DNA of 29,187 bases from a virus. The number at the start of each line of letters is the position of its first letter. The stretch's first letter is position 1. The notes under the pieces were generated by a model. It had not been told where the DNA came from. It saw nothing but the letters and a program-made list of their open reading frames with translations, and did no database searches. Positions 1 through 29,187 of the stretch are shown here, piece by piece. Both the position numbers and the translations under genes were made by a program. The stretch spans positions 1-29,187 of the IMG/VR virus record IMGVR_UViG_3300035070_001995; one strand, written 5' to 3'.

Positions 1-206
1 ATGTTGATGCCCATCGCGTGCACAAGCGCGGCGACGGTCACGAATTGGCCGAACCACAGCGCGTTGCCGTTCTCGATGCCCGCCCATGCGAGCGGTTCAC
101 CGTGAAAACTCGTCGCCCATAGGTGCACGCCGAAGCCCGCCGCGAACACGGCGGACTGGACTTCCATGCGCTTTCGGTGTGGGTAAAGGTATCGTGTCTC
201 AGCCAT
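1..206 (-). CDS. Small membrane-type phage protein, cut by left edge
   Basis: I read this frame directly: an open frame of 68 codons from an ATG at 206 runs to the window edge without a stop. The protein begins MAETRYLYPHRKRMEVQSAV and ends in a hydrophobic run (ALWFGQFVTVAALVHAMGIN) that looks like the start of a membrane segment. Its ATG overlaps the stop of the upstream small membrane gene by 8 bases (ATGGCTGA), the tight coupling seen throughout this operon. I do not recognise the family. Its place after the tail fibre and spike genes is where podoviruses often keep lysis or small membrane proteins, but no lysis function can be shown from this fragment. Confidence 0.6.
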   Translation of the reverse strand, partial: MAETRYLYPHRKRMEVQSAVFAAGFGVHLWATSFHGEPLAWAGIENGNALWFGQFVTVAALVHAMGIN

Positions 207-333
207 AAATCATCCCCGCTGTTGCCATCGCGGCGACAGAGCAAACGCCGACCGCGAGATACCAGCCGCGCCATGCCGCAACGCACGCCGCAGCCGTGAA
301 GCCGATCACCATGAAGGGGGCGTAAGCGTCCAT
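199..333 (-). CDS. 44-residue two-helix membrane protein
   Basis: Starts at the ATG at 333 (MDAYAPFMVIGF), which overlaps the stop codon of the beta-helix gene by one base (TGATG). A longer reading in the same frame from 381 would run into the spike gene and is less likely. Nearly the whole protein is hydrophobic: residues about 7-20 and 24-42 could each span a membrane, with an Arg-Gly turn between them. The topology would fit a small holin or accessory membrane protein, and it sits next to another membrane-type gene. The sequence alone does not prove lysis function, and I do not recognise the family. Confidence 0.6.
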   Translation of the reverse strand: MDAYAPFMVIGFTAAACVAAWRGWYLAVGVCSVAAMATAGMIYG

Positions 334-1445
334 CACGCATACACCGGGCAGGAGTTGCCGGGCGCGGGCTTCATGATCCACGTTCCCGAGGGCAGGATAT
401 AGGTATGGGCGACGTTGTTCGTCACCGTCCAGTTCGGGGAGTTGGTGACGCGGATCGACGGGTATTTCCCCCAGACTTTATCCGTGTGGGTGCAGTTGTT
501 GCCGTCGATCAGCAGCCCATCGACGTTGTTGAACGAAACCCCGAGCGTCGAAGTCGTCTCGACCGTGTTGCCCGTGACGTTCACACCGGCATAAGGGCCA
601 TTATGGCCACAGATGCCCTGCAGGTGCGTCCTGAGCGCCGGATTGATATTCTGTGTCCGTTCGCGGATCGTGTTGCCGGTGATGGTCAGGCCCGAAAGCA
701 GGCCGGAAGTCTTGAAAACCTGAATGCCGTCAGGGTGATCCTCGTTGATCTTCACGCGGTCGGTGATGATGTTGCCGATGGCAGACGAATTGTCTTCGCA
801 CAGCCGCGCGCCGTCGTCCGAGAAGCCGTAAACCACGCTGTTCAGGATTTGGTTTTCCTTCCCGGCCATCATGTAGCCCATCTGCACGCCGATGGCCCTG
901 CAGCCCGTCACGGTCACACGCGGGGCCTCTGACCACAGCGCGCCCATGCGCCAATCGGTCCAGTCCTGGAAGGTCCAGTTGACCCAATCCTGCGCGTCGA
1001 TCCGGCCTTGCATCTGGACGTCGTCAAACACCAGATCGGAGCAGTTCCGGTCGATTGTGATATTGAAGCCCTTCACCTTCGGGTCGATGATCGGCTGCGT
1101 CGTCGGGTGAACGAGAAAGCTGCGGAAGGTCAGGCCGGAACAGGACTTGATTTTAAGGGCGTCGAAATGGGCCGAGCCTTCGATGGTGACTTGCTTGCGG
1201 ATGTTGCTGATGGTCAGCGCGCCGAATTCCCCGCCGTCCGCGAGGCCGATGGTATCCCCGTCAACGGCGGATGCCAGCTTGGCGAGCAGGTCTTGCCCGT
1301 CCACCGCGACCTTGCCGCCGATGATGGCAGGCGCGGGGACGGGATCAGCAGGCGATGTGTCAACCGGCGCAGGCTCAACGGGAACCGGTTCGACCGGCGC
1401 GTCGTATTTGGCGATCAGGGCTTTCAGGTCGTCGAGTAGGGTCAT
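333..1445 (-). CDS. Right-handed beta-helix tail spike-like protein
   Basis: A 370-residue protein starting at the ATG at 1445 (MTLLDDLKAL), with GAAAGG upstream as ribosome binding site. The frame stays open to 1643, but that extension lies inside the next gene and reads as low-quality sequence. The first 16 residues are followed by a Pro/Val-rich linker (about 17-40, repeats of PVEP/PVDT type) and then by a series of short beta-strand rungs rich in N, G, T and V. Examples are VTGNTVETTS, LLIDGNNCTH and ITGNTIRERT, typical of pectate-lyase-like parallel beta-helices. In podoviruses such proteins are tail spikes that bind or cut surface polysaccharide. No catalytic residues can be assigned by eye, so depolymerase activity is open. 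It is the downstream partner of the tail fibre gene. Confidence 0.75.
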   Translation of the reverse strand: MTLLDDLKALIAKYDAPVEPVPVEPAPVDTSPADPVPAPAIIGGKVAVDGQDLLAKLASAVDGDTIGLADGGEFGALTISNIRKQVTIEGSAHFDALKIKSCSGLTFRSFLVHPTTQPIIDPKVKGFNITIDRNCSDLVFDDVQMQGRIDAQDWVNWTFQDWTDWRMGALWSEAPRVTVTGCRAIGVQMGYMMAGKENQILNSVVYGFSDDGARLCEDNSSAIGNIITDRVKINEDHPDGIQVFKTSGLLSGLTITGNTIRERTQNINPALRTHLQGICGHNGPYAGVNVTGNTVETTSTLGVSFNNVDGLLIDGNNCTHTDKVWGKYPSIRVTNSPNWTVTNNVAHTYILPSGTWIMKPAPGNSCPVYA

Positions 1446-1456
1446 GTTCTGGCCTT

Positions 1457-1924
1457 TCAGAGGCTTGCGGCGTCGGTGAAAAAGGCGTCCATCTGTTCCG
1501 GCGTCCATTGCAGATAGGCCCGCATGGCTTCCATGATCGGATGCGCGCGGTGGATTTCCGTCGCCGCAGCCCACACGATCTGGGCGTCGGCCACGTCGAT
1601 GCCAGGCATGGATGACAGGGCAGCGGTGAATGCCGCAGGCCATCCGCCCTTGGCCGCGTCAATCGCATCCGCCGGGCTGAGAAGCGCGTAGCCCTTGGCC
1701 GCGAGGCAGAATTGCGTCCGCGTCACATGGGCAGGCACAACCGGCGCAGGGGCGACATATACCCATTGCCCGCCCTGCCAGTCGTGGTCGCGGGACGGTC
1801 TGTCAGGGGCGATTTCCCACGCCACACCGGCAGGAATATCCTTCGCCGCAACTTCCTCGATGGTCACGCCCGGCGCGGGGTAGACGACATGCAGGGCGGG
1901 GTTGTGGTAGACGATGCAGGCCAT
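1457..1924 (-). CDS. Hypothetical protein between tail fibre and spike
   Basis: A 155-residue protein starting MACIVYHNPALHVVYPAPG at the ATG at 1924, three bases after the stop of the tail fibre gene and 11 bases before the spike gene. The N-terminal half holds short beta-type stretches and a Pro/Val/Ala linker (YVAPAPVVPAH). The C-terminal half looks helical (FCLAAKGYALL, PIMEAMRAYLQWTPEQMDAF). Similar small proteins lie next to tail fibres in many alphaproteobacterial phages and prophages, where they may help fibre assembly or form a fibre tip. I cannot assign a named family, so the tail role rests on position alone. Confidence 0.7.
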   Translation of the reverse strand: MACIVYHNPALHVVYPAPGVTIEEVAAKDIPAGVAWEIAPDRPSRDHDWQGGQWVYVAPAPVVPAHVTRTQFCLAAKGYALLSPADAIDAAKGGWPAAFTAALSSMPGIDVADAQIVWAAATEIHRAHPIMEAMRAYLQWTPEQMDAFFTDAASL

Positions 1925-1927
1925 GGA

Positions 1928-2908
1928 TTACCTCAGGACGATGACGGAGACATAATCGGTGTCGTATTCCGTGGTGCCGACGCCAACGGTGATCGTGACG
2001 CTTCCGGCGAGGCGGGCCGTCACGTCCCATCCGGTATGGGAACCTGCAACGCCTTCCGACGACGCACCGCAAACGGCGAAGTTCGCGTCGGCCATCGCCG
2101 TCGTGAAGTTGATCTTGAAATCCCCCACGCCGTTATCGGTGATGCTGGATACGTTGCCGCTCGCCAATATCGTCGGCGTTCCCGTCGAGGCGTTGAACGT
2201 CACCCATGCGCGCGGGGCGTAGATCGGGGCCGAGCCGGACGCGTTGAGCATCGACGCGATGTTCCCGGAGTCCGTCATCTGCACCCACGCCGTCCACGAT
2301 CCGCCCGTGCGAACCCTGCGCCATGTGCTGGCCCCGGTGGTCTTGGCCGCGATCTGCGCAATTTCCGTGCCGTTCGGGGCCAGCACGAGCATTTCGAAGA
2401 ACCCGGCTTCCGGCAGGTTCGCGCAAGAACTCTGCAGGCGGTAAAACCCGCTGGCGGTGCAGTTGTTCGCGTCCGCCGTCTGGATGGTCGATGTGTTGTT
2501 GACGTTGTCACCCACGGCCAGAGTTGCCCGCATGTCCGCGACCGTCGCGTCGTCGAGAAGCCCGCGCGCCGCCGCCGTCAGGCTTGCCACGGCATAGGTA
2601 TCCGCCGCCGTGGTGTAGATCATCTTGTCGGCCGCAGTCGTCAGACCGGCAATGGAGGCAAGCCCGGCGTCGTAAGCCTGCACGTCAGTGCCGATGGCAA
2701 GGCCGAGGGCCGTCCGCGCGGCAGAAGCCGTCGTTGCCCCCGTGCCCCCGGCGACGATGGGGCGCGCGACGTTCGCATCCGCCTCAAGATCGGCCAGAGG
2801 GCCATTGATGTCGGACGCGTCCGACATGTCGCCGTTCGCTACGGTTGACCCCGCTGGAAGGGAATATACCCCTGAGCCGTTCCTCGATATGGTAGCCTCC
2901 CTGTCCAA
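1928..2908 (-). CDS. Tail fibre protein with pyocin-knob-like domain
   Basis: A 326-residue protein. The best start is a TTG at 2908 because the opening MDREATISRNGSGVYSLPAG matches the usual beginning of podovirus fibre proteins; a GGGAAG stretch lies a few bases upstream. Residues 49-70 carry the fibre motif PIVAGGTGATTASAARTALG, and 80-120 hold fibre-type text (AYDAGLASIAGLTTAADKMI). About 138-211 resembles a pyocin-knob module (GFYRLQSSCANLPEAGFFEM, then RRVRTGGSWTAWVQM). The C-terminal 100 residues form a beta-rich tip ending at VIVLR. It is expected to trimerise and contact the host surface. Nothing shows which receptor it binds. Confidence 0.85.
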   Translation of the reverse strand: MDREATISRNGSGVYSLPAGSTVANGDMSDASDINGPLADLEADANVARPIVAGGTGATTASAARTALGLAIGTDVQAYDAGLASIAGLTTAADKMIYTTAADTYAVASLTAAARGLLDDATVADMRATLAVGDNVNNTSTIQTADANNCTASGFYRLQSSCANLPEAGFFEMLVLAPNGTEIAQIAAKTTGASTWRRVRTGGSWTAWVQMTDSGNIASMLNASGSAPIYAPRAWVTFNASTGTPTILASGNVSSITDNGVGDFKINFTTAMADANFAVCGASSEGVAGSHTGWDVTARLAGSVTITVGVGTTEYDTDYVSVIVLR

Positions 2909-3005
2909 GAAATGGCTTCCCGCGCCGCCCCCGGACAGTGGGGCGGTCGGAGTTGATGTAACGCGATGGCCTTCTGGCCTTCGTTCCGGTTGAGGTGTAT
3001 GATTG

Positions 3006-3024
3006 CCCTTCCGAGACGGGAGGG
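3006..3024 (+). promoter_or_regulatory. Hairpin over the ribosome binding site of the 3030 gene
   Basis: On the plus strand CCCTTCC (3006-3012), a GAGAC loop and GGGAGGG (3018-3024) can form a seven-pair stem with one T-G pair. The 3' arm is the strong Shine-Dalgarno sequence for the GTG at 3030. Folding would hide it, suggesting translational control. On the minus strand the same stem has a C-A mismatch, so the plus-strand RNA folds better. No U-run follows, so a terminator is less likely. Confidence 0.4.
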
Positions 3025-3029
3025 ATTAG

Positions 3030-3239
3030 GTGGATACGATTATTGCTGGCGTTTTCATCGGGAACGTTCTGACGGCAGCGTTCTTGTGGTCGATGAGCAA
3101 GGCCGCGCGGTTTGGCGATGAAAGCGATATTCCGTGGATCGTTTACGCGGGGCTTGCTGCCCCTATCATTGTCGTCCTTGGCGCGCTGCTCAGTTCTGAA
3201 GGCCTGCCGCCGTTCCTTGCCGCATTAGCTGCTCAATGA
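3030..3239 (+). CDS. Small two-helix membrane protein on the opposite strand (holin-like or moron)
   Basis: A 69-residue protein read against the surrounding late genes. It starts at a GTG at 3030, six bases after GGGAGGG. Residues about 4-20 (IIAGVFIGNVLTAAFLW) and 36-54 (WIVYAGLAAPIIVVLGALL) look like membrane helices separated by a charged loop with GDESD. Its last 50 bases overlap the 3' end of the 530-residue internal protein gene in convergent orientation. The gap between the two minus-strand genes here is about 280 bases and nothing else fills it. The shape fits a small holin, a superinfection-exclusion protein or another moron. No family is recognised, and I found no clear promoter. 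Confidence 0.6.
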   Translation: MDTIIAGVFIGNVLTAAFLWSMSKAARFGDESDIPWIVYAGLAAPIIVVLGALLSSEGLPPFLAALAAQ

Positions 3240-4782
3240 TTGCCCGCGTCTGCGGGTTCGCAACCGGCAGGTTTTTCAACTGACCATTCGCAATCAGCGC
3301 CCGCGCGATTTCGGCCCGGCGCGTCGTTGCGGCTTCTGCTGCCTTGCGAAGCCCCGCCGCCGCCGCAGTGCCAGCGAAGAAGCCCATCGGCCCGGTCGCG
3401 GCCCCGCCCGTTATTGCGGTCAACTGCCCAAGACCGCCGCCAAGAAGGTTCAGGATTTGCTCTGGGACGGAACCGTTCACGACACGGCGCATCGCCGCGA
3501 TTTCCGCCTCTGAAAACCCACGCGACAACTTCGGGTTTCCAAGGATACGCTTGAATTGGTTCCTGATGCCGCTTGAAGCGCCAGACAGGTAGTTTTCCTT
3601 TCCAGCGTCGATTGCATCCTCGACAATCTGGCTTCTGGACATGCGCGACCACAGATCGCGCGCCTTCGGGATCAGGGTTTTCAGGGCTTCCACGTCACCT
3701 GATGCCTGCCCCGGCGTCAGGTTCTGCACAAAGTCATCAAGCCCGCCGATCACTTCCGTTCCAAGTTTGCTATCCAGCGTCGGACGCCCGGTAAATCCCT
3801 GCACATCAGAAGCGGCGACCCCTGCCTTGCGGCGCATCTGGTCGAGAGTGCTGAACGGGATAGGGCTGTTTGTTTGCCCCGCATCCGTCAGAATGTCGGC
3901 CACGCGCGACGACTTCGGGGTCAGGTTCAAGGCCCCGCCGCCTTCATCAAGCCCGCCTTGGCGAAGCGCCGCGACGATATCGTCGGCCTTGGACTTGAAG
4001 TCGGCGGGATTGATCTGCACCCCGGCTTCATCAATGGCCTTGTATGCAGCCTGGCCTTGAGCGCGCAGGGCTTCCGCCGTAGGCGCGTTGCGCCCCCCGG
4101 CCGAAATGGCCTTGGACGCCGCGCGGCGATCCATGACCTTCTGCGCCGCGCTTCCGGCGACAGGGATAAGCGCACCGATCCCCGCACCCCACTTGGCGCT
4201 GTCAAGAGCGGCGTCGGCCCTGTCCCCCGCCCCGCCTTCGCCAGACAGAAAGCCATAAACCCCGCTCAGCGCGCCGCCAAGACCGGCGCTTTTCGCCATT
4301 CGCATCGGCAGGCTGCCAGCCATCTTCGCAGCCCCGAGAGGGACCGCGAGCGCCCCTGCAATTTCCGTAATCGCGGACGTTGCGCCGTGTTTGTCCCGGC
4401 CTTTTTCAAGGCGTGCCCGTTCCCGCTCAAGTTCGGTGTCGTAACTGTTGGGGCCAAGCATGGCAGCGCCAGCCGCGACGATTTCATCCCCGCCGCCGAA
4501 TGTCAGGCCCTGCAGTCCAGAACGCATCGCGGTCCCAAGCCGACCGCCTTCCGAAACGTTGCCGTATGTCGAAGCATCGGCAGGGGTTGCCCCTTCCATT
4601 ATCTTCGCAATGGTATCAGGGTTCGTCGTTGCCATGCCGGGGCTGGAAAACGCCAGACTGCCATCCGGCATCCTGTAAACCTTACCGCCGTCCTGTGTGG
4701 TGGCGATGACAGGTTGCCCGACTTCCGGGGCGTCTTCCCACTTTGCCTTCGGCTTGACTTCCGGCGCGTCCATCCAGCCCAT
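3190..4782 (-). CDS. Internal virion / DNA ejection-type protein
   Basis: A 530-residue protein starting MGWMDAPEVKPKAKWEDAPE, with the DAPEV motif twice in the first 21 residues. The ATG at 4782 overlaps the stop of the transglycosylase gene (TAATG). The sequence is rich in Ala and Gly, with hydrophobic stretches at about 137-156, 167-180 and 198-213 and a long Gly/Ala run at about 444-478, separated by charged helical parts. Proteins of this build at this position in podoviruses (after the nozzle, beside a lysozyme-like protein) are packed in the head and ejected to form a channel through the cell envelope. That role is inferred from position and composition; no enzymatic motif is visible. 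Confidence 0.7.
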   Translation of the reverse strand: MGWMDAPEVKPKAKWEDAPEVGQPVIATTQDGGKVYRMPDGSLAFSSPGMATTNPDTIAKIMEGATPADASTYGNVSEGGRLGTAMRSGLQGLTFGGGDEIVAAGAAMLGPNSYDTELERERARLEKGRDKHGATSAITEIAGALAVPLGAAKMAGSLPMRMAKSAGLGGALSGVYGFLSGEGGAGDRADAALDSAKWGAGIGALIPVAGSAAQKVMDRRAASKAISAGGRNAPTAEALRAQGQAAYKAIDEAGVQINPADFKSKADDIVAALRQGGLDEGGGALNLTPKSSRVADILTDAGQTNSPIPFSTLDQMRRKAGVAASDVQGFTGRPTLDSKLGTEVIGGLDDFVQNLTPGQASGDVEALKTLIPKARDLWSRMSRSQIVEDAIDAGKENYLSGASSGIRNQFKRILGNPKLSRGFSEAEIAAMRRVVNGSVPEQILNLLGGGLGQLTAITGGAATGPMGFFAGTAAAAGLRKAAEAATTRRAEIARALIANGQLKNLPVANPQTRAIIEQLMRQGTAAGLQN

Positions 4783-6596
4783 TACGGCTTCCTCCGCAGT
4801 TTTCCATCCGGGCCGATGAATTCCGCACCAGACGGCAGGGCTTCATACCCCGCCTCGTCGCTGATCTGTGCAGGGCCGGTCGTTTTCTGCGCCGGTTGTG
4901 CCTGCGCAGGCTGATCAATCTGCCCCTTCCACGTCTGACGGAAGATTTCATCGCCCGCCTGATCGCCGTGGATCGTGCGCAGAAGTTGCCGGGTGTAATC
5001 CGCCAGATCGCGTTCAAAGTTCGGACTGTTCGGGTTGAGCCGCCCGGATTTGTCTTGAAGGATCTTCAGTTCGCGTTCTGTAACACTGCCGAGCGCGCCG
5101 CCAGTCGGTGAGGCTTCACGCATGGCGGTCAGGTTTTCAATCGACGCCTGGGCTTTCAGAACGTCGACCTGATCCATCACTTCGGCGCTATCCGTCCACG
5201 GCAACATGCCAACGATGCTTGTCCCCGCCGCCCCGAAGTTGCGGTTTTTCGCGGCTTTAAGCGCCCGATCCGCCGCCGTGGTAACGATATCGGAAGCAAC
5301 CATGGCGTTGCTATTCGCCGCCGCCGCCTTGTTCTGGCCCTGAACGACTTCCATTGCAGCGGGTGACCCGGGGACGGGCGCTGCCATCGGAAGGCCCGTA
5401 TTCTGGTCGATCTTGGGCTGCCTCGTTACCGGGTCAAGAATATAACCGTAATCGGTAGACAGTTTGCCAAGCCCCGGTGCGCCATCCCCGACGTTGACAG
5501 TCTGCGTAGCCGCCCCGGCTTTCTTCATGTCGGTCATGAATTGCTGGAATGTGCCGTCATAGCCTTGCGAACGCGCAAACTCGTATTCCCGGATGTCATC
5601 CGTCCGGGTGTCCTTCGCCTGCGGGTTGCGCAGCGCCTCAAGTTCAAGCTGCGCCCGCTCCATCTCGATCCGCTTCATGGGATCGGCGGCGTCCATGCGC
5701 TGCTGCAGGAGCGCACCGAGGATCGCCTTGTCGCCCGGAGTGGCGTAGGGGTTCGCCAGAAGATCGGCAATCGTGCCGATGTCGGCGTTCGCAGGCTGGA
5801 CGGTTTCACCGAATTTGCCGGTCCACTTGCCAGCGAAATCCGCCGCCGTCATGCCAGCGTTGCCGCCATTCAGCCCGACGGCATCGCCGCCGACAACCGA
5901 AGCGGCAGGGGCATTCCCCGCCGCGAGAAGCCTGGCAGCCCCGCCCGCGCCTTGCTGGTGCGCGAGATACAACTCGCCCGCCGTGGGCTCCCGCCCGAGT
6001 GCCTTTGCCAGATAGGCCCTGTTGTCAGCCGCCAGCCGCGCAGCGGCATCCGCCGAGGCGAGCGGGTCGGTCTTGTCGGTCAGCCCGTATTGCTTGGCCG
6101 TGCTGTCGATGAATTGGAACATGCCCCCGGCGCTGGAATTGGGGTTTTGTGCGTTCGGATTACCGCCGCTTTCGATCATGGCCGTCCGTTCGAGGTATCC
6201 GGCAGGCAGCCCGTATTGGGCTTCCAGAGCGGAGAAGTCGGGTGCCTTCCCGAGTGCCTTCATGGTATCATTCGCCACGCCTTGCGGGCTGTTGGGATCG
6301 ACCGGGGCAGTTATGCCCGGCGCGGCCATGCTTGGGGCTGCCCCCGGGGCGCCGCCCATCAGCGCGGACAGCACAGCACCGCGCGCGGTGTCGTATTCGC
6401 CTTTTAGTTCGGCATCGCGCTTGTCGGCCTTCTTGTTGATGCCGCGAATGGCCAAGGCCCGGCCAATGGCCGTCAGCCCCTCGCCCACGTTGCGCGGCGT
6501 GCCCATGTTCGCCGCCATGAGTTCTTCCGCGATCCGCCGCTTGCTTTGCAGTTGCTCATAGGTCCACGGGGTGTTGCCGCCGAAAATGAAGGCCAT
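4782..6596 (-). CDS. Virion-associated lytic transglycosylase (SLT domain) internal protein
   Basis: A 604-residue protein starting MAFIFGGNTPWTYEQLQSKR at 6596, where its ATG overlaps the upstream stop. Residues about 121-230 form an SLT-type transglycosylase domain. LPAGYLERTAMIESGG contains the likely catalytic Glu142, followed by GGMFQFIDSTAKQYGL (157-172) and later LYLAHQQGAGGAARLL. This fold cuts peptidoglycan between MurNAc and GlcNAc. A domain inside a long virion-type protein, rather than a free endolysin, suggests a hole is made in the wall during DNA entry. The rest is Ala/Gln/Asp-rich and helical, ending with a short charged tail (LRRKP). The domain call is strong; the timing of action is inferred from neighbours. 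Confidence 0.85.
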   Translation of the reverse strand: MAFIFGGNTPWTYEQLQSKRRIAEELMAANMGTPRNVGEGLTAIGRALAIRGINKKADKRDAELKGEYDTARGAVLSALMGGAPGAAPSMAAPGITAPVDPNSPQGVANDTMKALGKAPDFSALEAQYGLPAGYLERTAMIESGGNPNAQNPNSSAGGMFQFIDSTAKQYGLTDKTDPLASADAAARLAADNRAYLAKALGREPTAGELYLAHQQGAGGAARLLAAGNAPAASVVGGDAVGLNGGNAGMTAADFAGKWTGKFGETVQPANADIGTIADLLANPYATPGDKAILGALLQQRMDAADPMKRIEMERAQLELEALRNPQAKDTRTDDIREYEFARSQGYDGTFQQFMTDMKKAGAATQTVNVGDGAPGLGKLSTDYGYILDPVTRQPKIDQNTGLPMAAPVPGSPAAMEVVQGQNKAAAANSNAMVASDIVTTAADRALKAAKNRNFGAAGTSIVGMLPWTDSAEVMDQVDVLKAQASIENLTAMREASPTGGALGSVTERELKILQDKSGRLNPNSPNFERDLADYTRQLLRTIHGDQAGDEIFRQTWKGQIDQPAQAQPAQKTTGPAQISDEAGYEALPSGAEFIGPDGKLRRKP

Positions 6597-7387
6597 CAGA
6601 AATACCCCCCCGACAATCCCCCCGCCGCCAGCCCGAACAACCCGCCCAGAAGGCTTTGCTGCTGCGCAACCTGCTGCTGCCAGCCCTGAAGCCGCTGGTT
6701 GTAGTTCTGGTTGATCAGCCCGGCCACGTCGGTCGTCGCCGCCCCCTGCGGTTGTGCCATCGAAACGCCCGGCTGCGTCACCTGCGAACCGCTCAGAAGC
6801 GCGGTAATCTGGTTGATCGGGTTGTTGACCTCGGTCATGGCCTGCCCGCGCCCGGTCAACATCAACTGGTTGTAAGCGTCGTTCTCATTCTGGCCGAGAA
6901 GTTGCATTTCGCGGTTGTAGGCTTCCGATCCGGGCGTAATCCCCTGGTTCGCCAGCCGCGTATGCAAGGCGTTCCTCTGGTCGGCAAACCTCGGGTCAAG
7001 CCGCTGCCTGCCAAGATCATACAGCTTGCTGTCGATCTGGTCCGTCAACCCTTCCGTGCCCTTGAGATAGTCCTTCAGGAAGTCCGACCGCTCGACCGCC
7101 AGATCGGCAAGGTTCGTCTGCGTCTGCGTGTTGCGATCCAACAGCCCCTGTTGACCTGCGGAAAGTGTCGTCGTCGCCGTGTAGCGCGGCAGTTCGTAGG
7201 ACTTGCCGGTGTAGGGGTCTTTGTAGGTATACGTCCCGGTTTGGGTGTAGTTCATGTTCCCGTAGGGCGTGACCTGATCGACCATCCCCATGACGTTGTT
7301 GCCAACGGCGGTGCCGATGTTCGTTCCGGTCTGCGCCGCCCCCGTTTCCTTGGGATCGGGGGGAGCGGGGGCTTTGGGTTTGCCCAT
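6596..7387 (-). CDS. Conserved podovirus structural / ejection protein
   Basis: A 263-residue protein opening MGKPKAPAPPDPKETGAAQT, the hallmark Pro-rich start of a widespread podovirus family usually annotated as a tail, internal or DNA-injection protein. The middle part carries YGNMNYTQTGTYTYKDPYTG and a long helical region (about 88-160, DRNTQTQTNLADLAVERSDF onwards). The C terminus is Gln-rich and then Gly-rich (LLGGLFGLAAGGLSGGYF), possibly membrane-interacting. It is followed without a gap by the transglycosylase gene and lies three bases after the GNAT-like gene. Together with the next two genes it forms the ejection-protein block. The exact function is not settled for the family. Confidence 0.75.
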   Translation of the reverse strand: MGKPKAPAPPDPKETGAAQTGTNIGTAVGNNVMGMVDQVTPYGNMNYTQTGTYTYKDPYTGKSYELPRYTATTTLSAGQQGLLDRNTQTQTNLADLAVERSDFLKDYLKGTEGLTDQIDSKLYDLGRQRLDPRFADQRNALHTRLANQGITPGSEAYNREMQLLGQNENDAYNQLMLTGRGQAMTEVNNPINQITALLSGSQVTQPGVSMAQPQGAATTDVAGLINQNYNQRLQGWQQQVAQQQSLLGGLFGLAAGGLSGGYF

Positions 7388-7390
7388 GGC

Positions 7391-7840
7391 CTACCTCTTG
7401 TGAAATCTTGACGCCCGCCAGTCATCGTCTGACAGCGTCATCAGGCATTCGGCCTCGTCTCGGCCACGCAAGCGGGGGATGACGTATTCGCGGTAGCCAT
7501 AGGCCAGCGCTATACGCCGCATCCGATGGTTCCTTTCGGAAACCTGCAGGGCTGCCAACTGGCACCCGGCATCGTCAAAAACATACGCGTGCATCGCTTT
7601 CAGGATGGGTCTGGAAAGCCACCCGTCCGACCCGGCAGCCGACATGCACATGACCCCAGCTTCGGGGTTCCAGTCGTGGAAAACTACGGCCCCGACCGTC
7701 TCTTCCCTGAACACCCGAAGGGCTACGCAGGCATCCCATCCGCGCCCGCACCCCGGTATTCTGTCGGAAATCCACTGCGCGACGGCCCGTGATCTTGGGT
7801 CGGTTGCGCGGTAAAACTCATAGCGCAGCGGCGGCTTCAT
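7391..7840 (-). CDS. GNAT-like acetyltransferase fold protein in the tail operon
   Basis: A 149-residue protein starting MKPPLRYEFYRATDPRSRAV at 7840, overlapping the 3' end of the nozzle gene by 23 bases. The order of elements fits a GNAT fold. There is an N-terminal helix, a strand (ACVALRVFREETVGAVVFHD) ending in an acidic loop, a central strand-helix unit (GWLSRPILKAMHAYVFDDAG), a strand with LAALQVSERNHRMRRIALAY and the closing YGYREYVIPRL. The usual Q/RxxGxG/A acetyl-CoA loop is not clear, so activity is uncertain. GNAT-like genes at this position occur in other podoviruses. It may be a virion component or modify a host or phage protein; neither can be read from the sequence. Confidence 0.65.
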   Translation of the reverse strand: MKPPLRYEFYRATDPRSRAVAQWISDRIPGCGRGWDACVALRVFREETVGAVVFHDWNPEAGVMCMSAAGSDGWLSRPILKAMHAYVFDDAGCQLAALQVSERNHRMRRIALAYGYREYVIPRLRGRDEAECLMTLSDDDWRASRFHKR

Positions 7841-9608
7841 ACCTGATCCGCGTGGCGAGGATTTCCAGCATCGGAAGCGGTTGCTGGTTCGACGTCACAA
7901 GGAAGGCGTGCGAAACAGCATGGCCCGCCGCCCGGATGCCCTTCCACACGGTGTAAACCTGCGTCGAACTCGCCCCGCCCCACACGAACGTGCCCCAAAC
8001 GCCGGTTCCCCAAACCGACCCTTCGTCCGTCGTCATGGCGTTCGGTGCGGAAATCGACGGAACGGAGTAATCCGACAGGCCCATCATCTTGAACGTCGGC
8101 GTTCCGTTCGACGAAAACGTCGCGGCCGCATGGTTGACGATCTTCAGCCCCGGATAACCGGCCGTCGTGAATTTCGGGACGTATTTCCCGGTATACTGCG
8201 CCCCGTTGTCGTTGCCGCCCGTCTCGCCTTCCATCACAAGCCCGGCATTGGTGGCAAAATACAGCAGCCCGTTTGCCGTAGCACCACACCGAACATCCCA
8301 TCCGGTGTAGCGGCACCACGCCCCGGTGCGGGCATTGGCGACATAGGCCACGTTGTCAGCCCCCGGAACGCCGATCAGCAGCAGCGATTGCGGCTGCCAG
8401 AGCGTTGCCGTGACCGGGAATGCCGTGGTTGCGTTGGCAACAGCGGCCTTCCATGCATCCTCGATAGGATAGGTGATCGCCACGGCCTGCAGGGCAGACC
8501 GGTCCTTTTTCAGAGCCTCGGAAACCGGGATGATCCCGTCATCCGTCAGGATCGCCAGATCGCCGCCTGCCTTGAAGTAGGCGTGCTTGTTGAGAGGCGG
8601 CGCAATGTCGTAAACGCCGGTCAGCGCCCATGTGCTGGACGATGCCGGGTCCGTCCCCTGGTAAACCGCAATCTCGCCGTTGGTCGAGACGAAGATGCAC
8701 ACGTCATCAAGCCCGGACCCGCTGTCGAGCGACCACGTCGCCCCGAACATCAGGGTTCCGCCCTTGCGAAACACCGCCCCGAGGTCGATTTCCGTCGCCG
8801 CGCCGCCGATGGACTTTACCGGCAGATACCAGACCGACAGGCTGTTTTTCTCGACGAAGAACAGCCGTTCCTTGAACAGCCAGACTTGCGACAGGGACGC
8901 CGTGGCAATGCCGGTGATGGTGATGGCCGACCCGGCCGAGGACGCGCCGTTCGCCGTCGCCGCGCCGGTTGCCGAGGTCAGCGCCTCGTTGTCCTGAAAC
9001 GGTCCCGCCGTGATGGCCCCGAGCCGCAGCGTGCCCGTGGTGGAGCTGGCCTGCGTGATCCCGACGATAGTAGCCGAAGCCCCCGACGTGCCGCCCGTGA
9101 CCGTCTGGCCCACGGCAAAAGCCGTCACCAGCGCGTCGTAGGAGAGGTTGTTAACCGCCGCCGTGGTGATCGGCTGCCATGCCGTGCCGTTGTAGTATTG
9201 AGCATGATCCGTGCCGTTGACCGCGACGGTATACTGCCCTGAGGCGTTCGAGATTTGCGCCGCCGACCAGTCGCCGGAGCCAAGCCCGGCCACGTCTGCA
9301 AACACCGCGCCGCCGCCGTTGATCCTATCCGCGTTGTAAAGCCCGGAAGCCGTCGCCGCCCACAAAATGTCAGAACCGGCCGAATGCACGATCAGCCGCA
9401 CGACTGCAGATCCAATGTCGGCATAGGCCGAAGACCCGCCGCGCAGCCTCGCCCCCTGAGCCGTCGGAAAGAAGTCATCCAGCACTTCCGCCTGATCCGA
9501 CGGCGCGGACGTGATGTTGCCAGACTGCACCCAGCCCTTTACGGGCGCAGGAAACGCCATGTCCCGCGTCACGGGGACGCGGTTCTGTGTCGCGGCGCGG
9601 TGCAGCAT
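7818..9608 (-). CDS. Tail nozzle / tail tubular protein B-like
   Basis: A 596-residue protein starting MLHRAATQNRVPVTRDMAFP at 9608, directly after the tail adaptor stop. It opens with the family-type text on the virion targets (APVKGWVQSGNITSA, then EVLDDFFPTAQGARLRGGSS). It continues with repeated beta-sheet blades (for example LIVHSAGSDILWAATASGLY, VWLFKERLFFVEKNSLSVWY and VAYVANARTGAWCRYTGWDV), consistent with a propeller-like nozzle. A small Thr/Ala/Gly-rich insertion (about 168-230) looks like an added domain. In podoviruses of the T7 and P22 type this protein forms the distal tube through which DNA leaves. The pairing with the gp11-like adaptor next door supports the call. Confidence 0.8.
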   Translation of the reverse strand: MLHRAATQNRVPVTRDMAFPAPVKGWVQSGNITSAPSDQAEVLDDFFPTAQGARLRGGSSAYADIGSAVVRLIVHSAGSDILWAATASGLYNADRINGGGAVFADVAGLGSGDWSAAQISNASGQYTVAVNGTDHAQYYNGTAWQPITTAAVNNLSYDALVTAFAVGQTVTGGTSGASATIVGITQASSTTGTLRLGAITAGPFQDNEALTSATGAATANGASSAGSAITITGIATASLSQVWLFKERLFFVEKNSLSVWYLPVKSIGGAATEIDLGAVFRKGGTLMFGATWSLDSGSGLDDVCIFVSTNGEIAVYQGTDPASSSTWALTGVYDIAPPLNKHAYFKAGGDLAILTDDGIIPVSEALKKDRSALQAVAITYPIEDAWKAAVANATTAFPVTATLWQPQSLLLIGVPGADNVAYVANARTGAWCRYTGWDVRCGATANGLLYFATNAGLVMEGETGGNDNGAQYTGKYVPKFTTAGYPGLKIVNHAAATFSSNGTPTFKMMGLSDYSVPSISAPNAMTTDEGSVWGTGVWGTFVWGGASSTQVYTVWKGIRAAGHAVSHAFLVTSNQQPLPMLEILATRIRYEAAAAL

Positions 9609-9610
9609 GA

Positions 9611-10315
9611 TTAACTCGGGATTGTATTCGGGACGTTGTCTTGCCAGCGAACTGCCTTCCGCTCGCCAAGGTTGACAACCCTGCGCCCACGGGTGTCATT
9701 CGACAGCCGGGCAATGAGGGCTTCGTATTCCAGGTATTTGTCCTGATACGGCAGGCCGCGGCGTTCCCGCCAGCGCCATACCGTGCCTGCCTCGATGACC
9801 CTGCGCGGCAGAAGCAGCACGTCGGCGGGGTCGGTCAGGTCGGATTTGGCCGTGCCGTTGACCAGCCAGTTTTTCGAGACATAGCTGACCACAATCGACG
9901 TGCCCGACGAAGGCGCATCCTCGAATGTGATGGACCACGCCCCGTCGTAGCCGGTCAGGCGGTAGAACCGTTCGGCACCGGGGCCAACGTCCGTCAGGTC
10001 CGTCCATGCCCCGTCCGTCGTGACGGGGTGGACGATCCTGTCCTGCGTCGTGTCATAGACAGCCATGCGGTCGCGGGCGAGCCGCTTGAAGTCGGACGGC
10101 AGGGAATAGGTCGCGGACCCATCCCCCGCAATCGTGGTCTGCGCGCCAATCGGGGACGGCAGGTCGAGCCGCTCCAGAATGTCATCGACGGCTTCAAGCA
10201 TGAAATCGTCGCGCAATTCGACATGCTGATCTTCCGTCGCCGTCAGCCAGCTTGACGGAGCCGTGATCGAACATTGCCGCGCAATGCGGTCGAGCGCCTC
10301 CGTCACCAGTGTCAT
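9611..10315 (-). CDS. Tail adaptor (tail tubular protein A-like, gp11-like)
   Basis: A 234-residue protein starting MTLVTEALDRIARQCSITAP at 10315. It has an N-terminal helical part with DDILERLDLPSP and a beta part (SATYSLPSDFKRLARDRMAV, then AERFYRLTGYDGAWSITFED). The C-terminal helices contain the family-type stretch VIEAGTVWRWRERRGLPYQD KYLEYEALIARL. Adaptors of this kind sit between the portal ring and the nozzle and complete the connector after DNA packaging. The gene overlaps the upstream one by four bases (ATGA) and is followed after two bases by the nozzle gene, the usual order. Confidence 0.8.
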   Translation of the reverse strand: MTLVTEALDRIARQCSITAPSSWLTATEDQHVELRDDFMLEAVDDILERLDLPSPIGAQTTIAGDGSATYSLPSDFKRLARDRMAVYDTTQDRIVHPVTTDGAWTDLTDVGPGAERFYRLTGYDGAWSITFEDAPSSGTSIVVSYVSKNWLVNGTAKSDLTDPADVLLLPRRVIEAGTVWRWRERRGLPYQDKYLEYEALIARLSNDTRGRRVVNLGERKAVRWQDNVPNTIPS

Positions 10316-10863
10316 GCGGCTTCATCCTTGCGCGGACGGCCGGGGCCGCGTTTCTGCGAGGCTTCAAGCATTTCTTCCATCGCCGCCATGCGTTCCTGCA
10401 TTTCAGCAATCTGGCGGTCCTTGTCGGCGGCATCCCGGCCGGACAGGAAGTCGCCCGCCAGCTTCGGCAGTTGCCGCGCGCCGGGGAACGGCAGGCGCGT
10501 CAAGGCGCCCTCGCCCATATCGCGGACGTGCTCCACGGTAAGGATGCCCATGCCGCGCAGCAGCGCCGCCTGATCCTGCGTCACGCCAGACCACGCGCCG
10601 AGCGGGGTGCCCGTCTCGGGGACGGCATTGCCGACGCGCCACGCGTCATAGGCGGGGCCGACAACATCCCAGCGCGCTGCCATCGCCTGATAGGTCAGGC
10701 TTGCCCGCTTGGTTTCATCCCAGTTGGGCGGGCGCAGCTTTTCGACCCGGTGCCATGTGCGCACCTTGTCGAAGTTGTCACCGGCAGGGGCCAGAAGGAC
10801 CATATCGGTCGCCCGGTCGCCACTGTATTCGGTCTTGAATTCAATCACGCGAATGCCTGACAT
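10312..10863 (-). CDS. Connector-region hypothetical protein with HhH-like and AT-hook-like tail
   Basis: A 183-residue protein starting MSGIRVIEFKTEYSGDRATD. Residues about 94-140 (TQDQAALLRGMGILTVEHV, GALTRLPFPGARQLPKLAGD) resemble a helix-hairpin-helix-like unit. About 145-170 is a short coiled coil (QIAEMQERMAAMEEMLEASQ), and the end carries a basic AT-hook-like motif KRGPGRPRKD (171-180). It is the first gene after the terminator that follows the decoration gene, so it may open the tail part of the operon or depend on read-through. Similar proteins lie between capsid and adaptor genes in other podoviruses but have no settled function. The DNA-contact idea is an inference from the basic tail. 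Confidence 0.7.
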   Translation of the reverse strand: MSGIRVIEFKTEYSGDRATDMVLLAPAGDNFDKVRTWHRVEKLRPPNWDETKRASLTYQAMAARWDVVGPAYDAWRVGNAVPETGTPLGAWSGVTQDQAALLRGMGILTVEHVRDMGEGALTRLPFPGARQLPKLAGDFLSGRDAADKDRQIAEMQERMAAMEEMLEASQKRGPGRPRKDEAA

Positions 10864-10885
10864 TTTCCGTCTTTCATTGATCCAG

Positions 10886-10915
10886 AGGGAAAGGCGGGGC
10901 CATGACAGCCCCGCC
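10886..10915 (-). terminator. Rho-independent terminator after the decoration gene
   Basis: On the minus strand a perfect eight-pair stem GGCGGGGC / GCCCCGCC closes a seven-base loop and is followed by TTTCCC. It lies just after the stop of the decoration-like gene and before the connector gene. It would lower tail-gene expression relative to the head genes. The U-run is short, so termination may be partial. Confidence 0.65.
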
Positions 10916-10921
10916 CGGTTT

Positions 10922-11395
10922 TCACCACGGGAAATCGCACATCACGATCTTGGCCGACGCATCAATCGCGTAGGCGCAGATCGCATCCGTCACGAGCGCC
11001 GACACGTCGAGCGTGCCGTCCGTCGATCCGACCGGCGTCAGCGCGTTGCCGTCGCCACCAGCGGTCAGGGCGGTGTTGAGCGTGGCCGGGCCTTTGATCT
11101 GCACCCAGCAATACTCATTGTTCGCCGGGGCCGACTGCAGAACGCCAGCCCCAAGACCTGCGCTGTCCGACAGGTCGGACGTGACGGCGGTCGCCGAACC
11201 CGCCGAAACCCCGCTCGGGGCGTAGTAATAGGCCACGTTGCCCGCAACAGCCGCGACGGAACCCGCAGCGGTCTTGTATTGAACGAACTTGTAGACCTTG
11301 GCCCCGACGAAGGCGATATCGCCCAGCGCGGGGGTATTGCCTTCCGTCAGCGCCGTGTAGGTCGCCGTCAGGTTGGCACCGGAGTAGATACCCAT
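10922..11395 (-). CDS. Head decoration-like protein
   Basis: A 157-residue protein starting MGIYSGANLTATYTALTEGN, 12 bases after the major capsid stop. It is small, beta-rich and full of Ala, Gly and Thr (FVGAKVYKFVQYKTAAGSVA, GTLDVSALVTDAICAYAIDA), with few charged residues. Small beta proteins directly after the major capsid gene are often decoration or stabilising proteins on the outer shell. It shares this flavour with the 15145 protein. The call rests on position, length and composition; I do not recognise a named family. A strong terminator hairpin follows it. Confidence 0.6.
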   Translation of the reverse strand: MGIYSGANLTATYTALTEGNTPALGDIAFVGAKVYKFVQYKTAAGSVAAVAGNVAYYYAPSGVSAGSATAVTSDLSDSAGLGAGVLQSAPANNEYCWVQIKGPATLNTALTAGGDGNALTPVGSTDGTLDVSALVTDAICAYAIDASAKIVMCDFPW

Positions 11396-11407
11396 TTCCG
11401 TCCCTCC

Positions 11408-12391
11408 TTATGCCGCGTCGAACAGGACGCCTTGCAGCGACCGGTTGGTGCAGACCATGTTCCCCATCCAGTAGAGCGGGATCACTATCGCATCCTGGTT
11501 GATGGGCTTCTTCTCCTCGTCCATCGTCCACTGCGCATCCGGGTGTTGCACCAGATACAGGTAGTCGGTGTTGAGGAAGTAGGCTTTTTCAGCCGTGGTC
11601 GAGAAGTTGGTGTTGTCATCGAAGATGACGTCCGCGTTCTTGAACTTCAGGCTGTTGAAGCCCGCCTTCGCCATGTCGGCGTCGGCGTATCGCTGCAGTT
11701 GCTGCTCGCCCAGTTCGTAAAGCGCATAGAAGTCATGCGACATCACGATCAGGTCGGGCTTGTCGGACGCACGCACCAGCGACAGCCAGAGCGCGTTCAT
11801 GTCGGCCTTCATGCTGGCGGCGTTCGTGGTGGACGGCGAGGCAGCGAGGTTCGTGCCCGTCATTTCCTTGAACTGGTTGCGCCAGAAGGTCCACGTTGCC
11901 GAGTCGATCCCGCCGACCGTCCCCTGACCGTTGGTCTGGATGATGTTGGCGAGGCCGTTGATCTGGTTGGACAGCGCGCCGTCCGAGTAGATATCGACCG
12001 CGAAGAAGTTCGCCGCCGAACGCATGGCGTTCTTCTTGCGCGATTTGACCAGATCAATCATCGCCTGCTTGCCCGAGTTCAGGCGCAGTTCGCGGCCCGA
12101 GGCGGTGACGTGCATGGCGATCTGCTGCAGCGGGTACTTGGCCGAGGTCAGCACGTCCGAGGCGGAGGTGTTGAGGCTTTCATACCCGGTGTAGCGTTGG
12201 GTCGTGCCGTTGTCGGCATAATCCAGGGGCTCCTGGATTTCATAGCCGCCGCTGAACGACTTGATGTTGCCCTTCTTCTTCATGCGATTGAGAAGAGCGT
12301 TGTTGTTGCTCACGTTGTCCGTGACTTCCGTCCCCGAGTTGCGAAGGGTGGTCGTCACCAGTTCCGTGAACACGGTAGAGGGCGTAGCCAT
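11408..12391 (-). CDS. Major capsid protein
   Basis: A 327-residue protein starting MATPSTVFTELVTTTLRNSG. The opening VTTTLRNSGTEVTDNVSNNN and the block IKSFSGGYEIQEPLDYADNG match a common podovirus major capsid family with the HK97 fold. Later text such as DLIVMSHDFYALYELGEQQL, TEKAYFLNTDYLYLVQHPDA and the closing MGNMVCTNRSLQGVLFDA also fits. It forms the icosahedral shell. It lies directly after the scaffold gene (12 bases) and before the decoration-like gene, the classical order. Length is normal for the family and no damage is visible. Confidence 0.9.
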   Translation of the reverse strand: MATPSTVFTELVTTTLRNSGTEVTDNVSNNNALLNRMKKKGNIKSFSGGYEIQEPLDYADNGTTQRYTGYESLNTSASDVLTSAKYPLQQIAMHVTASGRELRLNSGKQAMIDLVKSRKKNAMRSAANFFAVDIYSDGALSNQINGLANIIQTNGQGTVGGIDSATWTFWRNQFKEMTGTNLAASPSTTNAASMKADMNALWLSLVRASDKPDLIVMSHDFYALYELGEQQLQRYADADMAKAGFNSLKFKNADVIFDDNTNFSTTAEKAYFLNTDYLYLVQHPDAQWTMDEEKKPINQDAIVIPLYWMGNMVCTNRSLQGVLFDAA

Positions 12392-12403
12392 CTGTCAGTG
12401 TCC

Positions 12404-13378
12404 TTATTTCCTGTGGGCGCGGTCGAAGGCTGCCGAAAGGACTTCATCCTCGGTCATCACCCGGGTTGCCCCGCTCGCCGTTGCCCGAACGTTTACGGAT
12501 TTGGCTTTCAACGCTGCTTCGGTCTTAGGGTCGGGTTGGGCGGCTGTTGCAGCGGCCTGCGCCTGAGCCTTCACGTCTGGCAGGTAGATCGTCAGTGCAG
12601 CATCGTAGGCAGCCGCGAGCACGTCCTTGGCGGAGGCGTTCTGGCCGAGTTTTTCGCGCATGATCGGCACAAAGGACGGAATGTGGTTCTCCACTTCCGC
12701 CCAATGCTCCGCACCCTGCGCGAATGCGGTGACTTCGTCGATGATCTGCCTTTCGGCCGACACCGCCGACACCTGCGACCGGACATATTCCGGGTCGGAA
12801 ACGCGCTGTAGCTGCTGTTTCAGCGCGCTTATCTCGTTTTGCAGGGCGATTGCCTGCGATGCGTCTTGCGGCGCGTCCCCGAGGGCCTGCCGAAGCGCGT
12901 TTTCCATGCCATGCTTCTTTGCCAGCCCGAGAAGCGTCTCGACCGGCTTTTCCGCGAAGTCGCGCGACACCTTTGCCAGCGACATGACTTCCGCCGCGAC
13001 CTGCTCCGGCCGCATATTGGCCAGATTGGGCATTTCCCGCGCCGCCTGCGCCAGAACGTCCCTGATCGGCCCGAGGCCGTTCACGAAACGGGTCTGTTCC
13101 GCCAGCTTGCGCGACATTTCGCGGTGCGAATTGGTGACGGCTTCCCGCGCTTCCGGCGTCAGGGATGCCCATGCCGTTTTCACCCCGGCCGGAAGGTCGG
13201 TCGGCGCCGGTTCCTGCTCCGGCTCCTGGGGCTGTTCCGGCGCGGCTTCCGCCTCAGTGGCCGGTTGTTCGGCGTCTTCGATGGGGTCGTCGGCCGTGAT
13301 CCGGTCAAAAGCGGCGGAAAGATCGGCGTCCGGCATGGCTTCATCAGCCACGAGCGCTGGCGCGGTCGTGTCGGTCAT
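12404..13378 (-). CDS. Capsid scaffolding protein
   Basis: A 324-residue protein starting MTDTTAPALVADEAMPDADL. The first 65 residues are acidic and rich in Glu, Pro and Ala (EQPATEAEAAPEQPQEPEQE). The middle is helical with Gln and Arg (TNSHREMSRKLAEQTRFVNG, ALQNEISALKQQLQRVSDPE, a likely coiled coil near 180-195). The end is Ala-rich and then basic (EDEVLSAAFDRAHRK). This profile and the place immediately before the major capsid gene are typical of podovirus scaffolds, which guide shell assembly and then leave. The basic C-terminal helix would be the capsid-binding part, by analogy with P22-type scaffolds. Confidence 0.8.
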   Translation of the reverse strand: MTDTTAPALVADEAMPDADLSAAFDRITADDPIEDAEQPATEAEAAPEQPQEPEQEPAPTDLPAGVKTAWASLTPEAREAVTNSHREMSRKLAEQTRFVNGLGPIRDVLAQAAREMPNLANMRPEQVAAEVMSLAKVSRDFAEKPVETLLGLAKKHGMENALRQALGDAPQDASQAIALQNEISALKQQLQRVSDPEYVRSQVSAVSAERQIIDEVTAFAQGAEHWAEVENHIPSFVPIMREKLGQNASAKDVLAAAYDAALTIYLPDVKAQAQAAATAAQPDPKTEAALKAKSVNVRATASGATRVMTEDEVLSAAFDRAHRK

Positions 13379-13394
13379 GTGAATGTCCCTTGTT

Positions 13395-13682
13395 TTACCC
13401 GAGAAGGTGTTGAAGCCCGTGCTTCTTGGCGAAGGCTTCGTTTTTCAGACGCCCGCCCGTGGGCGACGGCAGGTCGTTCGCGTCAACGCAGTTGTTTTTT
13501 TCAAGGTCATACCGGCGCGCCCGGCGTCCCTCGATCATGCTTCCGTCAACCGGGCTACGATAGGCCGGAAGATCGGACCACACGCGCGGCGTGACCGGCT
13601 GCCACGGGCCGGAAACCATCGGTTCACGCGTCACCTTGTCCACCATGACCCCGAGGGCCTTGTCATACACATAGATTGCCAT
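13395..13682 (-). CDS. Small conserved protein before the scaffold
   Basis: A 95-residue protein starting MAIYVYDKALGVMVDKVTRE at the ATG at 13682, one base after the stop of the repeat protein gene (TGACATG). A longer version from 13748 would lie inside that gene and reads as Ser/Arg shadow. It has a Lys/Arg/Asn/Asp-rich middle (SMIEGRRARRYDLEKNNCVD) and ends KNEAFAKKHGLQHLLG. Similar short proteins with this YVYDK..G.MVDK.TREPM opening occur next to the scaffold genes of other podoviruses. No function is established and no enzyme motif is visible. It may be a minor head component. Confidence 0.7.
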   Translation of the reverse strand: MAIYVYDKALGVMVDKVTREPMVSGPWQPVTPRVWSDLPAYRSPVDGSMIEGRRARRYDLEKNNCVDANDLPSPTGGRLKNEAFAKKHGLQHLLG

Positions 13683-13683
13683 G

Positions 13684-15141
13684 TCATGCCGCCAGCAAGA
13701 GAGCCGTGATTTCATCGTCAAGAAGCTGCTGCGCGAGGATGGCCGCATTCAGGGCATCAAGCGCCGCTTCCCGTTCCGCCAGCGCCCGCCGCAACAGCCG
13801 GACGTCGTCGCGCCTCGGGGCTTCCTGCCTGCCCAGCGCCGCAATGACGCGGTCCGATATGCGCCGCAGATCTGCCCGGCGCTTCGGAGGGGCCGTTTCC
13901 GCGATTTCCTCGACCGCCTCCTCTACGTCGTCCAGATCGACGACATTGCCGTCGCGGTCCACATACTTGATCGGTAGCCAGCCGCCCGGCTGTTCCTGCG
14001 TTCCGGTGGACAGGACCACATCCGGAAGGGCTGCGGTGTATTCCAGCGTGTCGAGCGCGACCGTCGCGCTTGCGGCAACGCCCACATCCGGCAGGGCCGT
14101 CGAATAGGCAAGTGCGTCCAGTGCAACCGGCGTTCCGACCGTGGCCGTCGCATCCGGCAGGCTTGCCGAATAGGACAGAGCATCGAGCGCAACCGTTGTG
14201 CCCGTCGAAACGCTCACATCCGGCAGGGACGCGGCGTAGGACAGGCTGTCGAGCGCCACAACGGCCGGGACCGCCAGCGTCATATCCGGCAGGCTGGCGG
14301 TATAGCCGAGGCTATCCAGCGCGACGGGCGTATTGACCGCCGCTGTAAGGTCTGGAAGCGCCTCGGAATATGCCAGCGTGTCGAATGCGACCGGCGTATC
14401 GACCTGCGCCGTCAGGCTGTTGACCGTCTCCGTATATGCCAGCGTGTCGAGATTGACCGACGTGCCGCTTGCCGTGGCGACGTTGATTTCAACCCAGGCG
14501 ACATGCGCCCGGCCGGTGTCCGTCCAGTTGTAGGTGTCGGTTGTTGATCCTGCCGTGGCTACGACATGGTAGCCATAGGCGCAGGTAATGTCCGACGTGT
14601 CCCCGGTGCCGGTGTTCGCCGCAGAAATCAGCGTCCCGCCCGTCATGCTGAATTCGGACGTGGTGACGGTTTCCCGCACGCCCAACATGGACAGAAGGAC
14701 GTTGTTATCCGCCGTCGTCGTGCGCGTGAATGCCTGCGTTGCCACATCCGAGGAATAGGACGTGGATACGCCGCGCCCGGCTACCGGCGTCCCGGTATCA
14801 TACCCGGAAATCACCCACACCAGAGTCTGGCAGCCCCGGCCCGCGCCGCCAAGATCGACCGCGACCGCAGGCGTTCCGGTCGGCGGCGACGTGACTTCAT
14901 AAACCGCGACCGCGAAGTCAATCCCGGCATTGAAGCCCGTCGCCGTGGGCGTCAGCGCCGACCCGCCGCCGAGCGTTACCGTCCAGTTCGCCGGGTCTTC
15001 AAGCGCGTTGGCATCCCACGCCTGGACCTTGATGATGACCAGATCGGATGACGATCCGACCGTCGCGTTACCGGAGTAGTTCTGGACGTTGCTTGTCGAG
15101 TTGATGACAAGCTGTGGCGACGTGTGGCCGGAGATAGCCAT
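13684..15141 (-). CDS. Head-region protein with seven 22-residue repeats and coiled-coil end
   Basis: A 485-residue protein starting MAISGHTSPQLVINSTSNVQ, three bases after the 15145 gene. Residues 1-225 form a beta-rich, jelly-roll-like domain (LVIIKVQAWDANALEDPANW, LVWVISGYDTGTPVAGRG, RAHVAWVEINVATAS). Residues 228-381 are seven tandem repeats of exactly 22 residues with consensus VALDxLxYxxxLPD. After a short linker (GGWLPIKYVDRDGNVVDLDD) the last 80 residues are charged helices with a coiled-coil look (RRALAEREAALDALNAAILA). Its place between portal and scaffold suggests a virion head fibre or outer appendage. The repeats could form a stalk whose length depends on copy number. The repeat family is not known to me. 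Confidence 0.75.
   Translation of the reverse strand: MAISGHTSPQLVINSTSNVQNYSGNATVGSSSDLVIIKVQAWDANALEDPANWTVTLGGGSALTPTATGFNAGIDFAVAVYEVTSPPTGTPAVAVDLGGAGRGCQTLVWVISGYDTGTPVAGRGVSTSYSSDVATQAFTRTTTADNNVLLSMLGVRETVTTSEFSMTGGTLISAANTGTGDTSDITCAYGYHVVATAGSTTDTYNWTDTGRAHVAWVEINVATASGTSVNLDTLAYTETVNSLTAQVDTPVAFDTLAYSEALPDLTAAVNTPVALDSLGYTASLPDMTLAVPAVVALDSLSYAASLPDVSVSTGTTVALDALSYSASLPDATATVGTPVALDALAYSTALPDVGVAASATVALDTLEYTAALPDVVLSTGTQEQPGGWLPIKYVDRDGNVVDLDDVEEAVEEIAETAPPKRRADLRRISDRVIAALGRQEAPRRDDVRLLRRALAEREAALDALNAAILAQQLLDDEITALLLAA
13999..14460 (-). repeat. Seven tandem 66-bp coding repeats
   Basis: Seven in-frame units of 66 bases encode residues 228-381 of the protein above. On the plus strand most units show CATCCGGCAGG near one end and a TCGAGCGC or TCCAGCGC block in the middle. 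The outer copy (228-249) is the most diverged at the protein level and has lost LPD. Third-base differences between units show they are old repeats under protein-level selection, not a fresh duplication. Confidence 0.9.
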
Positions 15142-15144
15142 CTA

Positions 15145-15594
15145 TCAGGTGACGGTAAACAGCCCGTTGGCGTTCAGCGTGATCGTCGCCGTCTGCCCCG
15201 TGGTCAGCGTGATTGCCGAGCCGTGATCCCACACCCCTACCAGCGGATCGGCGGGCGAAGTCGGCGTGTCGTCATAGACGTAGATATACCGGAAGGTCGC
15301 AATCGAACCGCCCGAGGCCGTGATGGTGAAGTCGCCCGCGTCAAACTTCGTCACCCCGCCCGTCTCGGCCCAGGTCACGCTTTCCAGCGTCCGGTCCACG
15401 GTCAGCGTGTCGGTGTAGTTGGTGTAGGAAATCTGCGTCACGTTCGCCAGAACCCCGTTGCCGGTGGCCGTGGGGTTGCTCGCCTCGGATGCCGGTGCGG
15501 TGTTCGACAATGCGACCTTGAACGTGTCAGACGACATGTTCACGACCGTGCCGAGGTTCTCGATCCAGTCGGCAATCTTGCTGCCAGTGGCCAT
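15145..15594 (-). CDS. Small beta-rich virion-type protein
   Basis: A 149-residue protein starting MATGSKIADWIENLGTVVNM, 10 bases after the portal stop and three bases before the repeat protein. It opens with a short helix and continues as beta-sheet text rich in Thr, Ala and Val (DTFKVALSNTAPASEASNPT, LESVTWAETGGVTKFDAGDF, RYIYVYDDTPTSPADPLVGV). Proteins of this length and style follow portal genes in many alphaproteobacterial podoviruses and prophages and are annotated only as phage proteins. A minor head or decoration role is likely from its place. I see no motif that proves it. Confidence 0.7.
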   Translation of the reverse strand: MATGSKIADWIENLGTVVNMSSDTFKVALSNTAPASEASNPTATGNGVLANVTQISYTNYTDTLTVDRTLESVTWAETGGVTKFDAGDFTITASGGSIATFRYIYVYDDTPTSPADPLVGVWDHGSAITLTTGQTATITLNANGLFTVT

Positions 15595-15604
15595 GTTTCA
15601 GCCC

Positions 15605-17623
15605 TCAGTTGAGAATGGTTTCGACGCCGACGGGCCTGCCGTTCGCGTCCTTGATCACCCGTTTCGGCGCGGTCATGGCCGCGACAATCGACGAATTGCC
15701 CTGCTGCAGAGCCATGCCGAGTTGCTGGATCAGACCCGCAAGCGCCTGATTTCCGCCCCGGATTTCCTCCAGGATCGGCACGAAAGCCTGTTGCACCATG
15801 CCCGCAAGCACGTTCTGACCCTGTGCCATCTGCCCGGCCGCTTCATCCGAACGGGCCTGCATGTCGGCCCGCCGCGACTCCACGTCCAGACCGAACCGCG
15901 CTTTGTCCAGGTCCAGCTTTTCCTTGTCGAGTTGCACCTTCGCCGCCTCGACCTGGCCCTTCATCTGCAGTTCGGCCTGTTTCAGGCCCATTTCGGCCTG
16001 TTTCGACTGCATTTCAGCCTGCTTTGCCTCGGCCTCGGGGTTCGGACGCGGCTGCGAGGCGGCTTGCGCTGCCATGTCCGCGAATTTCTCAAGCGCGTCT
16101 TCGGCCTGTTTCCCAAGGTTGAATTGCCGCGAAAACGCCGCATACATTTCCACCAGCGGACCAGCCGCTTCCGGGGCCTGCCCGACAATCGGGGCCATCG
16201 TCGAGAAGAATTGCGCCGTGCCCTGCAGGAATTCGGCCATTTCCTGACGGCTCCGGGTCAGGTCTGCCCTGACCGTGCTGTCGCTTTCGACGTTGATCCG
16301 GTAGTGATCGAGAGGCCTTTGCAGAAGCGCCTGCGTCTGCGGGTCAATCTCAATCCCAGCCATGCTTTGCAGCGTCGGGATGGTGAAATGGCGGCTGATG
16401 ATTTCCGCCGCGATGACGAAAATATCCCGCACCTGCCGTTCAATGAGACGCTGCATCTTCTTGATGCGAAGCGCGCCCCATTGCGTCTTGATCTGCTGCG
16501 CCGTGGCGGTTTCGCCCGCGTTGCCCTGCCCCCGGATGATGTCGCTGATGCCGGTAATCTCGTAGATCGCCTGCTTGGTTTGCTCGCGTTGCAGGTAGAG
16601 CTGCTGCAGCACGGCAATTGCCTTGTCCACCGGCCACCACATGACGGCCTTTTCCAGCCCGCCAGCCGCCACGAGGTTCTCGATATTGCCGACCGTGATC
16701 AGTTCGTTGTCATCGGCCTCGGCCAGGTTCTCAATCGCCGCTGCGTCCGCCGCGATGATGCCCCGGAGTTTCAGGCCCTTCATGATGCCGTTGATGCGCC
16801 GCGTCTGGCGATCCAGTTCCTCGGCCAGCGTCTTGTATACCGTATACGGGCAGACCGGCGTGCGCTTCGACGTGCCGGTAATCGGCTGGATCGGCTCGGG
16901 CATCGGGAAAAACCCGGACAGCCCTAGCGGATCGTCCTTGATTGCCAGCACCTTCTGGCTATCGCGGTCCACGAAATAGACGCGGCCAGACGACTTGCAC
17001 CAGATTTCCCAGACAGCGCGGTCATCGTCGCCGTCCAAGGTCGCTTCCGGCTGCGCCTCGGCCAGCGTGTCATCCTCGATCCGCTCGGCCTCTTCCTTGC
17101 TGATGAAATGGCAGAACGCCACCCACGGCACATCGGACCAGCGCCGGGCTGGACCTTCGCGGTAGGCAGACCACGGCACCGCCTCGAACACCAGCCGCTC
17201 GTTTGCAACGCCGCCCGCCGTTTCGTCGGCGTCGAAACGAATGCGCACCACGCCGCGACCGGCCATGAATGCATCCTGCGCCGACCGCTCGATTTCCGCA
17301 TCAAGGCGGTTGTCGTCGATCTGCGTGGCAATCGCCCGCTCAAGGACTTCACCCGCCAGCTTGGCAGCGCCGTCCTTGTTGTTGTGGCGCGGGCGGATGT
17401 CGGGGACCGGCGTCGAGTTGTAGATCGACGGCACAATCGTCTCGACGTTGGAATGCAGGATGTTGAATTCCGGCATGTCGTTGGACGAGGTGTCGCAGAG
17501 GTAAGCCTTTTCGGCCCGCTCGGCGTCCTTGATCCACCGATCCTCGCGCTTTTCTGCGGCGGCGATGCGATCCAGCCATTTCGAGCCGATCTGCTGCAGC
17601 CCTTGGGCGGTGTATTCGGCCAT
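15605..17623 (-). CDS. Portal protein
   Basis: A 672-residue protein starting MAEYTAQGLQQIGSKWLDRI. Its ATG overlaps the stop of the large terminase (TAATG). Portal-type blocks include YLCDTSSNDMPEFNILHSNV, ETIVPSIYNSTPVPDIRPRH, RSAQDAFMAGRGVVRIRFDA and YAVYKTLAEELDRQT-like text near residue 250. The portal ring is the vertex through which DNA is packed and leaves, and it docks the terminase and the adaptor. Residues about 531-597 are a long charged helix with three exact heptads of the KQAEM type (KQAEMQSKQAEMGLKQAEL), followed by Gln-rich helices. This probably forms a C-terminal barrel or coiled coil inside the head. The length is within the range of podovirus portals. Confidence 0.88.
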   Translation of the reverse strand: MAEYTAQGLQQIGSKWLDRIAAAEKREDRWIKDAERAEKAYLCDTSSNDMPEFNILHSNVETIVPSIYNSTPVPDIRPRHNNKDGAAKLAGEVLERAIATQIDDNRLDAEIERSAQDAFMAGRGVVRIRFDADETAGGVANERLVFEAVPWSAYREGPARRWSDVPWVAFCHFISKEEAERIEDDTLAEAQPEATLDGDDDRAVWEIWCKSSGRVYFVDRDSQKVLAIKDDPLGLSGFFPMPEPIQPITGTSKRTPVCPYTVYKTLAEELDRQTRRINGIMKGLKLRGIIAADAAAIENLAEADDNELITVGNIENLVAAGGLEKAVMWWPVDKAIAVLQQLYLQREQTKQAIYEITGISDIIRGQGNAGETATAQQIKTQWGALRIKKMQRLIERQVRDIFVIAAEIISRHFTIPTLQSMAGIEIDPQTQALLQRPLDHYRINVESDSTVRADLTRSRQEMAEFLQGTAQFFSTMAPIVGQAPEAAGPLVEMYAAFSRQFNLGKQAEDALEKFADMAAQAASQPRPNPEAEAKQAEMQSKQAEMGLKQAELQMKGQVEAAKVQLDKEKLDLDKARFGLDVESRRADMQARSDEAAGQMAQGQNVLAGMVQQAFVPILEEIRGGNQALAGLIQQLGMALQQGNSSIVAAMTAPKRVIKDANGRPVGVETILN

Positions 17624-19005
17624 TATTCCCGTGCCCTTCTGCGCCGCACCATCGCGTCAACCGCCGATTTCACGTCCATGTTGCCCCGGATCGTGCCGTC
17701 ACGCTCCACGGCGTATTCCAGCCGGTCAGGCAGCTTTGGCTTGTCAACCGGCGGGGCGACGCTGCGCCATGCCAGCGAGAGATACCGGAACGATGAACCG
17801 ATATGCTCGGCCCAATCCTTCACCGGCGTATCGCGGAACGTCTTGCGCTCGTCGTCCCAATCGCGCCGGTAGTTTTTCAGCCCCTCGATGCCGTCCGACA
17901 CACGCGGGTTATCGTCGAACACCGCCGCGTTGATCGTCGTGCGGCCCGCCTGCAGGCCATCGGCCACCGATACCATCGGCAGCCGCACCGGCTTGCGGCC
18001 CATGCTTTGCAGCGTTTCGAACCGCGTCCGCTTGGACCCCCATTCCGTCACAAGAATGTCGTGCGGAACGTAGTCGTTGCCCCTGTAGCCCTTGTCGTCG
18101 AGCCACTTGATCCAGTCGGCCAGATCGTCGCTATCGGGGCGGTAGAAATCCACGATGCGCGGCTGGCCAGCGATGACCTGGAAACACCAGATCGGGTTGT
18201 TGACCGCCTTGCCCAGGTCCCATGCCGTATGCACCGGATGCGACCAGTCGATGCCGATTGCCCTTACCCGGCCCTCGCGTTCGGCGCGGTTGATTTCTGC
18301 GCCCCAATAGGCACCGATCATCGCCCCGGAGAAGCTGCACAGGTATTCCTGTTCGAACATGGCCCGGCCGAAGTCGACGCCATACAGCACCTGATATTCG
18401 GCAAGCGCCTCGTCGATCTGCTGTTCCGTCAGCGCCCCGGTGTCATGAACCGTCGAGACTTCCGCGAACCAGCGGTCACTGCCCCTTGCCATGTCATACA
18501 TGGCTTTCGCGTGGTTGTTTCCGCGCGGCGTCGTGATGAACGAGGCCCAGCCGTTGTTTTCCTCGACCATCGGGCGGATGTAGCCCCAGGCCGAAGGGTT
18601 CGCCAAAGCCCACTCGGAAAACACCACACCGGCAACGCCAGCACCGACAAGGCTGTCAAACCTGTCAGAACCGACGATTTGCCATGTGCTGCCCCACTTG
18701 AACCGCAGGAACATGCTCTGCTCGTCGCGGCTGGCAATCGTTTCAGGCGGGAATGCCTCGTCGATCCTGCGTTTTCCGGTGTGCGGGTTGACCGCCGTCC
18801 ACAACGCCTTACGGCCTTGCTCGTAGAGTGGCAGGCAGTGCCAGTATGACGCCGGGCGCTGATACGACTTGACCATCGTGGCGCGCAGGGCGATTTCGTC
18901 CTTGCCCCAACGTCGGTGCGCGATCTCGATCAGGCGATCCTTGCCGTCTTGAACCCACGCCTTCCAGAACGGTTGCTGGTATTTGCGAATGAGGAAGTCA
19001 TTCAA
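17623..19005 (-). CDS. Terminase large subunit
   Basis: A 460-residue protein starting MNDFLIRKYQQPFWKAWVQD at 19005, overlapping the small terminase gene by eight bases. The ATPase part shows a Walker A-like HRRWGKDE (30-37), a Walker B-like VVFSEW (127-132) with the catalytic Glu131 but Ser in place of the usual Asp, and the coupling motif SFITTPRGNNH (155-165). The nuclease half has GIDWSHPVHTAWDLGKAVNN (251-270) with Asp253 and Asp263 as candidate metal ligands. The enzyme moves DNA into the procapsid and cuts it. The length is normal. Packaging type (cos or headful) cannot be read from the sequence. Confidence 0.9.
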   Translation of the reverse strand: MNDFLIRKYQQPFWKAWVQDGKDRLIEIAHRRWGKDEIALRATMVKSYQRPASYWHCLPLYEQGRKALWTAVNPHTGKRRIDEAFPPETIASRDEQSMFLRFKWGSTWQIVGSDRFDSLVGAGVAGVVFSEWALANPSAWGYIRPMVEENNGWASFITTPRGNNHAKAMYDMARGSDRWFAEVSTVHDTGALTEQQIDEALAEYQVLYGVDFGRAMFEQEYLCSFSGAMIGAYWGAEINRAEREGRVRAIGIDWSHPVHTAWDLGKAVNNPIWCFQVIAGQPRIVDFYRPDSDDLADWIKWLDDKGYRGNDYVPHDILVTEWGSKRTRFETLQSMGRKPVRLPMVSVADGLQAGRTTINAAVFDDNPRVSDGIEGLKNYRRDWDDERKTFRDTPVKDWAEHIGSSFRYLSLAWRSVAPPVDKPKLPDRLEYAVERDGTIRGNMDVKSAVDAMVRRRRARE

Positions 19006-19255
19006 ACCGGAACCGCATGACGAATTCGCCGTTCTCGCCCGCGCCCTTCATTTCGACGTTGGACAGATCAGGCAGGACTTTGCGCAACAGGCCGAGGCTC
19101 GCCGTCACCTGGTGCGGCGACATTTCGACCTTCGCGCCGTTGTCTTCACCGCCCTCTGCAAATAGGATCAAGCGCTTGAGAATACGGGAGTTGGCGATTT
19201 TAGTCCTGTGTTCGTCCGGCATCTTGAAGCCGGGGGCGCGGCCCCTTGCTGCCAT
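18998..19255 (-). CDS. Terminase small subunit-like protein
   Basis: An 85-residue protein starting MAARGRAPGFKMPDEHRTKI at the ATG at 19255. The frame stays open to 19417, but that extension would run through two terminators and the end of the upstream gene. The opening GRAPGFKMPDEHRTKIANSR ILKRLILFAEG and the later MSPHQVTASLGLLRKVLPDL match small proteins that precede large terminases and act as DNA-recognition subunits. There is no strong Shine-Dalgarno directly before this ATG; an AGGAGG lies about 28 bases upstream, which is too far. It may be made by read-through and coupling. The call is from similarity to the family as I know it and from position. Confidence 0.75.
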   Translation of the reverse strand: MAARGRAPGFKMPDEHRTKIANSRILKRLILFAEGGEDNGAKVEMSPHQVTASLGLLRKVLPDLSNVEMKGAGENGEFVMRFRFE

Positions 19256-19303
19256 GTCATTCAACCCGGCGCTGGCGCGGCGGGCCTCCTGTGTCTGGGG
19301 AAG

Positions 19304-19330
19304 GAAAAACCGCGCCGCTCGGGACGCGGT
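19304..19330 (-). terminator. Second rho-independent terminator before terminase genes
   Basis: On the minus strand ACCGCG and CGCGGT form a six-pair stem around a ten-base loop and are followed by TTTTTCC. It lies one base beyond the U-run of the first terminator. It probably adds to the stop between the early operon and the late genes. Confidence 0.6.
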
Positions 19331-19361
19331 AAAGCAAAAGGCTGCCCTTTTGAGGACAGCC
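19331..19361 (-). terminator. First rho-independent terminator at end of early operon
   Basis: On the minus strand GGCTGTCC, a six-base loop TCAAAA and GGGCAGCC form an eight-pair stem with one T-G pair. TTTTGCTTT follows directly. It lies 46 bases after the stop of the last early gene. This is the clearest intrinsic terminator in the window. Confidence 0.75.
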
Positions 19362-19406
19362 CGGAAATCTTCGATAATCAATTCGTAGCCCGATCTGGAT
19401 TTCCCG

Positions 19407-19550
19407 TCAACCATCAATCGTTTGACGGCCCATATTCTGTGTCGGCCAGTCGTCGGGGCGGTATCCGTTGAGATAGGCGCGCAGCAGCAGCGCGGCGGCG
19501 TTGTCTATCTCCCGCTCGGAACCTTCCCATGATGCAAGGGGAAAATGCAC
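19407..19550 (-). CDS. Short hypothetical protein after the DUF6456-like gene
   Basis: A possible 47-residue protein starting at a GTG at 19550 (VHFPLASWEGSEREIDNAAA) and ending MGRQTIDG. The text LLLRAYLNGYRPDDWP looks like real protein, while the frame upstream of the GTG is a Ser/Arg/Pro shadow of the 19558 gene. It starts seven bases after that gene's stop, with no good ribosome binding site, so translation would rely on coupling or on a frameshift at the A7 run just before the stop. I do not recognise the family. The first terminator begins 46 bases after its stop. Confidence 0.5.
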   Translation of the reverse strand: MHFPLASWEGSEREIDNAAALLLRAYLNGYRPDDWPTQNMGRQTIDG

Positions 19551-19557
19551 CCGCCCG

Positions 19558-20115
19558 CTATTTTTTTGCCAGCGCCGACGCCAGCCGGTCGAGGGCATCG
19601 CGCAGGTGTTCCAGCCCGGCCTGATATGCGCGCCCCTTGTATCGCCGCAGGGCTGCCGGGGTTGCGCCGGACAGGACGCAGGCCGACAGAATATCCCGGT
19701 CGTCTGGATGCACGCAGCGCGCGATGGCATGGTAGCGGCTGAGGCGCGTGATCTGGATCGTGACGGCGTGATCGGGTTTCGGGCTGCTGTCCACCCGCTC
19801 GGCCTCGGGCCAGCCGGGGGCGCATTGGGTGCGCTCGAATGCATCGCGGAGTTTCTCGGCGGCGTTGTATCCGTCCGTCGAGATGACGCGCTTGCGGTGC
19901 CACACCTCGATCATGTCCACGCGGCGCATCCTTACAATTCCGTTCGGGTTCGACTTCTTGCCCGTCTCGGGATCGACTTCGACCGCGTCCTCCTGTTCCA
20001 GCCCGTGCCGGTTTGCCTTGCCATCGGCCCCCATGTCCCAGGTTGTGGGGGCCAGCGTGATCGGCGCGCGGGATTGGCCCTGACGGCTGCCGAATTTCAG
20101 TTTCCGCTTTTTCAC
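19558..20115 (-). CDS. DUF6456-like protein in late-regulator position
   Basis: A 185-residue protein starting MKKRKLKFGSRQGQSRAPIT. The N terminus is basic. The core RRVDMIEVWHRKRVISTDGY NAAEKLRDAFERTQ resembles the DUF6456 type found near terminase genes in alphaproteobacterial phages and prophages. The C-terminal half is helical (QITRLSRYHAIARCVHPDDR, GRAYQAGLEHLRDALDRLAS). Its ATG overlaps the upstream gene by four bases. It is the last larger gene before two terminators that separate it from the terminase, the place where lambdoid phages carry the antiterminator Q. A role in letting transcription enter the late genes is an inference from position; a DNA-binding role is also possible. Confidence 0.6.
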   Translation of the reverse strand: MKKRKLKFGSRQGQSRAPITLAPTTWDMGADGKANRHGLEQEDAVEVDPETGKKSNPNGIVRMRRVDMIEVWHRKRVISTDGYNAAEKLRDAFERTQCAPGWPEAERVDSSPKPDHAVTIQITRLSRYHAIARCVHPDDRDILSACVLSGATPAALRRYKGRAYQAGLEHLRDALDRLASALAKK

Positions 20116-20294
20116 CTCAGCACCCCCAATTCCAGAATTGCAGCGTCACGCCAGCCGGGTTCGTCGTTCAGCGCAGAGAGAAGCAGGCGGCGGCGGATCG
20201 TCTCGGCCGTCGTGCGTTCCAGCTTTTGCGTCAGTCGGGCGATTTCCGTGGTTTGTTTCGCCGCCTTGGATTTGAGCGTGTCAATTTCTGTCAT
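20112..20294 (-). CDS. Small coiled-coil protein
   Basis: A 60-residue protein starting MTEIDTLKSKAAKQTTEIAR at the ATG at 20294, which overlaps the stop of the zinc-binding gene by four bases. The first 40 residues form a heptad-type helix (TEIARLTQKLERTTAETIRR), and the end is ALNDEPGWRDAAILELGVLR. An upstream start at 20324 would add only shadow sequence from the neighbour. It probably dimerises. It is not a recognised family; its place before the DUF6456-like gene may point to shared regulation. Confidence 0.65.
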   Translation of the reverse strand: MTEIDTLKSKAAKQTTEIARLTQKLERTTAETIRRRLLLSALNDEPGWRDAAILELGVLR

Positions 20295-20896
20295 GCGCGC
20301 GCCCTCGGCCCGACTGCGACACAAACCGCGTCAATGCGCTTTTTGATCGCAGCCATTTTTTCAGCCGTCTGCTTTTCGAGTGCGACGATTTCAGCCCGGA
20401 TGGCCTCGATTTCCTCATTCCCGCCAGCAGGCCCGAAATTCTGCTCCCGGATTTCAGCCACCCATCCGGGCATGACATTGTTGCCGAGCGCCTCGGCCAC
20501 TGTTTTGTCGGTGTCGTGCCCTTTGTAACGCTGCGCCTTGCCGTCGTATGCGATGACCAGCATTTCAACGATCTGGCGGCGCTGCTCGATTGACGGTTGC
20601 CGGATCGGCATGACGACAGGTTCTGTTTTGACCGACATTTCTGGTTCCTCTGCTATTTTGCGTTTTGTTTCGCATTCGGGGCAATAGAGGCGGTTTTTCA
20701 CGAGCGCCCACCCGACACGCCTCAGCTTTGAAAGCGCCTGCCCCTCATTCATCAGGACAAGAACGGGCTTCCCGCCCCTCACCTGGCCTTTTCTGTGACC
20801 GTGCGAGGCGTTGACGCTGGATTGCGTCCCGCATTCATCGCATGTGGCGGTTGCCATCTCGTGATTGCGCGGGCCTTTTGTGGGCTGGATATTCAT
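20291..20896 (-). CDS. Zinc-ribbon protein with helical end
   Basis: A 201-residue protein starting MNIQPTKGPRNHEMATATCD at the ATG at 20896, overlapping the DUF7220-like gene by four bases. Two Cys pairs (TCDECG near residue 20 and LYCPECETKR near 70) can bind one zinc ion, with basic residues around them. The middle (MPIRQPSIEQRRQIVEMLVI AYDG) and the end (EEIEAIRAEIVALEKQTAEK) are helical, the latter coiled-coil-like. Nucleic-acid binding or transcription control is plausible. Similar proteins are seen in alphaproteobacterial phages without known function. A start at 20908 is possible but lacks support. Confidence 0.65.
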   Translation of the reverse strand: MNIQPTKGPRNHEMATATCDECGTQSSVNASHGHRKGQVRGGKPVLVLMNEGQALSKLRRVGWALVKNRLYCPECETKRKIAEEPEMSVKTEPVVMPIRQPSIEQRRQIVEMLVIAYDGKAQRYKGHDTDKTVAEALGNNVMPGWVAEIREQNFGPAGGNEEIEAIRAEIVALEKQTAEKMAAIKKRIDAVCVAVGPRARA

Positions 20897-21090
20897 TCTT
20901 CGCTCCACAGCCTCAATTCACGCCTCCTGAAAACGCGCCGCAGGACATATGCCCGCGTGAATGACAGTCCGGCGAACATGCAGGTGACGCCGATTGATCC
21001 AGCCGGGGAATAGCCGAGGATCAGCCACGTTGCCGCCCATGAGGCTAGAAAGCCGATTGCGGTATTGGCGAGGGCTTCGGCGGCGATCAT
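20893..21090 (-). CDS. DUF7220-like small membrane protein
   Basis: A 65-residue protein starting MIAAEALANTAIGFLASWAA. The pattern EALANTAIGFLASW, a middle hydrophobic stretch (GVTCMFAGLSFTRAYVL) and the closing TRAYVLRRVFRRRELR matches the DUF7220 family of phage membrane proteins as I know it. These have two membrane helices and a basic end on the inside. Function is unknown for the family. It shares four-base overlaps with both neighbours, so it is part of the same leftward transcript. Confidence 0.7.
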   Translation of the reverse strand: MIAAEALANTAIGFLASWAATWLILGYSPAGSIGVTCMFAGLSFTRAYVLRRVFRRRELRLWSEE

Positions 21091-21290
21091 ACCGCGTCCC
21101 CCTCAGTCCATCCGCAATGGCGGCACTCCCATTCCAGCCAGCCGTCGAACGGGCGTATCCGCAGGCACCGCTCACGCGATTTACGGCGGGTGTGGCTGCA
21201 CAGCGGGCATGTGGTGCGGGCCGAGTGCAGCGGCGGCGGCGTGATGCCATGCCGCGACAGGACGGCGGCGATTTCCGGCGTGACGTTCAT
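21087..21290 (-). CDS. Small zinc-ribbon protein (primase-like finger)
   Basis: A 67-residue protein starting MNVTPEIAAVLSRHGITPPP. The pairs CPLCSHTRRK (28-37) and WECRHCGW (54-61) form a four-Cys zinc ribbon with beta text between them (RERCLRIRPFDGWLEW). This arrangement is like the N-terminal zinc domain of phage primases, but no TOPRIM or helicase part follows. It may bind single-stranded DNA as a free module or assist a host primase. It overlaps both neighbours by four bases. Confidence 0.65.
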   Translation of the reverse strand: MNVTPEIAAVLSRHGITPPPLHSARTTCPLCSHTRRKSRERCLRIRPFDGWLEWECRHCGWTEGDAV

Positions 21291-21511
21291 TCCTGCACCC
21301 CCCGAATTTTCGCCGCTGACGGCCCGTCTATGGTTTCGCCGGTATCACCCCCGCCGGAACCATCGGCTTGCGCCTGTAGCCACCTTCCGGCGCGCCGCAC
21401 GATGCGTCCGGTGAGGATCAACCCGCTCGCGTTGATGGTGGCCACGCCGTCGCGCTCGGAAATCAGGTAGCCCTGCGCCAGCGAGCCGGGGAGTTCGATG
21501 GTGACGATCAT
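21287..21511 (-). CDS. Hypothetical 74-residue protein
   Basis: A protein starting MIVTIELPGSLAQGYLISER. It shows a short beta part (GVATINASGLILTGRIVRRA GRW) and a Gly/Asp-rich end (QADGSGGGDTGETIDG) that is probably disordered. It overlaps both neighbours by four bases, which supports real translation. I do not recognise a family and see no catalytic or metal-binding residues. Confidence 0.55.
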   Translation of the reverse strand: MIVTIELPGSLAQGYLISERDGVATINASGLILTGRIVRRAGRWLQAQADGSGGGDTGETIDGPSAAKIRGVQE

Positions 21512-21882
21512 GCCAGCCCCCAGATGTTTTCCGACCGTTTGGTTTTGCCGACGACCTTGGCTTGCTTGTATCCCCGCAAAACCCGCAGATGGTGCCCCGT
21601 TTTCTCCGCGCTGATGCCCATGGCCTCAGCCGCCTGGGCAATGGTGACTGGGCGTTCTGCCATCATCGCCAGCAACTGTTCCCTGCGTTTCATGCCGCGC
21701 AGAATGTTCCCCTGAATGCCCCGCGAACGGTTTTCGCGCATCACCGCGGCCTCCTGCCGCGAGAGGAATTTGGTGCGGCCGAACCTCTCCCACATCCGCT
21801 GGTTTTCAGCCGCAGCCGTGCTTTTCAGGGACGCGCGCAGTATCTCGCCAATCACTCCGGCCCTATCAGTTCGCATATCCAT
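21508..21882 (-). CDS. Winged-helix DNA-binding protein
   Basis: A 124-residue protein starting MDMRTDRAGVIGEILRASLK at 21882, six bases after GGAGGG and overlapping the DnaA-like gene by 17 bases. The first 60 residues are helical and basic (NQRMWERFGRTKFLSRQEAA). Residues about 65-124 form a winged helix-turn-helix (REQLLAMMAERPVTIAQAAE AMGISAEKTGHHLRVLRGYK) ending in a wing (AKVVGKTKRSENIWGLA), similar in layout to ArsR-type and other phage regulators. Its place in the replication block suggests a regulator or an accessory to initiation. The target is unknown. Confidence 0.7.
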   Translation of the reverse strand: MDMRTDRAGVIGEILRASLKSTAAAENQRMWERFGRTKFLSRQEAAVMRENRSRGIQGNILRGMKRREQLLAMMAERPVTIAQAAEAMGISAEKTGHHLRVLRGYKQAKVVGKTKRSENIWGLA

Positions 21883-22168
21883 TCATGTCCCTCCGTTTTT
21901 CATGTGCCTTGATGCCGTGAATAATCGTGGTGTGATCCCGGCCCAATTCGCGGCAGATTGCCGTTGTTGAGTGACCGGCTTTGTTCGCCAGCCACATGAC
22001 TTCCTGCCTCGGGCGCACGAATTCATGCCTGCGGCTGTCGCCGTAAATATGGGCCGGGGAAACGCCGTGGCGGCGCGCGACGAAAACGACAAACGTGTTT
22101 ATATCCGCCCTGGGTTTGGGAACCCCTGCTGTTTGAAGAACCGACGACATGAAGGAATACCGGCTCAT
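21866..22168 (-). CDS. Stand-alone DnaA domain IV-like protein
   Basis: A 100-residue protein starting MSRYSFMSSVLQTAGVPKPR, overlapping the upstream gene by four bases. Residues about 23-90 match the DNA-binding domain IV of DnaA: INTFVVFVARRHGVSPAHIY, RPRQEVMWLANKAGHSTTAI and the signature GRDHTTIIHGIKAHEKR (76-92), which in DnaA reads DnaA boxes. The ATPase domain III is absent. It could bind DnaA boxes on phage or host DNA, help start phage replication, or block host initiation. Similar free domains occur in phages and prophages of Alphaproteobacteria. The domain call is strong; the role is open. Confidence 0.85.
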   Translation of the reverse strand: MSRYSFMSSVLQTAGVPKPRADINTFVVFVARRHGVSPAHIYGDSRRHEFVRPRQEVMWLANKAGHSTTAICRELGRDHTTIIHGIKAHEKRRDMNGYAN

Positions 22169-22716
22169 TTCTGCACCATGCAGTCGCCGCGCAGGGCTTC
22201 ATTAACCGCCGCGTCACGATCCGCCTGAGAATGGCCGGAGAACAACTCATCAACCATCGCCTGTATCCTCGCCCGCTCCTCTGCCGTCGCCGGGCGGCGT
22301 TGTGGCTCCTGCGGTTCCGGCCCGCGTTCAAGGGCGGCGATCATGTGGCGGCGCGGCCCCGTCATCGCCTCGCAGCGTTTTTCCAACTCATCCCATGAGG
22401 GCCAGAATTTGTATGTCAGCCGGTGCAGGACATGGCGCACCACATCGGCCGGGTATCTGCTGAGACGGGACGCATAGGCCGACACCCTCAATTCCTCGGC
22501 AAAAGCGTCATCCGGGCGGCGGGCGACGATGACAGACAATTCCGCCAGCCAGCCCTCGATTTCCCGTATCGGCGCGGGTGTCATGAAGTTCCGCAGGTCG
22601 GACAGCGCCGCCTCGATCTGCTCAGGCTCGCCGCGAACGTCACACCCCACGGCAATTTCGTAGCTGGGAACACGCTCGCCGTTCGGCCCGGACGGATACC
22701 GGCTTTCAAACCGCAC
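22165..22716 (-). CDS. Conserved hypothetical protein of the replication block
   Basis: A protein of about 183 residues if it starts at the GTG at 22716, which overlaps the stop of the O-like gene by 11 bases. The frame is open further to 23034 (an ATG at 22911), but that part lies inside the O-like gene. The text RFESRYPSGPNGERVPSYEI, FMTPAPIREIEGWLAELSVI VARR and YKFWPSWDELEKRCEAMTGP RRHM is well formed. It resembles proteins found after replication genes in rhodobacterial phages, without known function. The end carries an Ala/Glu-rich helix. A helper for the initiator or for helicase loading is a guess from position. Confidence 0.65.
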   Translation of the reverse strand: MRFESRYPSGPNGERVPSYEIAVGCDVRGEPEQIEAALSDLRNFMTPAPIREIEGWLAELSVIVARRPDDAFAEELRVSAYASRLSRYPADVVRHVLHRLTYKFWPSWDELEKRCEAMTGPRRHMIAALERGPEPQEPQRRPATAEERARIQAMVDELFSGHSQADRDAAVNEALRGDCMVQK

Positions 22717-23440
22717 CCTCAGCCCGACGCCGTGCGACGATGCTCGCGATGCTGCCACCTTGTCCGTATCCGCCGGGGAACGGCGCGCCAGCCATGCCGC
22801 CACGGCTTCCGAATTTGCGGGCGTTGCCAATCCACGTTCTCCAAGCGGCGTCCCAGTCCTTGAAGACGGTGCCCCTCGCTCGGTGGTGATCAGCGAACCG
22901 ATCTGCTTCATGGCGGATTTCCTCGTCTGAGAAATTGCGGTTTTTGGCATCGGACACGTTTCGCTCGGACGGCACCCATCCATCCGGCAACTGGCATCCG
23001 CGTTTCGGCGGCTTCCCTTTCGATGGGGGAACACAAAGGGGTTCTTCTTCTTCTGATGGTTCTATGACGGTTCGGGTGAACCGCCGTTCGGGGTTTATTG
23101 CTTCCCCGTTCGGGGTTTCCGCAGTATTCACCGTTTCACGTTCGGGGTTTTCTTCCGCATTCACCGTTTCCCGTTCGGGGTTTCTTGGCGTTATGAGGTA
23201 GGAATTCTTTCCCCCGCGCCCGCCGCCGGTTGCGATTTTCAGCCACCCTGTTTCCTCAAGGCGGCGCACGATCTTCTGCGCGCCGCGCTCGGTGATCCTG
23301 GCCTTCTGCGCAATGCCGGACATGGACGGCCAGCACCGACCTTCGTCGTTCGCGAAATCAGCCAGCGCGAGAAGCACGAGCAATTCTGATCGGTCTGCCG
23401 GGCCATTGCCCCAGACTTGGGCCATGACGCGGATGCTCAT
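22706..23440 (-). CDS. O-like replication initiation protein with iterons in its gene
   Basis: A 244-residue protein starting MSIRVMAQVWGNGPADRSEL at the ATG at 23440 (ATGA overlap with the nuclease gene). Residues about 15-84 form a winged helix (LVLLALADFANDEGRCWPSM SGIAQKARITERGAQKIVRR LEETGWLKI). Residues 86-120 are a repetitive linker (NPERETVN twice, then related copies) produced by iteron-like DNA repeats. The C-terminal part (LPDGWVPSERNVSDAKNRNF, FADHHRARGTVFKDWDAAWR TWIG) is typical of phage replication proteins that recruit a helicase. In phage lambda the origin lies in the middle of gene O in the same way. Binding of these repeats by this protein is inferred, not shown. Confidence 0.8.
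   Translation of the reverse strand: MSIRVMAQVWGNGPADRSELLVLLALADFANDEGRCWPSMSGIAQKARITERGAQKIVRRLEETGWLKIATGGGRGGKNSYLITPRNPERETVNAEENPERETVNTAETPNGEAINPERRFTRTVIEPSEEEEPLCVPPSKGKPPKRGCQLPDGWVPSERNVSDAKNRNFSDEEIRHEADRFADHHRARGTVFKDWDAAWRTWIGNARKFGSRGGMAGAPFPGGYGQGGSIASIVARRRAEGAV
23085..23183. repeat. Four iteron-like repeats, candidate replication origin
   Basis: CGTTCGGGGTTT occurs four times on the plus strand, at 23085, 23107, 23139 and 23172, with steps of 22, 32 and 33 bases. Two of the copies also share a TTCACCGTTTC block in front. The array lies inside the linker of the O-like gene, as lambda iterons lie inside gene O. A stretch rich in T and C (23041-23054) lies on one side and could be an opening region, but it is short. 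Confidence 0.6.
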
Positions 23441-23787
23441 TCCACCCCCCACGCTTCAAGCGCCTCGTCAACGTCATCGACGCTGCGAACAACGGCATGG
23501 CGGAACCCGGCGGCGGTGAGTTTTTCGCCCACGGCCTTTTGTTCCGGCGTCAGGTAATTGCCCTCGGCCTTCACCTCGAAAAACAGCGCGCCGTGGCTGG
23601 TGAATGCGACAAGATCGGGGAACCCTACGGCCATGCCGATGTGCTTCGCCTTGGCGATCTGCATGGCAACTTCACGGCCTTTGAGGGCCAGTTCGTTAGG
23701 GCTGTGGTGGATCACGCAGCCGGGGAATTTCAGCCGCAGATAGTGCAGCACGGCCAGGTGGATCGGGCGTTCGCGGTCAACCCTCAT
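23437..23787 (-). CDS. VRR-NUC domain nuclease
   Basis: A 116-residue protein starting MRVDRERPIHLAVLHYLRLK at 23787. The core motifs of the VRR-NUC family are in order: an early basic helix, HHSPNE (27-32), GMAVGFPDLVAF with Asp58, and FFEVKAEGNYLTPEQKAVGE with Glu71 and Lys73. The closing GFRHAVVRSVDDV is also typical. These small enzymes belong to the PD-(D/E)XK group and may act on branched DNA. In phages they often sit beside helicase and replication genes, as here. It overlaps the O-like gene by four bases. Confidence 0.88.
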   Translation of the reverse strand: MRVDRERPIHLAVLHYLRLKFPGCVIHHSPNELALKGREVAMQIAKAKHIGMAVGFPDLVAFTSHGALFFEVKAEGNYLTPEQKAVGEKLTAAGFRHAVVRSVDDVDEALEAWGVE

Positions 23788-24059
23788 TTCAACCTCAGCA
23801 TGTCATGGCGGGCCGAATAGATCGCCCTGCGCAGTTGGCCCCGGCGCGGATCGTGGCGGCTCATGGCCTTCATGGCCGCGATCTGGCATTCCAGCGCCGA
23901 TAGCCGCAGCGCGTCTTGCCTCGCCTGCCTGTCGGTGGTTGTGACAGGTCCAGAGATAGCCCCTTCGTCCTTCGGGTTTTTGCGAGCGACGGCCGGGAAG
24001 CCCAAAGCCGAAAGGGCCTTCATGGCCGCAGACAATGCATTTCCCAGACACCAGATCAT
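23784..24059 (-). CDS. Reading frame with coupled ends; C-terminal half looks coding
   Basis: A 91-codon frame from an ATG at 24059 (overlapping the methyltransferase stop, ATGA) to a stop at 23784 (overlapping the nuclease start, ATGA). Its second half (LECQIAAMKAMSRHDPRRGQ LRRAIYSARHDMLRLK) has about 84 percent G or C at third positions by hand count and reads as a normal helical protein. Its first half reads less well than the other frame at the same place. Two explanations fit: a separate short gene that starts inside, or the 3' part of a frameshifted gene whose 5' part is the zinc-finger frame. No function is recognised. Confidence 0.45.
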   Translation of the reverse strand: MIWCLGNALSAAMKALSALGFPAVARKNPKDEGAISGPVTTTDRQARQDALRLSALECQIAAMKAMSRHDPRRGQLRRAIYSARHDMLRLK

Positions 24060-24069
24060 TCCGCTGCAA
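23803..24069 (-). CDS. Zinc-finger protein frame overlapping the previous frame
   Basis: An 88-codon frame, probably starting at a TTG at 24069 or a GTG at 24051. The first half has a clear zinc-finger pattern: KCIVCGHEGPFGFGLPG, then RGYLWTCHNHRQAGEARR, giving Cys-x2-Cys and Cys-x-x-His ligands. This look is familiar from small proteins of rhodobacterial genomes and phages. Its second half is Gly/Pro-rich with third-position GC near 53 percent, lower than in the alternative frame, but it ends in GDLFGPP, which could be natural. The two frames overlap almost fully, so only one may be used in each half. Confidence 0.55.
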   Translation of the reverse strand: MQRNDLVSGKCIVCGHEGPFGFGLPGRRSQKPEGRRGYLWTCHNHRQAGEARRAAAIGAGMPDRGHEGHEPPRSAPGPTAQGDLFGPP

Positions 24070-25048
24070 TCCCGAAAAGATCGCCGACCGATGCCTCGGC
24101 TTCTTTCAGGTTCTTGTTCGCCTGTGCCGCATATTCAGGTTTCAATTCGAACCCAAGATAGCGGCGGAACATTTTAACAGCCTGATAGCCAGTCGAACCG
24201 ATGCCATTGAACGGGTCCATCACTACATCGCCGGGCTTTGAATAGAGCCTCAGGCAACGTTCGATCACGTCCAGTTGTAGCGGGCAGACGTGCTTTTCAT
24301 CATTCTGCGCCTTCATGCGGTTCAGAACGTTGCCCTGCTGAATGTCCATCCATACCGGCGATGCCAGTTTCTGCCATTCGTAAACGTCAAATTCCGCATG
24401 AGGCAGAAGCGCGGCGATTTGTTCATCGGTCGGGGTTTCCGACGCCAGCCCGAGGCGGTGCATTTCGTGCAGCCATGCCTTGGCGATGCGGACGGCCTCT
24501 TTCGTGTCACCCGGCGCACAATGTTCGACCCGATCAGGGTTGTCACCCGGAGCACGGAAGAACAGCATATAGTCTGGCATCCCTACCCGGTTCATTGTGC
24601 TGTCCTTTCTGATCTGCTTGTAGAGCAGGCCCAAGGCTTTCGTGCGCTGCATCTCCACAACCGGATCTTTCCATATCGTGGAACGCCCGTGGTAGATCAG
24701 CCCGGCCGCCTCATGCGCACGGATCAGATCGCCGGAGAAATCCTGCAGCCCGATATACCCGTGCTTTCCCTTGCGGGTCGGCAGGTCGGTGCAGTGGACG
24801 CAGGCCATGCGCCCAGGCTTCATCACGCGGGTCAGAGCCTCGGCGAAGAATTGGTATTGCGCCATGAACGCCTGACCTTCGCCAGCGTTACCCAAGTCAC
24901 GTTCGCTGTCCGAATAGACGAACAAATCCCCGAACGGCGGCGAGAATACCGCGCAGTCGATTGACGCCTCCGGCATGGCCCACATCCCCTCGATGCAATC
25001 GGAGTTGTGGATGGCCCATCCGGCCCCTTGGTATTCCGGCTGTTTCAT
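24056..25048 (-). CDS. DNA methyltransferase (N4-cytosine / N6-adenine type)
   Basis: A 330-residue protein starting MKQPEYQGAGWAIHNSDCIE at 25048 (overlapping the helicase stop by four bases). It has the catalytic motif SPPF (36-39) near the N terminus and the cofactor motif DPFNGIGSTGYQA (278-290) near the C terminus, the order of beta-class amino-methyltransferases. About 65 residues between 165 and 235 look like the target-recognition part. It would transfer a methyl group from S-adenosylmethionine to an exocyclic amino group of DNA. No matching restriction nuclease is seen, so it is probably an orphan enzyme for protection or regulation. The target base and site cannot be read. Confidence 0.88.
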   Translation of the reverse strand: MKQPEYQGAGWAIHNSDCIEGMWAMPEASIDCAVFSPPFGDLFVYSDSERDLGNAGEGQAFMAQYQFFAEALTRVMKPGRMACVHCTDLPTRKGKHGYIGLQDFSGDLIRAHEAAGLIYHGRSTIWKDPVVEMQRTKALGLLYKQIRKDSTMNRVGMPDYMLFFRAPGDNPDRVEHCAPGDTKEAVRIAKAWLHEMHRLGLASETPTDEQIAALLPHAEFDVYEWQKLASPVWMDIQQGNVLNRMKAQNDEKHVCPLQLDVIERCLRLYSKPGDVVMDPFNGIGSTGYQAVKMFRRYLGFELKPEYAAQANKNLKEAEASVGDLFGIAAE

Positions 25049-26427
25049 TGTTCCGTCCTGATCCAGTTGGGGAACGCCAATTCAAGCGGGCGTTCGTATT
25101 TGACGCGGCGGGATGCTTCCGACTGCGCAGCGCGCATGGCGTCGGCCATCCGGCGCTTCATTTCGTCGTGCTTTTTCGATTTCTCGTTTATGACGTTCCA
25201 GATCACGGCTTCCGTATCGGCGATCACGATGTCATTGCGCACCGTCTCGGATTGCCCGAACCGATGCGACCGCCGCACGGCCTGATAATGCTGCTCATAA
25301 CTAAAACTAATCGAAGCAAACACTGCATGGGCGCAGTGCTGCCAGTTGACGCCGAACCCTGCCAGCTTCGGCTTGGTGACGATGGCGCGGTAATCACCGC
25401 TGGCAAAGCCGAGAAGCCGCCGCTCTTTTTCGTCGGGGTCCAGATCGCCGCGAACCTCGATTGCTCCGTCCACCAGCTTCGCCAGCAGCGCGCTTTCGTC
25501 ATTCGTCTCGCACCAGACCGTGACCGGCTTGTCGTGGTTTGCCAGCGATGCCGCCAATTCGCAGCGTTCGCTAATGGTCAGCCGCTTTTCGGCGTGGAAA
25601 CTGGTCGCGGACATTTCCGGGATGCGGAACAGCATCCCATCGGCAACATCCGTGTGCCGATCTGCGGCAACCTCATGAATGCGGCGATCTACATCATGCA
25701 GGACATATCCAGTATCATCCCCTCCAAGGTCGGATGGCAGGGTTGCGCACCGCGACCATGACGCGACGAAATTCCAGAAGTCATCAACGGCATGGCCCTT
25801 GAGACGCCATTCCTGCGATGCCGTCGACGTGTCATTGATGAACCATTTCGAGAGCATTTCCTGCTGGCGCATCACCCCGAGAAACTCGGCATGATTGCCA
25901 AGTTCGGTATGATCGTTCGGGGATGGCGTTGCGGTTGCCGCCAGCTTGTAAGGCGTGGCTTCAAACGCTTCCTGGATCAAAGCGCGCGTGCGCCCTGCGT
26001 ATGATTTCAGGATGCTGCTTTCGTCGAGGATGACCGCGCCGAAGGCCGACGGATCGAGTTTCTGCAGCCGCTCATAGTTCGCCACCATGACGCCCGCGCC
26101 GACTTCGTGATGCTCGCGGATTTGCCGAGCGTCAATGCCGAATTTCTGCCCCTCTCGGACCATCTGCCCGGCGACAGCAAGCGGAGTCAGGATCAGAGAC
26201 GGCTTGCCGGTTTCTTCGGCGCACTGGCGGGCGAATTCCAACTCGATGAATGACTTCCCGAGGCCGGTATCAAGGAAGGCAGCGGACTTGCCGCGATCCA
26301 GCGCGAAACGAACAACGGCCTGCTGATGCGCCTTGGCGTGGATGTTGATTGGTTGCGGGTTGAACCCGCCGCGCTTGGCGCCAGGCGCGCGGGCGGCGAT
26401 GAAATCTCGATACTCTTGGAGGCTCAT
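25045..26427 (-). CDS. SNF2/DEAD-type helicase
   Basis: A 460-residue protein starting MSLQEYRDFIAARAPGAKRG at 26427. Superfamily 2 motifs in order: Walker A LDTGLGKS (52-59), the acidic box LDESS (134-138), motif III-like TATPSPNDHTE (165-175), and in the second domain GFGVNWQHCAHAVFASISFS and QAVRRSHRFGQ (382-392), the SNF2-type motif VI. It should use ATP to move on or remodel double-stranded DNA. The gene is joined by four-base overlaps to the regulator and to the methyltransferase. This helicase-methylase pair recurs in phages of Alphaproteobacteria as I know them. It may act in replication or against host defence; which one is open. Confidence 0.88.
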   Translation of the reverse strand: MSLQEYRDFIAARAPGAKRGGFNPQPINIHAKAHQQAVVRFALDRGKSAAFLDTGLGKSFIELEFARQCAEETGKPSLILTPLAVAGQMVREGQKFGIDARQIREHHEVGAGVMVANYERLQKLDPSAFGAVILDESSILKSYAGRTRALIQEAFEATPYKLAATATPSPNDHTELGNHAEFLGVMRQQEMLSKWFINDTSTASQEWRLKGHAVDDFWNFVASWSRCATLPSDLGGDDTGYVLHDVDRRIHEVAADRHTDVADGMLFRIPEMSATSFHAEKRLTISERCELAASLANHDKPVTVWCETNDESALLAKLVDGAIEVRGDLDPDEKERRLLGFASGDYRAIVTKPKLAGFGVNWQHCAHAVFASISFSYEQHYQAVRRSHRFGQSETVRNDIVIADTEAVIWNVINEKSKKHDEMKRRMADAMRAAQSEASRRVKYERPLELAFPNWIRTEQ

Positions 26428-26702
26428 TCCGCCCCCCCGGTATTGGTTTCCATACCTTCTACGGCCGCTTTAACCTGCTGCCAGCAGTCCGCATTTTGTA
26501 TATTGTCAACTGGCCGCATCCCGAAAAGCTGCGGTGGGCACTCGACGCCTACCGACTCCGCAAGGTGCTGGCATGTGTAGAACCAGGACGATGGGAACCA
26601 TCCGCGAACGACTGCGTTGCTTACTGCCGTCGCGCCTACTTCCAGCGCATCGGCCATGTTCTTTCGCCCTACGGCGTCGGCAAATTGGGGTGCTGTCATC
26701 AT
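26424..26702 (-). CDS. Cro-like helix-turn-helix regulator at the divergent switch
   Basis: A 92-residue protein starting at the ATG at 26702 (MMTAPQFADAVGRKNMADAL); the next ATG (26699) is also possible. The text FADAVGRKNMADALEVGATA VSNAVVRGWFPSSWF fits a Cro/YdaS-type helix-turn-helix, with the recognition helix near VGATAVSNAVVRGW. The rest is ESVGVECPPQLFGMRP and a helix. It is the first gene of the leftward operon and faces the rightward operon across 145 bases, the usual place of a Cro or CI-type regulator. The leftward promoter would start RNA only a few bases before this ATG, so the message may be leaderless. It probably binds the repeats in the gap. Confidence 0.75.
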   Translation of the reverse strand: MMTAPQFADAVGRKNMADALEVGATAVSNAVVRGWFPSSWFYTCQHLAESVGVECPPQLFGMRPVDNIQNADCWQQVKAAVEGMETNTGGAE

Positions 26703-26711
26703 GGTAGAAGC

Positions 26712-26741
26712 ATCATATCCATAAATGGTGGATGCACGCAA
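26712..26741 (-). promoter_or_regulatory. Leftward promoter of the early operon
   Basis: On the minus strand TTGCGT (plus 26736-26741), an 18-base spacer and TATGAT (plus 26712-26717) fit a sigma70-type promoter with a strong -10. RNA would start near 26705, only about three bases before the ATG of the regulator. A TCCAT-type operator-like repeat fills the spacer. Confidence 0.55.
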
Positions 26742-26816
26742 CCCCATAATTTGTGGCTTGCGCGCGACAGTCCATCATATGTGAATTTGCCCTTGCGGCG
26801 TCCATCTAATGTGTAT
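26718..26816. promoter_or_regulatory. Operator-like repeats in the divergent region
   Basis: GTCCATCATATGTGAAT (26770-26786) and GTCCATCTAATGTGTAT (26800-26816) agree at 14 of 17 bases and are exactly 30 bases apart. A shorter relative, TCCATAAATGGTG, lies at 26718-26730 inside the leftward promoter spacer. A partial dyad with GCAA/TTGC arms and an AATT centre lies at 26738-26761 over the leftward -35. They are good candidates for binding sites of the Cro-like protein. Confidence 0.5.
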
Positions 26817-26819
26817 ACA
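26793..26819 (+). promoter_or_regulatory. Possible rightward promoter
   Basis: A weak sigma70-type candidate: TTGCGG (26793-26798), a 15-base spacer and TATACA (26814-26819). RNA would start near 26826, 20 bases or so before the ATG at 26848. The second operator-like repeat overlaps the spacer and -10. The spacer is short, so this is tentative. Confidence 0.35.
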
Positions 26820-26847
26820 GTCAGTCCCATCAACACCGGAGACTGAC

Positions 26848-27075
26848 ATGATCAAGATCGACAAAGGCATCCCGATCCCGCGCCACAGCAAGGGGCCGAA
26901 GCCGAAGTATCCGTTCGCGCAAATGTCCATCGGGGACAGCTTTTTTGCCGCCGAAGGCAAGAGCACCATCAGCGCATCGTCCTGCCAGAACGCAAAGCGT
27001 CACGGCGGGAAATTCACCATGCGAGCCACCGTCGAGGATGGCGTCACCGGCTACCGCGTCTGGCGGATCGAGTAG
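26848..27075 (+). CDS. Small KYPF..GDSFF protein (DUF7303-like)
   Basis: A 75-residue protein starting MIKIDKGIPIPRHSKGPKPK at the ATG at 26848, with GGAG eight bases upstream. The pattern KGIPIP, then KYPFAQMSIGDSFFAAEGKS, AKRHGGKFTMRATVEDGVTG YRVWRIE matches a common small phage protein family as I know it (DUF7303-type), of unknown function. An upstream in-frame start at 26809 would lie in the promoter region. It is the first gene of the rightward operon. The last gene of the window carries a related KYPFADMAVGDW motif. Confidence 0.75.
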   Translation: MIKIDKGIPIPRHSKGPKPKYPFAQMSIGDSFFAAEGKSTISASSCQNAKRHGGKFTMRATVEDGVTGYRVWRIE

Positions 27076-27084
27076 GAGACCGAC

Positions 27085-27357
27085 ATGCCCCTCCACACCT
27101 TTTCCATCGACGTTTGCCCCGATCAGGGGCCGTGCCTCAACGATTGGGATGCGACGTTTTCCTGCACCCACGAGCGCGCCGACCGCGCAGCCGGTTTCCC
27201 CGGCGGCTGGACCTGCGAATTCCTGTGGGCGCAGCTTGGCGGGCTGACCGTCACCCGCTCGATGCTGGAACTGATCACCTCGCGCGCCGAGGTCGAGGCC
27301 ATCGAGGCCCGCGTCACCGAACAGATGACGGCGGATAGCTGGGCGGAGGTCGCGTGA
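27085..27357 (+). CDS. Hypothetical 90-residue protein
   Basis: A protein starting MPLHTFSIDVCPDQGPCLND with AGGAGACCGAC directly upstream, nearly the same leader as the first gene of the operon. It has a beta part (DWDATFSCTHERADRAAGFP GGWTCEFLWAQL) with three Cys, and a C-terminal helix (LITSRAEVEAIEARVTEQMT). Its stop overlaps the next ATG by one base (TGATG). I do not recognise the family. Confidence 0.6.
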   Translation: MPLHTFSIDVCPDQGPCLNDWDATFSCTHERADRAAGFPGGWTCEFLWAQLGGLTVTRSMLELITSRAEVEAIEARVTEQMTADSWAEVA

Positions 27358-27527
27358 TGGATACTCAAACCGAACTGCTCAAGGCGCTGGATCGCATCTA
27401 CGGCAACGGCGGCATGACGATGAAGCTGATGGAGGCGATCTGCGACCTGCGCGTCATCGCCCGCAAGACCGGCACTGATTTCGACACCGCAGCCCGCTAC
27501 GGCGCTGCTGCTGCAAAGGAGGCGTAG
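27357..27527 (+). CDS. Short 56-residue helical protein
   Basis: I read this gene directly. ATG at 27357 overlaps the upstream stop (TGATG), and the stop TAG at 27525 touches the next ATG. The protein begins MDTQTELLKALDRIYGNGGM, continues as helix (KLMEAICDLRVIARKTG) and ends RYGAAAAKEA. The tight spacing on both sides and normal codon use support translation. The 3' end carries AAAGGAGG, which serves as ribosome binding site of the next gene. No known family. Confidence 0.6.
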   Translation: MDTQTELLKALDRIYGNGGMTMKLMEAICDLRVIARKTGTDFDTAARYGAAAAKEA

Positions 27528-27755
27528 ATGGACGCCGACCGCATGTTCCGCGACTATGACATTCACGTCGCTGACTCTGTCCGCTATTGGCGGGACTACG
27601 TCGAGGAAGTCAACGACGCGCGTCTGGCGCGCGGCATCGTTCGCCCCGTTCGCCGCTGGTGGCAGAAGCCCGACGTGCTGTTCCTGATCGGATCGGCGTC
27701 CTTCTGCGGCGGGTCGTTCGCCCTGGTTCTTCTCGGCGCGGCGGGGATTGTGTGA
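27528..27755 (+). CDS. Small single-pass membrane protein
   Basis: A 75-residue protein starting MDADRMFRDYDIHVADSVRY, with AAAGGAGG just upstream in the end of the previous gene. The first 45 residues are charged and helical (YWRDYVEEVNDARLARGIVR, PVRRWWQKP). Residues about 50-73 form one hydrophobic helix (LFLIGSASFCGGSFALVLLG). The basic part before the helix suggests an N-in orientation. The last base of its TGA is the first of the Erf gene ATG. Function unknown. Confidence 0.65.
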   Translation: MDADRMFRDYDIHVADSVRYWRDYVEEVNDARLARGIVRPVRRWWQKPDVLFLIGSASFCGGSFALVLLGAAGIV

Positions 27756-28366
27756 TGAACGAAGTCACCAAGATTGTCGCCCACAAGGGCATTTTTCACG
27801 CCCTCGCCGCCGCGCAGGCGCAGATGGGAAAGGCCATCAAGGACAGCACGAACCCCGCTTTCCGCAGCAGATATGCCGATCTTGCGAGCGTCATGGACGC
27901 CTGCCTTCCGGCGCTGAATGCCAACGGGGTAGCCGTCTACCAGCCGACGATTGACGACGACACCGGGCGTTTTGTCGAGACGATCCTCGCCCACGAAAGC
28001 GGCGAGACGATCCGCTGCCGCGTCCCGCTGATTGTCCAGAAAAACGACATGCAGGGCTATGGCTCAGCAGTCACCTACGCCCGCCGCTACGGGTTGATGT
28101 GCATGGCTGGCATTGCGCCGGAAGACGACGATGGCAACGCAGCCGCGAAGGCAGCGCCGGTTGTCGAGCGCCCGATCAACATCAGCGCCGACCAGTTTGT
28201 GCAGTTGATGGGCATGATCGAAAGCACCGCGTCTGACCCGGCGAAATTGGCGCAATGGCTCGGTGTCAAGATGCTGGAAGACCTGAACGTTCAGCAGTGG
28301 GAGCGGGCCATGACGCAGCTTCGCAAGAAGCTCGCCAAGGGAGCGGATGATGCAGCAGCACAGTGA
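27755..28366 (+). CDS. Erf-type single-strand annealing protein
   Basis: A 203-residue protein starting MNEVTKIVAHKGIFHALAAA at the ATG at 27755. The frame is open further upstream, but that part lies over the membrane gene. Family text: IFHALAAAQAQMGKAIKDST NPAFRSRYADLASVMDACLP AL and the strong motif GYGSAVTYARRYGLMCMAGI APEDDDGN (101-128). Erf proteins anneal complementary single strands during phage recombination and genome circularisation. The C-terminal part (180-203) is basic and helical. The exonuclease gene follows with a 20-base overlap, the normal partner arrangement. Confidence 0.88.
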   Translation: MNEVTKIVAHKGIFHALAAAQAQMGKAIKDSTNPAFRSRYADLASVMDACLPALNANGVAVYQPTIDDDTGRFVETILAHESGETIRCRVPLIVQKNDMQGYGSAVTYARRYGLMCMAGIAPEDDDGNAAAKAAPVVERPINISADQFVQLMGMIESTASDPAKLAQWLGVKMLEDLNVQQWERAMTQLRKKLAKGADDAAAQ

Positions 28367-28970
28367 GGAATGGTTCGCAGCCCGCTTGGGGCGCGTGACG
28401 GGTTCGCGCGTGGCTGACGTGATGGCGAAGACCAAGGCCGGATACAGCGCCAGCCGGGCGAACTACATGGCCGAACTGATCTGCGAGCGGCTGACCGGCC
28501 AGCAGGCCGAGCGGTTCACGAATGCCGCAATGCAGTGGGGGACTGACACCGAACCCCGCGCCCGCGCCGCATATGAGTTTCTGACCGACAATCCCGTCAT
28601 CGAGACGGGCTTTGTCCTGCACGGAGGCATTGCCGATTTCGGCGCGTCCCCCGATGGCCTGGTGGCGGATGATGGGCTTGTAGAAATCAAGTGCCCGAAC
28701 ACCGCCACCCATATCGAGACGCTCTTGGGCGAGTCCGTGCCTGGCAAATACGTCACACAGATGCAGGCGCAAATGGCCTGCACCGGCCGGGCGTGGTGCG
28801 ACTTCGTGTCGTTCGATCCGCGCCTTCCGGGCGACATGCAGCTTTGGGTCAAGAGGGTGCAGCGCGACGACGCGTTCATTGCCGACATGGAGGCCGAGAT
28901 TTCGGCCTTCCTCAGCGAAATCAACCAGAAGCTGGACGCGCTTCGCACCAAGTATGAGGTTGCAGCATGA
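28347..28970 (+). CDS. YqaJ / lambda-Exo-type recombination exonuclease
   Basis: A 207-residue protein starting MMQQHSEEWFAARLGRVTGS at 28347, with AGGGAG shortly upstream. Motifs of the family: EEWFAARLGRVTGSR near the N terminus, WGTDTEPRARAAYE (64-77, Glu69), GASPDGLV with Asp103, and LVEIKCP with Glu113 and Lys115, the metal-binding set of PD-(D/E)XK enzymes. It would digest one strand of double-stranded DNA from the end and leave single strands for Erf. It overlaps the Erf gene and, by four bases (ATGA), the next gene. The length fits the family. Confidence 0.88.
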   Translation: MMQQHSEEWFAARLGRVTGSRVADVMAKTKAGYSASRANYMAELICERLTGQQAERFTNAAMQWGTDTEPRARAAYEFLTDNPVIETGFVLHGGIADFGASPDGLVADDGLVEIKCPNTATHIETLLGESVPGKYVTQMQAQMACTGRAWCDFVSFDPRLPGDMQLWVKRVQRDDAFIADMEAEISAFLSEINQKLDALRTKYEVAA

Positions 28971-29187
28971 GCACGGCCCGCAAATACCTGGCCTGCGCCG
29001 AGGCTGGCATGACGATCAGCGAAACGGCGCGCCACCTGCGCGTCACGCCGCCCGCCGTGGTGAAGGCTGCGAAAGCCTACGGGATCACGTTCATGCGCCG
29101 GATGCCGAAAGCCCCCGTTGGGCGTCAGCACCCGTCACAGCCGCGCCGGAAATACCCGTTCGCCGACATGGCGGTTGGCGACTGGTG
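28967..29187 (+). CDS. HTH protein with KYPF..GD end, cut by right edge
   Basis: I read this frame from the ATG at 28967 (overlapping the exonuclease stop) to the window edge: 73 codons, no stop. The first part, MSTARKYLACAEAGMTISET ARHLRVTPPAVVKAAKAYGI, is a helix-turn-helix with the recognition helix near TPPAVVKAAKAYG. A basic linker follows, then RRKYPFADMAVGDW, which matches KYPFAQMSIGDSF of the first gene in this operon. It is therefore probably a fusion of a DNA-binding unit with the small DUF7303-like domain. Function unknown. Confidence 0.65.
   Translation, partial: MSTARKYLACAEAGMTISETARHLRVTPPAVVKAAKAYGITFMRRMPKAPVGRQHPSQPRRKYPFADMAVGDW

Follow-up and report, generated by a model that had tools for sequence, protein, structure and literature searches.

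The head fibre protein gp8.5 of phage phi29 repeats helix-turn-helix motifs, and the shaft of the adenovirus fibre, a triple beta-spiral, is built of beta repeats of about 15 residues. In phage T4, the Hoc protein consists of a C-terminal capsid-binding domain joined to variable strings of beta domains (PMC10385173). Agrobacterium phage 7-7-1 bears capsid fibres to which no protein has been assigned (PMC12796354). Here we analyze a 485-aa phage protein with a tandem repeat array, for which a head fibre identity is plausible.

The window, that is, the whole stretch of DNA that was analyzed, is one complete IMG/VR record of 29,187 bases. Judging by its genes, which include those for a P22-like portal and an adaptor of the SU10 type, the phage is podovirus-like. 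The minus-strand gene order is terminase large subunit, portal, p150, repeat gene, p117, scaffold-like protein and major capsid protein, followed by a 157-aa protein, a 183-aa protein, the adaptor, a nozzle-like protein, ejection-like proteins and a tail fibre. The initial annotation placed the repeat gene between portal and scaffold, which is correct but incomplete because p150 and p117 also lie in this interval. The relevant features are the following:

15605..17623, minus strand: P22-like portal, upstream border of the variable slot (PF16510, E=1.5e-8; phrog_12082, E=7e-160)
15145..15594, minus strand: p150, partner gene of the phrog_644 family (E=1.2e-9)
13684..15141, minus strand: whole repeat gene, 485 aa, with a beta-rich N-terminal domain, seven 22-residue repeats and a helical C-terminal domain
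14458..15141, minus strand: N-terminal domain, residues 1-228, beta-rich by composition
13996..14457, minus strand: repeat array, residues 229-382
13684..13995, minus strand: C-terminal domain, residues 383-485, with the GGWLPIKYVDRDGNVVDL motif, helices and the terminal DDEITALLLAA
13690..13812, minus strand: predicted C-terminal helix, residues 444-484, heptad-like (AlphaFold pLDDT ~80-88)
13395..13682, minus strand: conserved part of p117, the slot's downstream border (alignments with homologues start at residue 23)
12404..13378, minus strand: scaffold-like protein (position and composition; syntenic in relatives)
11408..12391, minus strand: major capsid protein (phrog_9953, E=6.5e-82)
7391-7840, minus strand: GNAT acetyltransferase-like gene (phrog_4470), between the nozzle-like and virion structural genes
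1928-2908, minus strand: conventional tail fibre (phrog_24210)
1457-1924, minus strand: chaperone-like phrog_6034 protein, adjoining the tail fibre
333-1643, minus strand: right-handed beta-helix protein

The match of the portal to PF16510 scores 34.1 bits, above the cut-off of 26.1; the region of the portal gene that encodes its C-terminal coiled coil contains three 21-base repeats (15960-16021; QAEMxxKQAE). The longest open frame of p117 (13395-13748, minus strand) probably starts too early, as relatives align from residue 23; translation more likely begins at the ATG in 13682-13680, a single base beyond the stop of the repeat gene. No convincing family match was detected for the scaffold-like protein in Pfam or PHROGs. 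The phrog_24210 tail fibre and its chaperone-like neighbour at 1457-2908 rule out the 485-aa protein as the main tail fibre.

The array comprises seven contiguous units of 22 residues, in order VNLDTLAYTETVNSLTAQVDTP, VAFDTLAYSEALPDLTAAVNTP, VALDSLGYTASLPDMTLAVPAV, VALDSLSYAASLPDVSVSTGTT, VALDALSYSASLPDATATVGTP, VALDALAYSTALPDVGVAASAT and VALDTLEYTAALPDVVLSTGTQ, with the consensus VALDxLxYxxxLPDxxxxxxxx. V1, D4, L6 and Y8 are invariant across all seven units, and L12-P13-D14 is kept in units 2-7; unit 1 diverges, with NL replacing AL and VNS replacing LPD. Positions 16-22 are occupied by small residues and are loosely conserved. The self-match at a lag of 22 residues is 0.55, twice the best value among 2000 shuffles (0.27), and a pattern search for the repeat yielded 5 matches, with 0 expected. 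These tests confirm the seven exact 22-residue units reported in the initial annotation; the array it delineated (residues 228-381, 13999-14460) is the same one but was one codon out of phase, the true span being 13996-14457. The units are only 42-70% identical at the DNA level, and Tandem Repeats Finder did not report the array, which together point to an old, protein-level repeat under selection. Thus, judging by sequence divergence, the array is ancient, with the pattern maintained in the protein, and the DNA identity rules out a recent tandem duplication.

That the array is flanked by a beta-rich N-terminus and a coiled-coil end is also supported: the helix at residues 444-484, besides being predicted with high pLDDT, has a hydrophobic period of 3.5. 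The N-terminal domain (residues 1-228) has no Pfam or phage match; its residues 1-60 resemble the slot protein of the relative L102 (hhalign of single sequences, one comparison, E=0.0014). Neither the whole protein nor its repeats have a relative detectable in searches of phages, viral contigs and genome contigs, and the two weak matches among 385 genomes of the class proved, on inspection, to be distinct from the window repeat. In line with the earlier statement that no named repeat family is known to have this pattern, Pfam, PHROGs and NCBIfam contain no match to the repeat region, and for the whole protein they yielded no repeat, structural or enzyme family, the best being a sub-threshold rhamnosidase match (E=0.12). 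PDB sequences, solved fibre shafts included, gave no match at E up to 10.

AlphaFold was given the entire protein along with 11 divergent slot proteins, but its model of the window repeats is too poor to use (pLDDT 27-44; 42.7 for the whole protein). For the L102 repeats, modelled with five aligned sequences, the prediction reached pLDDT 72.5 and pTM 0.74, with each 22-residue unit contributing three strands in exact register, and can be read as a predicted beta-solenoid with one turn per unit. By analogy, the window repeats might adopt the same fold; the best cyclic alignment of the two unit profiles is not significant (p=0.22), with Y8 and D14 in register, and neither is the hydropathy correlation. 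A Foldseek search with the L102 repeat model found no solved structure at E<0.8, and the matches in a viral structure library were confined to phage proteins without a name (best E=1.2e-5) and a single protein bearing an F5/8 C-terminal domain (E=2.3e-3).

Relatives of the phage were selected by portal and capsid from viral contigs and genomes, yielding 95 distinct cases (individual loci are denoted by L numbers). The nearest genome matches by these two proteins are from Mesorhizobium, Devosia and other Rhizobiales, and the cellular genomes that contain relatives belong to Hyphomicrobiales (Mesorhizobium, Devosia). The portal, which in L036:5818-8156 and L041:5896-8083 is encoded in two adjacent frames (either a genuine split or an error in the sequence), and p117 are conserved across the relatives and border a variable slot that is empty (gap of no more than 60 nt) in 33 of the 95, short (61-600 nt) in 32 and multi-gene (>600 nt) in 30. 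Many occupied slots, including many of the multi-gene ones, contain one gene, most often the last, whose product has helices and an acidic-LLL tail at its C-terminus; some multi-gene slots lack this end, and among 940 homologues of other virion genes only 3 have the tail. The middle of the acidic-LLL genes contains from 0 to 11 units of 20-25 residues that belong to several repeat families: SYxLTG in L102 (11 units), FYxATV in L139 (5), VAVxGQSVxL in L168 and L175 (9), LTFTPTGALLGDG in L201 (~11), LxAVTNAATG in L170 (~7), SFAGVASFSAVG in L191 (~4) and LAATE in L036 (2), whereas L009, L016 and L067 have a short AFQxNAFQ leader without repeats. The Mesorhizobium loci L135 and L136 likewise have a repeat-free version, and L139 lies in a Hyphomicrobiales prophage. 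Nearly the same C-terminus is present in L201, with its repeats, and in L108, with none. In L201 (5571-6683), neighbouring 20-residue units share 90-100% DNA identity, a sign that this array may have expanded recently. Unit counts in the slot thus range from 0 in L108 through 5 in L139 and 7 in the window to 11 in L102 and ~11 in L201. Such variation of unit number and family among related phages is what a length-setting array would produce, so the comparison supports the stalk of repeat-set length originally proposed for this protein. The slots of L016 and L067 also contain tail-fibre-like SLKHKFT proteins with regions that by eye look pectate-lyase-like, and some slots instead encode proteins (L082:598-1767 and L090:5212-6513) that look, again by eye, like phage-encoded ADP-ribosyltransferases or metallopeptidase-type proteins.

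The C-terminus of the window protein contains the GG-PIKYV-RDG-VVDL motif and the LLL end shared with the slot-final proteins, and combines the three features of this family, namely, the PIKYV-RDGxxVDL motif, helices and the acidic-LLL end. The C-terminal domain matches L010 (BLASTP, E=8.7e-5) and the profile of slot-final subfamily A (E=6e-4; best shuffle, 0.05). Because a pooled profile of all slot-final subfamilies failed to recover the window protein, we assign its C-terminus to this family with moderate confidence.

A phrog_644 gene is located upstream of the repeat gene in the same slot in the window and in L102, L139, L004, L168 and L175. The pair recurs in unrelated phages. Siphovirus-like contigs encode a sister repeat protein between the major head protein and head-tail connector genes: in L221 and L222 the order is head protein gene, phrog_644, repeat protein, and connector or terminator genes, and in L223 the repeat protein is encoded next to the connector. 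In the podovirus-like L224, phrog_644 and the repeat protein precede the adaptor and nozzle genes, and in a Rhizobiales genome locus (L156:479-1471) a further repeat protein gene lies directly upstream of phrog_644. The L222 repeat protein has a lectin-like N-terminal domain (Laminin_G_3, E=5e-5, below Pfam's cut-off). The C-termini of these outgroup proteins (L221-L224 and L156) differ from those in the slot, as would be expected if this end is adapted to the type of particle. In EBPR siphovirus 2, similar repeats are found inside a large protein, gp72, with tail genes alongside. Kinship between phrog_644 and the phrog_240 'head protein' encoded by the first gene of the slot in L191 and L201 was not supported.

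The reading that we favour, with somewhat better than even confidence, is that the 485-aa protein is an optional appendage of the virion, anchored at its C-terminus, with the repeats as shaft and the N-terminus as tip. Docking on the virion, most likely at the head or neck, would be the task of the helical C-terminal domain, which includes the coiled-coil helix and the acidic-LLL segment; the shaft would consist of the seven 22-residue beta repeats, with the copy number setting its length; and the N-terminal beta domain would be displayed at the tip, where it may contact the host or surface polymers. The gene and its phrog_644 partner would occupy a dispensable, hypervariable slot in which recombination exchanges the tip, the shaft family and the shaft length while the group-specific C-terminal end is kept. 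The polarity is proposed because the C-terminal end is conserved within the phage group, and attachment to the head is favoured because of the position of the outgroup genes in the head module. In favour of the reading are the period-22 array, the conserved borders and variable content of the slot, the recurrence of this architecture with other repeat families and counts, the near restriction of the acidic-LLL end to slot genes and its match in the window protein, the phrog_644 pairing in other phages, the L102 prediction, the lectin-like domain in L222 and the separate tail fibre gene. Against it count the non-significant resemblance of the window and L102 units, the failure of the pooled C-terminal profile, the tail-fibre-like or pectate-lyase-like genes in the slots of L016 and L067, the multi-gene slots that lack the acidic-LLL end and the gp72 repeats next to tail genes.

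The main rival, which we consider unlikely but deserving of attention, is attachment to the neck or tail, the protein being an extra adhesin or a wing-like arm around the tail nozzle. The tail-fibre-like and pectate-lyase-like neighbours in L016 and L067 and the L224 cassette, which abuts the adaptor and nozzle genes, are compatible with such a site, as is the match of one phrog_644 alignment to the Bxb1 tail wing arm gp31 (PDB 9d93, E=1.6e-5). However, this match is unstable and disappeared with a second phrog_644 alignment, the cassettes of L221 to L223 reside in the head-to-connector module, and separate genes for a tail fibre and a beta-helix protein are present in the window (333-2908). 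A different objection concerns the array itself, which could be a flexible, largely unfolded spacer that holds two domains apart rather than a folded beta shaft. The low pLDDT over the window repeats and the small, loosely conserved residues at unit positions 16-22 would fit, but spacers drift in length, and units of strictly 22 residues that never vary at V, D, L and Y are better explained by a folded turn. The sister L102 array is also predicted to be folded in register; we regard a spacer as rather improbable.

The helical C-terminus and the position of the gene between portal and scaffold would also suit an assembly factor or an internal protein, such as a scaffold helper or an ejection protein, not displayed on the surface. 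Given that a third of the relatives have an empty slot and that lectin-like partners or N-terminal domains are present in relatives, the probability of such a role appears low. Slightly lower still is that of an accessory (moron) gene that alters the host or is otherwise unrelated to morphogenesis and is in the operon by chance: some slot genes do look non-structural (L082 and L090), but the C-terminal end, the partner gene and the repeats recur in structural contexts, and the 485-aa protein matches no enzyme family in Pfam, PHROGs or NCBIfam.

Beyond the appendage proposed for the window, and more tentatively, the slot could represent an undescribed, widespread class of modular appendages whose shafts consist of beta repeats of ~20-22 residues from many unrelated or extremely diverged families. 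Under this possible generalization, the shafts would be swapped between a group-specific C-terminal anchor and a lectin-like tip, the copy number would tune the reach, and the genes would occupy a dedicated portal-scaffold slot as well as head modules of other phages. The interest lies mainly in this slot-wide pattern and less in the single protein. Head and neck fibres of phages are hard to spot from sequence because the tip and shaft change quickly; the conserved slot, the partner gene and the recurring C-terminal end provide a handle for finding them in uncultivated Hyphomicrobiales phages and beyond. If the array is a shaft with one turn per unit, the copy number would amount to a length control that can be read directly from the sequence and tested, and the many natural 20-22-residue units would be a source of short beta-repeat scaffolds.

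Among described proteins, orf109 of phage 7-7-1 (JQ312117, 55312-56739; L228:10313-11740), with about five 21-residue APMADA repeats, resembles the window protein in having a beta-rich-looking N-terminus, repeats and a short C-terminus and in being encoded among structural genes, but differs in consensus and C-terminus. It is labelled structural in GenBank and is absent from the table of 24 virion proteins identified by mass spectrometry (PMC3517404); we consider it a capsid-fibre candidate as a lead only. The SYxLTG repeat proteins (L102, L221-L224, MW202742 and EBPR siphovirus 2 gp72), a family without a name in Pfam, PHROGs or NCBIfam, share with the window protein the 22-residue pitch, the phrog_644 neighbour and, in the case of L102, the same slot, but have a different consensus, with unit profiles that do not align significantly (p=0.22). 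The tail wing arm gp31 of Bxb1 is a possible distant relative of p150, not of the repeat protein. The fibres of phi29 and adenovirus are repeat-built stalks on a capsid, as proposed here, but the window protein has no sequence match to them in the PDB. By analogy, the closest functional precedent is Hoc of T4. Its Ig-like domains are far longer than the 22-residue units of the window, and the window protein, having no Ig or Hoc family match in Pfam, NCBIfam or PHROGs, is not a Hoc by sequence; yet Hoc and Hoc-like head fibres are dispensable head appendages that follow the same design logic as we infer for the window protein.

Follow-up and report, generated by a model that had tools for sequence, protein, structure and literature searches.

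How a phage could govern two divergent early operons with one small regulator is the question raised by positions 26703-26847 of the viral record IMGVR_UViG_3300035070_001995. We analyzed the whole record as one window of 29187 bases; it ends at 29187, with no sequence past the right edge, and its reading frames are open at both ends, making it a 29 kb piece. An earlier note on this DNA had described the region as a compact divergent switch with three operator-like repeats, a possibly leaderless regulator message and a single Cro-like protein acting in both directions. Our comparison with related loci indicates that it is most likely the immunity and early-control region of a lambda-type switch, in a Rhodobacteraceae-type phage, from which the repressor in the CI position was deleted, leaving Cro alone.

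Operator-like sites and promoters in the intergenic region

The region lies between a minus-strand gene for a 92-aa Cro-like regulator (26424-26702), with homologues in EBPR podovirus 2 (65%) and other loci, and a plus-strand gene at 26848-27075. The regulator gene is the first of a leftward operon, in which helicase, methylase and replication genes then follow. The plus-strand gene opens the rightward operon, preceded by a Shine-Dalgarno sequence (GGAG, 26838-26841, plus strand, 6 nt ahead of the ATG at 26848) and followed by ERF and YqaJ recombination genes; it gave a weak match to DUF7303, and an in-frame translation search found no relatives of it. The gene cut by the right edge (28967-29187) has an HTH start together with a motif, KYPFADMAVGDW, that is similar to the beginning of the first rightward gene (KYPFAQMSIGDSF). 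Near the replication genes of the leftward operon, a 100-aa protein (21866-22168) matched the DnaA C-terminal DNA-binding domain only (PF08299, E 1e-15).

We built a 17-bp symmetric operator matrix (consensus about ATCCACnnnnnGTGGAT) from 25 sites of eight relatives, none of the sites coming from the window. Its four highest scores in the 29187 bases, at 26717, 26770, 26800 and 26742, all fell inside the intergenic region. The best of them, O1 (OR1-like, ATCCATAAATGGTGGAT, 26717-26733, 20.8 bits), overlaps the spacer of the leftward promoter, as had been noted, and was found in all 20 loci compared. O2 (OR2-like, 26742-26758, 11.3 bits), which the earlier count of three repeats had missed, abuts the -35 hexamer at the same 25-bp spacing from O1 as in relatives, and is followed by TGC as in OR arrays. 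After a further 28 bp comes an OLa-like site (GTCCATCATATGTGAAT, 26770-26786, 17.6 bits), and 30 bp beyond it an OLb-like site (GTCCATCTAATGTGTAT, 26800-26816, 13.8 bits), within the spacer of the rightward promoter and in the register to a TTG-type -35 that OLb has in relatives. These last two are the 17-base repeats recognized before: they are 82% alike, stand 30 bp apart as OL pairs do, and are separated by a spacer (TTGCCCTTGCGGC) that fits OL spacers such as TTACCCTTGCATG in L103. Reading 26770-26786 solely as O3 proper was rejected because its right flank is OL-like; it may be an O3/OLa hybrid.

Random sequences with the same dinucleotide make-up (100 simulations) gave about 1.2 matches of at least 11 bits per 29 kb, with a mean best score of 11.9 bits and a highest of 19.1, so that four sites in 100 bp are far beyond chance; the weaker sites are convincing through their place and company, not through score alone. 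The fifth-best match, at 26487-26503 (10.3 bits), is a degenerate intragenic site at +199 of the regulator gene whose score alone is not significant, and 10 of 19 relatives have a site of 16-23 bits at the matching place. Its position in most of these relatives (among them L002:6197, L085:4197, L086:3946, L089:6197, L094:6200, L095:6200, L098:1318 and L105:6197) is +196 to +199, where the gene encodes the C-terminal part of the protein, and its presence there accounts for a conserved Val-Asp in the otherwise variable tail of the protein. The intragenic site may have a looping or roadblock role.

The leftward promoter has its -10 (TATGAT, 26712-26717, minus strand) 9 nt ahead of the regulator's start codon (26702), in the register to O1 seen in relatives, and its -35 (TTGCGT, 26736-26741, minus strand) across an 18-bp spacer, with the TTG kept in 18 of 20 loci. 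It is present as described earlier, but calling it a good promoter was generous: the -35 matches TTGACA at three of six positions, and a generic promoter scan returned none at threshold. For the rightward, PL-like promoter we propose a -35 at 26793-26798 (TTGCGG, plus strand), its TTG at the same place as in the OL spacers of relatives, and, from the register, a -10 at 26816-26821 (TACAGT, plus strand; 17-bp spacer). An operator motif is common to both divergent early promoters, as the description of a compact divergent switch implied.

In 16 of 20 loci the regulator ATG follows O1 at a distance of 11 nt; the distance is 10 nt in L104 and L108, 9 in L109 and 14 in the window. The -10 begins at the final base of O1 and is thus separated from the ATG by 6 nt in the 16 relatives and by 9 in the window, so the RNA start is expected at the AUG or about three bases before it. 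A good -10 in this register (TA....T) is found in about half of the loci, including TATAAT in L095 and TATAGT in four; it is poor in L086, L088, L089, L103, L104, L108 and L109. Matches to the anti-Shine-Dalgarno sequence of at least 4 nt precede the regulator in 4 of 20 loci, compared with 14 of 19 for the opposite, OL-side gene and 15 of 19 for the next gene. Before the window regulator a Shine-Dalgarno sequence is absent, the best match being TGAT, part of the -10. The conserved distances and the rarity of these sequences predict that the regulator message is probably leaderless, in agreement with the earlier suggestion. The regulator start in L103 was set by homology. L091, counted in these distances, has an ATG at 11 nt, with a frame of 15 aa and a stop in the homologous frame just upstream of the match; its regulator gene may be broken.

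The Cro-like protein and its relatives

The AF2 model of the 92-aa regulator has a pLDDT of about 92-95 over residues 1-60, and its best structural matches are Cro proteins: with VIA-align, Cro of prophage Xfaso 1 came first (Z 7.5, rmsd 2.2, 62 aligned), with P22 Cro at Z 5.6 and N15 Cro at 5.4, all Z values being below 8. The modeled protein thus has a Cro fold, as its designation as Cro-like had anticipated. Foldseek gave no match to the model at E<=0.001, its leading rows being YdaS and Cro proteins. By sequence the regulator matches the Cro and CI families weakly, and the window protein stays below the cut-off of every family model. Among 18 members of the regulator family, Pfam Cro matched four (E<=0.01; the window protein not among them), Phage_CI_repr three and YdaS_toxin two, and in a search of PDB sequences with the family profile just two of the matches were Cro proteins: 3bd1, at E 0.046, and the XPH1 hybrid, at E 0.73. 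The gene is the first of an early operon, with the operator-like sites O1 and O2 on its own promoter. Judged by their positions, this small protein corresponds to Cro, and the XRE gene that is missing here, described below, to CI.

Searched alone against viral contigs, the window protein found no close relatives, and its sole match in 50,697 phage records was gp66 of EBPR podovirus 2 (65%). An alignment of these two reached four viral loci and five bacterial-genome loci (four of them good matches), and a wider alignment reached 18 viral loci, four in records already found with the two-sequence alignment. With copies removed, we compared 20 loci including the window; their sources are viral contigs, EBPR podovirus 2 and, for good matches that carried a name, Rhodobacteraceae-type genomes. 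L090 (a near copy of L086), L096 and L097 (of L095) and L107 (of L106) were dropped from the counts as copies. Also dropped were L099-L102, which come from the same records as L085-L088 (L099 was kept for the OL pair of L085), L093 (a short 43% match) and L112, a later find that carries the XRE gene. Eighty relatives of the helicase, mostly with other genes at the place of the regulator, were also left out.

Nineteen other loci share the regulator, and each of the 18 that are not in the L095 group has a divergent XRE gene in the CI position. Their gene order is an early operon led by the Cro-like gene, O1-O2-O3, the divergent XRE gene, OLa-OLb and the opposite early operon. In these 18 loci the promoter of the Cro-like gene has O1 in its spacer, with O2 25 bp out against the -35 and O3 26 bp further on the XRE side; O3 is degenerate in L088, L089, L094 and L098, and O2 is below threshold in L108 and L111. 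The OLa-OLb pair, its sites 29-31 bp apart, is found beyond the XRE gene in 17 of the 18, and was not seen in L087, whose record is short; in nearly all pairs OLb is preceded, about one base away, by the end of a TTG-type -35 hexamer. From the OR to the OL array the distance is about 430 to 4800 bp (15 loci measured). In L085:500-2500 (the record of L099), frames that we take to be an IS66-type transposase set, judging by their look, lengthen this gap to about 4.2 kb. The first OL-side frame of L088 (L088:1-630) has low-complexity Ala/Arg-rich repeats (AAARAAAWAA).

The regulator was also found in 18 of 394 genomes of one relative's family, at 19 places; a divergent XRE gene stood beside it in 15 by tblastn and in the other four by reading frames. 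The XRE gene of relatives encodes about 86 aa and gave an ordinary HTH family match in 8 of 8 cases; its profile found no PDB sequence at E<=0.01. From its position, we infer that it is the lysogeny repressor.

Absence of the XRE gene in the window and the L095 group

EBPR gp65 and the XRE profile found nothing in the 29 kb record, which bears out the earlier remark that no second repressor is seen in the window. Here O1 and O2 run directly on into OLa and OLb. We place the junction within 26759-26786, where the left flank is OR-like, the right flank is OL-like and the divergent XRE gene of relatives is absent. The right-hand repeats, formerly read as further operators of one switch, are operator-like but appear to be a transplanted OL-type pair. 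The XRE profile matched 17 of 21 records, the misses being the window, L095, L096 and L097. In these three the array is O1-25-O2-30-OLb, with O2 running straight into an OL spacer (TAGTGCTTGCATA), so that the OR and OL halves are fused at a different junction from that in the window. L095 and L096 are distinct strains, 99.1-99.4% alike, from separate assemblies with the same array, and L097, from a third assembly, is identical to L095 over its 4698 bases; a junction repeated in three assemblies is no assembly accident. On the OL side of L095 (4420-5181) there is a gene with tandem pentapeptide-like repeats (ANLxxANL).

Instead, the repressor might be encoded elsewhere, in a stretch of the genome outside the record, and reach the same operators in trans. 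The window is a piece with open frames at both ends, longer relatives reach about 36-46 kb, and an XRE gene or an integrase could lie in the missing part. We nonetheless consider this unlikely: every XRE-carrying relative found has the gene between OR and OL, a stretch that is fully sequenced in the window, and the 36.5 kb record of L095 also lacks it. A tyrosine integrase (PF00589) was found in 11 of 21 records, in none of the four without the XRE gene; it is also absent from 6 of the 17 with it, so its absence says little on lifestyle. No serine recombinase (PF00239) was found in 20 records.

In the regulator tree, the lack of XRE requires two changes, and 0% of bootstrap trees need only one. 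L095 pairs with the XRE-carrying L105 at 100/98, the inner nodes being mostly weak, and the nearest relative of the window is L092, which also carries XRE. Because all 18 relatives outside the L095 group keep the divergent gene here, the one-regulator state is, on the sequences compared, derived, and the repressor was apparently lost twice in the family, once in the window lineage and once in the L095 group. The view that one Cro-like protein serves both directions is right in part: no second repressor was found in the window and predicted sites lie on both promoters, but its solitude is secondary. The converse, an ancestor with a single regulator and an insertion of the XRE gene between O2 and OLa in the other phages, seems to us very improbable. 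The tree is short and weakly supported, and parsimony does not settle the direction at every point; yet one compact ancestor predicts one shared array, whereas the junctions of the window and L095 differ, the nearest relatives of both carry XRE, and the gene occurs at each of the 18 other loci and the 19 genome places.

That the region holds ordinary early promoters whose repeats serve a host regulator, with no connection to the small protein, is highly improbable. Binding by the small protein is a prediction; against the host regulator, the sites travel with the regulator gene across 20 loci, about half of them have the intragenic copy, and AVSNAVVR, the region of the recognition helix, hardly varies, with CCAC/GTGG retained in the sites. 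An assembly chimera is scarcely credible, for although the window comes from a single metagenome record and operators in several copies are known to cause such errors, no exact repeat in 26641-26860 exceeds 8 nt, which is not enough to lead an assembler astray, and an analogous fusion occurs in L095, L096 and L097, from three assemblies and two distinct strains.

Proposed Cro-only circuit and known switches

The sites, their spacings and flanks, the missing XRE gene and the conserved distances, all features of the DNA itself, suggest how a lambda-type switch reduced to Cro would work. A deletion between OR and OL would have removed the CI-position gene from the ancestral switch. Recombination between similar operators is the simplest reading of its route, as the L095 junction is at an operator and that of the window within or beside one. 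Exact OR/OL repeats in present-day relatives are only 6-16 nt, so homologous recombination proper is no more than a candidate route, and the 28 bp from O2 to the next site in the window, against 26 bp from O2 to O3 in relatives, calls for an extra small change. A dimer of the Cro-like protein would bind all four sites, turning down its own operon through O1 in the promoter spacer and O2 at the -35, and the rightward operon through OLb in the promoter spacer. As the protein builds up, such negative feedback would restrain both early operons, with no maintenance repressor. Its own RNA would start at the AUG or within about three bases of it and be translated without a ribosome-binding site. With no CI to hold a lysogen, a lytic life, or Cro as sole governor, would be expected.

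We also put forward, tentatively and as a conjecture we would not yet favor, that similar operators flanking a repressor gene act as built-in excision points, so that one-step OR-OL deletions repeatedly convert temperate members of the group to repressor-less forms and, by the same event, unite both early promoters in a Cro-only feedback node, the window (near O3xOLa) and L095 (O2xOLa) being independent products. No description of an operator fusion between OR and OL was found in the literature searched, subscription papers being mostly outside its reach.

The lambda switch has three OR sites on two promoters and separate OL sites on the opposite early operon. The XRE-carrying relatives resemble it in this and in their divergent CI- and Cro-position genes. 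They differ in their CI-position protein, which at about 86 aa is too short for a C-terminal domain of the lambda CI type, and in having two sites in OL; the window, also with two OL sites, differs further in having no CI-position gene and OR and OL fused. Clear or virulent derivatives of temperate phages arise by loss of lysogeny genes, as in lambda and Streptococcus thermophilus phages. The repressor deletion proposed here is alike, except that in the window it joins two operator sets, and that it is seen in environmental phages, apparently twice. The fused array would be a sequence scar for the loss of lysogeny by a temperate phage in nature. The value of Cro without CI is usually approached with engineered lambda; a natural Cro-only circuit makes its usefulness to a phage without CI testable. 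The family further provides a Cro-position gene that is well conserved and probably leaderless, together with an intragenic operator-like site.

EBPR podovirus 2 (JF412295) has an orthologous Cro-like gene and helicase (gp65/gp66 region) with the same operator motif and register; unlike the window, it has an integrase and still carries gp65, a divergent regulator lying between OR and OL. The Sulfitobacter phages CB2047-A and CB2047-C, closest to EBPR podovirus 2, are described as temperate, with an integrase (PMC4047441), which fits a temperate ancestry of the window phage. As for the leaderless message, the earlier note had drawn a parallel with lambda cI; the gene is in the Cro position, so cro of PY54 is the nearer precedent. 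In PY54 the cro and cI messages are leaderless by RACE (PMC4488713); a leaderless message is likewise predicted for the Cro-position gene of the window, while the PY54 operators differ, Cro binds one site and the repressor is kept. The PaaR2/YdaS switch of CP-933P (PMC8630535) has two small divergent regulators and a leaderless message, and YdaS is among the fold matches of the window regulator; there, however, the leaderless gene, paaR2, is on the CI side, and the switch is tied to a toxin-antitoxin system.

Finally, the helicase and methylase genes of the window (24073-26426) are 82% identical in DNA to those of Pseudanabaena phage Pan4 (L083), a likeness that ends at the helicase start, beyond which the Pan4 regulator module differs. 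Other palindrome-like repeats (e.g. ATACGCAAAATGCGTAG) occur in Pan4, around L083:9267-9314 and 11103-11144. With different repeats beside a shared helicase, control modules look exchangeable at this place.
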